From: Bacteroidota bacterium
GTDB taxonomy: Bacteria; Bacteroidota; Bacteroidia; Chitinophagales; Chitinophagaceae
Direction: 5' to 3'
DNA length: 64,000 bases
Assembly: GCA_947454025.1 (NCBI GenBank)
Contig: CANGIZ010000001.1
Span: 1-64,000, forward strand
Part shown: in pieces, positions 1 to 64,000 of the stretch
How positions within the stretch are numbered: the stretch's first letter is position 1
Layout: each line of letters begins with the position of its first letter
Translations under genes and position numbers: made by a program
The notes under the pieces: generated by a model
What the model saw: only the letters and a program-made list of their open reading frames with translations
What the model was told of the DNA's origin: nothing
Database searches by the model: none

Positions 1-72
1 TGCAGATGCATCAAAGTTGTTCAATTGCTGTCTGAGAATCGCTGATATTTCATCAGGTTTAATGTCCGCCAT
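1..72 (-). CDS. atpA: ATP synthase F1 subunit alpha, N-terminal fragment (runs off window edge)
   Basis: Reverse complement reads ATG GCG GAC ATT AAA CCT GAT GAA ATA TCA... = MADIKPDEISAILRQQLNNFDASA, typical AtpA start; next after atpH. Confidence 0.85.
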   Translation of the reverse strand, partial: MADIKPDEISAILRQQLNNFDASA

Positions 73-97
73 AACTGTCTATTTTAATATATGATTA

Positions 98-661
98 TTA
101 TTTTATTTTATTTACGTACTCGCTGTTCGTAAATTGTTTTTTGATGTCTCTTAAATCTCTAGCAATACTCGCATCCAATAAATTATTATTGAACTCTAAT
201 ACGAATCCGCCTATCAAGCTTTCATCTACTTTGGTTGTTAATTCAACGGTACCAAAATTGCTTTCTGCCTTCACTTTATCTTCGATCGATTTTTTCAAAG
301 CATCTCCCACCTCAACGGCAGTTGTCAATGTAACTTGGTGAATTCCTTTTAACTCGTTGTATTGCTCAATAAAAGCAGTTGCCATTTCGGGCAAATCGCT
401 TTCTCTTCCTTTCTTAACCAATAAAACCGTAAAAGAATTTGTCAATAAACTTACTTTATCTTTAGTCACCGCGTTGATGATACTATTCTTTTGATCTGCT
501 TTAATAATAGGGCTACGCAATAAATTCACAAAATCCTTACTCACTTGACAAACGGCATGCAAATATTTCATATCTGCATACACCGCTTCCAATTGGCCTT
601 GCTCGGTGGCAAGCCCTAGTAAGCTTTTTGCGTATCTACCTGCTAAACGTGCGTTCGACAT
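98..661 (-). CDS. atpH: ATP synthase F1 subunit delta
   Basis: ORF protein MSNARLAGRYAKSLLGLATEQGQLE; operon position between b subunit and alpha. Confidence 0.93.
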   Translation of the reverse strand: MSNARLAGRYAKSLLGLATEQGQLEAVYADMKYLHAVCQVSKDFVNLLRSPIIKADQKNSIINAVTKDKVSLLTNSFTVLLVKKGRESDLPEMATAFIEQYNELKGIHQVTLTTAVEVGDALKKSIEDKVKAESNFGTVELTTKVDESLIGGFVLEFNNNLLDASIARDLRDIKKQFTNSEYVNKIK

Positions 662-667
662 TTTTTA

Positions 668-1177
668 TTAATTTAATTTAACTCCGTCAGCTAATTGTTT
701 AATGTAAGACTCTTGGTCGGCTTTATTAGACAATTCTTTTCTTAATACTTTTTCAGCCACTTCAACTACTAAACTACCTACCTGATTTTTTACTTCAGCT
801 AATGCAGCATTTTTTTGTTGATTGATAGCAACTTGTGCGTCCGCTAAAATTCTATCATATTCTGACTTTGCTTTGTCTTTTGCTTCTGCTACCATTTTCT
901 CCGAAGCTTCTTTTGCTTCTTTAATTAAAGTAGCTCTTTCTTCACGTGCTTTCGCTAACAATGCTTCATTTTCATTTTGCATTGCAGTGATTTCAGACTT
1001 CATTTTATCGGCCTTTAACAAAGCTTCTTCAATACCGCTTTCACGATCATTGATTGCTTTTAAAATTGGCTTCCATGCAAATTTTCCTAATACAATTAAA
1101 AGGACTAAAAATGCAACTGTGTTCCAAAATACCAAGCCAATATCTGGCAACACTAAAGGATTAATTTCTAACAACAT
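668..1177 (-). CDS. atpF: ATP synthase F0 subunit b
   Basis: N-terminal TM segment plus long charged coiled coil; operon position. Confidence 0.93.
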   Translation of the reverse strand: MLLEINPLVLPDIGLVFWNTVAFLVLLIVLGKFAWKPILKAINDRESGIEEALLKADKMKSEITAMQNENEALLAKAREERATLIKEAKEASEKMVAEAKDKAKSEYDRILADAQVAINQQKNAALAEVKNQVGSLVVEVAEKVLRKELSNKADQESYIKQLADGVKLN

Positions 1178-1267
1178 AAGGCTCTATTTATTTCTTACTA
1201 TTTATATTATTTCAAAGGATGCTTTTGCATGATTCCTTCGATTTTTCAAATCTTTTTTTTCAATAAA

Positions 1268-1303
1268 ATTATAGGCCCATCGCCCTGTGCTAGGGCCTAT
1301 AAT
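1268..1303 (-). terminator. Strong stem-loop between atpE and atpF (attenuator or stability hairpin)
   Basis: Perfect 11-bp arms ATTATAGGCCC / GGGCCTATAAT, 14-nt loop, T-rich 3' flank on minus strand. Confidence 0.6.
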
Positions 1304-1325
1304 AAATTTAGAAATCGTCTACGGA

Positions 1326-1556
<231 letters not shown>

Positions 1557-1583
1557 TTATTGAAAAAATTTTTAATAATTATT

Positions 1584-2741
1584 TTAGTGATGAGCAGCCT
1601 CTTCATGGTGATGCTCTTCGGTAGCCATTCCAATATACATAGCAGCTAACATAGTAAAGATGAAGGCTTGCAAGAATGCAACCAACAACTCAATCATGCC
1701 AATAAATACTGCAAATGGAACTGCAATCGCAGAAGCAAAAACCGTTTTGAATATGAAGATTAAACAAATCAAACTTAACACAAGAATGTGGCCTGCTGTA
1801 ATGTTCGCAAACAAACGAATCATTAATGAAATAGGCTTAGTAAACACACCGATTAATTCAATTGGTGCTAAGAACAATTTCATGCTCCAGTGCATACCTG
1901 GCATCCAGAAAATATGCTCCCAATAACTTTTATTCGCACTTAAATTCACCACAATAAACACACATACTGCTAAAGTCATCGTGAAAGCAATATTACCACT
2001 CACGTTGGCTCCACCTGGGAAGAAAGGAATCAACCCTAAAAAGTTATTCGTTAAAATCAAAAAGAAAATAGTTAACAAGAAAGGCATGTACTTACCTGCT
2101 TTTTTTGCACCAATATTTGGAACAGCAACCTCATCTCTAACAAACAAGATGATAGGTTCCATAAAAGATTGTAATCCTTTAGGCGCTGTCTTAACACCCG
2201 TCTTTTTATAAGCAGCTGCTGAACTTAACAATACCACTAATAAAATGAAAACAGATACAAATAAACTTGCTACGTTCTTAGTGATAGAAATATCCCAAAG
2301 TTGTTTGCTTGCTTCTTTATCTAAATTACCATTGGCGTCAACGATCTTCGTTTTGCCATCAATTAATTTATAATCAAAATTGCCTTTGTATACTACAGGC
2401 TCATGATGCTCGTCCACTAATTTTTCAGAAGAGAAAACTTCAAACCCTTTTGAGGTTTTCAAAATCACAGGCAAATGAATTGAAGTATGTCCCCATAAAT
2501 GCCAGCTGTGGTCGTCCTTAATGTGCTCCAAAATTGTTTCAGTAACGTTAAAGCTACCTTCTTCTTTTTTCTTCTCCACTTTTGGTTCCTCTACAGTTAC
2601 TGTTTCCACATTTGCTTTATTGGTATCAGCAATTGCAGCCGAATCCACTGCCAAATTATTGGCAAATGAACTTGTTGAACACAACACAGCTAATAAGCTG
2701 AAACTCGCTACCAGTAAAGTTTTTATTCGTAAAAAAGACAT
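1584..2741 (-). CDS. atpB: ATP synthase F0 subunit a
   Basis: C-terminal multi-TM AtpB signature; ORF track begins at 2795 but MSFLRIKTLLVASF at 2741 gives a signal-like start. Confidence 0.92.
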   Translation of the reverse strand: MSFLRIKTLLVASFSLLAVLCSTSSFANNLAVDSAAIADTNKANVETVTVEEPKVEKKKEEGSFNVTETILEHIKDDHSWHLWGHTSIHLPVILKTSKGFEVFSSEKLVDEHHEPVVYKGNFDYKLIDGKTKIVDANGNLDKEASKQLWDISITKNVASLFVSVFILLVVLLSSAAAYKKTGVKTAPKGLQSFMEPIILFVRDEVAVPNIGAKKAGKYMPFLLTIFFLILTNNFLGLIPFFPGGANVSGNIAFTMTLAVCVFIVVNLSANKSYWEHIFWMPGMHWSMKLFLAPIELIGVFTKPISLMIRLFANITAGHILVLSLICLIFIFKTVFASAIAVPFAVFIGMIELLVAFLQAFIFTMLAAMYIGMATEEHHHEEAAHH

Positions 2742-2871
2742 GATTCTCTCAAAATTTGCGGCAAAGATAGGAATAAAGCGCATGAAAATGAGCATTTCTT
2801 AACAGAAACTTAAATACAAAAATAAAAAATATTTGAAAAATAAATGACTGAAAATCAATGATTTAAGAAAA

Positions 2872-4677
2872 TTAAGCTTGATTTTTCTGTGCAAACTGCA
2901 TTTCAGTTAGGGTCGCATAAAAACCGCCCAATTGTAGGAGTTCATTATGGCTACCCATTTCTTTGATTTCTCCTTTGTCTAGCACAATGATTTTATTGGC
3001 TTTACGAATGGTAGAAAGGCGGTGCGCAATCACGATGGAAGTACGTCCTTTAATGAGTGTTTCAATGGCGTGCTCAATTAATTGTTCACTTTCAGTATCA
3101 ATGGAAGAAGTCGCTTCGTCTAAAATTAAAATGGATGGATTGTATAAAAGGGCACGAATAAAACTCAATAATTGTCTTTGTCCTAAACTTAAGGTAGCCC
3201 CTCTTTCCATAACCTGATAATCATAGTTGCCTGGCAATTGCATAATAAAGTCATGCATGCCAATCATCTTAGCAGCCTCATACACTTGCTCCTTACTAAT
3301 TGACGGATTGCGCAAAGTAATATTATCATACACCGAACCTGAAAATAAAAATACATCTTGCAATACCACACCTACCGATGCGCGTAAACGATCCAAAGAA
3401 TAAGATTCTATCGCATGATCGTCTAATAAAATAGTGCCAGATTGATATGGATACAAACGATTCAAAATACTTATGATAGAAGTTTTACCACTACCCGTAT
3501 GACCCACCAATGCTACTGTTTGTCCTGCCTCCACTGTAAAATTGATATTATTTAATACCCATTTAGGTTCCTGATAAGCAAAACACACATTTTTAAATTC
3601 AATTTTACCATTAATATGCGCTGGCGCATAAGTGCCATCATTAATAGTTACGTCCTGATTGTCTAATACTTTAAACACACGCTCAGCCGCTACCATTCCC
3701 ATTTGCAAAACATTAAATTTATCTGCAATCATGCGTAGCGGTCTAAATATTTGATTCAAGAATAATATAAATGCAACCAACATTCCTGCATCCAAGGACC
3801 TGCCTGCAACCCACCAAACAATCAAACCAATACTTAATGCCAATACTACTTCCACAACTGGGAAGAAAACCGAATAAGCGAAAATTGCTTTGATATTGGC
3901 TTGCTTATGTTGTTCATTAATTTTCGTAAACTTTTTCATCTCTTTTTCTTCAGCAGCAAATGCTTGCACTACTTGCATACCCGAGATATGTTCTTGCACA
4001 AAAGCGTTGAGTGCCGCCACAGCATTTCGAACTTGGATAAAACTTTTGTTAACGCTTTCTTTAAAAAAATAAGTCGCAATTAACATGATCGGAAATGGAA
4101 TTAAACAAACCAATGTCAACTGCCAATTAATGACAAACATCGTTGTCAAGGTTACAATAATGGTTAGTAGGTCGGCCAATATCGGTATGAGTCCGTCCGA
4201 AAAAATATCATTAATACTTTCAATATCATTAATAGTACGCGTTGTTAATGTACCAATGGGCGTTTGATCGAATTGACGCATTTCCCAATGCATAATTTTA
4301 TCATACACTTTATTACGTAAGTCTCGAATTACTTGTTGCCCCAACCATGCCATTCCAAAAGTAAAAAAGAAACGCATGATGGTTTCCAACATAATGAATG
4401 CCACTTGAAACAAACTAATAGCAAGTATTAATTTTAATGTGTCTCCCATTGCATTAACCGGCAAAAACCATGTTAACCATATTGGCAGATGCACTATTTT
4501 TCCAATTGCAACATTCACTGTTGCTTGAATTAAATAAGGTCGAACAGGCGTAGCAAATGCAAGTACGATCGACAAAACCACATTACTCCAAAATATAAAT
4601 CGGTAAGGTTTTACAAAGGAAAAAACTCTTTTTAAAATAGAGCCCTTGAATATGGGTTTAGGCGTTGTTGAAGACAT
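2872..4677 (-). CDS. ABC transporter, TM + ATPase fusion (MsbA-like exporter)
   Basis: Walker A GHTGSGKTS, signature LSLGQRQLLSF, Walker B ILILDEATSSID, six-TM N-terminal half. Confidence 0.9.
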   Translation of the reverse strand: MSSTTPKPIFKGSILKRVFSFVKPYRFIFWSNVVLSIVLAFATPVRPYLIQATVNVAIGKIVHLPIWLTWFLPVNAMGDTLKLILAISLFQVAFIMLETIMRFFFTFGMAWLGQQVIRDLRNKVYDKIMHWEMRQFDQTPIGTLTTRTINDIESINDIFSDGLIPILADLLTIIVTLTTMFVINWQLTLVCLIPFPIMLIATYFFKESVNKSFIQVRNAVAALNAFVQEHISGMQVVQAFAAEEKEMKKFTKINEQHKQANIKAIFAYSVFFPVVEVVLALSIGLIVWWVAGRSLDAGMLVAFILFLNQIFRPLRMIADKFNVLQMGMVAAERVFKVLDNQDVTINDGTYAPAHINGKIEFKNVCFAYQEPKWVLNNINFTVEAGQTVALVGHTGSGKTSIISILNRLYPYQSGTILLDDHAIESYSLDRLRASVGVVLQDVFLFSGSVYDNITLRNPSISKEQVYEAAKMIGMHDFIMQLPGNYDYQVMERGATLSLGQRQLLSFIRALLYNPSILILDEATSSIDTESEQLIEHAIETLIKGRTSIVIAHRLSTIRKANKIIVLDKGEIKEMGSHNELLQLGGFYATLTEMQFAQKNQA

Positions 4678-4748
4678 AGAGGGACAAAGTTACATTATCT
4701 GCCGGTTCCATGTAAAAATCCTGCAGCTTTTACGTATTTTCGTAACCA

Positions 4749-7007
4749 ATGGAGATGCAAGATGACGATATAAAACCGGTAAGTGCCAGTACTTACAATT
4801 TAAATGAAGAACAGGAAAATAAAGAAATTGTTCGCCATTATCGTGCTCTTTTGCGTGCCTTAAGACCTAAAATTAAAAAAGGAGACAAGGAGCTTTTAAG
4901 AACTGCCTTTGAAATGGCCACCAATGCGCATAAAACCATGCGTCGTAAAAGCGGTGAACCTTATATATTTCACCCGATAGCTGTTGCGATGATTTGTGTG
5001 GAAGAAATCGGCCTAGGGGTTCGAAGTACTATTTGTGGTTTATTGCATGATACTGTCGAGGACACTGATATAACTTTAGACGACATCAAGGGTGAGTTCG
5101 GAAATGAGATTGCAAAAATTGTAGACGGTCTTACAAAAATTTCTACGGTGATGGATACCAATAGTAGCCAACAAGCCGAGAACTTTAAAAAGATTTTATT
5201 AACCCTTACCGACGACCCAAGAGTGATCCTGATTAAGTTGGCCGATCGTTTGCACAATATGCGAACCCTTGATTCCATGAAGCAAGAGAAGCAATTAAAA
5301 ATTGCGTCCGAAACTATTTGGGTATACGCTCCACTTGCACATCGTATGGGTTTGTACAATATTAAGACCGAACTGGAAGATTTGTCCATGAAATATTTGG
5401 AGGCGGACACTTATAAAGAGATTGCCAAAAAATTATCTGAAACTAAAAGAGAGCGTACAAAATATATTAATGAATTTATACGTCCTTTAAAAGATAAATT
5501 AACACAAGCTGGTTTTAATTTTGAAATTTATGGCAGACCAAAAAGTATACATTCTATTTGGAACAAAATAAAAAAGAAGGGGGTGAGTTTTGAGGAAGTG
5601 TATGATTTATTTGCCATTAGGGTGATACTTGACGCCCCAATAGATAAAGAAAAAGAAGATTGTTGGAAAGTATATTCTTTGGTTACGGACGAATACCTGC
5701 CTTCACCCGAACGCTTACGAGACTGGTTAAGCAATCCAAAAAGCAATGGCTATGAAGCCCTACATACAACAGTGATGGGGCCTCAAGGAAAATGGGTGGA
5801 AGTACAAATTCGTACCAAGCGTATGAATGAGATTGCCGAAAAAGGTTTAGCTGCACATTTTAAATATAAAGAAGGATCGCATAGCGAGGACCGTTTTGAC
5901 AAATGGTTTATGCAAATCCGTGAGGCATTAGGGAATCAAGATGAAGGAGGCATTGATTTTTTACAAGATTTTAAAACTTCTTTCTTAGCAGAAGAGATAT
6001 ATGTGTATACGCCTAAGGGAGAAGTTAAAATGTTGCCAACGAATAGCTCGGCTTTGGACTTTGCATTTTATATACACACAGCAATCGGATCCAAATGTAT
6101 TGGTGCAAAAGTGAACCACAAATTGGTGCCGATCAGTCATAAGTTACGCAGTGGGGATCAAATTGAAATTATTACCAGCAATAAACAAAAACCTTCTGAA
6201 GATTGGTTGAATAGTGTGGTAACGGCTAAGGCAAAAAATAGTATTAAGGATGCATTAAGAGAAGAGAAAAAAGTGATTGCCGAAGAAGGGAAATACACAT
6301 TGCAACGCAAGTTAGAAGGTATTGGTGGTGTATACAATCCATACAATGTGGATCAGGTAATGAACTACTATAAACTAGGCAGTCAACTAGATTTATTATA
6401 TCGCATTGCCACTAAATCGATTGATTTAAAAGAATTGAAAATGTTCACGGTTCTGGGTGATAAAGTGGAAGCACCCAAACCCGTTGTTGCTCCAGTTGAG
6501 CATAATCTTGAACATGCCATCACGCGCCCCATCCCTAAAAAAGATTCAGAACTGATTATTTTTGGAGAGTCTAGCGATCAAATACAATATTCATTAGCAA
6601 AATGTTGCAACCCCATTCCTGGTGATGACGTTTTTGGATTTGTAAGCACTGGTAAGGGATTAATTATTCATCGCACCACCTGTCCAAACGCAACGCAGTT
6701 ATTAGCCAACTATGGACATAGAGTTGTAAAAACCAAATGGGCAAAAAATAAAGAAATTTCTTTCCTAACAGGGCTTAGTATTATAGGCCTAGACGATGTG
6801 GGTGTAGTAAATAAGATTACGAATATTATTAGCGGGGAATTAAAAATTAATATTGCAGCATTAACCATCGAATCAAAGGATGGCCTATTCCAGGGTACCA
6901 TTAAAGTATATGTACACGACAAGGACGAACTTGCCAACTTAGTGGATAGAATAAAATCCCTACATGGCATTCAACAAGTTAACAGGTTTGATACAGAGAC
7001 TGTGTAA
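4749..7007 (+). CDS. rsh: RelA/SpoT bifunctional (p)ppGpp synthetase/hydrolase
   Basis: HD domain (HDTVEDT), synthetase domain, TGS and C-terminal ACT domain. Confidence 0.95.
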   Translation: MEMQDDDIKPVSASTYNLNEEQENKEIVRHYRALLRALRPKIKKGDKELLRTAFEMATNAHKTMRRKSGEPYIFHPIAVAMICVEEIGLGVRSTICGLLHDTVEDTDITLDDIKGEFGNEIAKIVDGLTKISTVMDTNSSQQAENFKKILLTLTDDPRVILIKLADRLHNMRTLDSMKQEKQLKIASETIWVYAPLAHRMGLYNIKTELEDLSMKYLEADTYKEIAKKLSETKRERTKYINEFIRPLKDKLTQAGFNFEIYGRPKSIHSIWNKIKKKGVSFEEVYDLFAIRVILDAPIDKEKEDCWKVYSLVTDEYLPSPERLRDWLSNPKSNGYEALHTTVMGPQGKWVEVQIRTKRMNEIAEKGLAAHFKYKEGSHSEDRFDKWFMQIREALGNQDEGGIDFLQDFKTSFLAEEIYVYTPKGEVKMLPTNSSALDFAFYIHTAIGSKCIGAKVNHKLVPISHKLRSGDQIEIITSNKQKPSEDWLNSVVTAKAKNSIKDALREEKKVIAEEGKYTLQRKLEGIGGVYNPYNVDQVMNYYKLGSQLDLLYRIATKSIDLKELKMFTVLGDKVEAPKPVVAPVEHNLEHAITRPIPKKDSELIIFGESSDQIQYSLAKCCNPIPGDDVFGFVSTGKGLIIHRTTCPNATQLLANYGHRVVKTKWAKNKEISFLTGLSIIGLDDVGVVNKITNIISGELKINIAALTIESKDGLFQGTIKVYVHDKDELANLVDRIKSLHGIQQVNRFDTETV

Positions 7008-7085
7008 AAGTATGCGCAATTAATATTGGGATAAATAGGTAATAAAGTTTTCTAGACTTATTTTTGTGCTCTCAAATAACAAATC

Positions 7086-8348
7086 ATGGTAGACGTAATT
7101 TTAGGACTTCAATGGGGTGACGAAGGAAAAGGTAAAATAGTGGATTATTTTGCTCCCAAGTATGATATTATCGCAAGGTTCCAAGGTGGACCGAATGCGG
7201 GTCATACATTGTATGTGAACGGCACTAAAATGGTCTTACACCAAATACCATCTGGTATATTTCACCAAGATAAAATAAATATTATTGGGAATGGCGTAGT
7301 ATTAGATCCGGTGACTTTGAAAAAAGAATGTGATGCGGTAGCCACTATGGGCGTGGATGTAAAAAAGAATTTATTTATTTCAGAAAGAACAAATATTATC
7401 ATTCCTTCACACAGAGCTTTGGATAAAGCTTCAGAATTGTCAAAGGGAGAAGCAAAAATTGGATCTACTTTAAAAGGTATCGGACCTGCTTATATGGATA
7501 AGACAGGAAGAAACGCTTTAAGAGTAGGTGACTTGTTAGATAAGAAATTCATTAGCAAGTATATTGCTTTAAGAATGAAACATCAGAAAATTTTAGATAG
7601 CTATAATTTCAATGAAGACATTAGCGAAATGGAATCTGAATTTTTTGAAGCCATTGAATTCTTAAAAACTTTGAATATCATTAATTGCGAATACTTTATT
7701 AATGAACAAATTGCGAAAGGTAAAAAAGTATTGGCCGAAGGTGCACAAGGTTCGATGTTAGATATTGATTTTGGAACCTTCCCTTTTGTGACTTCAAGCA
7801 ATACTATTTCAGCAGGTGTTTGTACTGGCTTAGGTATTTCTCCAAAACAAATTGGTGAGGTGTTCGGTATTTCTAAAGCATATTGCACCCGTGTGGGTAG
7901 CGGCCCCTTCCCTACTGAATTGCATGATGCAAAAGGGGAAGAATTAAGAAAGATAGGAAGTGAATTTGGTGCCACTACAGGTCGACCTCGCAGATGTGGC
8001 TGGATTGACTTAGTTGCATTAAAATACACCTGTATGATTAATGGTGTAACGCAAATCATAATGACAAAGGCAGATATCTTAGATTCCTTCGAAACATTGG
8101 ACCTAGGAGTTGCTTATGAAATGGAAGGCAAACAAATCGACTATGTACCTTTTCAATTAGTGGGTACGCCAGTAACACCTATTTGGAAAACCATGCAAGG
8201 CTGGCACACTGATTCTACTAAAATGAAAATGGAAAACGAATTGCCTGCTACCATGAAGTCTTATATCGAATTTATTAATACGTATTTAGGCGTGCCAGTT
8301 AAGTTTGTATCCAACGGACCTGGTAGAGATCAAATTGTACATTTATAA
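7086..8348 (+). CDS. purA: Adenylosuccinate synthetase
   Basis: GLQWGDEGKGKIVDYF, GGPNAGHT, GIGPAYMDK motifs. Confidence 0.97.
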   Translation: MVDVILGLQWGDEGKGKIVDYFAPKYDIIARFQGGPNAGHTLYVNGTKMVLHQIPSGIFHQDKINIIGNGVVLDPVTLKKECDAVATMGVDVKKNLFISERTNIIIPSHRALDKASELSKGEAKIGSTLKGIGPAYMDKTGRNALRVGDLLDKKFISKYIALRMKHQKILDSYNFNEDISEMESEFFEAIEFLKTLNIINCEYFINEQIAKGKKVLAEGAQGSMLDIDFGTFPFVTSSNTISAGVCTGLGISPKQIGEVFGISKAYCTRVGSGPFPTELHDAKGEELRKIGSEFGATTGRPRRCGWIDLVALKYTCMINGVTQIIMTKADILDSFETLDLGVAYEMEGKQIDYVPFQLVGTPVTPIWKTMQGWHTDSTKMKMENELPATMKSYIEFINTYLGVPVKFVSNGPGRDQIVHL

Positions 8349-8454
8349 TTTTAAGCAGTCATTTTTACAACTAATTAACGACAAAAAAAAGTCCTTTTTT
8401 ATTTGGTAAATAAAAAAAACGGGTGAAATTTTACAATGTAATTTTGAATGAACT

Positions 8455-8793
8455 ATGGCAGTAAAAACGATTAAAGAAAAAAAGTCCGCAACTAAAAAAA
8501 GTGATTTAGATCCAGCGGAAAAAGTGAGTAAAACCGCCGCTAAGAAAAAAGTAGTTGACGACGATGATGATATTGATGACGAAGAAGAAGTAGATGATGA
8601 TTGGGGTAAAGCTGAAGAGGATGATAGCTGGGATCCAGACTTCGAAGAATTTGATATGCCTAAAAAGTCAACTAAGAAAGCCGGTAAAGGGAAAAAAGGA
8701 GAAGATGAGGATGACCTTGGATTAGACGATGACTTGAATTTGGATGATGATGACTTATTCGATGATAAAGACGAATTTGATGACGACTTTTAA
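8455..8793 (+). CDS. Small polyampholyte protein: lysine-rich N-terminus, Asp/Glu-rich C-terminus
   Basis: 112 aa ORF with -7-like promoter element TAATTTTG 8 nt upstream; extreme composition. Confidence 0.75.
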   Translation: MAVKTIKEKKSATKKSDLDPAEKVSKTAAKKKVVDDDDDIDDEEEVDDDWGKAEEDDSWDPDFEEFDMPKKSTKKAGKGKKGEDEDDLGLDDDLNLDDDDLFDDKDEFDDDF

Positions 8794-8806
8794 TTAAGGA
8801 TATATA

Positions 8807-9802
8807 TTACTCCTTAATCGAATATAAAGATTGTAAAGAGGCCTGTAAAATATCATTTTTATGGGCCTCAAATATTTCTAGCCTATCCTTAGGTAATTTT
8901 AATACATAGGTCTTTCCTGTTCCAACAATATTGTCGAATTTAGGATTCAATAATGACAATTCTTTTTCAATAATATTTAGATACTGCGCAATAACAGCAA
9001 TACGGAATCGACCACTCACGCTTACTTCAGCATAATTGGTTTGCAATAAAATACTAGGCCCTTTTGTTTTATCGATCGCATCTAGTTTTCCTCTTTCATC
9101 GAACGCTGTCGTTTTATCGAACGCTCTCGCGTTCTCTTCTTCCATTACATAATGCGTAGCGATAAATTTCTTAACATGATTGCGCGTTTCCAATGGCAGT
9201 TCATACTGTAATTCCCAAAAATCTTTTGTCCCTTTTTTCTTAATAGCCTGTCTTACTCTACCTGCTCCCCCATTATAGGCAGCAACGACCAATAACCAGT
9301 CTCCAAATTCTTTATATAGTTCTTTTAGGATAGTGGCTGCCGCTTGCGTGCTTTTATAATAATCGGTACGCTCATCGTTAGGTGTTAATTTAAGTCCGAG
9401 TCGAGTAGCTTCATCGGGCATGATTTGCCATGGACCTACTGCCCCTGCCCAAGAAATTAAATTGGAACTTAAATGACTTTCAATGACACTTAAATATTTT
9501 AGCTGTACAGGAATACCATTGCTTATTAAAATTGCATCGTACAAATTAAAATATGGCTTGGCCCAAGTTTTCATACGCATCAATTCAGGGCCTTGTTTAT
9601 CCATATAGGATTGTATAAAGCTAATGGCCTTAGGATTAAGTTGAAACTGAAAAGGCTTATTTGGATCCTCGGTTGACGTGATTTTAAATAAGCTCGAAAA
9701 TCCTACACGTTGTAATTGTAATGAATCAGCAACTACTTTCTTGTCCTGTGCAAATATGGGAACAAATATATAAAGGCAAATAAACAATAAGAGTATTCGC
9801 AT
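8807..9802 (-). CDS. Lytic murein transglycosylase (SLT domain, MltD-like)
   Basis: ESHLSSNLISWAGAVGPWQIMPDEATRLGL and AAYNGGAGRVRQAI SLT motifs. Confidence 0.9.
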   Translation of the reverse strand: MRILLLFICLYIFVPIFAQDKKVVADSLQLQRVGFSSLFKITSTEDPNKPFQFQLNPKAISFIQSYMDKQGPELMRMKTWAKPYFNLYDAILISNGIPVQLKYLSVIESHLSSNLISWAGAVGPWQIMPDEATRLGLKLTPNDERTDYYKSTQAAATILKELYKEFGDWLLVVAAYNGGAGRVRQAIKKKGTKDFWELQYELPLETRNHVKKFIATHYVMEEENARAFDKTTAFDERGKLDAIDKTKGPSILLQTNYAEVSVSGRFRIAVIAQYLNIIEKELSLLNPKFDNIVGTGKTYVLKLPKDRLEIFEAHKNDILQASLQSLYSIKE

Positions 9803-9812
9803 GCAATTGCAA

Positions 9813-11243
9813 TTATTTGTTGTCCATTAATTGATGTGCAAATTGTAATAAGGCAGTCTCATTAAAAGAAGCGCTCATTACTTGCAATCCGAAAGGCATT
9901 CCATTGCTATGTTTAAATAATGGAATGGATATTGCAGGAATTCCAACTAAGTTCGCATACACAGTATAAATATCTGCTAAAAACATTTCTGTTGCAGAAT
10001 GGTTGTTCTCCCCTAATTTAAATGCAGGACTAGGTACAGTTGGAGAAACCAGTATATCATATTTTGAAAATAAATCCGTAGTAAGATCTACTAACTTTCT
10101 TCTCACTTGTTGCGCTTTGGTAAAATAAGCGTCAAAATATCCAGCACTCAAAACAAAAGTGCCCAATAAAATTCTTCTTTGTACTTCCTCACCAAAACCT
10201 TCGGTTCTTGATTTTTTATATAAGTCGGTAAGATCTTCAATTTTATCTTTAGTGCGATGTCCAAATTTAATGCCATCAAATCGAGATAAATTACTAGATG
10301 CTTCAGCCGTAGTCAGTACGTAATAAGTAGGTACTAAATAAGATAACAAACTAAAATCAATAGCTTCTACTTGGTATCCTTTTGCAGACAAAGAAGCAAG
10401 ATAGTCTTCGGTTTGTTTTTTGATTTCAGGATCCAAACCAGGATGTGACAAAGTCTCTTTAAAATAAGCTACTTTCTTTGGTGAAGCTTCTGCTAACAAC
10501 GCATTGTAATTAGGCACTTGTTTTGTTGAAACAGTACTATCAAAATCATCAGCACCTGCAATCACTTCTAATACCAAAGCTGCATCTTGCAACGTATGAG
10601 AAAAAATACCCACTTGGTCAAAGGAAGATGCGTAGGCAATTAAACCATATCTTGAAATACGACCATAACTTGGCTTTAATCCAACAACACCACAAAAATC
10701 AGCTGGCTGGCGAACAGATCCACCTGTATCTGAACCCAAGCTTACCATACATAAGTTAGCTTGAATAGCAACGGCTGATCCTCCCGAAGAACCACCTGGA
10801 ACTCGGCTTGTGTCTAATGCATTTTTAACGGGACCGAAAGCGGAATTTTCATTGCTACTTCCCATCGCAAATTCATCACAGTTTTGACGGCCAATAATAA
10901 TGGCACCTTCGTCTAATAATTTTTGAACTGCAGTAGCAGAATAAACAGCGGTGTAATTTTCTAAAATTTTAGAAGCTGCACTTACTTTATGCCCATTGTA
11001 ACATAACACGTCTTTAATTCCTACAACAACTCCATGTAATTTTCCCAAAGCTTTACCAGATGCTTGTTGCGCATCCAATTCAGCGGCACGAAATTTTGCC
11101 TCCTCCGAGAAAACTTCTAAAAAAGAATTCAGGTGTTGGTGCTGGTTAATTTGATCCAAGAAAAAATTAACCGCTTGGATACAAGACGTCTCACCAGCTA
11201 CTAATGAAGCATGGTAGTCTTTGATTGTATTAAAACGAAACAA
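9813..11243 (-). CDS. gatA: Glutamyl-tRNA(Gln)/Asp-tRNA(Asn) amidotransferase subunit A (TTG start)
   Basis: Amidase signature GSSGGSAVAIQANLCMVSLGSDTGGSVRQPA. Confidence 0.93.
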   Translation of the reverse strand: MFRFNTIKDYHASLVAGETSCIQAVNFFLDQINQHQHLNSFLEVFSEEAKFRAAELDAQQASGKALGKLHGVVVGIKDVLCYNGHKVSAASKILENYTAVYSATAVQKLLDEGAIIIGRQNCDEFAMGSSNENSAFGPVKNALDTSRVPGGSSGGSAVAIQANLCMVSLGSDTGGSVRQPADFCGVVGLKPSYGRISRYGLIAYASSFDQVGIFSHTLQDAALVLEVIAGADDFDSTVSTKQVPNYNALLAEASPKKVAYFKETLSHPGLDPEIKKQTEDYLASLSAKGYQVEAIDFSLLSYLVPTYYVLTTAEASSNLSRFDGIKFGHRTKDKIEDLTDLYKKSRTEGFGEEVQRRILLGTFVLSAGYFDAYFTKAQQVRRKLVDLTTDLFSKYDILVSPTVPSPAFKLGENNHSATEMFLADIYTVYANLVGIPAISIPLFKHSNGMPFGLQVMSASFNETALLQFAHQLMDNK

Positions 11244-11304
11244 AGGCTAGATGTTAAATGATAAAGTAATAGAGATAATAAAGAAAATAAAAAACGGATA
11301 AAAA

Positions 11305-11496
11305 CTATTTAGCAGCTTTCTCGTCTTTTTCGTTGATACCGTCTTCTAATTCTTTTTTCACATTGTTTTTAGCATCGTTGAATTCACGGATACCTTTACC
11401 CAAACCCTTCATAAATTCAGGGATTTTTCTTCCGCCAAACATTACTAAAATCACTACACCAATAATTAATAATTCTTGAAATCCTAAGTTACCCAT
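11305..11496 (-). CDS. tatA: Sec-independent translocase TatA/E
   Basis: GNLGFQELLIIGVVILVMFGGRKIPEFMKGLGKGIREF. Confidence 0.95.
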   Translation of the reverse strand: MGNLGFQELLIIGVVILVMFGGRKIPEFMKGLGKGIREFNDAKNNVKKELEDGINEKDEKAAK

Positions 11497-11582
11497 AACG
11501 TTAAATTTAGAATATTAAAGGTAAGGTAATTCTAAAACAGAAACCTGAATTTTTATATAATTAAGGCAATTATAAGCACAAA

Positions 11583-11615
11583 AAAGCGGATCCCGAAAAG
11601 TCCGGAATCCGCTTT
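11583..11615 (-). terminator. Intrinsic terminator downstream of rplS
   Basis: Minus strand AAAGCGGATTCCG..CGGGATCCGCTTTTTTG; near-perfect GC stem plus T run. Confidence 0.8.
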
Positions 11616-11653
11616 GTATAAATTGGATCAAAAAGGTTTTAACCCCTTGAGTA

Positions 11654-12004
11654 CTAGAATCTTTTTTCCTTGATACGAGCGCTCTTACCACTACGATCAC
11701 GTAAGTAGTATAATTTAGCACGACGTACTTTACCAGACTTATTTAACACGATACCATCGATGTTTGGAGATAAGAAAGGGAATAAACGCTCTACACCTAC
11801 ACCATCAGAGATTTTACGAACAGTAAAAGAAGCTGTAGCACCGTTTCCTTGTGTTTTGATTACATCACCACGGAAACTTTGGATACGCTCTTTACCACCC
11901 TCTACAATCTTGTAGTTTACGGTAATATTATCACCAGCTTTAAATGCTGGGTATTCTTTTTTTGCTGTCAATTGCTCGTGTACGAACTTTACTGCTTCGC
12001 TCAT
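11654..12004 (-). CDS. rplS: 50S ribosomal protein L19
   Basis: L19 signature [35 protein letters not shown]. Confidence 0.97.
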
Positions 12005-12106
12005 AATTCTTGTTTTTTGCGGACGGCAAAGGTAGGCGAACCCTTACTATTATCCAAATTATTTCAATCAAATATTAAATTCCAGGCTTTTTAGGCCATT
12101 TTACGT

Positions 12107-13672
12107 CTATCTAGCGATGTTTACAGCTCTCTTTTCACGGATAACTGTCACCTTAATTTGACCAGGATAGGTCATTTCAGTCTGAATTTTCTGTGCAATT
12201 TCGAAGCTTAATTGGTCTGAAGACTGATCGGTTACCTTTTCGGCCTCTACAATCACCCTTAATTCACGACCCGCTTGGATCGCATAGGCTTTTTCAACAC
12301 CCTGATAATTCATGGCTAAGTTTTCTAAGTCCTTGATTCTCTGAATGTATTGTTGCATAATTTCTCTTCTCGCACCTGGTCTTGCACCACTAATGGCGTC
12401 ACAAGCCTGAATAATTGGAGAAATTACATATTGCATTTCCATTTCATCGTGGTGGGCACCAATGGCATTTACCACCGCTGGATTTTCACCGTATTTCTCG
12501 GCTAATTTAGCCCCTAATAATGCGTGGCTCAATTCTGTCTCCTCGTCTGGTACTTTACCAATATCGTGCAGTAAACCTGCTCTCTTAGCCAATTTAGGAT
12601 TCATACCCAATTCAGCTGCCATGATACCACATAAGTTTGCAGTTTCACGTGAGTGCATTAATAAGTTTTGTCCATAAGAGCTACGGAAACGCATCTTACC
12701 TACAATACGGATTAACTCTTTATGTAAACCATGAATTCCTAATTCAATAACGGTACGCTCCCCTATCTCTACAATTTGCTCTTCTAATTGACGACGCGTT
12801 TTCTCCACCACTTCCTCGATACGTGCAGGGTGAATTCGGCCATCCGCCACTAAACGCTGTAATGATAAACGCGCAATTTCACGACGCAATGGATCGAATG
12901 AAGAAAGTAAGATCGCTTCTGGAGTATCATCTACAATTAAGTCCACACCCGTAGCAGCTTCAATCGCACGAATGTTACGACCCTCACGACCAATGATTTG
13001 ACCTTTCATTTCATCGGACTCTAAGTTAAACACAGTAACCGTGTTTTCGATAGCCACCTCAGCAGCTGTACGTTGAATAGATTGAATAATAATTTTTCTA
13101 GCTTCTTTGTTGGCCTTTTGTTTAGCGTCTTCAATAATATCTTGTTGTATAGACAAAGCCTGTGTTTGCGCTTCGTTCTTAAGACTTTCAATTAATTGTT
13201 GCTTAGCATCCTCGGCACTTAAATTAGCGATTTTTTCCAAGCGACGAATATGCTCTTCTTGGTGCTTTTCTAATTCGGTGCGTTTAATGTTTACTAAATC
13301 AATTTCACGATTTAATTTTTCTTTAATTACATCATTGTCTTTGATTTGTTTGTCCAAAGCAGCCACTTTAGAATTGATATTCAATTCGTTTTGCTTAATT
13401 CTATTTTCTGCTTCACCAATTTTTTTGTTGCGCTCTAAAATTTCACGATCGTGATCGGCCTTTAATTGCACAAAGCGTTCTTTAGCCTCTAACTGCTTTT
13501 CTTTTTTAACAGTTTCAGCTCTTAATTCTGCTTCTTTTAAAATGCTTGCAGCTTGTGCTTCCGCATCTTCTATTTGTTTTTTGGTATTACGTGCAAATAC
13601 TAATTTGCCTACTAGGAGTCCGCCCACTAGCGAAGAAGCTCCTATGATGATCAATAATATTGATTGGTCCAT
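12107..13672 (-). CDS. rny: Ribonuclease Y
   Basis: TM-coiled coil-KH-HD layout; [28 protein letters not shown] and HDIGK. Confidence 0.96.
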
Positions 13673-13692
13673 TGTTTACATCTTGTTGTTTA

Positions 13693-13828
13693 AAAAAAAT
13701 CATACTGCCCCTTTTTCGATTTGAAATATTATAGCTAATACGTTGATAGTCATCTAAGCGGCGAAGATTAGGATCATTACAGCAAGACAACCCATTACGA
13801 TTTAATATAATGCGTCAAAGGTTCAGCT
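13693..13828 (-). ncRNA. ssrS: Candidate 6S RNA (6S-Flavo-like)
   Basis: zapA-rny gap; upstream element TATCTTCG; long imperfect closing helix (CUG/CAG, CCUUU/AAAGG, AUUAUA/UAUAAU) around a large central region; ends in U8 tract. Confidence 0.5.
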
Positions 13829-13883
13829 ACGAAGATAAACAAATAATGGATTGCGTGGTGGAAAATGAACCAGGACCTGTGAA

Positions 13884-14198
13884 TTAGTTCCCAGAAACCA
13901 CTTTTTCGATACTTGCAGTGAGACTATCGATTTGATTTTGAAGGCTTTCCAACTCATATAGGTTCTGACCATTGGATTGCTGTTCGGTCGTAAACCATAA
14001 AAGCACCATGGAGATGTAGTCCTGCATGTCCTTCCCAGCATAAAGATTCTTGAACTCTACCATTTTTTGGTTAATGATAGCCGCTGTTTTACGCACTGCT
14101 TCTTCGTCCTTAGGGGCGATTCTCACCCTGTAAGTACGATCGGCAATCGTAATATTTACAGGAATCATTTCGTTGGGATTGCTTATTTGTGAAGACAT
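13884..14198 (-). CDS. zapA: Cell division protein ZapA
   Basis: IPVNITIADRTYRVRIAPKDEEAVRKTAAIINQKM. Confidence 0.88.
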   Translation of the reverse strand: MSSQISNPNEMIPVNITIADRTYRVRIAPKDEEAVRKTAAIINQKMVEFKNLYAGKDMQDYISMVLLWFTTEQQSNGQNLYELESLQNQIDSLTASIEKVVSGN

Positions 14199-14229
14199 GC
14201 TTATAAATTAGGATGATATAGAGAGCTCA

Positions 14230-14520
14230 TTAAGGATTCAAATTGCTAATGCTGTGGTCTATTTCTTTAATATACTGGTCGATCTTTTTTACCAATTTTG
14301 CTTTTTCAGCGGGATCCATGCTTGCCCCTTGGTTCATTAGGGCCGCAGTTAATTGAGCCTGCCCTTCTTTCACTTTCTGCTCTAAATCCTGTTGAACCGA
14401 AAGTTGTTGCGTCGCAGCCATTTTTAATTGATGATTTTCTTTTTCCAATTGGGCATACTGCTTTAATAAAGCGGAAAGCTTTTCTTGCAAATTTGCTATG
14501 GAATTATGTAAATCAACCAT
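14230..14520 (-). CDS. Small coiled-coil protein (possible ZapA-associated division factor)
   Basis: 96 aa heptad-rich ORF located directly between pheT and zapA. Confidence 0.7.
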   Translation of the reverse strand: MVDLHNSIANLQEKLSALLKQYAQLEKENHQLKMAATQQLSVQQDLEQKVKEGQAQLTAALMNQGASMDPAEKAKLVKKIDQYIKEIDHSISNLNP

Positions 14521-14555
14521 TGATCACCAGGTATTAAATAGATAATTGAATATAG

Positions 14556-16967
14556 TTATTTTCTAATTTCTGCTTGGATATTTTTCTCAAACAGTTGAAT
14601 CAGCTTTTTCATCATAGGTTCCATTTCTGCATCCGTTAATGTTTTATCCGCAGCATTAAAAACAAAATTAATGGCTACTGATTTTTTCCCTGCACCTAAC
14701 TTATCACTTTCAAAAATATCGAATACACGTGTCGCACTTAGCGCGGCCAATTTAGCTTCTACGATACATGCTTCAATTGCTTCGTAAGGCGTTGCTTTGT
14801 CAATCACCAATGCTAAATCTCTTTCAACAGAAGGATATTTAGACACTTCCTTATATACTACATGTTTGCTTTGATATGCATTTAACAACGCTGCCAAATC
14901 AAAATTAATATAATACACCGATTGCTTAATACCAAAAACTTGCAGCTTTTTACTGCCTTGCATTTCCAAATGACCAATCGTCTTTTTATTCCAAACCAAT
15001 TCAGTCAATCCATTGGCATTTGTTTTTTCTTGCACTCCTTTAATTCCCAATAATTCAACTATCGCTTTTGCAATTCCTTTTGCAACAAAATAATCCTGGT
15101 CAGTTCCTTTTGTTCTCCAACCATCAGCCTGTTGTTTTCCAGAAAGATAAATGGCCAATTGTTCGGCTTCGTAATATTTACCAGCGTTCGACTTTCCGTA
15201 TACTTTACCCATTTCAAAAAACGAAATGGCATTGTTTTGTCTATTTAAGTTATAAGCAATGGTTTCCAACCCTGTCTCTAACATACTAGGTCGCATCACA
15301 TCTAAATCGGCACTTAAATTATTCAACATTTTTACCGATGAAGCAATCACTTCCTCGCTAAAATACGCACTGTTGGTAATAGAGTTGGTCAAAATTTCGG
15401 TAAAGCCACGACCCACTAAATAGTTGGCAATTTTCTCTTTGAATTTTTCTTTTTGTTCCAATGGATCAATCGATGGACTCATTGTAATGGAACTTGGTAT
15501 TTCAATATTATCCAACCCATCAATACGCAATACTTCTTCCACTAAATCGGCAGGCAAACTTATATCAGGCTTATGATGCGGAACTGCCACTTCAATACTT
15601 TCTGCAGCTTCTTTTATTATTTCGAAACCTAAACTCGTTAAAATTATTTTTACTTTTTCGGCAGGATATAATTTACCACTTAACTTTTTCAAATAAGCAT
15701 AGGTCAATACCACTGTTTTTTTAGTAGCCGGGCTTGGATAAACATCTACCACCTCGCTACATTTACCACCTGCTAACTCTTGAATCATTTGAGCAGCACG
15801 CTCTAATACATTCACTGTACCTGCAATATCCACGCCTTTCTCAAAACGAGTGGCAGCATCGGTTCTAAGGCCATGGTGTAATGAAGTTTTACGCACATGT
15901 ATATTTTCAAACCAAGCACTTTCTAAAAATAAATTTTTTGTATTGGCAGACACTCCACTTTTTAATCCGCCAAACACACCTGCAATACACAATGGCTTTT
16001 CGCTATCGCTAATCATTAAATCATTCGCAGCTAATTTACGCTCTGTGCCATCTAGTGTAACAAATAAAGTACCTGCTGGATATTTTTTAACCACCACGGT
16101 TGCATCCTTAATTTGGTCCGCATCAAATGCATGCAATGGTTGTCCTGTTTCATGTAAAATATAATTGGTGATGTCTACAATATTATTAATACTGCGTACC
16201 CCAATGGCGTTTAATTTGTTTTTTAACCAGCTAGGAGATTCTTTCACCACCACACCTTCAATCACCATACCACTATATCTTGCGCATGCTTTTTGATCTT
16301 CAACAATCACTTTAAAAGGCTTTACAGTAGCGTCTTTTGTGGCATTTGATTTAAATGGACTTACTGCTTTTGTTGGCGTTTCATGATAGGATAAATAAGC
16401 GCACACATCTTTAGCAACACCATAATGACTCATGGCATCCATTCTGTTCGGCGTTAAACCAATTTCATACACCCAGTCTTGATAATATTCATATAAATCT
16501 GCAACAGGAGTGCCTGCTTTTATATTGGCATCTAAAACAATAATCCCACCATGGTCATCACTCAATCCAATTTCATCTTCGGCACAAATCATTCCCTCAC
16601 TCTCTTCACCTCTAATTTTTGCCAACTTCATTGTAATGCCCGCCTCCGCATTTTTTGGATAAATAGTAGTACCCACCGAAGCAACCACTACTTTTTGACC
16701 CAATGCCACATTGCTAGCACCACAAACAATATTTAATGGACGATCTCCTCCAATATTGACCTTTGTTAATTTTAATTTATCGGCATTCGGATGCTGACTT
16801 AACTCCACCACTTCTCCCACTACCAAACCGGCAAGTCCCCCTTTGAAATTTTCAATTTTTTCCAAAGATTCCACTTCTAATCCAATCGAAGTCAATATAG
16901 TAGATAATTGTTCTGGGCTAATCGTTTTTGGTAAATATTCACTCAGCCAGTTGTAACTAATGGTCAT
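14556..16967 (-). CDS. pheT: Phenylalanine-tRNA ligase beta subunit
   Basis: N-terminal tRNA-binding domain, B3/B4, B5 and FDX-ACB regions; 803 aa. Confidence 0.96.
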   Translation of the reverse strand: MTISYNWLSEYLPKTISPEQLSTILTSIGLEVESLEKIENFKGGLAGLVVGEVVELSQHPNADKLKLTKVNIGGDRPLNIVCGASNVALGQKVVVASVGTTIYPKNAEAGITMKLAKIRGEESEGMICAEDEIGLSDDHGGIIVLDANIKAGTPVADLYEYYQDWVYEIGLTPNRMDAMSHYGVAKDVCAYLSYHETPTKAVSPFKSNATKDATVKPFKVIVEDQKACARYSGMVIEGVVVKESPSWLKNKLNAIGVRSINNIVDITNYILHETGQPLHAFDADQIKDATVVVKKYPAGTLFVTLDGTERKLAANDLMISDSEKPLCIAGVFGGLKSGVSANTKNLFLESAWFENIHVRKTSLHHGLRTDAATRFEKGVDIAGTVNVLERAAQMIQELAGGKCSEVVDVYPSPATKKTVVLTYAYLKKLSGKLYPAEKVKIILTSLGFEIIKEAAESIEVAVPHHKPDISLPADLVEEVLRIDGLDNIEIPSSITMSPSIDPLEQKEKFKEKIANYLVGRGFTEILTNSITNSAYFSEEVIASSVKMLNNLSADLDVMRPSMLETGLETIAYNLNRQNNAISFFEMGKVYGKSNAGKYYEAEQLAIYLSGKQQADGWRTKGTDQDYFVAKGIAKAIVELLGIKGVQEKTNANGLTELVWNKKTIGHLEMQGSKKLQVFGIKQSVYYINFDLAALLNAYQSKHVVYKEVSKYPSVERDLALVIDKATPYEAIEACIVEAKLAALSATRVFDIFESDKLGAGKKSVAINFVFNAADKTLTDAEMEPMMKKLIQLFEKNIQAEIRK

Positions 16968-17021
16968 ATAAGCACTTTAATGTATAGCTTCAAAAATAAG
17001 CAATTTTTTGGCCCCTAACCT

Positions 17022-17151
17022 ACCCTAAAGTGAATAACCCCAATTTTAGGGTGCAAAACAGGTGCATAACCCTAAAATCATGTGCATTGCCGATGAAGCG
17101 ATTTGTGGATATCCAAAGTTCAAAATAAATTTCATGATCTCCATTTTAGGG
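17022..17151. promoter_or_regulatory. Cluster of CCCTAAA/TTTAGGG elements upstream of dnaB with a 10-bp inverted repeat
   Basis: ATTTTAGGGT (17043-17052) and ACCCTAAAAT (17069-17078) exact dyad; further copies at 17022-17029 and 17143-17151. Confidence 0.55.
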
Positions 17152-17184
17152 CTGATTTTCGCAGTAAGAAAACAGTGATTTTAT

Positions 17185-18759
17185 ATGTCGATTCCAAATA
17201 TTAATACCAATACTAAAAACCGCAAAAAAAGTTCCAATGTGGACATTAGTTCCATGATGTATGGCAAAATTCCGCCCCAAGCCAAGGAATTGGAGGAAGC
17301 GGTATTGGGTGGTATTTTATTAGAAAAAAGTGCATTTGATACGGTTACGGAAATTTTAAAGCCAGAGTGTTTTTATACCGATGCCCACCAAATGATTTTT
17401 ACTGCCATGCAGGGTTTGCAAATGGATAACCAACCCATTGACATGTTAACCGTGGTAGAAGCATTAAAAAAACGTGAACAATTGGATTTGGTAGGTGGTG
17501 CATATTATATTTCTAAATTAACCAATGTAGTAGTTTCCACTGCCAATATTGAAGCCCATGCCAGAATTGTTTTACAAAAATTTATTCAACGCGAATTAAT
17601 CAGAATTAGTGGCGAAGTTATTGCCAATGCATACGAAGACAGTACCGATGTATTTGATTTGCTAGATGATAGCGAAACCAAAATGTTTAATATCACGAAT
17701 AACTATTTGAAAAAGAATTTCGTGGATATTCAAAACGCATTGGCCGATGCGGTGAATAGAATTGATGAATTAAGAACACAAAAAGATGAGATATCGGGCG
17801 TGCCGAGTGGATTTAATTCACTAGATAGAATTACTTACGGATGGCAACCTACCGATTTAATTATTTTGGCGGCAAGACCTTCGGTTGGTAAAACCGCATT
17901 CGCCTTAAACCTTGCGCGTAATGCCGCTTTACATCCTACAAAACCGCAAGCAGTTGGGTTTTTTAGTTTGGAGATGAGTGCCTCACAATTGGTACAAAGA
18001 ATTTTAAGTGCAGAGAGTGAAATTAAAATGGAGAAAATTTCACGTGGTAAATTAGAAGACTATGAATACCAACAATTACACAGTAAGGGTATTAAAAAAT
18101 TAGAGACCGCTCCTATTTATATTGACGATACCGCTGCTTTAAACATTTTTGAATTTAGAGCAAAGGCCAGAAGATTGGTTAATAAACATCAGGTGAAAAT
18201 TATTATCATTGACTACTTGCAATTAATGAGTGGTTCAGGTGATAGAAATTCGAATCGTGAGCAAGAAATTAGTAACATCTCGCGAAGTTTAAAAGCTTTG
18301 GCAAAAGAATTGCAAATTCCGATTATTGCATTGTCTCAGTTGAGTCGTGCTGTGGAAACCAGAAAAGAAAGTAAAATGCCTCAGTTGAGTGACTTACGTG
18401 AATCGGGTGCGATTGAACAAGATGCCGATATGGTTATGTTTATTTATCGTCCTGAATATTACGAGGTAATGAGTAATGAGATGGGCGAAAGTACACAAGG
18501 CGAAACCCATATTAGAATTGCGAAGCACAGAAACGGTTCTTTAGATTTAGTAAAATTAAGAGCAAGATTAGATATTCAAAGATTCGAAGAATGGGACGGC
18601 GATTCAGGTGGTTTACCTGGATTACCAAACAACTTCAAGCCAACATCAAGTTTTAATGATCCAGCAGCTGGAGGCGATGGCGGAAGATTCTTTATTCAAG
18701 GAAGTCGCATGAATGGAGGTGAATTTGACGAAGGTGTAAGTGAGGACCAACCTTTCTAA
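17185..18759 (+). CDS. dnaB: Replicative DNA helicase
   Basis: DnaB N domain and RecA-fold motifs LAARPSVGKTAFALNLARN, IIIDYLQLMSG. Confidence 0.97.
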   Translation: MSIPNINTNTKNRKKSSNVDISSMMYGKIPPQAKELEEAVLGGILLEKSAFDTVTEILKPECFYTDAHQMIFTAMQGLQMDNQPIDMLTVVEALKKREQLDLVGGAYYISKLTNVVVSTANIEAHARIVLQKFIQRELIRISGEVIANAYEDSTDVFDLLDDSETKMFNITNNYLKKNFVDIQNALADAVNRIDELRTQKDEISGVPSGFNSLDRITYGWQPTDLIILAARPSVGKTAFALNLARNAALHPTKPQAVGFFSLEMSASQLVQRILSAESEIKMEKISRGKLEDYEYQQLHSKGIKKLETAPIYIDDTAALNIFEFRAKARRLVNKHQVKIIIIDYLQLMSGSGDRNSNREQEISNISRSLKALAKELQIPIIALSQLSRAVETRKESKMPQLSDLRESGAIEQDADMVMFIYRPEYYEVMSNEMGESTQGETHIRIAKHRNGSLDLVKLRARLDIQRFEEWDGDSGGLPGLPNNFKPTSSFNDPAAGGDGGRFFIQGSRMNGGEFDEGVSEDQPF

Positions 18760-18791
18760 TCAATTGAATAATCATCCATTAATCTTAGTGC

Positions 18792-19493
18792 ATGTCGGTA
18801 CCCTATTTTTATGAACCCAGCCTTGTAAGCAACGCAACTCATTTTACTTTAAGTGAGGAGACAAGTAAGCATTGTGTGCAAGTATTAAGAATGAAGGAAG
18901 GCGACCGCATTGATTTAACCAATGGAATTGGACAATTATTTGAAGCCACTATCACCCTTGCACATAAAAAGCAAGCAAGCGTTGCGATTCAATCTCAAAA
19001 AACGATTCAAGCCCCTTTACAAAAAATAATTTTAGGTATTTCACTTTTAAAAAATGCCGTACGGTTAGAATGGTTATTTGAAAAAGCGACCGAAATGGGC
19101 GTGCATACGATTGTTCCACTTTTGTGTGAACGAACCATTCATGAACGTTTTAAGGCAGATAGAATGCAAAATATTTTACAATCAGCCATGATACAAAGTC
19201 AGCAAGCATGGTTGCCTATTTTGTCTACACCTACCTCATTTGATAGTTTTATAAAAGACTATAAGGCAGCTCAGCAACTCATTGCACATTGCGAGCCCAG
19301 CGAAAAAATAAGTATTAAAGATATTGAGCCGAGTGTTGATTCCATTTTGCTCATTGGCCCTGAAGGCGATTTTAGTCCGAAAGAAATTGAACTAGCTATA
19401 CTTAACCAATACCAGGCTGTTCATTTGGGACCCACTCGTTTACGCACCGAAACCGCTGGCTTATTTGCCTTGAGTGTATTAAAAAAATTCTAA
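18792..19493 (+). CDS. rsmE: 16S rRNA (uracil1498-N3)-methyltransferase
   Basis: LLIGPEGDFSPKEIE and LGPTRLRTETAGLFALSVL motifs. Confidence 0.93.
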   Translation: MSVPYFYEPSLVSNATHFTLSEETSKHCVQVLRMKEGDRIDLTNGIGQLFEATITLAHKKQASVAIQSQKTIQAPLQKIILGISLLKNAVRLEWLFEKATEMGVHTIVPLLCERTIHERFKADRMQNILQSAMIQSQQAWLPILSTPTSFDSFIKDYKAAQQLIAHCEPSEKISIKDIEPSVDSILLIGPEGDFSPKEIELAILNQYQAVHLGPTRLRTETAGLFALSVLKKF

Positions 19494-19502
19494 ATTGCAA
19501 CT

Positions 19503-20699
19503 ATGAATGTTGTGGAAGTAAATACACCAGGACTTGTTAGATCCTTTTTAAACTTGAACGCTACAGTGAATCAGGACAATCCTAATTATATTCGACCACT
19601 CGACAACGAAGTGGAGCAGGTATTTGATCCTGTTAAAAATAAATTATTTAAAGACGGGGATGCAAAAAGATGGATTGTGCAAAATAATGCTGGTGAAACG
19701 GTAGGACGTATAGCTGCATTTTATTATTCAAAATACAAAAACAAAGGCACTGAATTCCCCGTGGGTTGTGTAGGTTTTTTTGATTGCATCAATGATCAAG
19801 CGGTAGCCAATTTACTTTTTGATACCGCCAAACATTGGCTAGCTCAAAATGGCATGGAAGCCATGGATGGCCCTGTTAATTTTGGCGACCGAGATAAATG
19901 GTGGGGACTTATGGTGGAAGGATTTCACAAAGAACCCATGTATGGAATGTCCTTTAATCCTAGCTACTACGAGCAATTAATAACGCAGTATGGATTTGAG
20001 AACTATTACAACCAATACTATTATGGCATTGATGTAAAGCAAGAACTGCCGCCTCGCTTTAAAGAACGCTACGAAATATTCAAAGCAAAACCCGATTATC
20101 AAGCTAGACATCTAGATAAAAACAATTTGGAAAAATTTGCCCAAGATTTTGTGACCATTTACAATTCAGCATGGGCCCAACATGGGGAAGCGAAAGCCAT
20201 TACTTTGGACCAAATCATGAAATTGTTTAAGACTTTAAAACCAATCATGGATGAAAGAGTCGTTTGGTTTGCTTATTACAAAGAGGATCCTATAGCTATG
20301 TTTATTAATATTCCCGATGTTAATCAATACTTCAAATATTTTAATGGCAAACTAGGGCTCTTACAAAAAATGCATTTGATGTGGATGAAATGGACTGGCA
20401 AAAACAATCGACTTACTGGACTTGCATTTGGGGTAGTGCCAAAATACCAGTCCTTGGGTATTGATAGTTTTTTAATTTATTCAAGTGCCCTATTGCTTTA
20501 TAGAATTAATGTGTATAAGGAGTATGAAATGGGATGGGCTGCTGACTGGAACCCCAAAATGGTGAATATTTATAAAAGTTTAGGGGCAAAACCAAGCCGT
20601 AGGATGGTCACATTTAGACATATTTTTGATACCCAGGTGCACCCGTTCGAGCGCCATCCCATCATGGAATACAATACTAGCACATCTGCCTCCGCGTAA
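19503..20699 (+). CDS. GNAT-fold acyltransferase-like protein
   Basis: YghO-like architecture (GPVNFGDRDKWWGLMVEGF..GMSFNPSYY). Confidence 0.65.
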   Translation: MNVVEVNTPGLVRSFLNLNATVNQDNPNYIRPLDNEVEQVFDPVKNKLFKDGDAKRWIVQNNAGETVGRIAAFYYSKYKNKGTEFPVGCVGFFDCINDQAVANLLFDTAKHWLAQNGMEAMDGPVNFGDRDKWWGLMVEGFHKEPMYGMSFNPSYYEQLITQYGFENYYNQYYYGIDVKQELPPRFKERYEIFKAKPDYQARHLDKNNLEKFAQDFVTIYNSAWAQHGEAKAITLDQIMKLFKTLKPIMDERVVWFAYYKEDPIAMFINIPDVNQYFKYFNGKLGLLQKMHLMWMKWTGKNNRLTGLAFGVVPKYQSLGIDSFLIYSSALLLYRINVYKEYEMGWAADWNPKMVNIYKSLGAKPSRRMVTFRHIFDTQVHPFERHPIMEYNTSTSASA

Positions 20700-20776
20700 G
20701 CCGCAAACTCACCTATTTAATGTGCATAAAAGGGCCCTAAATTTTATAGGGATAATGTGTATATTGCGCGTCTACT

Positions 20777-22573
20777 ATGGATAATTTTGTTGTTTCAGCC
20801 AGGAAGTACAGACCCCAAAACTTTAATACAGTGGTGGGGCAGTCGCATATTACGACGACCTTAAAAAATGCCATTTTAAACAACCATTTGGCACATGCTT
20901 TTTTGTTTTGTGGACCAAGAGGTGTAGGTAAAACAACCTGTGCAAGAATTTTAGCAAAAACCATTAACTGTACCAATATCACTAAGGACGGGGAAGCGTG
21001 TAACGAATGTGATAGTTGCACTTCCTTCGAAAAAGGAGCTAGTTTAAATATTCATGAACTAGACGCTGCAAGTAACAACTCGGTAGATGATATTAGATCC
21101 CTAGTTGAGCAAGTGCGCTTTGCACCGCAAGCAGGAAAATACAAAGTATATATTGTGGATGAGGTCCATATGTTAAGTGCAAGTGCATTTAATGCATTTT
21201 TGAAAACATTGGAAGAACCGCCACCTTACGCCATTTTTATTTTAGCAACCACCGAGAAGCACAAGATATTGCCAACCATCTTAAGTAGATGTCAAATTTT
21301 TGATTTCAAACGTATCACTTCCAATGATACCGTAGAGCATTTGGAAGAAATCATCGGTAAAGAACATATCAAAGCCGAAAGAAACGCATTGCAATTGATC
21401 GCTCAAAAAAGCGAAGGCTGTATGCGTGATGCATTGAGTATTTTGGATAAAATTGTAAGCTTTTCCAATGGTGAACTTACTTATAAAAATACACTTGAGC
21501 ATTTAAATATTTTAGATGAAGAATATTTTTTCAAATTACTAGGATACCTTACCACGCAGGACTTGACTAAAGCCATGTTACTGTATGATGAGATCAATCA
21601 GAAAGGATTTGAAGGCGATATGGTTTTATATGGACTTTCAAGTTTTATTAGAAACTTATTGGTTTGTAAAGACCCAGCCAGTGCGGGCTTATTGGAATCC
21701 ATTGAAGGTTGGAGAGAACAATACATTGCCACCGCAAAGCAAATTAGTACTCCCTACTTAGTGAGTGCATTGAATATTTTAAATGAGGCCGAGATACAGT
21801 TTAAAATGGCGCGCAATAAAAGATTGCATGTAGAAATGGCCATTATTAAATTAAATTTTTTAGCGCAGGCCATTGAATTAAGTTTGGAAGACAACCAAAT
21901 AGTAAAAAAAAAACTAGTTGATGCACACTATCCCATTCGCTTAAAGAAAATCATGCCTTTAAGTAATATGGTGGTAAACTCCGAAGCGAAGTTGGTCATT
22001 GAAACCAATGCTCCAGCCATCGAAGTCAAAAAAGCAACTCCTGTTACAAAGCCTATTGTTTCCGAAAAACCGGAAACAGCAATGCCAGTCATCCCTACAG
22101 AAAGTAATACTGGTGGACCTAAAAAGAATTTATTAGCCGTATTGCAACAAAAATATGGCCAAGAATATGATATTGAAGAAGTAAAAGAATCCCTACCCTT
22201 AGAGATGGAATTACTTAAAAAATGTTGGGATGAATACGCTATTTATTTAGAGCAAAATGCAAAGCATGCTTCCTCGGGTACTTTTAAAGTAGCACTCTTA
22301 AACATAATTGATGACATTCATTTTACGGTAACTGTGGGCGCCTTAACTGCTCAAAAGTTTGTAGAACAAGAAAGAATGAATTTCTTAGAGAAAATCTGGG
22401 ACGCATTTCAAAATAGAGCCATCCAATTTGATATTCTTGTTGAAGCAGGTGAACAAGAAGATGTGCCTTTACATATGCGCTTAAATAGCAAACAAAAATA
22501 CGATCGAATTGCTGAACAATTTCCGTTGGTAAGAGATCTAAAAAACAGATGCAATTTAGAAGTGTATTTTTAA
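20777..22573 (+). CDS. dnaX: DNA polymerase III subunit gamma/tau
   Basis: VVGQSHITTTLKNAI, FCGPRGVGKTTCARILAK, VDEVHMLSASAFNAFLKTLEEPP. Confidence 0.96.
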   Translation: MDNFVVSARKYRPQNFNTVVGQSHITTTLKNAILNNHLAHAFLFCGPRGVGKTTCARILAKTINCTNITKDGEACNECDSCTSFEKGASLNIHELDAASNNSVDDIRSLVEQVRFAPQAGKYKVYIVDEVHMLSASAFNAFLKTLEEPPPYAIFILATTEKHKILPTILSRCQIFDFKRITSNDTVEHLEEIIGKEHIKAERNALQLIAQKSEGCMRDALSILDKIVSFSNGELTYKNTLEHLNILDEEYFFKLLGYLTTQDLTKAMLLYDEINQKGFEGDMVLYGLSSFIRNLLVCKDPASAGLLESIEGWREQYIATAKQISTPYLVSALNILNEAEIQFKMARNKRLHVEMAIIKLNFLAQAIELSLEDNQIVKKKLVDAHYPIRLKKIMPLSNMVVNSEAKLVIETNAPAIEVKKATPVTKPIVSEKPETAMPVIPTESNTGGPKKNLLAVLQQKYGQEYDIEEVKESLPLEMELLKKCWDEYAIYLEQNAKHASSGTFKVALLNIIDDIHFTVTVGALTAQKFVEQERMNFLEKIWDAFQNRAIQFDILVEAGEQEDVPLHMRLNSKQKYDRIAEQFPLVRDLKNRCNLEVYF

Positions 22574-22614
22574 ATAACACATCGAGTACTTACCATTAAA
22601 GCTATTGAGCAAAT

Positions 22615-22953
22615 TTATAATTTTGCTTTATTATATCCTTTGGCTTTTAAGTATTGAAATACTTTTTGACGATGATCACCTTGTATAATAATTTCTCCAT
22701 CCTTTACTGAACCACCCGTACCACAATGATTCTTCAATGCTTTTCCTAATAGATTCATGTCATCCTCGTTACCCACAAAACCATCTACAATGGTAACTGT
22801 TTTTCCTGCACGGTGTTTGGTTTCTAAAATAACACGCAAGGGCTGATCTGCAGGCGCCAATGTTTCCTCAGTTTCCTCCTCGGATGGAGGCATATAATTG
22901 GGATCGGTACTATATACTAAAGGAGAACTATTCGGCTTATTTTTCTTACTCAT
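22615..22953 (-). CDS. SUI1/YciH-family translation initiation factor
   Basis: AGKTVTIVDGFVGNEDDMNLLGKALKNHCGTGGSVKDGEIIIQGDHRQKV. Confidence 0.9.
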   Translation of the reverse strand: MSKKNKPNSSPLVYSTDPNYMPPSEEETEETLAPADQPLRVILETKHRAGKTVTIVDGFVGNEDDMNLLGKALKNHCGTGGSVKDGEIIIQGDHRQKVFQYLKAKGYNKAKL

Positions 22954-22974
22954 GCATTCAAATTTGAATCAAAA

Positions 22975-23364
22975 TTAGCTTACCCTAACACTCACAATGG
23001 TAAAGCCATTTTTATTTTCTTGTAACAATAAAGTGATATTAAATTTTGTTGCTCCCGACAATAATCTACCCGTTAAATAAACGGTACTTCCTACTTTTCG
23101 TGCAGCAGTCTTTTCAAAACCCAAAATATTCTTCTTGGAAAAAAAACTTTGTAATAAACCATTGGCTTCCTTGGAGGTATAAGATTTTTGACCCACCAAG
23201 TCGGGTAAATTCACTTCCACCTGTGCGTCCCAATAGGAAAGCAAATTGTTAAAATTGGCTGTTTGCAAATTTTGAACAAGTACTTCGGTTTCGTTTTGCG
23301 CTTTTAAGCCTAGGCTTGCCATTGCAAAGATAACAATGAGTAGTATTTGACGGAGTTGGGTCAT
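22975..23364 (-). CDS. Secreted DUF4783-like protein
   Basis: Signal peptide then FNNLLSYWDAQVEVNLPDLVGQKSYTSKEANGLLQSFF. Confidence 0.65.
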   Translation of the reverse strand: MTQLRQILLIVIFAMASLGLKAQNETEVLVQNLQTANFNNLLSYWDAQVEVNLPDLVGQKSYTSKEANGLLQSFFSKKNILGFEKTAARKVGSTVYLTGRLLSGATKFNITLLLQENKNGFTIVSVRVS

Positions 23365-23479
23365 TTTTTAAGGTTAGTTCTAATGATAACTGCTTAAATT
23401 TGCAGCGGGTACGTGAAGCCTGTATTCCGACCTACAATTTAGTAAAAAAATAGACGATCACTGTAACAAAAATAAGAAT

Positions 23480-24997
23480 ATGTCAAAAAAAGTAATACTT
23501 GTAATTATGGATGGCTGGGGATTAGGAAAAGTCCCTTTATCGGATGCTATTCAACAAGCAAAAGTGCCATTTGTAAGTAGTTTATATAACAAATACCCAC
23601 ACTCTACTTTAATTACTTGTGGCGAGGAAGTAGGTTTGCCTGATGGACAAATGGGCAATAGCGAAGTAGGTCACTTAAACTTAGGTGCAGGAAGAATTGT
23701 GTACCAAGAATTACAAAGAATCAATGTTGCTGTTCGAGACGGTGAGTTAGCAAATAATAAAACCTTACAAGCATCCATTCAATATGCAAAGGAAAACAAT
23801 AAGCCCTTGCATCTACTAGGACTTGTGAGTGATGGTGGTGTGCATGCACATACGGCACATTTAAAAGCTCTTTGTGATATTTGTAAAAAAGAAGGATTAA
23901 CAAAAGTGTTTATTCATGCATTCACCGACGGAAGAGATACCGATCCAAAAAGCGGTTTGGCTTATGTTGAAAATGTTGAAGCACATTTAAAAAATTCAGT
24001 AGGAAAAATAGCAACAGTTAGTGGACGATATTATGCTATGGATCGCGATAAACGCTGGGAAAGAGTACAATTAGCATACGATGCCTTGGTAAATGCGGTG
24101 GGCCCTACTGCTAGTTCCGCAACAGAAGCCATTAAGGAAAATTATGCAAAGGATATTACTGACGAATTCATAAAACCAACCATTCTCCTAGAAAATGGAG
24201 CACCTATTGCTACGATTCAGTCAGGGGATGCCGTTTTATGTTTCAATTTTAGAACAGACCGTTGTAGAGAAATTACAGAGGTATTGTCTCAAAAAGATTT
24301 CCCAGAATTTGGAATGAAGAAATTGGATCTGCATTATACTACGATCACAAAATATGATGAGACCTTCCAAAAAGTAAATGTCATTTTTGAAAATGATAAT
24401 TTAGTAAACACTTTGGGAGATGTATTAGCACAAAATCATAAAAAACAAATTCGTATTGCGGAAACTGAAAAATACCCACACGTAACTTTCTTTTTTAGTG
24501 GAGGTAGAGAAGTGCCATTTGAAGGAGAGTCAAGAATCATGGCGCCATCACCAAAAGTGGCCACCTATGATTTACAACCCGAAATGAGTGCTAAGGAATT
24601 AACTGATAAATTATTACCAGAGATCAATGCTGGCAATCCTGATTTTATTTGCTTGAACTTCGCGAATGCAGATATGGTTGGACACACGGGTATTTTTAGT
24701 GCAGTGGTAAAAGCGGTTGAAACAGTAGATGCTTGTGTGGAGCAAATTGTGACTGCAGGTTTAAACAATGGCTATACTATTTTCTTGACCGCAGACCATG
24801 GTAATGCCGATTATATGATTAATGAGGACGGAAGTCCAAACACGGCGCACACCACCAATCCTGTGCCTTTCTTTATTATAGACAAAGAGTGGAAGGGTAC
24901 TATTCAGCCTGGTAAATTAGGTGATATTGCTCCAACTATTTTAACCATGATGGGCGTGGCTATACCAAAGGAAATGACAGGAAAAGTGTTGATCTAA
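23480..24997 (+). CDS. gpmI: 2,3-bisphosphoglycerate-independent phosphoglycerate mutase
   Basis: VIMDGWGLG, GQMGNSEVGHLNLGAGR, TADHGNADYM. Confidence 0.97.
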   Translation: MSKKVILVIMDGWGLGKVPLSDAIQQAKVPFVSSLYNKYPHSTLITCGEEVGLPDGQMGNSEVGHLNLGAGRIVYQELQRINVAVRDGELANNKTLQASIQYAKENNKPLHLLGLVSDGGVHAHTAHLKALCDICKKEGLTKVFIHAFTDGRDTDPKSGLAYVENVEAHLKNSVGKIATVSGRYYAMDRDKRWERVQLAYDALVNAVGPTASSATEAIKENYAKDITDEFIKPTILLENGAPIATIQSGDAVLCFNFRTDRCREITEVLSQKDFPEFGMKKLDLHYTTITKYDETFQKVNVIFENDNLVNTLGDVLAQNHKKQIRIAETEKYPHVTFFFSGGREVPFEGESRIMAPSPKVATYDLQPEMSAKELTDKLLPEINAGNPDFICLNFANADMVGHTGIFSAVVKAVETVDACVEQIVTAGLNNGYTIFLTADHGNADYMINEDGSPNTAHTTNPVPFFIIDKEWKGTIQPGKLGDIAPTILTMMGVAIPKEMTGKVLI

Positions 24998-25076
24998 GTA
25001 AAGCGCAGTTCTAAATTAAATGACTACATTTAAACTATTAACAACAATATTTGTCATAGTCACCTAAACCAACATT

Positions 25077-25580
25077 ATGATTAAGAAAATACTCATTGGA
25101 TTGCTAATTGTTTTAATCGCAATTCAATTTATTAAACCAACAAGAAATCTATCGGGCAACACCGACAAGGATATTAGCACTATCTACCCTATGTCGGATA
25201 GCGTAAAACAAATTGTTACAAAAGCTTGCGCCGATTGCCATAGTAATAAAACAGTTTACCCTTGGTATGCTTCAGTGCAACCCATTGCATTTTGGTTGGA
25301 GCATCATGTGGATGAAGGCAAGGGTGAAATTAATTTCAATGAATTTGCGTCCTATCGTATAGGTAAACAAAATCATAAATTAAAGGAAGTGATTGAACAA
25401 GTAAAAGAAGACGAAATGCCTTTGTCCTCTTATACATTAATTCATAAAGATGCAAAATTAACCGCTGCCGAAAAAGCAACATTAATTCAATGGTGCCAAA
25501 ACATCATGGATAGCATTAAAGCAAACTATCCAGCTGATAGTTTAAATATAAAAAGACCGCCCCCGCCAACTGGTAAATAA
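25077..25580 (+). CDS. Haem-binding domain protein
   Basis: N-terminal anchor and CADCHSN (CxxCH) motif followed by YPWYASVQPIAFWLEHHVDEGK. Confidence 0.8.
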   Translation: MIKKILIGLLIVLIAIQFIKPTRNLSGNTDKDISTIYPMSDSVKQIVTKACADCHSNKTVYPWYASVQPIAFWLEHHVDEGKGEINFNEFASYRIGKQNHKLKEVIEQVKEDEMPLSSYTLIHKDAKLTAAEKATLIQWCQNIMDSIKANYPADSLNIKRPPPPTGK

Positions 25581-25592
25581 GGGGATTGAAAT

Positions 25593-26231
25593 ATGAAAAT
25601 TAACAAAGCAACCTATTTAATATCTAGTCCAGGATTTGAACAATGTCCAAAATTAGATCAACCTGAATATGCATTTATTGGACGTAGTAATGTAGGCAAG
25701 TCCTCTATTATTAATGCGCTATGCAATCAAAAGAACTTAGCCAAAACATCGGGGACTCCTGGTAAAACACAACTCATAAATCATTTCGAAGTATTGAGTT
25801 CCAATGCCAAAGGTCCTTGGGACAAATGGTATATTGTGGATTTGCCTGGATATGGCTTTGCAAAAGTTTCTCAAAGCAGTCGAAGAAGATGGGAGCAAAT
25901 GATTGAAAATTATTTGAGAAAAAGACCCAACTTAAATCGTGTATTTGTTTTAATTGATAGCCGACATGCTCCTCAAAAAATAGATTTAGAATTCATTGAG
26001 CAAATGGTAAAGTGGGAAATTCCTTACACTCTTATATTCACAAAATCAGATAAAGAAAAGCCGGGTGTGGTAGCACGTAATGTGCAAGCCATGTTTGACA
26101 CCTTAAAAGAAAAACTTCCATTTTTACCACAAGGTTTTGTAACCAGTGCAGAAAAAAAAGAAGGCGTAGAAGAAGTAGTTGATTGTATTGATCAATACAA
26201 TCGCTTATACGCTGAGGAACAAAATTTATAA
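25593..26231 (+). CDS. engB: Ribosome biogenesis GTPase EngB/YihA
   Basis: GRSNVGKSSIINAL, GKTQLINHF, DLPGYGFAKVS, TKSDK. Confidence 0.95.
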   Translation: MKINKATYLISSPGFEQCPKLDQPEYAFIGRSNVGKSSIINALCNQKNLAKTSGTPGKTQLINHFEVLSSNAKGPWDKWYIVDLPGYGFAKVSQSSRRRWEQMIENYLRKRPNLNRVFVLIDSRHAPQKIDLEFIEQMVKWEIPYTLIFTKSDKEKPGVVARNVQAMFDTLKEKLPFLPQGFVTSAEKKEGVEEVVDCIDQYNRLYAEEQNL

Positions 26232-26233
26232 TT

Positions 26234-28003
26234 ATGAAAATACTATTCCAATACATACGACCTTTTAGAGGCCTCGTGATAATTGCGTTTTTTTTAGCAG
26301 CCATTAACCAAACATTCTCCATGTTTGACCCGATGTTATTTGGTAGATTGATAGACGAGTTTGCAAAAACTCCATTTGTGGATGCATTGGGACATGTAAG
26401 AACCCAGCCCGAATTTTTAAAAGGAATTGGGCAAATACTTTTATTGTTAGTAGGTACTGCAATGGTAAGTAGAATCGCTAAAGCGTTCCAAGATTATACC
26501 GTAAATGTAATTATTCAAAAATTTGGTGCTTCCTTATTTACAGATGGTTTAAAGCATTCCATGCAATTGCCTTTTCAGGCATTTGAAGACCAACGTAGCG
26601 GGGAGACTTTGTCTATTTTAACAAAGGCTAGAGCGGATTGTGAAAAGTTTATTAGCTATGTAATAAATGTGGTTTTTGGAATTGTAGTAAGCATCGTATT
26701 CATATCTATTTATGCAACAAAATTGCATTGGTCCATTATGCCAATTTATATATTAGGCGCAAGCACTATTGCTTATGTGACTAATTTATTAAGTAAACGC
26801 ATTAAATCTATTCAAAAGAATATTGTAAAGGAAACCACTACCCTAGCAGGTACTACCACCGAAAGCTTACGTAATATTGAATTGGTAAAAAGTTTAGGGT
26901 TAACAACACAGGAAATTAATCGCCTTAACAACAACACTTATAAAATTTTAGCGCTAGAATTAAGAAAGGTTAAAAATATTCGCTCTTTGAGTTTTATTCA
27001 GGGAACGATGGTGAATTTTTTAAGACAGGTAATTACTTTTACTTTAATGTGGTTAATTTTTAAAGAGATTCTTACTGTAGGGCAATTGATTTCATTACAG
27101 TTTTATAGCTTCTTTATATTTGGACCATTACAAGAGATAGGAAGTATTATCATGAGCTATCGAGAAACCGAAGCTTCCTTGAATAACTTTGATACCTTAA
27201 TGAATAAGCCAACTGAGCAACAACCCACCAATCCAGTATCAGTGGGCAATATTGAAAATTTAGCATTTAGCCATGTAGGTTTCCAACATCAAACGGCCAA
27301 TTTTAAAGCGATGGATGATATTAGCTTTGATGCCAAATTAGGTGAAACAATTGCCTTTGTTGGACCATCGGGTGCTGGAAAAAGTACTTTAGTTAAATTA
27401 TTAGTAGGGTTATACCAAACACAGGAAGGACAGATATTAGTGAATGGTGTAAGTAGTGACAAGATTGACATGAATGATTTACGCAATCAAATTAGTTTTG
27501 TTACGCAGGACACACAATTGTTTGCTGGAACGATTAGAGAGAACTTGGCATTTGTGGCTCCCGGCGCAAGCGAAGAAGAAATGTTATTGGCTTTGAAAAA
27601 AGCAAGCTGTAGCAATATTTTAGATAAAGGTGGCAATGGATTAGCTACTTTAATTGGCGAAGGCGGATTAAAATTAAGTGGTGGAGAAAAACAAAGACTC
27701 TCTATTGCACGCGCCTTATTAAGACATCCCCATTTATTAATATTTGACGAAGCCACTTCGAGTTTAGATAGTTTAACCGAAGAATCCATTACTGATACTA
27801 TTCGTGAATTGTCGGCTGAGCGTGAGCAAATTACTATCATGATTGCACACCGTTTGAGCACAATCATACATGCTACAAGAATTTATGTACTCGAGAAGGG
27901 AAAAGTGATTGAACAAGGAAATCATGAATCCTTACTTGCCGAAAAAGGATTGTATTATGCCATGTGGAGACAGCAAATTGGAGAAAGAAAATCAATGGCT
28001 TAG
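26234..28003 (+). CDS. ABC transporter, TM + ATPase fusion
   Basis: GPSGAGKSTLVKLLVG, LSGGEKQRLSIARALLRHP, LLIFDEATSSLDS. Confidence 0.92.
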   Translation: MKILFQYIRPFRGLVIIAFFLAAINQTFSMFDPMLFGRLIDEFAKTPFVDALGHVRTQPEFLKGIGQILLLLVGTAMVSRIAKAFQDYTVNVIIQKFGASLFTDGLKHSMQLPFQAFEDQRSGETLSILTKARADCEKFISYVINVVFGIVVSIVFISIYATKLHWSIMPIYILGASTIAYVTNLLSKRIKSIQKNIVKETTTLAGTTTESLRNIELVKSLGLTTQEINRLNNNTYKILALELRKVKNIRSLSFIQGTMVNFLRQVITFTLMWLIFKEILTVGQLISLQFYSFFIFGPLQEIGSIIMSYRETEASLNNFDTLMNKPTEQQPTNPVSVGNIENLAFSHVGFQHQTANFKAMDDISFDAKLGETIAFVGPSGAGKSTLVKLLVGLYQTQEGQILVNGVSSDKIDMNDLRNQISFVTQDTQLFAGTIRENLAFVAPGASEEEMLLALKKASCSNILDKGGNGLATLIGEGGLKLSGGEKQRLSIARALLRHPHLLIFDEATSSLDSLTEESITDTIRELSAEREQITIMIAHRLSTIIHATRIYVLEKGKVIEQGNHESLLAEKGLYYAMWRQQIGERKSMA

Positions 28004-28447
28004 TTAGTCTCTTTCGAATTTCTTTTTAAGGTATTCCATCACCGAAGGATCTTCTAATCCTTCCATATCACTTAATTCAATTTCGATAGCCTTAGTGCTT
28101 AATCGAATTTCGATAAGTGATAAAAAAATGGACCAAGAAAAAGAAATCAAACTAATAGCAAAAATAGTTTGCGCTACTTTTTGATATTGGATATAAATAA
28201 AAAACATGGATACAATGGCAAATAGCAAAGATGCTACTCCATAGGTTTGCATGTTTCGGATTAATTTAAGCCGATATTTTAGGTTCTTAATTTGAGTAAA
28301 TATCAAATGCCTTTGCTCTTGTGTTTGGTATTTATCATGCAAAACACGCACACGACTGGACAAAGCCAAAAAACGATTGGTATAGGCCAGCATAATTAAA
28401 CTTATAGCCGGAAAAAGTAGGGCAGGTATATTTACAGTTAATTCCAT
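28004..28447 (-). CDS. DUF2721 family membrane protein
   Basis: Multi-TM short protein with FPAISLIMLAYTNRFLALSSRVR; start set at MELTVNIP. Confidence 0.75.
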   Translation of the reverse strand: MELTVNIPALLFPAISLIMLAYTNRFLALSSRVRVLHDKYQTQEQRHLIFTQIKNLKYRLKLIRNMQTYGVASLLFAIVSMFFIYIQYQKVAQTIFAISLISFSWSIFLSLIEIRLSTKAIEIELSDMEGLEDPSVMEYLKKKFERD

Positions 28448-28449
28448 AC

Positions 28450-28474
28450 CACAAAAATATAAAGTATTTTTGTG
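28450..28474. promoter_or_regulatory. Back-to-back divergent -7 elements forming a perfect 10-bp inverted repeat
   Basis: CACAAAAATA-taaag-TATTTTTGTG; each half contains TATTTTTG (TAnnTTTG) pointing outward. Confidence 0.6.
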
Positions 28475-28489
28475 CTTTCGCTGCAATAC

Positions 28490-30289
28490 ATGGAAAAAGA
28501 GCTTTTTAAGAAAATACAGGATGGCCTACCGCAGGAACCGGGCATTTATCAATATTTTGATGAAAATGGCCGTTTATTGTATGTAGGAAAGGCCAAGAAT
28601 ATCCGCAAAAGGGTAAGCTCTTATTTTTTATCCAATCACCAACACACGCTAAAGACCATCGAGTTGGTGCAGAAAATTAAGGATATTCAGTTCACAATCG
28701 TGAATTCAGAACACGACGCTTTTATTTTAGAGAATGAACTCATTAAGAATTATCAGCCCAAATACAATATCAATTTAAAGGACGATAAAACCTATCCTTA
28801 TATTGTCATAAAAAAGGAAAACTTCCCTAGAGTATTTTTAACACGCCGGAAAATTCAAGATGGCAGTACCTATATTGGCCCCTTTACCAATGTAATGGCA
28901 GTGCGCGAACTAATTGATCATATAAAACATACTATTCCATTACGCACTTGCACCTTACCCCTTACTCCAAAAAATATTGAGCAAGGGAAATTTAAAGTAT
29001 GCTTAGAATATCATTTAGGTAATTGTTTAGGGCCTTGTCAGGGCTATCAAAGCTTAGAAGCTTATAATGCATCCATTGAACAAGTACAATATTTGTTAAA
29101 AGGCAATATCAAACCCGTACTATCCAACCTGAAAGAAAAAATGCTAGAAGAAGCCAAAACAATGGCTTTTGAAAAAGCGGCTTTGACTAAAAAGAAAATA
29201 GAAGAATTAGAACATTATCAAACTAAGTCGGTAGTATACACCAAGCAACAACATGCAATGGATGTATTTAGTATAGCACATGAAGGTGACCAGGCTTATG
29301 TAAGTTATTTGATGGTTGAAAATGGAAGAATTATACAAACCCATATCCTACCCCTTACTGTTCCATTAGAAGAATCCATTGAAACCATTTTGTCTTTTGC
29401 GATTCACTATTTTAGAACAAACTTAAATAGCAGGGCCAAAGAAATTATTGTGCCTTTCGAGTTGACCGAAAAAGTATTCGAAGTAAAGTATACAATCCCT
29501 CAGGTAGGAGATAAAGAACAATTATTGGAGTTGTCACAAAAAAATGCCGATTACGCTTTAAAAGAATGGAAACACAAACAAGCATTGGTAAGCGTTGAAA
29601 AACCATTAGACAATATTGTATTGGATGAAATGCAAAAGGTATTGCATTTAAAAACAACACCAACGCATATTGAATGTTTCGATAACTCCAATTTTCAAGG
29701 CGCCTACCCGGTATCGGCCATGGTTTGTTTTAAAAATGGTGTGCCAAGTAAATCAGACTATCGCAAGTTCAATATTAAAACAGTAGTAGGCATTAACGAC
29801 TTTGCTAGTATGAAAGAATCGGTAGGAAGACGTTATAAATCGGTGATTGAGAAAAAACTACCCCTGCCACAATTAATCATCATTGACGGCGGTAAAGGAC
29901 AGTTAAATGCCGCATTAGAAGCATTAACCGAATTGGGTATTCAAGACAAGGTAACCACAGTAGGATTGGCTAAAAATATCGAAGAATTGTTTTTCCCAGG
30001 CGATAGTAAATCCATTATCCTCGACTGGCATAGTGAAGCCCATAAGCTAATTCGTAATATTAGAGATGAAGTACATCGTTTTGGTATTCAATTTCACCGA
30101 AGCAAACGATCCAAGGGAGCACTAGAAACTGGCCTGGATCATATTCCTGGCATTGGACCTAAAACAAAGGACTTATTGTTATTGCATTTTAAGTCGGTAC
30201 AAAAAATTAAAACAGCAAGCCCTGCCCTATTGAACACATTAATAGGCGAAAAAAAAGCCGCTATTTTATTAGCGGCTCTTCTTAAATAA
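28490..30289 (+). CDS. uvrC: Excinuclease ABC subunit C
   Basis: GIY-YIG domain LPQEPGIYQYFDENGRLLYVGKAKNIRKRVSSYF; UvrC RNase H-like region and HhH end; start set at MEKELFKK. Confidence 0.96.
   Translation: MEKELFKKIQDGLPQEPGIYQYFDENGRLLYVGKAKNIRKRVSSYFLSNHQHTLKTIELVQKIKDIQFTIVNSEHDAFILENELIKNYQPKYNINLKDDKTYPYIVIKKENFPRVFLTRRKIQDGSTYIGPFTNVMAVRELIDHIKHTIPLRTCTLPLTPKNIEQGKFKVCLEYHLGNCLGPCQGYQSLEAYNASIEQVQYLLKGNIKPVLSNLKEKMLEEAKTMAFEKAALTKKKIEELEHYQTKSVVYTKQQHAMDVFSIAHEGDQAYVSYLMVENGRIIQTHILPLTVPLEESIETILSFAIHYFRTNLNSRAKEIIVPFELTEKVFEVKYTIPQVGDKEQLLELSQKNADYALKEWKHKQALVSVEKPLDNIVLDEMQKVLHLKTTPTHIECFDNSNFQGAYPVSAMVCFKNGVPSKSDYRKFNIKTVVGINDFASMKESVGRRYKSVIEKKLPLPQLIIIDGGKGQLNAALEALTELGIQDKVTTVGLAKNIEELFFPGDSKSIILDWHSEAHKLIRNIRDEVHRFGIQFHRSKRSKGALETGLDHIPGIGPKTKDLLLLHFKSVQKIKTASPALLNTLIGEKKAAILLAALLK
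30249..30277 (-). terminator. Intrinsic terminator of the gld operon located inside the uvrC 3' coding end
   Basis: Minus strand AGCCGCTA-ATAAAA-TAGCGGCT followed by T8. Confidence 0.75.
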
Positions 30290-30297
30290 TATCTTGA

Positions 30298-31377
30298 TTA
30301 GTAAACCCAGCGATCTTGTTCGTAATCGAAAATCTTTTGTCTAATTTTCTCTCCTTCTTCTAATCTTCTTTTTGGATCCTTATATAATGCATTTAACATT
30401 TTGTCGTTAAAGTTGTCGATAGTAGACTTAACAATATAACCATTGAAATATCTACTCTCAAACAATTCTTCCCAAGTAATTCTATTAGAGATGTTTTTTG
30501 GATTGTATACCTCGTATTTTGAAAGTACGGATCTTAATTCTGGATAGTATAACCAAAACAAGGTTTTCTTTGCTACTTTATTATTGTATACCACACTTGC
30601 AACCGGAGCGATACCAATAATTCTGCAGTACATTCTACTCGTTTTATTATCGAAAATAAATTGCTCTTTTAAACGGAAAGTATAAATAGAATCGGGGTTT
30701 GGCGCTAATTTGGTATTGTAAATAACCGAAGTATCATAGACATTTGGGTTATTTGCGTTTTGAACCAATTGCGTGTCTAAGCTACCTTTTAACATTGCAC
30801 TCACTTCTTCCTCCGAAATAGGTTGTGTAAAACGATCGTCACCTCCTTCGGCTGAGAACGGTGTTACCTTAGGCGTACCGTCATCATATTTTTCCTGTAA
30901 TGCTCTTAATAAAATGGCAAAAAAACGTTGGTCACCATTATCATCATATGCTTGATAAATAAAAGGTCGATTTATTTTTTCTCTACCATCAATTTCTTCC
31001 CAAACAAACTCACTATATAATGCATCTTCCTCTCTCAAACTTTGGTAAGGCAAGGGCACTCTTTCTTTAAGGGTTTTTCTTGATTTTGTTTCAGAAGCAA
31101 ATGCATAATTGTTTCTTAAACTCTTTTTTGCTTTTGCATTAAAACCACCTACAATCGTTGTATCCACAATCTTAGTTGCTTTTACTTCGGCATCGGTATT
31201 CACAGTAGCCGGAGCAGGGGCAGCGCTTACTGTTGTAGGTGCAGCTTTTACCACTGTATCCTTTTGCGCAGCAGCTGGAGTTGCTTTTTTCTTGGAACTA
31301 TTGCTAAACTGAGCAGTAGCTATATTCCCAAGGAAAATACCCAACCCTAAGATGGCTAAAAATATATTCTTTTTCAT
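30298..31377 (-). CDS. gldN: Gliding motility / type IX secretion protein GldN
   Basis: Order and sequence (REKINRPFIYQAYDDNGDQRFFAILLRAL). Confidence 0.92.
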   Translation of the reverse strand: MKKNIFLAILGLGIFLGNIATAQFSNSSKKKATPAAAQKDTVVKAAPTTVSAAPAPATVNTDAEVKATKIVDTTIVGGFNAKAKKSLRNNYAFASETKSRKTLKERVPLPYQSLREEDALYSEFVWEEIDGREKINRPFIYQAYDDNGDQRFFAILLRALQEKYDDGTPKVTPFSAEGGDDRFTQPISEEEVSAMLKGSLDTQLVQNANNPNVYDTSVIYNTKLAPNPDSIYTFRLKEQFIFDNKTSRMYCRIIGIAPVASVVYNNKVAKKTLFWLYYPELRSVLSKYEVYNPKNISNRITWEELFESRYFNGYIVKSTIDNFNDKMLNALYKDPKRRLEEGEKIRQKIFDYEQDRWVY

Positions 31378-31380
31378 TTT

Positions 31381-32934
31381 CTATTCTAATATAAAAGTGA
31401 TTGTTTGATCTAACTTTCTGGTTCCTCCACCTGGTTCAGAAACTTTAATGTCTCCAATAATTACAGTCGTACCAGGTTGGCAGTTTCTTAATAAATTTTT
31501 AGCTGCGCCAGAAAAAGCAGGACCATTTACTTCTACTGATTCTGGTTCAGGAAATCCTTTGCCAGTAGCAACTAATATAAAGGATACTACATTAAACTTC
31601 ACGCCATCAAATACAAAGTCTCTCAAGTCGGCAATTACACCCGATTGCACTCTAAACACACTCGCCTGCATATTACCACCCGCTTTACCACCAATGATTG
31701 CAATGGGATCTGGCACACGTTTAACAGGGATATTAATTTTTTGCGTAGTCTTTCCATCACTTACAGTAACCACAGCTTGACCAGTTTGAGTACAGTTAAC
31801 AATGTATTGTCCTGCACCCGCTTTTCTTACTGTAGAACCTGCACCTTCCACTGTTACATTTACTTTTTCGGCACCACCTCCACCAGTAATACTTAATGGA
31901 TTGTCTAAGCCTTTGTAGAACACTCTTGTTTTGTCGGTTGAAACTACCAAGCCCGAAGGTGTACCTACTGTATATTTTACATCTTTCTCCACCACCGCAG
32001 TTTCACCATTCGGTTTTAAGAAAGAGATTCTAACGCGTTTTGTATTTTCCCCTGGTGTACTTCCTGCCACTGTTTTATATACAGCCGATCCGTCGGCAGT
32101 TACTGGCACTACATTTCCATCAATTGAAATGGTTGGCTTTGCTGCACTACTAAATGCACCAACACCAGCAGTAATCACCAATTCCTCTCCACTCATTAAG
32201 TATTGAGAATTACTTGCAGCGAATGCATTAAACTGATCATATATCAATTCTACTTCACCAATTTGTTGATGACAAAATGCTGCAACCTGTGCTTCACAAT
32301 TACGAATGTCATTTTGAAACTTTGTCAAAATAGTAATAGCAGCAATGGTTGGTGTCATGTTAAAATAAGCATAACCCCAATCCTTATTGGCAACTTCATT
32401 ATTACTTGTTGGGATAGATAAATCTAATGACAAATTAGGAATCACTTTTTCTGCAATTTTGGGATCCAAGTCGGCTAAGTCTTGTTTAAACTTTTTTAGT
32501 TTATTATACAAATCCTGGCCTCTTGAAACGCCTCCATTCTTAGCATCTACAAATAATCTTGTTGCAGCTTCTAAATTATCTTCATTAAATTTTTCCTTGC
32601 CGTCTACTATTTTTAAGCCAGATTCCTTTTTTAATTCTGCTTTCAATTCGTTCAACTCCTTAACTAAATCATCGGCTAAAGCGTGCGCTTTTTCGGCTTT
32701 AGGTTGCCAAATAGCTGCTTGCTCTTTTGTTTTTGGATCATTTAATTTATTCGTTAAGGACTTGTATATATCCTCGTTCTTTTTTTCAATGATGCCATTT
32801 GCATTGGTTAAACTTTGGTCAATGGTCTTGAAGGCATTTAAAATTTCGCTTGACACATTCAATGCCAAAAGGGCTGTCAACACTAAATACATAATGTTGA
32901 TCATCTTTTGCCTCGGCTCTTTAGGTAACGCCAT
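31381..32934 (-). CDS. gldM: Gliding motility / type IX secretion motor protein GldM
   Basis: MALPKEPRQKMINIMYLVLTALLALNVSSEILNAF. Confidence 0.95.
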   Translation of the reverse strand: MALPKEPRQKMINIMYLVLTALLALNVSSEILNAFKTIDQSLTNANGIIEKKNEDIYKSLTNKLNDPKTKEQAAIWQPKAEKAHALADDLVKELNELKAELKKESGLKIVDGKEKFNEDNLEAATRLFVDAKNGGVSRGQDLYNKLKKFKQDLADLDPKIAEKVIPNLSLDLSIPTSNNEVANKDWGYAYFNMTPTIAAITILTKFQNDIRNCEAQVAAFCHQQIGEVELIYDQFNAFAASNSQYLMSGEELVITAGVGAFSSAAKPTISIDGNVVPVTADGSAVYKTVAGSTPGENTKRVRISFLKPNGETAVVEKDVKYTVGTPSGLVVSTDKTRVFYKGLDNPLSITGGGGAEKVNVTVEGAGSTVRKAGAGQYIVNCTQTGQAVVTVSDGKTTQKINIPVKRVPDPIAIIGGKAGGNMQASVFRVQSGVIADLRDFVFDGVKFNVVSFILVATGKGFPEPESVEVNGPAFSGAAKNLLRNCQPGTTVIIGDIKVSEPGGGTRKLDQTITFILE

Positions 32935-32974
32935 TTAAGCTGTATTTTATAAAATGAATTAAATTTTGTTCCCC

Positions 32975-33505
32975 TTATTTTCCTTGAATCGCATGAATCA
33001 TGTTTCCGTAAACTTGATTCAATTTTGTAAGGTTGTCAGCCAATGCAGTCAATTGCTCTTTGGTTCTTAAAGCCTCGCTTGTAGAGTTAGACATAGAAGA
33101 AGATAAATCTTTTAAGTTGCCGTAAAAATGATTTAACTCTTCGATGGTTTTACTCATTGCTAAAAATTGATGATTCAAGTTTTTCAAACCTTCGGTTGAA
33201 CTATTAATCAACCCTAAATTGGTAGAAACATCTGAAACAGTTTTTTCTACTCTATTCAAAGCATGCACTAACTCAGTCGTATCAACATCAACTCCAACTG
33301 TTCCGCCGTGATCCACTGGAGGAGGAGGTAAAAATGCATAGATTACAAAAATTAAAGCCTCAGTTAATAAACCAACTACTAATGCATAGTTTGCCCAAGA
33401 CAAGTGAATGATTTTTGCTAATGCACCAATAATTACAATTGCTGCTCCAAAACTGATTACGAAGTTGATAATTACGTTTGTTCTTTCTGAGATTTGTTTT
33501 GCCAT
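32975..33505 (-). CDS. gldL: Gliding motility / type IX secretion motor protein GldL
   Basis: Two-TM protein directly upstream of gldM with GAAIVIIGALAKIIHLSWANYALVVGLLTEALIF. Confidence 0.93.
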   Translation of the reverse strand: MAKQISERTNVIINFVISFGAAIVIIGALAKIIHLSWANYALVVGLLTEALIFVIYAFLPPPPVDHGGTVGVDVDTTELVHALNRVEKTVSDVSTNLGLINSSTEGLKNLNHQFLAMSKTIEELNHFYGNLKDLSSSMSNSTSEALRTKEQLTALADNLTKLNQVYGNMIHAIQGK

Positions 33506-33536
33506 TTGGTAAAATTATAAATTTAAAAAGTTGTGA

Positions 33537-34826
33537 TTAATATGTTGAACGAGGTGCCATTGAAAGTACGCATCTAAAACCAATATATGATTTAGCTGTG
33601 TCTTGGTATTCATATGTACGAGTACTCACTTGACAATTGTATGCAATGTCTTTCCAAGAACCACCTCTTAATACTTTACGCTTCATTAATAGCGGGTCAT
33701 TTTCTTTGGCATTGTATTGAACATCGGGACTAAAGTCGCCGGTGAAGTTTTCACTTCCTTCGTAATATACTGAACTTGTCCACTCAGCTACATTACCTGC
33801 CATGTCATATAATTTAAACCCGTTCTCGTTAAAGCTTTTTACTTTGGTAGTATAAATATTATCTGCCTTACTATCTCCACCAAAATAATCTCCTCTACCT
33901 GGTTTAAAGTTGGCCATCAAACGACCTTCTTTAGTACGTGTATAAGGTGATCCCCAAGGATACATTGCGTTTATTTTTGAGTTTCCTCTCGCAGCATATT
34001 CCCATTCAGCCTCCGTTGGCAAGCGATAAATACCATCAATTTTTTGATCTTTTTTACCTGGCTTTCCTTGGTAGTAGTCACTGTTATTTGTTCTCCAATA
34101 ACAGAAAGCAGTTGCTTGTTTCCATGTAACGCCTACCACCGGATATTCATTGTATGAAGCATGCGTAAAATACAATCTAGTTAATGGCTCATTGTAAGAA
34201 TAAGAGAAATCACGCATCCAAACTAAAGTGTCTGGATAAACAGATTGAGTTTGTGTAACCAAAAAATTGCTTAAGGGTTGCTCCAATCCTTTGGATGCTC
34301 TTGCCGCAGCTTTTAAATCCACGAATGAATAACGATACACCAACTTGGTTGGGTCGATATCTATTTTTCCTTGAATGCGATTGTCAGGAGACAACAACAA
34401 TTCATTTAATTTTTCTAAAACAGCCTTGCTTTTAAAGTTGATTTTAGCCGCTTTATTCCAATCCACATTTAAAGTGTCCTCACCAGCATTAATGCCTCCG
34501 CCATATAAGGCTAAATATTTTAAAGAATCTGCAACGTAGTTTACAAATTTACGGTATTGATCGTTGGTGATTTCAGTTCGGTCCATCCAAAAACTCTGAA
34601 TAGAAACTAACTTTTTACGATTCATTAAGGACATGTCAACTTGCTCATCGCTGGCGCCCATGTAGAACGAACCACTTGGCACATTTACCATTTGCGCATC
34701 TTGTCTGAATCTTGGAGGTTTTGAACCTTTATTGGACTCAAATGCAAAAAACAATAAGGAACTCAAAAGCACCCCAACCAACATCAAAGGGAACTTAAAA
34801 TAGGCCATTTTCAAATTTTTCACCAT
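33537..34826 (-). CDS. gldK: Gliding motility lipoprotein-like GldK (SUMF1/FGE fold)
   Basis: FGE-sulfatase motifs VGVTWKQATAFCYWR, RLPTEAEWEYAARG, LRGGSW; upstream of gldL. Confidence 0.92.
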   Translation of the reverse strand: MVKNLKMAYFKFPLMLVGVLLSSLLFFAFESNKGSKPPRFRQDAQMVNVPSGSFYMGASDEQVDMSLMNRKKLVSIQSFWMDRTEITNDQYRKFVNYVADSLKYLALYGGGINAGEDTLNVDWNKAAKINFKSKAVLEKLNELLLSPDNRIQGKIDIDPTKLVYRYSFVDLKAAARASKGLEQPLSNFLVTQTQSVYPDTLVWMRDFSYSYNEPLTRLYFTHASYNEYPVVGVTWKQATAFCYWRTNNSDYYQGKPGKKDQKIDGIYRLPTEAEWEYAARGNSKINAMYPWGSPYTRTKEGRLMANFKPGRGDYFGGDSKADNIYTTKVKSFNENGFKLYDMAGNVAEWTSSVYYEGSENFTGDFSPDVQYNAKENDPLLMKRKVLRGGSWKDIAYNCQVSTRTYEYQDTAKSYIGFRCVLSMAPRSTY

Positions 34827-34928
34827 ATCTATTTTTTATATGCGTTCTAGGTCTAACATAGAACGTAATATTTTGATTTTAATTACTTTAGGGTCAATAT
34901 TTATTTGTGCAAATTAATACTTTAAGTG

Positions 34929-36962
34929 TTAGATTAATGCTAAATAATCGTCTAGGTTCGAAACAGGAGCTGAACAGGTCCCATTTTTACATATATAGTA
35001 TTGATTTTCAAGTGATTCTCTTCCTTTTGTAAGTGCTAAAATAGGGTTTGTTTTGCTTAAAAACAGGGTCATTTTAAAAGGCAAAAAGGGCTTATTCACC
35101 TGACTTATCGCATTTGGGGCAGTTGGGCCTATTCCAACCAATTCCGTGAATCCCTCGGACATGAGGCAGAAACACTGTGCCCAAACGCTAAATGAGGAAG
35201 GATATTGAAGGATCATTTTGCGCATGGAATGAATCATAGCATGCGCTTGATTTGCCCATGTTGCCAGATCAAACTGAACAGAGAGGTACAATAAATTGTA
35301 ACACATTAACGAATTACCACTTGGTTGAGCTCCATCATAGTTTTCTTTTTTTCTGACAATCACATCCTTTTGATATGCTGCGGTATAATAAAAGAAAACT
35401 TTTTCCTCATCCATAAAATGAGTTTGCACATATTCGGTCCACTGCTTTGCTTTTAAAAGATATTCGGCATTACCTGTAATTTCCTGTAATAAAATATAAG
35501 CTTGAATTAAACTTGCATAGTCGTCTAAAAATGCAGCTGTTTTATTTTGGCCTTTTGTGTTGGTGTGGTAAAAATAAGAGCCGGCCACATTGAGCATATT
35601 TTTCTCAATCCATTCCATTGCTTGAATAGCTTGCTGCTTAAGGCTTTCATCCCCTATTGCTGAATAAGATTTGCACAATGCCGTCACGGTTAAATTATTC
35701 CAAGACAAAATAATTTTATAATCTAATGCTGGTTTAATTCTTTTTTCACGCGCAGCTAAAAGTTTATTTTTTATTGCTTCAAATTCAGGGACAACACTTA
35801 ACGCATATTCCTGCGTAGTCCATAAAATATTAGTATGTTCCCAATTTCCGTTTTCTTTAATTTGATAGTAATCACAGAATTCAGCAAATAAATTTTCAGG
35901 TACGAATTGTTTTAATTCATCAAAAGACCAAGTATAATATTTACCCTCCACCCCTTCACTATCCGCATCCAATGCTGCATAAAAAGCACCATGTCCATTG
36001 GATAATGCTCTTTGCAAAAATCCGAAGGTTTGCAATATCACAGCTTTATAATCTTCCTTTTGTGTAATTTGATAAGCCTCAGATAAAACACTTATTAGCA
36101 ATGCATTGTCGTAAAGCATTTTTTCAAAATGTGGGGCCTGCCAATGTCCGTCGGTACTATACCTAGCAAAACCTCCTCCCAAATGATCATATATGCCCCC
36201 CTGAATCATTTTATCCAAAGACAATACTGCTTGGTTTAAATACATGGGATCCTTGAATAAATAATAATGCCTTAGCAACATTTGTATGGCAAAGGTTTGT
36301 GGAAATTTTGGAGCTTTTCCAAAACCACCCCATTCTGTGTCGGCCCCTTGCATAATACGTTGTCCAATAAGATCAATCTCTTCGGTTGTAGCTAATGGCG
36401 TAGTTTCAGCAACACTATTGTGAGCGGCCACTTGTTTAATATTCGTTTGAACAATATGGTTGGTTAATTGATTCGCTTGTTCAATTAATTTATCCTTATT
36501 GTTTTCAAAAGCTTCTTTGACTCCTTTTAATACATCCATCCAGGAAGCTCTATTTTGCATTGCTATTGGAGGGAAATAAGTGCCCCCATAAAAAGGTTTT
36601 CCGTCAGGTAATAAAAAAATATTTAAAGGCCAGCCGCCAGAGCCGGTCATTGCCTGCAAAGCATCCATGTAAATATGATCCACATCGGGACGTTCTTCCC
36701 TATCCACCTTCACATTAATAAAATGCGCATTCATGTATTCTGCAACTGTTTCCGATTCAAAACTTTCTCGTTCCATTACATGACACCAATGGCAGGCAGC
36801 ATATCCTATACTTAATAAAATGGGTTTGTTTTGCGTTTGTGCAAGCGTAAAAATAGAATCAGACCAAGGCATCCATGCCACTGGGTTGTGCGCATGCTGC
36901 AATAAGTAAGGACTTGTTTCCTGAATAAGTTGATTGGTAAAATTGGGTGCTGATGCATTCAT
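34929..36962 (-). CDS. Thioredoxin-domain DUF255 protein (YyaL/SSP411-like)
   Basis: [19 protein letters not shown] and (alpha/alpha)6-barrel-like C-terminus. Confidence 0.92.
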
Positions 36963-36973
36963 AAGAATGCAAT

Positions 36974-37810
36974 TTATTTCTTTTTACTTAACTGGCTTAA
37001 GTATAAATCTAAACCAGCAATCATACTAGGTGTTTGCGGACTTGGCACTTTTATATGCAAATTAAGTCCCGCGTCTTCCACCGCCTTGCAGGTATTAGAG
37101 CCAAAAGCACAAATGGCTGTTCCATTTTGAGTGAAATCCGGTTTGTTTTCATACAAACTCTTTAAGCCACTTGGAGTAAACAAACAAATCACGTCAAAAT
37201 AGTGATCTGAAAAAACAGATTTTAAATCGCTACTCACTGAACGATACATATAAGCTAAATCAAAATGACAACTATGGTCTTTTAGCCAATTTACAATTTC
37301 ATTATCCTGTTGATTCTCACTACAAACATATAAAAATCGTTCATTTCCTTTATGCTTGTTCAATACATCGAATAATTTTTTATTACTGCCATCAGCACCA
37401 AAGAAAACTTTACGCTTTCGGTACATAATAAACTTTTGTAAATAAAGTGCTACTGATTCAGTGATGCAAAAATATTTTGTCTCTTGACTAATATTTACTT
37501 TCAATTCATCGCAGGTTCTGAAGAAATGGTCAATTGCATTTTTGCTTGTGAAAATAACAGCGGAATAGGAAGCGATTTCGATTTTGGTTTTTCTAAATTC
37601 TTTTGCAGGGATTGAAACCAATTGAATTAATGGATGAAAATGAAGATCCACTTTGTACTTTTTCTCCAATTCAAAGTAGGGCGACTTTTCGCTTTCTGGA
37701 CGCGCTTGTGAAATAAGAATTTTTTTAATGGTCTTGGTCGTAGTCGTCTTTTTTTCTACACTCATTTCTTTTGCCATTTTAAACATTTCTTCTTTAATAA
37801 GTTCCTCCAA
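36974..37810 (-). CDS. hemD: Uroporphyrinogen-III synthase family protein
   Basis: HemD-like fold pattern [14 protein letters not shown]...[11 protein letters not shown]...[18 protein letters not shown]; start may be one of several internal Met. Confidence 0.75.
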
Positions 37811-38810
37811 AATACTGTACTACAAATTTATATAGAATCAATATGGGTAGTATTTCGAAAGCACAAAGGTAAAGAAAAAAATGAAAGGAAGATATATGTA
37901 ATTTGTTCCTAACAGATGTTAATGAAAATAAGTATCTGTATAAGAATAATAACACCGTCAAAATGGCCGAACCCCCTATTGCTATTGGATATAAAGCTGG
38001 TTTTGCAAAGGCCATCATTAAGATAAATGGAAGCAATAATATGCCTAAAACCTTGTTTATCATAAACACAACAAACACATATGTGTTAATTAGTTCATGG
38101 GCGTTAAAGATATAGCCCACTAAAGTTAAACAAATGAATTTACCGAGGTACAAAACGGCGAAAAATATACTTACATATAAGTAGGCCTGCCAAAATGAAA
38201 TGGGCAATAAATGCCTATTAAAAATAAGCATTGTGGCCATTAACGAAAAGCTTAATACAAAACTGATATTCAAAATAAAAGAGGCAAAACTGTTCTGTAA
38301 TAACTGCTCTCTGTTTTGCAACATTCTTAACGAAGACTGACTAAATTGACTAAATAATTTAGGGAAATACTGAGGATAAATAATATTAATTAAACCATAA
38401 AATAATAATAAACCAATCACTAAATAAAACAAGATGTCTTTATCTGGCAGGGAGAATCTTTGTTCGATTTTGTAAATCACATTGCTCCCCTTTGCTTGTA
38501 TTGGATTTTCATAATATAGTTTAAAAGCATTTTGCTTTTGACTATAATAGTTTTTGTAATCGGCAAAGATGTTGAAATTGGAGTCTGCTATATTCGTATG
38601 TAAAGATTGAATAAACCAAGCGTCGGCTTTTTGATACGTTTTAGGCAATACAGGAATATATTGAATCCATAGCGTGTCTTTTTTTGCCAGAGAATCCACT
38701 GCAAATTTTGCAGTATCGGTATGCGCCAGCAAAGTATCCCTTTGCCCAAAAGCTATTTGAGATATAAAAAGGACCGTTGCTAATAATACGCTTTTAAATA
38801 GAGACATCAT
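37794..38810 (-). CDS. DUF4271 membrane protein
   Basis: Signal peptide plus multi-TM C-terminal domain next to hemD. Confidence 0.75.
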   Translation of the reverse strand: MMSLFKSVLLATVLFISQIAFGQRDTLLAHTDTAKFAVDSLAKKDTLWIQYIPVLPKTYQKADAWFIQSLHTNIADSNFNIFADYKNYYSQKQNAFKLYYENPIQAKGSNVIYKIEQRFSLPDKDILFYLVIGLLLFYGLINIIYPQYFPKLFSQFSQSSLRMLQNREQLLQNSFASFILNISFVLSFSLMATMLIFNRHLLPISFWQAYLYVSIFFAVLYLGKFICLTLVGYIFNAHELINTYVFVVFMINKVLGILLLPFILMMAFAKPALYPIAIGGSAILTVLLFLYRYLFSLTSVRNKLHISSFHFFLYLCAFEILPILILYKFVVQYFGGTY

Positions 38811-38879
38811 CAACGCAAAAATAAGTATACTCGTGCAGAATTAGTAACTAATAGTTAGCTTTGTTCTCTAATCACGATT

Positions 38880-40004
38880 ATGTCAGGCATCTACATTCAT
38901 ATCCCATTTTGTAAAAAAGCATGCCATTATTGTAATTTCCATTTTTCAACACAAATCCAACATATTGACCAATTTGTGGAGACCCTTATAAAGGAAATTG
39001 CTATTCAAAAAGACTATTTAACCAGCCCCGTTGAAACCCTGTATTTTGGAGGAGGCACCCCTTCCTTGTTGAACGAAGCACAATTGGAAAAAATTATAAA
39101 CGCTATCGGTGCACATTTCTCAATGGCTAATGATATAGAGTTCACTTTGGAAGCCAACCCCGATGATATTAACTTATCTAAAACAAAGGCTTGGAAAAAT
39201 ATAGGTATTAATCGACTCAGCATTGGTATACAAAGTTTTCAGCAAAATGCACTTACTTGGATGAACCGTGCGCATACCACTCAACAATCACATGAAGCGA
39301 TTGAACATGCAAAAGCAGTTGGGATTTATAATATCAGCACCGACCTCATTTATGGTACTCCTCATTTATCGGACCAAGACCTTATTAAGGATATAGCCAT
39401 TTTAAATGAATACGAGATTCCACATATTTCCTGCTATGCATTAACGGTGGAAGAAAAAACAGCATTGCACAGTTTAATACAAAAGCAAAAAATGGAAGAC
39501 GTGGATCCCGAAAAACAAGCAAGGCATTTTGAAATAGTTGTAAATGGATTGAATCAAAAAGGACTAGAACATTATGAGATCTCCAATTTTGCTAAACCTG
39601 GTTACCGAAGCAAACATAATAGCAACTATTGGAAAGGCATACCCTACCTAGGTTTAGGACCATCGGCACATTCCTTTAATACACATACCCGACAATGGAA
39701 TATTGCCAATAATCAGTTGTATATGCAGTCTATTAACGAAAGTAAACTGCCTTTTGAAATTGAAAGTTTGGATACCGCATCGCAATACAATGAATATATG
39801 ATGATTCGATTGCGCTTATTGGAAGGATTTGAAATGCAACAAATTCAAGATAGCTTCGGAGAAGCTTATGCACAGCACACTAAAAATATTTTGCAAGATC
39901 ATTTAGCAAGTGGAAAAATAATAGCAACTCATAATGGATATGCAATTGCAAAACACGCAAGATTTTTAGCCGACGGTATTGCGAGTGATTTTTTTATGAT
40001 ATAG
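38880..40004 (+). CDS. hemW: Radical SAM HemW (coproporphyrinogen III oxidase-like)
   Basis: IYIHIPFCKKACHYCNFHFS; LYFGGGTPSLL. Confidence 0.94.
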   Translation: MSGIYIHIPFCKKACHYCNFHFSTQIQHIDQFVETLIKEIAIQKDYLTSPVETLYFGGGTPSLLNEAQLEKIINAIGAHFSMANDIEFTLEANPDDINLSKTKAWKNIGINRLSIGIQSFQQNALTWMNRAHTTQQSHEAIEHAKAVGIYNISTDLIYGTPHLSDQDLIKDIAILNEYEIPHISCYALTVEEKTALHSLIQKQKMEDVDPEKQARHFEIVVNGLNQKGLEHYEISNFAKPGYRSKHNSNYWKGIPYLGLGPSAHSFNTHTRQWNIANNQLYMQSINESKLPFEIESLDTASQYNEYMMIRLRLLEGFEMQQIQDSFGEAYAQHTKNILQDHLASGKIIATHNGYAIAKHARFLADGIASDFFMI

Positions 40005-41018
40005 CTAAATCAATATTTTTTCTATTTGCTTAAAAGCAGTGGTAGGGTCAGCGCCTTCCCAGAGTATTTTATAAATAGCCGAAATGATAGGCAATTCAAC
40101 ATTCAAGTGTAGGTTAATGGAAGTAATGCACTTACTCGCATTATACCCTTCGGCAACCATATTCATTTCTAATTCAGCAGCACGCACCGAATAGCCTTTG
40201 CCAATCATATTTCCAAAAGTTCGGTTACGGCTATGTAAAGAATAACATGTAACCAATAAGTCGCCTAAATAAACAGATGCACTGTAATTTATTGTGTCGC
40301 AATTATTGCCGCTTTTTTCCATGATTGCTTTTAAAAGCCTTTTCATTTCATTCGCTGCATTGGCAATGTAAACACTCAAAAAATTATCGCCATATTCAAG
40401 ACCATGAGCGATGCCAGCGCCTAAAGCGTAAATATTTTTTGCAACACCTGCATACTGAACTCCAATTACATCGGTGTTTACAATGGTATTAATATATTCT
40501 GTACTAAAATAATGCGCAATTTGTTTTGTTGCTTCCTCATCCACTCCCGAGAATGTCAAATAGGACAATTGTTCGGCAGCCACTTCCTCGGCATGACTTG
40601 GACCCAATAAAGTAAAATATTGACCAAGTGGCAATGCAAACTCCTGCTGTAAATAATCATTTAATAAAATATTCAATTTAGGCAATACGCCTTTCACAGC
40701 CGAAATCACTTGCTTGCCTTTAAATGCATCCGGAGCGAGTCCTGTTAAAGAGGAAATAATATGAATAGAAGGCACTGCAATCACAATAATATCCGCTCCC
40801 TCCACTACGTTTACTACATTGTCGGAGAATTCGATTTTTGATACATCAAAATAGGCGTTTCTTAGGTAGTGCGGATTGTGATGGCGCTTTTGAAAATACT
40901 CAATATTGCTAGCTTGCCTTACCCACCAATGAATAGCATGCCCATTGTCGGTAACAATCTTAGCAATTGCAGTTGCCCAACTTCCACTACCAATGATGCC
41001 TATACGCTTTGTATTCAT
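40005..41018 (-). CDS. gpsA: Glycerol-3-phosphate dehydrogenase (NAD(P)+)
   Basis: RIGIIGSGSWATAIAKI; AGVAKNIYALGAGI; start corrected to MNTKRIG because the upstream extension lies over promoter/terminator sequence. Confidence 0.95.
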   Translation of the reverse strand: MNTKRIGIIGSGSWATAIAKIVTDNGHAIHWWVRQASNIEYFQKRHHNPHYLRNAYFDVSKIEFSDNVVNVVEGADIIVIAVPSIHIISSLTGLAPDAFKGKQVISAVKGVLPKLNILLNDYLQQEFALPLGQYFTLLGPSHAEEVAAEQLSYLTFSGVDEEATKQIAHYFSTEYINTIVNTDVIGVQYAGVAKNIYALGAGIAHGLEYGDNFLSVYIANAANEMKRLLKAIMEKSGNNCDTINYSASVYLGDLLVTCYSLHSRNRTFGNMIGKGYSVRAAELEMNMVAEGYNASKCITSINLHLNVELPIISAIYKILWEGADPTTAFKQIEKILI

Positions 41019-41041
41019 AGAGCAAAGATACGAAAACATAA

Positions 41042-41076
41042 AAAAAGGGGAACATTTATTCAATGTTCCCCTTTTT
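41042..41076 (-). terminator. Intrinsic terminator of efflux operon
   Basis: Perfect 15-bp stem AAAAAGGGGAACATT / AATGTTCCCCTTTTT with 5-nt loop. Confidence 0.85.
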
Positions 41077-41091
41077 GAGCCTTAAAAAGCT

Positions 41092-42444
41092 TTATTTTTT
41101 TTCTTCAAATAATTTATCCTTTGAAACTGGCTTTACCAAACTGCCTTCTTTTAAAGTTTTACTTACGGTACTATACGGCCCCGTAATCACTTCCTCGCCT
41201 ACTTTTAAACCAATAATTTCAATATAATTTAAGTCTTGGATATCCGTTTTTACTTTCACCATTTTAACTTTATTATCTTTCTGCAAAACAAAAACAACCT
41301 CGTTCACCGCATCATCTTTAGCTGCAGGAGTATCGCCATTTTTATCATCCGACTTGGTAGAAACTTTTGTATCCTTACCATTGCCTTCTTTGTCTCTTGT
41401 AGTTACTGCATTTAAAGGAACAGAAATTACATTCACTTTCGATTTGGTTTGAATGTCAGCGCTAGCAGTCATTCCTGGACGGAATGGGAATTTGCTATTC
41501 TCTTTAATTAAATCCTCATAACTAGAAGGCTCTAAACGAATATGTACTTTATAATTAGCCACTTCGGTTGCCGCAGCCGTTACAGAAGTTGCAGCACTTA
41601 CTGGATTCGCTATTTTATATACCACCCCTTTGAACTTTCTATTATTATAGGCATCTACTTCTACTAAAGCAGTGTCTCCAATTTTTACTTTCGTAATGTC
41701 ATTCTCTCCCACATCCACTCTTACTTCAATACTTTTCATATCGGCAACACGCATCATTTCGGTACCAGCCATTTGCGCTGTACCCACAACACGCTCCCCT
41801 TTTTTAACGCTCATTGAACTTATAATACCGTCCATTGGAGCAGTAATAGTAGTACGCGCTAAATCTTTTTCGGCACGAGACAATTGCGCTTTTACACCTT
41901 GGATTTGAGCTTCCCCGCTTTTAATAGATTGTAAAGCACTATTGTAACTAGACTCTGCCGCACGATAAGACTGTTCAGTTTGTTCGTACTCTGATCTTGA
42001 AACAATTTTATCAGCTAATAATTTCTTATAACGCTCGTAAGTAGCCTTCGTGTTTTCATAGCTGGTTCTTAATCCACTCAAAGATGCTTTTACGTTTTCA
42101 TATTGTGCTTGAAACTGATTAACACTAGCAGTAACTTGATCCTTTTGAGAAGCGTAAATGTCGGCATATATTTTAGCCAATACTTGACCTTTTGTGACTT
42201 TATCGCCTTCCTCAACAAGTAAATTCACCACCTCACCCGAAATGTCGGGGCTTACTTTTACTTCTACTTCAGGATACACTTTACCACTTGCATTTACCGA
42301 CTCGGTAATGGTGCGCAATTGTACTTTTTCGGTAGTTACTTCTTCGCCTTGTTCTTTACCAATTACACCCGCTTTTTTCAAGCCTACCAACAGTATAATT
42401 ACTGCAGCTAAACCAACGAGTACCCAAATTAATTTCTTATTCAT
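41092..42444 (-). CDS. RND/MacA-type efflux periplasmic adaptor (HlyD family)
   Basis: Lipoyl-like VKVSPDISGEVVNLLVEEGDKVTKGQVLAKI, coiled coil hairpin, TITAPMDGIISSMSVKKGERV. Confidence 0.92.
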   Translation of the reverse strand: MNKKLIWVLVGLAAVIILLVGLKKAGVIGKEQGEEVTTEKVQLRTITESVNASGKVYPEVEVKVSPDISGEVVNLLVEEGDKVTKGQVLAKIYADIYASQKDQVTASVNQFQAQYENVKASLSGLRTSYENTKATYERYKKLLADKIVSRSEYEQTEQSYRAAESSYNSALQSIKSGEAQIQGVKAQLSRAEKDLARTTITAPMDGIISSMSVKKGERVVGTAQMAGTEMMRVADMKSIEVRVDVGENDITKVKIGDTALVEVDAYNNRKFKGVVYKIANPVSAATSVTAAATEVANYKVHIRLEPSSYEDLIKENSKFPFRPGMTASADIQTKSKVNVISVPLNAVTTRDKEGNGKDTKVSTKSDDKNGDTPAAKDDAVNEVVFVLQKDNKVKMVKVKTDIQDLNYIEIIGLKVGEEVITGPYSTVSKTLKEGSLVKPVSKDKLFEEKK

Positions 42445-42471
42445 GTTGTATAGTTAAAATGTGTAGATAGA

Positions 42472-43932
42472 TTATAATGACAAAGCCTCTCCTTTATAAA
42501 ACTCAAGTAATTTGATTCTAAAAACATACTCGTATTGAGCAGCTTTATAATTCACTTTTGCTTTTAAGAAGTTGTTTTGATTGTTTAATAATTCGATAGT
42601 GCCTAATAAACCTAGCTCATATCGCTTGGTTGCGAATTGAAAAGTTTTTTCGGAACTAGCCATTGCTTTTTGTGAAGCAATTAATTTATTGAATGACATT
42701 ACTGCATTGGTGTATGCGGTATAAATATCTTGCTTTAATTTAAGCTGCGTGTTTTCGGCTTGTAAAGTTGCGCTTCGATAATTTAATTTAGCTTGTTGGT
42801 AAGCAACTTTAGATTGATTGCCATTGAAAATTGGAATAGACATTTGCAATCCAAAGCTTTGTCCAAAGTTATTGTTTACTTGATTGCCCCAGCCGTTCCA
42901 AATATTACTCCAGTCTCTTGTAGCAGTAGTAGGTGTATAAATAGGACTTTGAATATAGTATTTAGCACTATTAACTGTTACAAATGGAGTGGTTGCATTG
43001 GGTGTAGAATACCCAGAGAAAGTAGCTCCATTAATATAACTAAATACATTCGAAAAATTAGAACTTAAATTATAACCAAAGCTTAAGCTAGGATAAAAAT
43101 TAGCTTTTGCTGCTAATTGATTTTTTGAAGCTGCTTTTACACGCAATGCTGCTGCTTTTACACCAGGTAAATTTTGAGCTGCAACACTAAAAACATAATC
43201 GGGTTGTAAATCGGCAAATGACTGTAATTTGATTTTGTCAACAGGTTGCACTTGAATATCAAATGGTTTGCTTGCGTCTAAATTTAATAACGCTTTTAAT
43301 AATAATTTGCTTTGTTCCACATTGGAAGTAGCATTTATAAAAGTGCTGCTATCGTTAGCCAATTGTGTTTCTAATTCTAATAAATTTAATTCTGGCAACA
43401 ACCCCACTTCCACTCTTTTTTTAGTGGCTGCTAATTGTTCTTTGGTTTGACCAATTTGTATGCGCGCAATTTCGGATTGCTCTATTGCAGATAATACTTG
43501 TAAATAATAGGTAGCAACACTTAATGAAACGTCGTTCGAAGTATTTTGTTTATCGGCTTCCGATGCTTGCCAACTATAATTAGTGGCTTCGGCATTATTA
43601 CGCAATTTGCCTGCATTAAAAATTTGAACGCCTCCTTGTAAACCAAAATTGTTGTACAAGAATTGTGTGTTTGTAAAACCGTTGGTTGTGGGATCAATAG
43701 AACGACCTAAACGAAGACCCATTCCAGTTGAACCGTTTAGGGTTGGCAACTGCCCCGACTTGGCCAAGTCGACTTGTAATTTTGCCAAACGAGATTGCAC
43801 ATCGGCTTGTTGCACCGATATATTATGCTGAACTGCATATTCTACACAGGATTTTAAATCCCATTGCACCGGCTCCTGAGCTTGAAGGCCCAGTGAACAA
43901 CCAATTAATAATAAAGAAAGTATATATTTCAT
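42472..43932 (-). CDS. TolC family outer membrane efflux protein
   Basis: Signal peptide; OEP repeats; WDLKSCVEYAVQHNISVQQA. Confidence 0.92.
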   Translation of the reverse strand: MKYILSLLLIGCSLGLQAQEPVQWDLKSCVEYAVQHNISVQQADVQSRLAKLQVDLAKSGQLPTLNGSTGMGLRLGRSIDPTTNGFTNTQFLYNNFGLQGGVQIFNAGKLRNNAEATNYSWQASEADKQNTSNDVSLSVATYYLQVLSAIEQSEIARIQIGQTKEQLAATKKRVEVGLLPELNLLELETQLANDSSTFINATSNVEQSKLLLKALLNLDASKPFDIQVQPVDKIKLQSFADLQPDYVFSVAAQNLPGVKAAALRVKAASKNQLAAKANFYPSLSFGYNLSSNFSNVFSYINGATFSGYSTPNATTPFVTVNSAKYYIQSPIYTPTTATRDWSNIWNGWGNQVNNNFGQSFGLQMSIPIFNGNQSKVAYQQAKLNYRSATLQAENTQLKLKQDIYTAYTNAVMSFNKLIASQKAMASSEKTFQFATKRYELGLLGTIELLNNQNNFLKAKVNYKAAQYEYVFRIKLLEFYKGEALSL

Positions 43933-44074
43933 GTGTTTATTTTAGAGCTCATTAATACCCTACAAAATTAGGGTAATAGCCGGTAGCTGACTAATTTTTA
44001 GACAAACGGAAAAGAGTGCACATCAAACCCTATTTTAGGTAGATGAAAGGTGCTTCTATCCATCAAAATGCTAT

Positions 44075-45400
44075 TTAAGCACTCTTTTTGTAATAAAATA
44101 GGCGATAAAGGGTCAAAACAATGGCAATAAGGATCACCGCCGTTAAAGCAGCATAAGGCTTATCAATTACTACCGCCACCGCCACGAATGCATACGACAA
44201 TACAAAAATTACACAGAAAATTGGGGTCCATCTTTTTAAAGCACCAGTTACAGATTCGTCGCCCTGTCTTTTACTACGTAATATTAATAAAGTAGCTGCC
44301 GAAGTGCTCATGCCCATACAATCTAAAAAGATACTAAAGCTCAATACGTCATCTACCCCTTTTCCAAAAAAGGCAATCGAAATAGTAGCAATTGCAAAGA
44401 CGGTTAATCCTGGAATTAATGCTTCCGTTTTTGGATTTTTATATTGAAATATTTTAGGCAATACATTATCCTCACTCATCGCAAACATTACACGAGGATT
44501 GCTCATAAGTAATACATTCACATAAGCAAGTACACTTAACACCATGGCAAAGTCAAAAACTTTAGCACCAAATTTTCCAAACCAAGCTTCAAATAATAAA
44601 GAGCCAATGGCGTTTGCATTTTTCATATTTTCAAAACCAATCACTTGCACGTAAGTATAATTGATAGCGAAATATAAAAACAAAACAATTCCAATTCCAA
44701 ATACAATTCCTCTTTGCATTGTTTTTGCAGATTGAACTTCGGAACCAAAATTAATGGTTTGTTGATAGCCTCCATAAGTAAAGAATACGGCCACTAAACT
44801 TACCAATAACAATAAGCCCCCATTGCTTCCATTGTATACATATATTTTGCCTTCATTGAAACCATGTGGTGGTACTGTAACCCCTTTAAACAATGAAGAA
44901 ATAAGCAGTACGATTAAACTAATTTTTACCACCATCAACACGTTCTGTGTACGACTACTTGTTTTTAAACCTAACAAATTCACAATATAAAAAAGGCCCA
45001 CCGATAAAGAAGCTATACAAACATTAAAGAAAGTACTCGATGGATGTCCGAACAATAAATCACTTACATAGTCGGCTCCAATCAACGCAACCACAGCAAG
45101 CGAAGCTGCATTGCTAATTAATATCAACACATTAATAGTAAATCCAACACCGGGATGATAACAATGTGCAAATACTTTATAATACCCACCCATCACAGGT
45201 AAACGTTGTCCAATTTCGGCATAAGTCAATGCCCCAAATAAGGCAATAATGCCACCAATAATCCAGGCACTAAAAAAAATAAGTGGGGTGCCCGATTTTG
45301 CAGCAATGGTTGCTGGCGTTTTAAAAATGCCCATGCCTATTACCAAACTCACTACAATCATAGTAAGGCTAAAAAAATTAATAGCTTGTTTTTGTTTCAT
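44075..45400 (-). CDS. APC-family amino acid permease
   Basis: 12-TM pattern, MGIFKTPATIAAKSGTPLIFFSAWIIGGIIALFGALTYAEIG. Confidence 0.9.
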   Translation of the reverse strand: MKQKQAINFFSLTMIVVSLVIGMGIFKTPATIAAKSGTPLIFFSAWIIGGIIALFGALTYAEIGQRLPVMGGYYKVFAHCYHPGVGFTINVLILISNAASLAVVALIGADYVSDLLFGHPSSTFFNVCIASLSVGLFYIVNLLGLKTSSRTQNVLMVVKISLIVLLISSLFKGVTVPPHGFNEGKIYVYNGSNGGLLLLVSLVAVFFTYGGYQQTINFGSEVQSAKTMQRGIVFGIGIVLFLYFAINYTYVQVIGFENMKNANAIGSLLFEAWFGKFGAKVFDFAMVLSVLAYVNVLLMSNPRVMFAMSEDNVLPKIFQYKNPKTEALIPGLTVFAIATISIAFFGKGVDDVLSFSIFLDCMGMSTSAATLLILRSKRQGDESVTGALKRWTPIFCVIFVLSYAFVAVAVVIDKPYAALTAVILIAIVLTLYRLFYYKKSA

Positions 45401-45510
45401 TCAACTATATTTAAGTTCCACAGGGTTTGTTAAGGATAAATATATTAAAAATGGCGTAGTTTTCAACAAAGCGTTGATAATTAAAACCAACACCTGGGAT
45501 AATTCTATTT

Positions 45511-45690
45511 ATGTTTGTTCTGGAATTAGGTTCATGAAAATGATTAAAAGGGAATCCAGTTAAAGCTGGAGCTATTCCCGTAGCTGTAAGTTCATCGTTG
45601 TTCGCAACGAATTGCACAAATCCACTGAAGCAATTTGGGAAGGATGCAATTTAAAAGAATAAGCCAGAAGACCTGCCTAGTTAATTTATA
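45511..45690 (+). promoter_or_regulatory. Cobalamin riboswitch
   Basis: AGGTTCATGAAAATGATTAAAAGGGAATCCAG..GGAGCTATTCCCGTAGCTGTAAG...CCACTG..TTGGGAAGG...AAGCCAGAAGACCTGCC; upstream of BtuB-like receptor. Confidence 0.95.
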
Positions 45691-45744
45691 ACCAACAGCT
45701 TTCGGGTAAAAAGCGGGATTGTAAAAAAATTGCAAAGCAGGTTA

Positions 45745-45779
45745 TCGAAGGGCAAGCAAACGATATAGCTACCCTTCGA
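45745..45779 (+). promoter_or_regulatory. Leader hairpin between riboswitch aptamer and btuB
   Basis: TCGAAGGG ... CCCTTCGA perfect 8-bp arms. Confidence 0.55.
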
Positions 45780-45845
45780 ATCTCGGCAATTAATTATGGT
45801 TCTCTTCATCTTGAAAGCTCATTGTTAACCACAAAAAACAAAACA

Positions 45846-47774
45846 ATGAGCAAAAAATTAATCACGCTCTCGGTAGGCTTAATCGCCACCACCCTCCTCT
45901 TTGGGCAAAAAGACAGTGTTCCCAACAACAGCAAATCCATTACTTTGGATGACGTAATAGTTACTGCCAACAAAATTGAGCAAAAGCAAAACACCACTGG
46001 CAAAGTCGTAAGCATTATTACTGCTGCACAAATTCAAGCGAACGCAGGAAGAACCATTGCACAAATTTTAAATGAAGAAGCCGGATTGTATTTGCCAGGT
46101 TCCTTAAGCAATGCAGGTACCGTACCCAGTATTTATATGCGCGGAGCTTCCAGCGGAAGAACATTGGTGTTAATTGACGGCGCACCTGTTGGTGACCCTT
46201 CGATGATTAGCAATGAATTTGATTTAAACTTAGTGCCCTTAAGTCAGGTAGAAAGAATTGAAATTTTAAAAGGTGCACAAAGTACCATGTACGGTTCGGA
46301 TGCAATTGGTGGTGTAATTAATATTATTACAAAAAACAAAGATCAGAAATCATGGGCAGGTTCTTATAGTGCTGGTAGTTATGGTGCTCAAAAATGGGAC
46401 TTACAACATGCGCATAATTTTGGAAAATTAAGTTTTGTGGCAGGTATTGAAAATCAAAGCAGCAAAGGATTTTCATCTGCAACAGACAAATTAAATACTG
46501 GAACTTTCGACAAAGACGGCTACAATAATAAAAGCTGGTTTGTAAATTTGAATTACGCATTTAATCCGAATTGGAATGTAAAAGCCTATAGCCGTCGTAG
46601 TTCCTACTCGGCTGATATTGATTATGGTGCCTTTAAAGACGACAAGGACGATCAATTTCACAATGCAACTCAATTGTCTGGCTTTGCATTAGATTATAAA
46701 AAAGCAAGTACGCATTTTCAAATACAATATCAATTTAGTACACAGGATCGTCAATATCTAAATGATAGTGCAGATCGAAAATATATTACTTTCGAAAATA
46801 ATCAGTACTGGGGCAAATCACATTTTGCAGATGCGTTTTTCTCTACTGCCGTTTCAAAAAATATTCAATGGATTATTGGATCTGATTTTAGATATGGTTC
46901 TTATCATCAAACTTATTTTTCTATCAGTGCATGGGGCCCTTATACTGATAATTTTAAAGACACTTTCCAATATCAAAACGCATTGTATACATCTTTGCTA
47001 ATTCATTCTGACAACAATAAATGGTTATTGGAAATGGGAGGACGCTATAACAAGCAATCTCGATACGGAAGCAATACGACCTATACCGTAAGCCCTTCGT
47101 TTAAAATAGATGCACAAAATCGTTTGATAGCAAGCGTTTCGACAGGATTTAAAGCACCTTCGCTTTATCAATTAAGTTATAATAGCAATTTAAAGCCAGA
47201 GAACTCCTTTAATACAGAATTCGGTATTGAACATAAATCCAATGCTGTTTTTGCAAGAGCCGTTTATTATAATCGAACGATTGACAATGGAATTGATTAC
47301 AATTATATTGATTACAACTTTTTTAATTTCATTCAACAAAAAGTAAATGGAATTGAATTAGAATTGAATTGGAAAGCATCCGCCAATCATCATTTTTCGG
47401 CAAACTATACTTTAATGAATGGCCAAGAAACCAATCAAAATAGAGTAACCACTACCGATACCGTTACTTACAACTATTTATTAAAGCGTCCTAAACATAG
47501 CGGAGGTATAAGCTGGCAATACAAAGTGAGCCCTAAATTGGACATTAGTGTAAGTGCAAGATATACAAGCAAGCGTTATGATGTAGGTGGATATGCAGCT
47601 CCTGACGTTATGCTAAACTACTATACAATCGTAAATGCCCATGTCACTTACAAATTAAATAGAAGATGGATGTTATTTGCGGATGGCCAAAACCTCGGCA
47701 ATGATCATTTCCAAGAAATTAACGGATACAATGCCATGGGCAGGAACATTATGATAGGTATTCGATTACGTTAA
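45846..47774 (+). CDS. btuB: TonB-dependent outer membrane receptor, vitamin B12 transporter BtuB-like
   Basis: Plug domain (AGRTIAQILNEEAGLYLPGS..IYMRGASSGRTLVLIDGAPVGDP) and C-terminal beta strand; downstream of cobalamin riboswitch; start set at MSKKLITL. Confidence 0.92.
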   Translation: MSKKLITLSVGLIATTLLFGQKDSVPNNSKSITLDDVIVTANKIEQKQNTTGKVVSIITAAQIQANAGRTIAQILNEEAGLYLPGSLSNAGTVPSIYMRGASSGRTLVLIDGAPVGDPSMISNEFDLNLVPLSQVERIEILKGAQSTMYGSDAIGGVINIITKNKDQKSWAGSYSAGSYGAQKWDLQHAHNFGKLSFVAGIENQSSKGFSSATDKLNTGTFDKDGYNNKSWFVNLNYAFNPNWNVKAYSRRSSYSADIDYGAFKDDKDDQFHNATQLSGFALDYKKASTHFQIQYQFSTQDRQYLNDSADRKYITFENNQYWGKSHFADAFFSTAVSKNIQWIIGSDFRYGSYHQTYFSISAWGPYTDNFKDTFQYQNALYTSLLIHSDNNKWLLEMGGRYNKQSRYGSNTTYTVSPSFKIDAQNRLIASVSTGFKAPSLYQLSYNSNLKPENSFNTEFGIEHKSNAVFARAVYYNRTIDNGIDYNYIDYNFFNFIQQKVNGIELELNWKASANHHFSANYTLMNGQETNQNRVTTTDTVTYNYLLKRPKHSGGISWQYKVSPKLDISVSARYTSKRYDVGGYAAPDVMLNYYTIVNAHVTYKLNRRWMLFADGQNLGNDHFQEINGYNAMGRNIMIGIRLR

Positions 47775-47799
47775 TACACCCTACTTAATTTTGATAGTT

Positions 47800-47834
47800 A
47801 AAAAAGCTTTGTATCTTCATACAAAGCTTTTTTT
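47800..47834 (+). terminator. Perfect hairpin between btuB and marC (terminator / marC 5' hairpin)
   Basis: AAAAAAGCTTTGTAT-CTTC-ATACAAAGCTTTTTTT, 15-bp stem; marC ATG at 47835. Confidence 0.85.
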
Positions 47835-48413
47835 ATGGAATTCCATTTTGATGAATTAGTCACCGTTATTTTTACTTTGTTTGCCGTTATTGATATTGTG
47901 GGTTCGATCCCTTTGTTAATATCGATGAAAGAAAAAATGGGTGGAATAAAATCATTCAAAGTGACGCTGATTTCAGGGGCATTCATGATTGCTTTTATGT
48001 TTTTAGGTAAGCCCTTTTTAAAAGTATTGGGATTGGATGTAAAATCATTCGCTGTTGGTGGATCGATTGTGATTTTTTTATTGGGATTGGAAATGGTATT
48101 GGGTCATGAAATATTTAAAGGCGATAAAGATGCGCATTCTGGAACCGTTGTTCCTATTGCTTTTCCTATTATTGCAGGAAGTGGAACCCTTACCACTATT
48201 ATGTCTTTAAAAGCCAACTTTGAAGAAGTATATATTTTGCTGGGCATTGTTGCCAACCTTGCCATTATTTATATTGTATTAAAATCCCTTAGCTGGATTG
48301 AGAAATTATTAGGGCCAGGTGGTTTATTGGCTGTGCGTAAATTTTTTGGCGTAATCCTATTAGCCATTGCAGTGAAGATATTCTCAAGCAATGTAGGGGC
48401 GTTGAAGCACTAA
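47835..48413 (+). CDS. MarC family membrane protein
   Basis: VIDIVGSIPLLISM, multi-TM, FPIIAGSGTLTTIM. Confidence 0.9.
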   Translation: MEFHFDELVTVIFTLFAVIDIVGSIPLLISMKEKMGGIKSFKVTLISGAFMIAFMFLGKPFLKVLGLDVKSFAVGGSIVIFLLGLEMVLGHEIFKGDKDAHSGTVVPIAFPIIAGSGTLTTIMSLKANFEEVYILLGIVANLAIIYIVLKSLSWIEKLLGPGGLLAVRKFFGVILLAIAVKIFSSNVGALKH

Positions 48414-48425
48414 TGCTTTTATTAA

Positions 48426-49694
48426 TTAGTACCCCAAGTAAATAAAAGTATTTACGGATAAGCTTTGCGGCGTAATATCTAACGCTGTACCACTACCCCC
48501 TGAAGAAACTGTTACTGTATGTGCATGTGCACCATTGGTTGTAGTTGAATTTGTACTTCCCCAAGATCCACCCCACCAGGTATTACCAGATCCATTGTTA
48601 TAAGTTTGATCTCCATTAGGTCTAGAGAATGTATGTGAGTGATCGCCATTTGTTGAAGTAGTAGCAGTAGGAAAATTGATATTGGGCAGATTGGCTTGTG
48701 AAATAGTTTTACTATTGCTACCCGTCACGGAACCTATTGTGGTTCCATTTTGAACTAAGAATGCATTATTTGCATTGGGTAAATTTGTTCCAATCCCTAA
48801 ACTAGTAGCTTGAGTTTGTTGTGAAGAAGACAATGTGGACTTAGCTCTTCCATCTAATTTAATCCAACCATTATGATCGGCGGTTTGAAAACCCGTTTTG
48901 ACATCACCATAATTAAATTGATTAAATGGTGCATTTCCAGAAATCACTTGCGCTTCAAACCATGGATAGGAACCTGTTGTACTAAAATCACCACTTCCTC
49001 CTAAAGAAGTTACAAAACCACTTGTTAGAATTCTATATGAAATTACTGTTTGAACTGTTGTAGTTATAATAGCTTCAGACAAGCCCATTGATGACGAATA
49101 TCCGGCAGCATCCCCAGGCGCATAAATTGCAGACAAACTACCTAACCAGGATGAAGCGGTTTCATTATACCAAGAAAATGCAGGTCTTGAATTTGCCCCA
49201 TTGCTCATTAATGTTGGCACTTGAGCCAATAAACGATAAGTCCTTCCTGCAGCCAACGTAATTTGACCAGTAGTAGTATTCAAGGACATTTCTTGTCCAG
49301 CTAAATTATCAACTTGTGTGAAAACCACCGTACCACCAGCAGCTATTCCTGTAGTTTGACCAGAGGATCTTGATCCGCGCAATATAGATGCACTCACTCC
49401 AGATCCACTCGCTGTTGAAATGGTTGCCCAACTTGTTCCATTCCAATAATAATACCCCGCAACAAGCCCAGCATTATTTCCTGTATTGTAAACTAATAAC
49501 CCAGTGGCAGGATTTGAAATGGTCGTATTATCTGTTCCACTTGTTAAAGTAACACGAGGTGGTAAAAATCCTTTATTGGTTGCACTCACCTCCAACTTTG
49601 CAGAAGCATCGGGTGTGCTGGTACCTATACCTGTTTGGGATTTTGCTATAAAAACCATGCACAAAAAATAAAATAAGATTCCTAACTGTTTCAT
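48426..49694 (-). CDS. Secreted fibre-like protein: QTGIGT module + phage tail collar/HxH-like C-terminus
   Basis: AQ/SQTGIGTSTPDASAKLEVSATNKGFLPPRVTLT; GWIKLDGR, NGDHSHTF, NGAHAHTV, PQSLSVNTFIYLGY; start set at MKQLGILFYF. Confidence 0.8.
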   Translation of the reverse strand: MKQLGILFYFLCMVFIAKSQTGIGTSTPDASAKLEVSATNKGFLPPRVTLTSGTDNTTISNPATGLLVYNTGNNAGLVAGYYYWNGTSWATISTASGSGVSASILRGSRSSGQTTGIAAGGTVVFTQVDNLAGQEMSLNTTTGQITLAAGRTYRLLAQVPTLMSNGANSRPAFSWYNETASSWLGSLSAIYAPGDAAGYSSSMGLSEAIITTTVQTVISYRILTSGFVTSLGGSGDFSTTGSYPWFEAQVISGNAPFNQFNYGDVKTGFQTADHNGWIKLDGRAKSTLSSSQQTQATSLGIGTNLPNANNAFLVQNGTTIGSVTGSNSKTISQANLPNINFPTATTSTNGDHSHTFSRPNGDQTYNNGSGNTWWGGSWGSTNSTTTNGAHAHTVTVSSGGSGTALDITPQSLSVNTFIYLGY

Positions 49695-49746
49695 TTTAGC
49701 AACTTTAAATATTTTTAAATAGTACCTCTTTATTAAGATAGCAAAG

Positions 49747-51375
49747 TTATAATAATCTTTCAATGGAGATGAAGTTGTTAAGATAACTTGGACCCACCAT
49801 GAGTGTAATTCTATAAAATCTTGAATTCGTCGTATCTCTTAAAAAATAATTAGCCACATCCCCACTTTGAGCAAAACCCCAGGTTGTGCCTAGGTGAGCA
49901 AAAGTTGAATTTATATTTTGAGTAACATCCGAAAAATAGGTAAAAGCATTTGTACCTGATGCACCATTATAGCTAGTATAAGCTGTTACCATTCCTGTAA
50001 ATGCAGTACCTGTTGATTTTATTTGCAAACTTCTTGCTAATCCATTAGGAGCCATTTGAACTTGTATATCCCCAAGCGTAACAGGCACACTTTCATTCAC
50101 AAATGCTGCTGCTTTTATCGCAACATTCCCACTTGGATCGGATAAATTAATTTTACCTGTCACATTCACATTTCCAGTAACATCTAAAGCTTGTGTGGGT
50201 GCATTATTACCTATCCCCACACTTCCAGTTGTATTGTAGGTATTTGTTCCTGAGAGTATCCATGGATTGATAATTGCTGAGGAACCGATTTGTTCAATGG
50301 TAGCATAGGTATAATTGGGAACTGTTTTAGCACTTGTAGTTGAAAAAACTACATTTAAAGTAATGGTAGTATTTACAGTAGGCGTATACACAATATCTGT
50401 TATCCCATTACCTGTAGCTGCAGTCCCATAATTGGTGCTAAGAATTAATGCCCTATTCCCTAATATATCTCCAGCCGCATTTTTCCATGCAATATCTATT
50501 TCAGAAGAACTTGCATTGGAACCATCTAAGGAAACACTTCCTGTTAATCTATAGGTTTTACCAGCAGTTAAGGTGAAATTCCCATTGGATGAATTATAAG
50601 GAATGTTCCCACTATTGATGGTATTGAAAACAATATTATCTCCAGTATTAACCGTTTGTATTGTTGTTCTATTTACCGAAACATAATCCACTGTTTGTCC
50701 TGTTACTGGTAAATTTCCTGCAACAAGTTTATAATAAACTCTATCAAAATCACCTGCATCTCTATTACCTGTTGTAGTTACATATACATTATAAGTCGTA
50801 CCAGATTGAAGATTCGCTTCGACCTTCCCATTGTACTCTACATGCACCGTATTGTTTATACTATATTGAGAATCGACAGCTAGTACAATGGTACCTTGTC
50901 TAACTTTAAATGTAATAGAAGCACTTGAAAATCCAGTACTTGAAAAATCAAATAAATATCTGCCAGAAACTGGAACTGTAAATTTATAGCCTGTAGCATT
51001 TGCAATGGTACTATCGGCGGTAGCATTAGAATAGGACTTACTATACAACTTTACCATATCCATTGACGTCACTCCATTTCCCGCTGAGGTAGCCGTAGCA
51101 ATGGTTGCCCAGTTGGCACCATTCCAATAATAATAACCTGCCTGTAAGCCGACTGATCCTAAATTATAAACTAATAAACCTTCAGCTGGCGATGCAATAG
51201 TGGTGGCATCTGTGGCGCTTGTTAAAGTTACACGGGGAGGTAAAAATCCTTTATTGGTAGAGTACACATCCAACTTTGCAGATGCATTAGGCGTGGTGGT
51301 ACCAATACCGGTTTGTGCATTCAAGTGTAAATTCAACGCAATCAACAATCCTATTAATAATAATTTCTCTTTCAT
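49747..51375 (-). CDS. Secreted fibre-like protein with QTGIGT module
   Basis: Signal peptide then QTGIGTTTPNASAKLDVYSTNKGFLPPRVTLTSATD..GYYYWNGANWATI; later VGIGNNAPTQALDVTGNVNVTGKI. Confidence 0.8.
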   Translation of the reverse strand: MKEKLLLIGLLIALNLHLNAQTGIGTTTPNASAKLDVYSTNKGFLPPRVTLTSATDATTIASPAEGLLVYNLGSVGLQAGYYYWNGANWATIATATSAGNGVTSMDMVKLYSKSYSNATADSTIANATGYKFTVPVSGRYLFDFSSTGFSSASITFKVRQGTIVLAVDSQYSINNTVHVEYNGKVEANLQSGTTYNVYVTTTGNRDAGDFDRVYYKLVAGNLPVTGQTVDYVSVNRTTIQTVNTGDNIVFNTINSGNIPYNSSNGNFTLTAGKTYRLTGSVSLDGSNASSSEIDIAWKNAAGDILGNRALILSTNYGTAATGNGITDIVYTPTVNTTITLNVVFSTTSAKTVPNYTYATIEQIGSSAIINPWILSGTNTYNTTGSVGIGNNAPTQALDVTGNVNVTGKINLSDPSGNVAIKAAAFVNESVPVTLGDIQVQMAPNGLARSLQIKSTGTAFTGMVTAYTSYNGASGTNAFTYFSDVTQNINSTFAHLGTTWGFAQSGDVANYFLRDTTNSRFYRITLMVGPSYLNNFISIERLL

Positions 51376-51431
51376 TTAAAAGTACTTTCTTTTTGAATTT
51401 TTATATTCTCATTTTCATTCTTTCTTAAATT

Positions 51432-53657
51432 TTACCTTACCCAATACCAAATGATGCCTGGATTTTGATTGGGTGTACCACCTGTACCTGCATCAGAAAT
51501 CCATGGCGAGGGAGAATAGTAGCTATTGTTCGACAGCAATGTACCCCACCAATTGGCAGTTCCAGATGAAAGCGTGATAAATCCTGTTCCAGAACCCGCT
51601 GTAGAACTATACCAAGGCATCCTTTGTTGCATACCATTATTACTACCAACATAACTCCAATTTCCAAACATGGTATTTAAAGTTACATTGGTTTGTGTAT
51701 TATCGGTATTAACAAAACTATAGTTGCCATTGGCTGTCCAAATACCTCCATAATTTCCTCTACTGCCCGCATCTATCATATACTGAAATCCACTTGTACT
51801 TTGTTTGATATAATCTGCCCATCCTATGATTGAATAACTTGCAGTTGAAGTACTTGTGACATCGGCAGTAACTGTAAAGGGAATTTTGGTGTTGTAAGCA
51901 ATTGCATTAGCATAAGTCCAAACCGAATTAGAAGAATTTTTCATAATCAATGTCCACCCTCCTCCACTTGTTGTCATATCTGCATATATTTTAGTAGGCA
52001 CCCCTCCATTGATATTGGCATTTTTGATCCAATAAAATCCATCTGTTGAATTCGGATAATCTTTTTTAATTTGATAAGCACTGGTAGAAGCAGTACTGGG
52101 ACTTAAGCCATCGTTTTCGGCATAAAATTTAGCGCGGTAGGCGTTATAATTATTAGTAATTTCTTGTTGTGTTAATTCTCTTTTATAAATCTTAAAATTG
52201 GATACTTGAATATTCATCAACCATCCTAAATCATTGCGCCAACTTGCAATTCTTCCAGCACCTGCATTAAAAGTTGCATTGCTTGCATTAAATGTTCCCA
52301 GCAGTTGTGTTAATGATTGACTCACTCCATCTACATAAATTTTATTATTTGTTAGTGTTCCGGAATTCATAACAAATACTAGATGCTTCCAATAACCCAC
52401 AATACCTAAATAGTTCACTTGAGTACTACTAATACCATATAAATCTCCAGCAGCACTGTTAAATCCAATATTACCTCCACTCGTCCACGCATCATACAAT
52501 CCAAATCCAAAGTACATAGCACCACCAGGTGTTTTTAAGGAGTTGGTTTTAACCCACATCTCTACAGTTACCACATTCGTATTTCCAATATTCGCAGTAA
52601 AATCGGCATAACTACTACTACCATCAAATGAAATATTACCACCATTAGATGAATTATAGGTTGTTGATGTTGTAGTTACGTTGGATGCGTTAGTTGATAA
52701 ATCATTCCATGTATTTCCTGTGCCACTATAACTTGATGTATTACCTGCATCTAAATTGAACACCAATCCCGAATTACTAAAACAAGTAATGATTACCGAT
52801 CCATCTCCAGTATTGTTCATTAATCCAAATGAAGAAATACCGGATGTTGATTTAGTGGAGCCGCCTGCTCCACCACCGGTTGCGCCACCGCCTCCCGCTC
52901 CACTTCCACCACCAAAATATCCTCCTCCACCTCCACCACCACCATTCCATGTATTTACACCACCGTCGGATCCACCTGCACCACCACTAATATCATTTCC
53001 ATTACTAGCTGCAGTTCCAGTGACTACATCAAATGCATTTCCTCCAACACCTACCGCTGATAAAGTTGCTCCATATCCATATTGATACCTACCACTTACT
53101 AAATAATTAGTAGTTCCCTCATTACCATTACTTGCAGTACCAGCAGATGTATTTGCTGCAGCTCCACCAGTATAATCCGTTCCTGTTGTAATACCAGCAC
53201 CACCCCCACCTCCACCTGCAACTACCAATGCATTTGCATTTGCAGGAGTACTACTTGTAAACACACCCGACAATCCTCCTCCAGCTCCACCATAACTAGA
53301 TACAACACTTGAACCACCATTGCCACCATATCCATATTTGGCAGTTGCTGATTGCCCGGGGAATCCTCCAACAACTATATATAAAACTTGGCCTGGTGTT
53401 ACATTTAAAGTGGTTGTAATATTAGCTCCCGCACCACCAACTTGTCCTCTTCCACCAGTACCACCTTTTGCGCCCACTGCTTTTACTTGTATACTGGTCA
53501 CTTTATTGGGCACAGTAAATTTTTGTAATGCACCCGTATATTTAAAGGTTAAGGAGTCCGTCAAAAATGGCTTGCGCACCGCTAAATTTTGAAATGCAAT
53601 TTGCGCATTCGAATCAATCGACGTAAAAAAGATAAATATGAAAATGAGTTTGCGCAT
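51432..53657 (-). CDS. Secreted multidomain adhesin: glycine-rich domain + LamG-like + fibrinogen-like C-terminus
   Basis: GGGGGGGGYFGGGSGAGGGGATGGGAGG; SLKTPGGAMYFGFGLYDAWTSGG..NNKIYVDGVSQ..FKIYKRELTQQEI; DGFYWIKNANINGGVPTKIYADMTTSGGGWTLIMK; start set at MRKLIFIFIF. Confidence 0.8.
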   Translation of the reverse strand: MRKLIFIFIFFTSIDSNAQIAFQNLAVRKPFLTDSLTFKYTGALQKFTVPNKVTSIQVKAVGAKGGTGGRGQVGGAGANITTTLNVTPGQVLYIVVGGFPGQSATAKYGYGGNGGSSVVSSYGGAGGGLSGVFTSSTPANANALVVAGGGGGGAGITTGTDYTGGAAANTSAGTASNGNEGTTNYLVSGRYQYGYGATLSAVGVGGNAFDVVTGTAASNGNDISGGAGGSDGGVNTWNGGGGGGGGYFGGGSGAGGGGATGGGAGGSTKSTSGISSFGLMNNTGDGSVIITCFSNSGLVFNLDAGNTSSYSGTGNTWNDLSTNASNVTTTSTTYNSSNGGNISFDGSSSYADFTANIGNTNVVTVEMWVKTNSLKTPGGAMYFGFGLYDAWTSGGNIGFNSAAGDLYGISSTQVNYLGIVGYWKHLVFVMNSGTLTNNKIYVDGVSQSLTQLLGTFNASNATFNAGAGRIASWRNDLGWLMNIQVSNFKIYKRELTQQEITNNYNAYRAKFYAENDGLSPSTASTSAYQIKKDYPNSTDGFYWIKNANINGGVPTKIYADMTTSGGGWTLIMKNSSNSVWTYANAIAYNTKIPFTVTADVTSTSTASYSIIGWADYIKQSTSGFQYMIDAGSRGNYGGIWTANGNYSFVNTDNTQTNVTLNTMFGNWSYVGSNNGMQQRMPWYSSTAGSGTGFITLSSGTANWWGTLLSNNSYYSPSPWISDAGTGGTPNQNPGIIWYWVR

Positions 53658-53658
53658 T

Positions 53659-54288
53659 TTAAAAAATACTATCTCCAAATACAAAACCAGTAGTTGTTGT
53701 ATTCATCACTAAACCAATCACACTATTAGTAGTTCTAGTACTATTCCCATTTGCAGAGTTTAAAGTGACTCCAGTTCCTGCTGCCAGAATAATTTGACCA
53801 GCACCTCCTTGAATAAGTTGACAAGAAAATCCAACTGGTAAAGAATTGGGAACCGTAATGGTAACTGCAGATGCAGCACTAATTAAAAAGATTTTATTAT
53901 TATCTGTATTTGCCAAATTGAATCCAACTGTTTTACTATTGTCAATAATTAATCCATTAGCAATAGCAATCCAACTTGTTCCATTGTAATAGTAATAGCC
54001 AGGTACAACTTTATAAGGATCCGTTGTAGTAGTGGCTGTATTGTAAACCAATAAACCAGCAGCCGGTGTGATGGCTGAACCTAAAGCATTCTTTATGGTT
54101 GTATTGTCGTTAGTTCCTGTTAATGCAACACGCGGAGGCAAGAAACCTTGCTTAGAAGAATTCACTTCTAACTTTGCAGAAGCATCGGGAGTTGTTGTAC
54201 CAATGCCAGTCTGCGCTTTTACTATAGTACATGAAAATAGTATGATTACTATTAACCCGTGCTTTAATATGTTTAAATAGTTCTTCAT
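53659..54288 (-). CDS. Small secreted QTGIGT-module protein with phage-fibre-like beta C-terminus
   Basis: QTGIGTTTPDASAKLEVNSSKQGFLPPRVALTGT..PVGFSCQLIQGGAGQIILAAGTGVTLNSANGNSTRT. Confidence 0.8.
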   Translation of the reverse strand: MKNYLNILKHGLIVIILFSCTIVKAQTGIGTTTPDASAKLEVNSSKQGFLPPRVALTGTNDNTTIKNALGSAITPAAGLLVYNTATTTTDPYKVVPGYYYYNGTSWIAIANGLIIDNSKTVGFNLANTDNNKIFLISAASAVTITVPNSLPVGFSCQLIQGGAGQIILAAGTGVTLNSANGNSTRTTNSVIGLVMNTTTTGFVFGDSIF

Positions 54289-55739
54289 TATCGGATATAA
54301 ATTTCAACTCTTGCTGTCCTATTGATTCCGCCAAAATCTTGACAACAACCAATATAATCTCCAGCAGAATAACTTCCATAAGCCATGCCTATTCCTCCCG
54401 AAACATCATTAGAGCCTTCATCTCCATTTGGGAATAAAGCAAGTGGCGCATTTTCATTCCAAGAAAATCCCCATCTAATATTTGCATTCGAGGCATTGGT
54501 ATAATTAAATCCATAAAACCTTACAGAGGTTTGTGAACTAAATACCCCTCCATTCCATCCTGAATAAGATTTTGCATCACCAAAAAATAATCTACTGGCG
54601 CTATAGAAAAAATTAACAGGTGTAATTCGTATGCCATTATTAAAATTATTCTGCAACCAACACCAGTTATTATAGGTGCCATTGGTATTGATACTTCCAC
54701 CTGTTGTACTTGAATTAGTATTCCAAGGAATATCAGGCCATAATGCCATTATATCTTTTGCATAATAATAATTCATAGCTTCAAATTTGGCATCACCATC
54801 ATTGCGATTTGTATTCGCTGGATTTAAGGTATTTATACTTGTCCAATAACTACTTGAATATGAAAATGTAGTGCCACGTGTCGCTTTCATCATCATCATC
54901 CAACCTCCACCATCAGTTGAAGTATTTAAAAGACAATAAAGTTGTGTTGGTCCTACATATGGTAGGTTAATCCAATACACCCCATCTGTGTGATTGTTAA
55001 ATGCATTTTGAAGATACTGAGCATTCGGCGCTGCTTTTGCCGAAGTAGTACCGTCCATGTCGGGACTTGTAATTAATTCTTGTAAATTTTGTTTCCAACT
55101 TTGAAAATAGGTATTTGCTGGAAGTAAACTTGTATATGAACTTGGTGCTGTATTTTGTATAGGGGATCTCCAATAAAATCTTAAACCAAAACCACCAGCA
55201 CCTTGTTGCATTCTTATAGTATAGGAATATGATTTTCCAGCAACAACAGAATAAGTGCCAGTATGTGTACCCAAAGCAGGAACTGCTTGACCTAGATAAG
55301 TGCCAATCACTGAATTTCCTTCAATAAGAAAATCACTTGCATCATCCGACTCTAAAGTAAAAGTATAGGTACCAGTTTCTTGCGGAATAAAAGTGCCCTG
55401 TATTTTAAATGCAAAATAATTTCCACTATTAGGAATATTAATTCCAATTGAACTTAATTCACCAGTTGATTGCCAATCTAATATACGTGAAGAGTTTGTT
55501 CTTCCTTGTTGATATAATGTGGTGTTTGAATTTGCATTGCTAAAAATATTATCCATGTCAGATTTACTTGCAGCCACTACAGGGTATTGATTTGCAGAAC
55601 CATTACCTGCTTGTGTACTATACACCCAATAATCAAATTGAACCTTAGGCTGTTTTTGAATTGAATGAAAAGGAGTTAACACTTGTGCATGTACAAGGCC
55701 AACCATTAGCATTCCTATTAAAAAAAACAGATTTTTCAT
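54288..55739 (-). CDS. Secreted adhesin: PA14-like + fibrinogen-like domains
   Basis: FIPQETGTYTFTLESDDASDFLIEGNSVIGTYLG..YYSYTIRMQQGAGGFGLRFYWRSP-type PA14; DGVYWINLPYVGPTQLYCLLNTSTDGGGWMMMMKATRG. Confidence 0.8.
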   Translation of the reverse strand: MKNLFFLIGMLMVGLVHAQVLTPFHSIQKQPKVQFDYWVYSTQAGNGSANQYPVVAASKSDMDNIFSNANSNTTLYQQGRTNSSRILDWQSTGELSSIGINIPNSGNYFAFKIQGTFIPQETGTYTFTLESDDASDFLIEGNSVIGTYLGQAVPALGTHTGTYSVVAGKSYSYTIRMQQGAGGFGLRFYWRSPIQNTAPSSYTSLLPANTYFQSWKQNLQELITSPDMDGTTSAKAAPNAQYLQNAFNNHTDGVYWINLPYVGPTQLYCLLNTSTDGGGWMMMMKATRGTTFSYSSSYWTSINTLNPANTNRNDGDAKFEAMNYYYAKDIMALWPDIPWNTNSSTTGGSINTNGTYNNWCWLQNNFNNGIRITPVNFFYSASRLFFGDAKSYSGWNGGVFSSQTSVRFYGFNYTNASNANIRWGFSWNENAPLALFPNGDEGSNDVSGGIGMAYGSYSAGDYIGCCQDFGGINRTARVEIYIR

Positions 55740-55744
55740 TCGTA

Positions 55745-56386
55745 TTAATTTGACATATCACCCGAAGAAATATAAACACCCGAAGCAATGCATACTAGCG
55801 TTAATATGGAATACTGCCCAGCTGTTTTGGTGAAACCATACCTATTATATATAGTAACACCCGATGCAGTTAAACTTACTTGCCCAGCTCCTTTTTGAAC
55901 AATCAAACAGTTAAATCCAACAGATAAGGAAGGCACTGTAACTGACACACCCGTTGCACTATTAATAGTAACTACTTTGCCATTATCGGAATTCGTTAAT
56001 GTATATGCACTACTCTGATCATTCATTACAGATCCAAAATTTGCAATGGTACTTGTAGTTCCATTTCCTGTAATTGTATTTGAAGTACTTGATCCTATTA
56101 AATTGATCCATGCTGATCCATTATAATAATAATATCCTGGAATAACATTGTTAGGTGCAGAACCTGCTGTATTGGTATTGTAAACAATTAAGCCTGTAGC
56201 AGGTGATGCGATAGTGGCTACATCAGTTGTACTTGTTAATGATACACGAGGTGGCAAAAATCCTTTATTGGTTGCAGTCACATCTAATTTTGCCGAAGCA
56301 TTAGGCGCAGTGGTGCCAATACCAGTTTGTGCATTGGCTTTCATTAATGCACAACTTGCTATAAATATAAATAGTATTTTTTTCAT
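55745..56386 (-). CDS. Small secreted QTGIGT-module protein with phage-fibre-like beta C-terminus
   Basis: QTGIGTTAPNASAKLDVTATNKGFLPPRVSLTSTTD..VGFNCLIVQKGAGQVSLTASGVTIYNRYGFTKTAGQY. Confidence 0.8.
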   Translation of the reverse strand: MKKILFIFIASCALMKANAQTGIGTTAPNASAKLDVTATNKGFLPPRVSLTSTTDVATIASPATGLIVYNTNTAGSAPNNVIPGYYYYNGSAWINLIGSSTSNTITGNGTTSTIANFGSVMNDQSSAYTLTNSDNGKVVTINSATGVSVTVPSLSVGFNCLIVQKGAGQVSLTASGVTIYNRYGFTKTAGQYSILTLVCIASGVYISSGDMSN

Positions 56387-56400
56387 TTTATGATGATTTT

Positions 56401-57834
56401 TTAGAGCCCATGTCTTGACTTGGTCTGATTAAATTTTGAAGTTATTTCCGTTTGAGTTAATTCTCTATTATAAACCTTGAAAAAAGTCATATACATATTT
56501 TGAGGGTAACTATTATTAAATGTCCAACCCCCAATTCTTCCGGTTCCATTACTAAAATTAATATTTGAAGTACTTTGTGCACCTTGAATCTGACTTAAAC
56601 TTTGAAGCACTCCGTTAATATAAATTTTGTTACTTAAATACGATCCTGTGTTAATAACAAAAGTGTAATGCTTCCAAGTATTCAATAAACCCAAATTTGT
56701 TACCTGAGTTGTTGTTAATCCATATTGATCCCCTGCTCCTGAATTAAATCCCAAAGCGCCACCAGCAGTCCAAATATCATATAGGTTAAACCCCCAAAAC
56801 ATGCCTCCACTTAATGCAGTTGGAAAAGCCCACATTTCAATTGTTAAAGTAGTGGCTCCGTTTAAGTCAAAAGAAAAATCTGTAAATCCACTTGCTCCTC
56901 CATTATAATAAATACTTCCACTCGCCGCCGCATTATAAGTAGCGCCTGCTGCATTCGTAGCAGTTTTTGCAGCACCAGAAATATCATACCAAGTGTACCC
57001 AGATCCTGGATAGCTTAAAAAATTATTTGAGGCATCTAACATTAACTTCAAATCATAGTTGGATTTTTCTCCAAGGTAAATTTGATTAATTTCTCCAGCT
57101 GAAAGTGATGATGAATAATATTTAACATCGCTTAATAAAAAACTTCCAGCAGCTCCCGAACCCATGTTGGTCACATTGTCATACCCTGCAATAGCAAAGT
57201 ACTGCGATGTAGTTAATGATGACATTGCAGGTCCATCGCGAGTGTAGGAACTTGTACTAATTAAAGAACCGTCTAAATATGCAGCAATACTATTTCCAGT
57301 ATAGGTTAAAACAACATGATGCCAAGAATTTAATGAAATAGCTGAAGCTGATGATATGATTCCATTTTTAGGCCATACGGAAAATTTCAGATACCCATTA
57401 ACCATTTCTATATCTGCGGTATGATAGGAACTTGCTATAACAGTTGAATTTAAATCATCTAACACTATACCATTTAATGAAGTAGGATTAAACCATAAGC
57501 TAATGGTAAAAACTCCTGTTCGTGTCGAACTGGACACAGGTGCATAATAATTCTTGAAATCACCCATCATTAAATATTGTGCATTTGAAGCTGAAAATTT
57601 GATATAGCCTGGATCCGGATAAAAAGTTGGGGTTCCTACAAGTGTTGCAGGTAAATTTAATCCTGTTGTACTTACTACACTTGTGGTAGAACCTGTAAAG
57701 CTCGTTGGGTTTGCAAAATTATAATCAACAATCAAATTATTTTTTGAAACAGTATTTGGATAGGCCGGGCCAAAGAATTGAGCTTGAACAAATTGAGCTA
57801 GAAATGATAAAATAAATAAAATTGTATACTTCAT
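56401..57834 (-). CDS. Secreted adhesin with two LamG/concanavalin-like domains
   Basis: FTISLWFNPTSLNG..GSLISTSSY and TTLTIEMWAFPTALSGGMFWGFNLYDIWTAGGALGFNS..NNKIYINGVLQ-type repeats. Confidence 0.8.
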   Translation of the reverse strand: MKYTILFILSFLAQFVQAQFFGPAYPNTVSKNNLIVDYNFANPTSFTGSTTSVVSTTGLNLPATLVGTPTFYPDPGYIKFSASNAQYLMMGDFKNYYAPVSSSTRTGVFTISLWFNPTSLNGIVLDDLNSTVIASSYHTADIEMVNGYLKFSVWPKNGIISSASAISLNSWHHVVLTYTGNSIAAYLDGSLISTSSYTRDGPAMSSLTTSQYFAIAGYDNVTNMGSGAAGSFLLSDVKYYSSSLSAGEINQIYLGEKSNYDLKLMLDASNNFLSYPGSGYTWYDISGAAKTATNAAGATYNAAASGSIYYNGGASGFTDFSFDLNGATTLTIEMWAFPTALSGGMFWGFNLYDIWTAGGALGFNSGAGDQYGLTTTQVTNLGLLNTWKHYTFVINTGSYLSNKIYINGVLQSLSQIQGAQSTSNINFSNGTGRIGGWTFNNSYPQNMYMTFFKVYNRELTQTEITSKFNQTKSRHGL

Positions 57835-57835
57835 T

Positions 57836-58504
57836 TTAATTACTTAGTTCTCCTGAAATTACAACTACATTACTTCCCAAGTGCAAAATTGTCACTAAGG
57901 CATTTTGCCCGATTGATTTTGTATAGCCATTTCTATTCACTGGAGTTAATCCACTTCCAGCAAAAGTGATTTGTCCTGTACCACTTTGGAATATCATACA
58001 ATTAAATCCATCAGGCAAACCTGTAGGGATGGTTATTGTAACAGCAGTCGCAGATGTCATATTTATTACAGATCCATTATCTGATGCAGCCAAAGTAAAT
58101 CCTGTACTTTTTGAGTTTACTAAGGCGCCAAATCCAGATAATTTTGAACTCGTTGCATTACCTCCAATTAAGTTCCCAGTTGTTGAAATATTACCTGTTG
58201 TAAAACTAATATCATTACCAGTTTTTGTCCAATCAGTATTTATCCTTAACCAAGCAGGTGTTGATGATGTTCCCGTATTCACATAAAAACCAATTACCCC
58301 ATCAGTCTGATAAACCATCAATCCATTAGCTGGTGAAGTAATGGCTGAACGCTGTGCATTTGTCATACGTGGCACTAAAAAGCCTTTGTTTGAAGAGGTG
58401 ATATCCAATTTTGCAGACGCATCTGGTGTATTGGTACCAATACCAGTTTGAGCAACAGTTTTTGTTACAAAAAATAATAAGATTATATAAATACTATGCT
58501 TCAT
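57836..58504 (-). CDS. Small secreted QTGIGT-module protein with phage-fibre-like beta C-terminus
   Basis: QTGIGTNTPDASAKLDITSSNKGFLVPRMTNAQRSAITSPANGLMVYQTD..PDGFNCMIFQSGTGQITFAGSGLTPVNRNGYTKSIGQ. Confidence 0.8.
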   Translation of the reverse strand: MKHSIYIILLFFVTKTVAQTGIGTNTPDASAKLDITSSNKGFLVPRMTNAQRSAITSPANGLMVYQTDGVIGFYVNTGTSSTPAWLRINTDWTKTGNDISFTTGNISTTGNLIGGNATSSKLSGFGALVNSKSTGFTLAASDNGSVINMTSATAVTITIPTGLPDGFNCMIFQSGTGQITFAGSGLTPVNRNGYTKSIGQNALVTILHLGSNVVVISGELSN

Positions 58505-58509
58505 CTGAA

Positions 58510-60111
58510 TTATTGTTTAATTAAGAGTCCTAAACGCATTGATGGATGCCCATACCAATTAGTAGGAGTTACTCTTACATATTTCGCATATTGCACTGTT
58601 GGGAATAAAGTATTAACAAGTGTAGTTTGGTCGGTATTTAAATTGGCATTGGTGAAAATAGTTGTCCAATTGTTATTGTCTAAACTAACTTCCACATTGA
58701 CTTGTGTAACCCATTGAGCCATATTTTGCCTTCCTTGCGTTACAATCCCAGTAATGTAAACAGGAACAGGATAAATAAGCGTTAATGAATGACCTTGAGA
58801 TGCAGCAGCTGCAGACCAACTTTGAATTGAGTTAAGCCAAGGTGTATAATGACCATAAGTTCCACTCCAATAAGCAAACGCATCATTATTCCAAACATCA
58901 GAAGCACTCCAATATAATGGGGTGTCATTGGTTGATGGACTATGCGTAATAGTATTAGTAGCACTAGATGTACCAGGCTTCCATTTGCTAGTTGCATCTG
59001 AAAATACTATTTTACCAGTTCCACTCATAATAAGTTTATTCGTATTTATACTAGTAGCAGTGTTAATTGTTACAGTATGCCCATCATTAATTTGCAAACC
59101 TCCAAAAGCATTTCCAATATTAGATATGGTAGTACTATTCAAACTATTTGTTGATGATAATGAAAATGCCATATCATTATTATGAACAACATAACTAGCA
59201 TACACCCCTGTATAATCCGACCCAGACGGATAGTCAGCGCTTATTTCTACTAAATAACCACTTACACTTCCACTATTTCCATCTGCCAAATCATTCCAAC
59301 AAGTTGCACCACCCGATTTAGCTACTACACAATCTTCCCCATTCCTTGATCCATCGGAATTGTTCGGTTCTCCTGAACACCAATTAGCATATTGTCCTGA
59401 AACAGTTATCCCAGTTGAGGCATATGCAGTATAGGTTGAATTGGTAATTCCTGATACAGATGTATTCCAAAAATTAGTGTTTGCTTCTGGACCCGCATCA
59501 TATACCCATCTTCCTTCATTAGCAGCATCAGACATGGCTACCCAAATATTATTATTGGATATATTATTATTGATAAAATCATTTTCGGATTGAGAGGTAA
59601 TTGTTGCTAAATAAGGCGTCTTACCTTTAAATGAAGCTTGAGCTGATGCTCCCGCTTTCGCATTGGTATAAGTAATTGATCCACTTATAAATTTATAAAA
59701 GTGTTTATTCGTTGGATTGTAAACATAACTAGCATCATATTGAGAAACTTCAACATTAATTCTCACTGCAGTTTTAGTAGCACCCATAGAAATTGTCATG
59801 GCAGCAAGTGCGTTATTAATATTATCTCTAGTTCCATAAAATACAATGCTTGAAACATTCGTCCAAGATAAATAACCATAATTACGTGTCAACCCCGTAG
59901 TTGTTGGAAAACTTAAAGTTGCACCATTAACATAATCTAAACTTATACTAACTAATAGATTATCTGAATTGTTTGCCCAGTTCACTACAAAACCAGCAGC
60001 ATTTGTATTACTTACATTTGCCTCAATTGTTAATGGGGCTGGCGCAGTAATCATTTGACCAAAAGAAGTTACTGTCATTAAAAAAAAAGAAAAAATAAAT
60101 AAACACTTCAT
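58510..60111 (-). CDS. Secreted protein with C-type lectin-like domain and discoidin-like C-terminus
   Basis: KHFYKFISGSITYTNAKAGA..TPYLATITSQSENDFINNNI..WVAMSDAANEGRWVYDAG..YANWCSGEPNNSDGSRNGEDCVVA..CWNDLADG; C-terminal MAQWVTQVNVEVSLDNNNWTTIFTN. Confidence 0.82.
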   Translation of the reverse strand: MKCLFIFSFFLMTVTSFGQMITAPAPLTIEANVSNTNAAGFVVNWANNSDNLLVSISLDYVNGATLSFPTTTGLTRNYGYLSWTNVSSIVFYGTRDNINNALAAMTISMGATKTAVRINVEVSQYDASYVYNPTNKHFYKFISGSITYTNAKAGASAQASFKGKTPYLATITSQSENDFINNNISNNNIWVAMSDAANEGRWVYDAGPEANTNFWNTSVSGITNSTYTAYASTGITVSGQYANWCSGEPNNSDGSRNGEDCVVAKSGGATCWNDLADGNSGSVSGYLVEISADYPSGSDYTGVYASYVVHNNDMAFSLSSTNSLNSTTISNIGNAFGGLQINDGHTVTINTATSINTNKLIMSGTGKIVFSDATSKWKPGTSSATNTITHSPSTNDTPLYWSASDVWNNDAFAYWSGTYGHYTPWLNSIQSWSAAAASQGHSLTLIYPVPVYITGIVTQGRQNMAQWVTQVNVEVSLDNNNWTTIFTNANLNTDQTTLVNTLFPTVQYAKYVRVTPTNWYGHPSMRLGLLIKQ

Positions 60112-60114
60112 CTC

Positions 60115-61080
60115 TTACTTATTTTTTGATTTACTCAACTTATTTACTTTTAAGCTCAAACTGTCTATTTGTTTTTGTTGGTCCTTAATGGCTTCAACTA
60201 ACAATGCAACTAGCTTATCATATTTTACCGAACGATATTCTTCCTTAGATTTATCTTTTGAAACGATTTCTGGAACAATTTTTTCAACCTCTTGGGCAAT
60301 AAAACCAAGTTCATCTTGTGCACCAAAATCTTTTTCTGGAAAAGCTTTTTGATTCCAATTAAAATATACACCTCTTAATGATTTTACTTTATCCAAAGCA
60401 TTTATCACTGGTCGTATATTGGTTTTAAAACGAATGTCCGAAGTGCCTGCAACCGAGTTGGCAGTAATGTCTCCATTTACATATAATTTAGTAGTAGGAT
60501 TATTGGTACCAATTCCAACATTTCCATTTTCTAATATATTTATTCCATTGGTTTCCGTAACGCCACTAAATAATCTTAGTCTTGCATTTGTAGCAGTGGT
60601 TCCATATTGATCAATAGTCCAGTCAAGTACGCTATTTGTTAAAGATTTTTTGATAGTGATTTGCCCTCCCTCATTGGATGAAGTTTGTGGATTCAAAGTA
60701 ATTTCTCCAGCAACAGTTCCGGCTGCATTACCAACTGTCAATGTGGATATTGGTGCTACCGTTCCAACTCCAACCCATCCTCCATTTGGATTTAATGCTA
60801 AATAATAAGATGTTCCATAGTTTGATTTTAACCTTGCCTGTATCCATGAAAAAGTAGATGTTGAACTTAATCCAAAATCCAACACATGCGAACCCGAACT
60901 TGGACCCAATCTTAAATTTCCATTGGCAATTGCCCCAGAATTTGCAGGATCAGCAGTAGACGTTACAACTTCAAATTTATTTACAGGCGCATTTGTACCA
61001 ATACCAGTCTGGGCACTCGCTTTCACCAAAACACAACTTGCTAAAAATATTAATAGTAGTTTTTTCATTTTGTTTTTCAA
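60115..61080 (-). CDS. Secreted tail-fibre-like protein with C-terminal S74 intramolecular chaperone domain
   Basis: SDIRFKTNIRPVINALDKVKSLRGVYFNWN..DELGFIAQEVEKIVPEIV..YRSVKYDKLVALLVEAIKDQQKQIDSL. Confidence 0.88.
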   Translation of the reverse strand: MKNKMKKLLLIFLASCVLVKASAQTGIGTNAPVNKFEVVTSTADPANSGAIANGNLRLGPSSGSHVLDFGLSSTSTFSWIQARLKSNYGTSYYLALNPNGGWVGVGTVAPISTLTVGNAAGTVAGEITLNPQTSSNEGGQITIKKSLTNSVLDWTIDQYGTTATNARLRLFSGVTETNGINILENGNVGIGTNNPTTKLYVNGDITANSVAGTSDIRFKTNIRPVINALDKVKSLRGVYFNWNQKAFPEKDFGAQDELGFIAQEVEKIVPEIVSKDKSKEEYRSVKYDKLVALLVEAIKDQQKQIDSLSLKVNKLSKSKNK

Positions 61081-61090
61081 TTACTAAATA

Positions 61091-64000
61091 TTAGAACAAT
61101 GCTCTAAATGCTATCCATTGTGTGCCGTCCGAAATAACTTTTATCCAATTGTTTGCTGGCTCTATCCCAATATTTGCAGTCGTAGCAGATGTTGTTGAAT
61201 TATCTTGAACAATAAACTGACCGCTTGTTGTTGCAATAGCTACTGAATAAGCACTCAAGTTTTTAATTGTAAACTCTTTGCCAGCAGCATTAGATGCGGT
61301 AGGCAAAGTAAATGTCAAACCTGTACCTGCACCAGAACCAACAATAACATAATTGTCATTAAGCGTTAGCGTATAACTTACTGTTTTAGTTACTAATGTT
61401 GAAACACCAGTTTGCCAAGTTGCACCACCATTCGCATCAGATGTTAAAACTTTACCAGCTGCAGCTCCTGTTGGAATAGTAACTGTGCTACTAAATGTAG
61501 CCGCTCCATTTACAGTAACAGCAGCTAGTGTTGTAGCACCAGTTACATTAACTGTAGAAGAAAATGTCGCAGCACCTCCATGAGCTGATGTAGAAGACAA
61601 TGTTGTTGCACCTGTTACATTCACCGTAGAAGAGAATGTTGATGCACCAGCTGCTAATGTTGAAGACAAACTTAATGAAGTTCCAGTTGCAGCTCCAATT
61701 ACAGGTGTTACTAAAGTTGGAGAAGTTGCAAATACTAAAGAACCCGATCCTGTTTCATCAGTAACTGCGGCATTTAAATTAGCGCTAGTAGGAGTAGCTA
61801 AGAAGGAAGCAACACCTGTTCCTAAACCACTAATACCAGTAGTTACTGGCAATCCAGTAGCATTCGTTAAGGTTGCAGAAGCTGGTGTTCCTAAAATTGG
61901 AGTTACTAAAGTTGGGCTTGTTGATAAAACTAAGCTTCCAGTACCTGTTGATGTTGTAACACCCGTGCCACCATGTGCTACATCGATGGTTGTAGCGCTC
62001 CAAGTACCACCAGTAATTGTGCCCACTGTTGCTAAATTAGAAAGTGAAGTTAATGTCGTATTTGAAGTTGCAGTTATATTTCCTGCAGTAGTAGCAGTTG
62101 TTGCATTTGCTGCATTACCTGTTGTATTTTGGTTTAAGGTTGGAATAGCATTATAAGTAATTTCTTTAGTAGTGGTGTTATAAAATAAGAAGGAAGATGT
62201 AGATGCATTGTTTACAGGATCTACATAAAATCCAGAAGCTGCAGGATTTAAACTCGTTCCACTTGCATTTAAGGCAATGCTATTTGCAGCTTGCGAATTT
62301 CCTGCAAACGCACCAATCGCAACACTATTTGCACCTTGTCCATTTTGACCAGCTGCATATCCAATAGCAACTGCTGCATCAGCTTGAGTACCACTTTGTG
62401 CAGCATTGCTTCCAATTGCAATAGAATGTGCTCCTTGTGTTCCACCTCCGGCCACATAACCGATTTTAATATTTGATCCGTTGGGGTTAAAATAGTCTGT
62501 TCCAGCAACCGCTGCACTTACTACACCTGCTCCATTCGCTTTTAATAATCCACTCACTGTGCCTGCACCACCTAAATTGCTTCCAATTACGGAGCCACTC
62601 CAAGTACCAGATGTAATTGTTCCCACGCTTGTTAAACTTGAACTCACCACATTACTTGCAAGCGTAGTTCCCGTCAATGTATTCGCATCTGCAGCAATCG
62701 TAATATTTGAACTACCATCAAACGCAACTCCATTAATATTTTTAGTTGCAGCTAATTTAGTTGCTGTAGAAGCGTTTCCTGTAACATTACCAGTAAGTGG
62801 CCCAGTAAATCCAGTTGCATTAACAGTTCCGCTTGTTACAACACTTGTTACACTAGTATTACCTAATTGAATTGTATTGTTAGCATTTACAATTGCTCCA
62901 TTACCAATAGCAGTTGCATTACTTAAATTATTTGAAGCAACATCTGCGCCATAACCAATTGTAGTAATATAGCTTCCATCTGTATTTGATTGACTTGCAT
63001 TTTCTCCAATGGCGATATTATAACTACCATTATTATTTCGTAAAGAAGAATATCCCACTCCAACATTATGACTACCGGAGGTATTATACCTAAATGATTC
63101 TGAGCCTATCGCTAAATTCTTAACACCTGATGTATTTTGCATTCCCACATTTTGGCCAAATACCATATTATCTGATCCACTAGTATTATATATTAATGTG
63201 TTTGCATTACCAAATACAAAATTAGAACTTACGGATCCGCTACCTAATCCAATTTTGATTCCATTAACGTTTATGTCACTATTAAATGTCTTAGCCCCAG
63301 CAATAGTTTGAGCTCCTGTTGACAATAAACCTGGATTCGTTCCGTCTGCAGCAGCAAATGTTAATGTGGTTCCACTTATGGTTCCTCCATTTGCGTAAGC
63401 AGTAGACGTTGTATAAGTTAATGTGTTTACACCTGCAGTAATACCAACGGTTCCTGCAGCTGTTAATCTACCTTTGCTATCCACTGTAAATGTTGGAATA
63501 GCGGTTGATGATCCATAACTTCCAGCAGTTACTGCAGTATTTGTCAAAGTAGCACTACCTGTTACATTGGACGTTCCATCAAATGCACCACTTGTATATG
63601 TTACATCTCCTGTTGTTGAAATAGTTCTTCCAGTAGCTAAACCTGTTGCGGTTCCTGATAAAGTTCCAGTTAAGTTTGTTGAACTTAAACTTGTTAATCC
63701 GGTCACTGAAGTTACCGTTCCGCCTAACGTCATTGTAGTGGCGCCTATAGTAGTTGTACTATTTGCTAATTTATTATTTGCAATAGCCGTACCACTCCAT
63801 GTGGCACCAGTAATATTTCCAGTAACATTTAAGTCACCAGTGATATTTGAATTGCCAATAAAGTTTGTTGTACCGCCAACTTCTAATTTATATCCATTAT
63901 TAGTATATGTACCACCCGTTTGTATTGTTACATTACCATTTCCCCAAAATCTAGTTGACTCAACATTAGCATTTGGAAAGAAAGATAAAGGTTTGTTTCC
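61091..64000 (-). CDS. Very large composite fibre protein with YadA-head-like and phage-tail-like repeats; 5' end outside window
   Basis: ORF track starts at internal Met (63733) but the frame stays open to 64000 (..FFPNANVESTRFWGNGNVTIQTGGTYTNNGYKLEVGGTTNFIGN..); NSVAIG repeats; SPTLVTPILGTPASATLTNATGLP. Confidence 0.85.
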   Translation of the reverse strand, partial: GNKPLSFFPNANVESTRFWGNGNVTIQTGGTYTNNGYKLEVGGTTNFIGNSNITGDLNVTGNITGATWSGTAIANNKLANSTTTIGATTMTLGGTVTSVTGLTSLSSTNLTGTLSGTATGLATGRTISTTGDVTYTSGAFDGTSNVTGSATLTNTAVTAGSYGSSTAIPTFTVDSKGRLTAAGTVGITAGVNTLTYTTSTAYANGGTISGTTLTFAAADGTNPGLLSTGAQTIAGAKTFNSDINVNGIKIGLGSGSVSSNFVFGNANTLIYNTSGSDNMVFGQNVGMQNTSGVKNLAIGSESFRYNTSGSHNVGVGYSSLRNNNGSYNIAIGENASQSNTDGSYITTIGYGADVASNNLSNATAIGNGAIVNANNTIQLGNTSVTSVVTSGTVNATGFTGPLTGNVTGNASTATKLAATKNINGVAFDGSSNITIAADANTLTGTTLASNVVSSSLTSVGTITSGTWSGSVIGSNLGGAGTVSGLLKANGAGVVSAAVAGTDYFNPNGSNIKIGYVAGGGTQGAHSIAIGSNAAQSGTQADAAVAIGYAAGQNGQGANSVAIGAFAGNSQAANSIALNASGTSLNPAASGFYVDPVNNASTSSFLFYNTTTKEITYNAIPTLNQNTTGNAANATTATTAGNITATSNTTLTSLSNLATVGTITGGTWSATTIDVAHGGTGVTTSTGTGSLVLSTSPTLVTPILGTPASATLTNATGLPVTTGISGLGTGVASFLATPTSANLNAAVTDETGSGSLVFATSPTLVTPVIGAATGTSLSLSSTLAAGASTFSSTVNVTGATTLSSTSAHGGAATFSSTVNVTGATTLAAVTVNGAATFSSTVTIPTGAAAGKVLTSDANGGATWQTGVSTLVTKTVSYTLTLNDNYVIVGSGAGTGLTFTLPTASNAAGKEFTIKNLSAYSVAIATTSGQFIVQDNSTTSATTANIGIEPANNWIKVISDGTQWIAFRALF

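Follow-up and report, generated by a model that had tools for sequence, protein, structure and literature searches.

The question raised by this locus is whether the long glycine-rich stretch of a secreted protein from a freshwater Bacteroidota bacterium is a true domain with recognizable relatives, and what part it may play in a gene cluster where the pairing with a phage-tail-fibre-like partner suggests a surface fibre with swappable sugar-binding tips. The window, that is, the whole stretch of 64,000 nucleotides analyzed here, contains the stretch within a single minus-strand open reading frame of 741 codons (ATG at 53657, stop at 51432), in which all the peptides quoted in the first-pass annotation are present. 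The glycine-rich domain (GRD) has 78 glycines among 265 residues (29%) over positions 53558-52764 of the minus strand, encoded by a mixture of GGT, GGA, and GGC codons, and is thus not a DNA microsatellite.

The protein, referred to here as the tip protein, is composed of a signal peptide, a short N-terminal segment, the GRD, and two further modules (Table 1). The Q at the mature N-terminus is typical of most Bacteroidetes SPI substrates (PMC5837995), and the segment that follows the signal peptide has a form similar to QxxxxN(I/L)A(L/V/I)xKP in the orthologues. The LamG and fibrinogen-like modules do come after the GRD, as first annotated. In the fibrinogen-like module, the assignment is carried by the initial 60 or so residues, which match NF040941 and, in the PDB, an intelectin (E=6e-5), and the AF2 model of this module has a pLDDT of 37 and no usable fold. 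Kinase, transmembrane, and EGF-like parts had no Pfam match in the tip protein, and recognized T9SS signals are absent from both the tip protein and its partner.

Table 1. Features of the tip gene and of the surrounding cluster in the window
Feature	Positions	Strand	Description	Basis
Tip protein gene	51432..53657	-	741 aa: signal peptide, N-terminal segment, GRD, LamG, fibrinogen-like	ORF, domain matches
Signal peptide MRKLIFIFIFFTSIDSNA	53604..53657	-	Residues 1-18, mature N-terminus Q	Sequence
N-terminal segment QIAFQNLAVRKPFLTDSL	53550..53603	-	18 residues, candidate docking peptide	Orthologue motif
GRD, ALK-type (predicted)	52782..53549	-	Residues 37-292 (256 residues), TNF-like strands and glycine helices	Alignments A1/A2, AF2, Foldseek
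Variable loop region between glycine runs	53070..53189	-	Residues 157-196	Low pLDDT, orthologue indels
Second variable stretch, ahead of long glycine run	52950..53039	-	Residues 207-236	Entropy profile
LamG/concanavalin-A-like lectin domain	52119..52781	-	Residues 293-513	PF13385 E=5e-13
Fibrinogen-like C-terminal domain	51435..52118	-	Residues 514-741, GGGW motif at start	NF040941 E=4e-16
Partner shaft protein	53659..54288	-	209 aa, TGIG N-terminus, phage-fibre-like C-terminal domain; stop codon 1 nt from tip gene start	PHROG virion structural/tail matches
Partner shaft C-terminal domain	53662..53931	-	Type ending GDSIF	Alignment A3
Sister tip protein	54288..55739	-	PA14 and fibrinogen-like	PF07691 E=3.5e-10; NF040941
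Sister shaft	55745..56386	-	Ends SGDMSN, 5 nt before PA14 tip gene	PHROG matches, pairing
Sister tip protein	56401..57834	-	Two LamG domains	PF13385 E=3.9e-23
Sister shaft	57836..58504	-	Ends SGELSN, 1 nt before LamG tip gene	PHROG matches, pairing
Tip-like protein	58510..60111	-	C-type-lectin-like and F5/8 type C	PF00754 E=1.5e-13; Lectin_C sub-threshold
TGIG protein	60115..61080	-	C-terminal Peptidase_S74 (endosialidase chaperone)	PF13884 E=1.2e-17
Tail-fibre-like secreted protein, 3' part	61091..64000	-	2687 aa in full, extending past the window to contig position 69154	
Two single-chain TGIG proteins closing the cluster	48426..51375	-	C1q-like (weak) and phage-collar-like C-termini	

Taken by itself, the sequence of the window GRD remains below the cut-offs in Pfam (Gly_rich_2, E=0.13; ALK_LTK_GRD, E=0.54), where its score against PF12810 is 10.6 bits, short of the curated cut-off of 24.5, and no match above the threshold was returned by phmmer against the PDB or by tblastn against phages, nor any match by a scan of genome contigs with the window sequence alone. 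Whereas these single-sequence searches were empty, the alignment of homologues connects the GRD to the ALK family. PF12810 (ALK_LTK_GRD) is matched by 22 of the 23 GRD homologues, with a best E-value of 7.9e-27, and L094, a congeneric locus, has a GRD that is 48% identical to that of the window and scores 51.9 bits against the same cut-off of 24.5. When the profile of the 23-member family was run against the PDB with hmmsearch, ALK was recovered first (E=8e-12), followed by the SCD-2 of Caenorhabditis elegans (7.6e-8) and LTK (1.6e-6), and the match with ALK is collinear over profile positions 10-249, with the FTVP strand at one end and the terminal GDGSVIIT strand at the other.

The structural prediction is consistent with this relationship. 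The AF2 model of the GRD, based on 59 homologues, is confident (pLDDT 87.2, pTM 0.88), and its top 21 Foldseek matches in the PDB are all ALK, LTK, or SCD-2 chains, with a probability of 1.00 and a best E-value of 1.6e-7, followed by the Bxb1 tail tip (9d93) and the Pam3 cyanophage fibre (7ypx/7yfw), with a probability of 0.99. Given that the window GRD falls below the Pfam cut-off and that the model reaches TM-scores of only about 0.49 with ALK, the assignment depends on the profiles, the Foldseek probability, and the intermediate sequences, which together make an ALK-type predicted fold, combining a TNF-like part with glycine helices, well supported. The ALK-like half of the first-pass annotation is therefore upheld by both model and profile. 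Its other half, which placed the domain with the phage adhesins of the gp38 type, had to be abandoned, as the S16 gp38 (6f45) reached only a non-significant E-value of 0.81 by profile and was absent among the Foldseek matches listed, which leaves gp38 as an analogy only.

The tip gene forms part of a minus-strand cluster that occupies the contig between 48426 and roughly 69154, beyond the end of the window, and is made up largely of short, phage-fibre-like TGIG shafts alternating with adhesin-type proteins. The shaft and the sister shafts match phage virion and tail families in PHROG, and signal peptides were recognized by inspection on the members that could be read from their start. The C-terminus of the TGIG protein at 48426-49763 resembles the receptor-binding domains of phage tail collars (GDHSHT...NGAHAHT...FIYLGY; PHROG 8763, tail protein), and this protein amounts to a fibre that carries its own tip in one chain. 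A T9SS type A cargo gene is found directly upstream of the gene of the 2687-aa giant fibre, and short genes of the T9SS type likewise precede the giant fibre in three other genomes (G544, G509, and G532). There are seven T9SS type A signals in the whole genome, two of which are located near shaft-tip loci; one of the two is close to another shaft-tip locus of this genome (G000:C2:85377-90143).

The pairing of shaft and tip extends well beyond the window. The C-terminal domain of the shaft (alignment A3) was found in 17 of the 62 genomes in a scan of the genus, and in a scan of the family, covering 100 genomes from 99 genera, only the window's own genome had a match. For 27 of 30 shaft genes, the gene that follows starts at a spacing of -1 to +8 nt, and its product is a secreted protein with Q at the mature N-terminus. 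A shaft of the GDSIF type lies directly upstream of the GRD tip gene in all 13 of the examined loci that have both genes, which come from Sediminibacterium, Flavobacterium, and genomes labelled as Cytophagaceae. In two loci (L133 and L130), the pair is isolated between unrelated housekeeping genes, so that shaft and tip represent the minimal unit. One of these, L130 (CALPWK020000110.1), carries a Comamonas label, although its pair is of the Bacteroidota type and lies beside topA in the same gene order as in the Chitinophagaceae metagenome-assembled genome (MAG) that contains L133, and the label is probably a binning error.

The tip protein also turned up in a scan of named genomes. It is present in Flavobacterium ammonificans GENT11, an isolate whose genome is complete (NZ_AP025183.1; PMC9302062), in Flavobacterium sp. 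Ww15, and in MAGs labelled as Cytophagaceae and Chitinophagaceae, although these labels are given as deposited and may be wrong. Over its full length, the tip protein of the window is 69-71% identical to those of other Sediminibacterium and 64-70% identical to those of Flavobacterium and of the genomes labelled as Cytophagaceae. This similarity of the cross-order and within-genus values, which is unlike the pattern of vertical descent, indicates that the pair may have moved horizontally across the orders of the Bacteroidota, a conclusion drawn from sequence comparison, for which the NuoD yardstick is only partly usable, given that some genomes provided a paralogue only.

Other arrangements of the same components were also observed. 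In Sediminibacterium G496, two successive shaft-tip cassettes (L088:11151-14322 and 14386-16984) have nearly identical shaft ends and tip N-termini and different tip domains, which looks like a recent duplication of the cassette followed by the divergence of its payload. A second glycine-rich type of tip protein, which is Gly_rich_2-like with a score of 22.9 bits, just below the cut-off of 24.3, is found behind shafts of the GGDMQ type (L096:8362-10680 and L144, G496:C6), so that two glycine-rich families occupy the tip slot. In a further locus (L095:3304-7416, G512:C97), five short genes for secreted proteins are arranged in tandem, with no shaft between them, and at least three of the five are LamG-like.

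The modules of the tip protein do not evolve alike. Mean pairwise identity among the orthologues is 73% in the GRD, 72% in the fibrinogen module, and 61% in LamG. In two genomes (G544 and G489), the shaft, the N-terminal segment, and the GRD are retained, while LamG is replaced, with identity decreasing to as little as 29%, and there is no fibrinogen module. G538 and G512, in turn, have proteins that are otherwise unrelated to the tip protein but contain fibrinogen modules with 68-69% identity to that of the window, and a tip protein of 319 aa, consisting of the GRD alone (L141, G533), is found behind a related shaft. The swapping of modules around a retained GRD implies that this domain is the base that stays constant, while the lectins are ends that can be exchanged. 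Within the GRD, entropy reaches about 1.5 bits in the loops between the glycine runs, compared with 0.22 bits in the glycines themselves, and the variable, indel-bearing loops (residues 157-196 and 207-236) overlap a stretch of low pLDDT. The first-pass annotation had described a tip domain with variable loops, and the loops do vary. The label of tip domain, however, needs revision, given that the GRD sits between the N-terminal segment and the LamG and fibrinogen modules, is conserved when these are swapped, and is, as a whole, no more variable than its neighbors.

Three other explanations of the region must be weighed against this evidence. The glycine content and the failure of the window GRD alone to reach any Pfam cut-off would both be expected of a low-complexity, disordered, or silk-like filler without a specific fold, although this is scarcely credible in view of the behavior of composition-matched controls. 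Against a profile built from 22 remote homologues, with the window sequence left out, the real GRD scores 113.6 bits, whereas the best of 1,500 controls scores 30.7 bits, a value reached by the shuffling of 10-mer blocks; the best scores were 18.5 bits when the glycines were fixed and the other residues shuffled, and -21 bits when all residues were shuffled (n=500 in each case). Filler is ruled out computationally by these shuffles, and would also be at odds with a pLDDT of 87 and with the conservation of the glycines in four orthologues of the same genus, where they are retained in 89% of the comparisons, versus 61% for other residues. The tail and virion matches in PHROG, the S74 chaperone, and the abundance of GRD relatives among phage proteins might, in turn, point to a prophage or the remnant of a contractile injection system, in which these proteins would be virion fibres. 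This origin is very unlikely for the present cluster and was rejected, as no phage genes were found in it and the members read from their start have signal peptides. The cluster is also flanked by chromosomal genes, with MarC on one side, as in three related genomes, and NADH dehydrogenase genes on the other, and the GRD subfamily of the window was searched for in viral contigs and GenBank phages and not found.

A more serious alternative is that the GRD is itself the receptor-binding tip, through variable loops at the distal tips of its glycine helices, with LamG and the fibrinogen module as accessories. The loops are the most variable part of the domain and hold the indels, tip proteins consisting of the GRD alone do exist, and recognition by loop tips has been proposed for Pam3 gp24 (PMC9608196) and shown for gp38, as described in PP01 (PMC12892980). 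Given this variability, the loops may possibly bind targets directly. As a description of the whole domain, however, this reading is rather unlikely, since two lectin-type modules follow the GRD in the window protein, it is these modules, and not the GRD, that are exchanged among relatives, and the identity of the GRD among orthologues equals that of the fibrinogen module and exceeds that of LamG.

With secretion signals on both proteins, lectin-type modules, gene pairing across genera, and an ALK-type predicted GRD fold, it is fairly likely that the region belongs, as an ALK-type domain, to a secreted tip protein within a two-gene shaft-tip unit, in which the shaft would form the fibre, the GRD the mount, and the modules the glycan binders. 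In this arrangement, the shaft would form a fibre outside the outer membrane, and may be trimeric, by analogy with phage fibres. The N-terminal segment and the GRD of the tip protein would dock on the C-terminal domain of the shaft, so that the GRD would provide a rigid mount of glycine helices joining the fibre to its exchangeable lectin tips. The LamG and fibrinogen modules, and possibly the variable loops of the GRD as well, would have as their targets the glycans of surfaces, of particles, or of other cells, while the giant fibre, the S74 protein, and the several shaft-tip pairs may provide the cell with a set of exchangeable adhesins. The N-terminal segment tracks the class of the shaft no better than does the body of the tip protein (Mantel r of 0.37 and 0.40, respectively), and the correlation is thus explained by the co-inheritance of the pair, which is why the docking is presented here as a proposal. 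A broader and more tentative hypothesis, which is plausible if somewhat doubtful, is that Bacteroidota have domesticated a gp37/gp38-like organelle, consisting of a secreted phage-fibre-like shaft, an ALK-type mount, and interchangeable lectin tips, encoded by a two-gene cassette that has moved horizontally between freshwater genera.

Pfam already lists bacterial and phage proteins under PF12810. As far as the present searches reached, three elements are new: a secreted system of cells in which shaft and tip form a two-gene unit and the GRD would be an ALK-type mount, the probable transfer of the pair between orders of Bacteroidota, and a GRD that stays constant while the lectin ends behind it are exchanged. 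The fold that receives the ligand in ALK and LTK is thereby placed in what would be a surface fibre of bacteria, modular in build and similar in fold to the tips of phage fibres. In this locus, cells would also be using the architecture of phage fibres for secreted adhesins that are exchangeable and pass the boundaries of orders, and the complete genome of the GENT11 isolate offers a small two-gene system in which to ask whether the glycine-helix lattice is a mount, a receptor-binding tip, or both.

Among the known systems, the TG domain of ALK, LTK, and SCD-2 (PF12810) is the closest in fold, sharing the N-terminal beta strands (FTVPxxVTSIxVxAxGAxGG ... VTPGQxLYIxVGG) and the terminal strand, in addition to the collinear profile match and the Foldseek probability of 1.00. 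ALK and LTK differ in their EGF-like, transmembrane, and kinase parts, none of which is found in the secreted bacterial protein of the window, and most bacterial members of PF12810 have an ATDIR motif, which the window GRD lacks. Many phage GRD proteins in BFVD are named "receptor protein-tyrosine kinase", which seems to have been carried over from the ALK/LTK label of PF12810, and are unlikely to be kinases.

The presence of an ALK-like fold in a phage fibre was established by Pam3 gp24, which is TNF-like plus glycine-rich, is similar to ALK (7LIR), and has variable distal loops (PMC9608196). Both Pam3 gp24 (7ypx) and the Bxb1 tail tip (9d93) share with the predicted structure of the window protein a TNF-like part and a glycine-rich lattice, carried on what would here, too, be a fibre. 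In Pam3 gp24, a helical trimerization shaft occupies the N-terminus of the same chain, whereas the shaft of the window is a separate secreted protein, and the tip protein has only 18 residues between the signal peptide and the GRD, with no helical trimerization domain. Pam3 also has a separate chaperone, gp25, no homologue of which was seen for the window pair. The gp37-gp38 pair of the T2 type (S16, PP01) is a comparison of how the systems may work, given that here, too, the gene of a glycine-rich adhesin directly follows that of the fibre. The gp38 itself carries a PGII sandwich with variable loops (PMC12892980) and has a beta-helix domain, while the window protein is a Sec-secreted cell protein with LamG and fibrinogen modules. 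The fibrillar and T9SS surface adhesins, such as SprB, are likewise secreted and modular, with lectin-type domains, and the cluster of the window includes a T9SS type A cargo gene, but the window system differs from them in having separate genes for the shaft and the tip, and shafts that resemble the fibres of phages.
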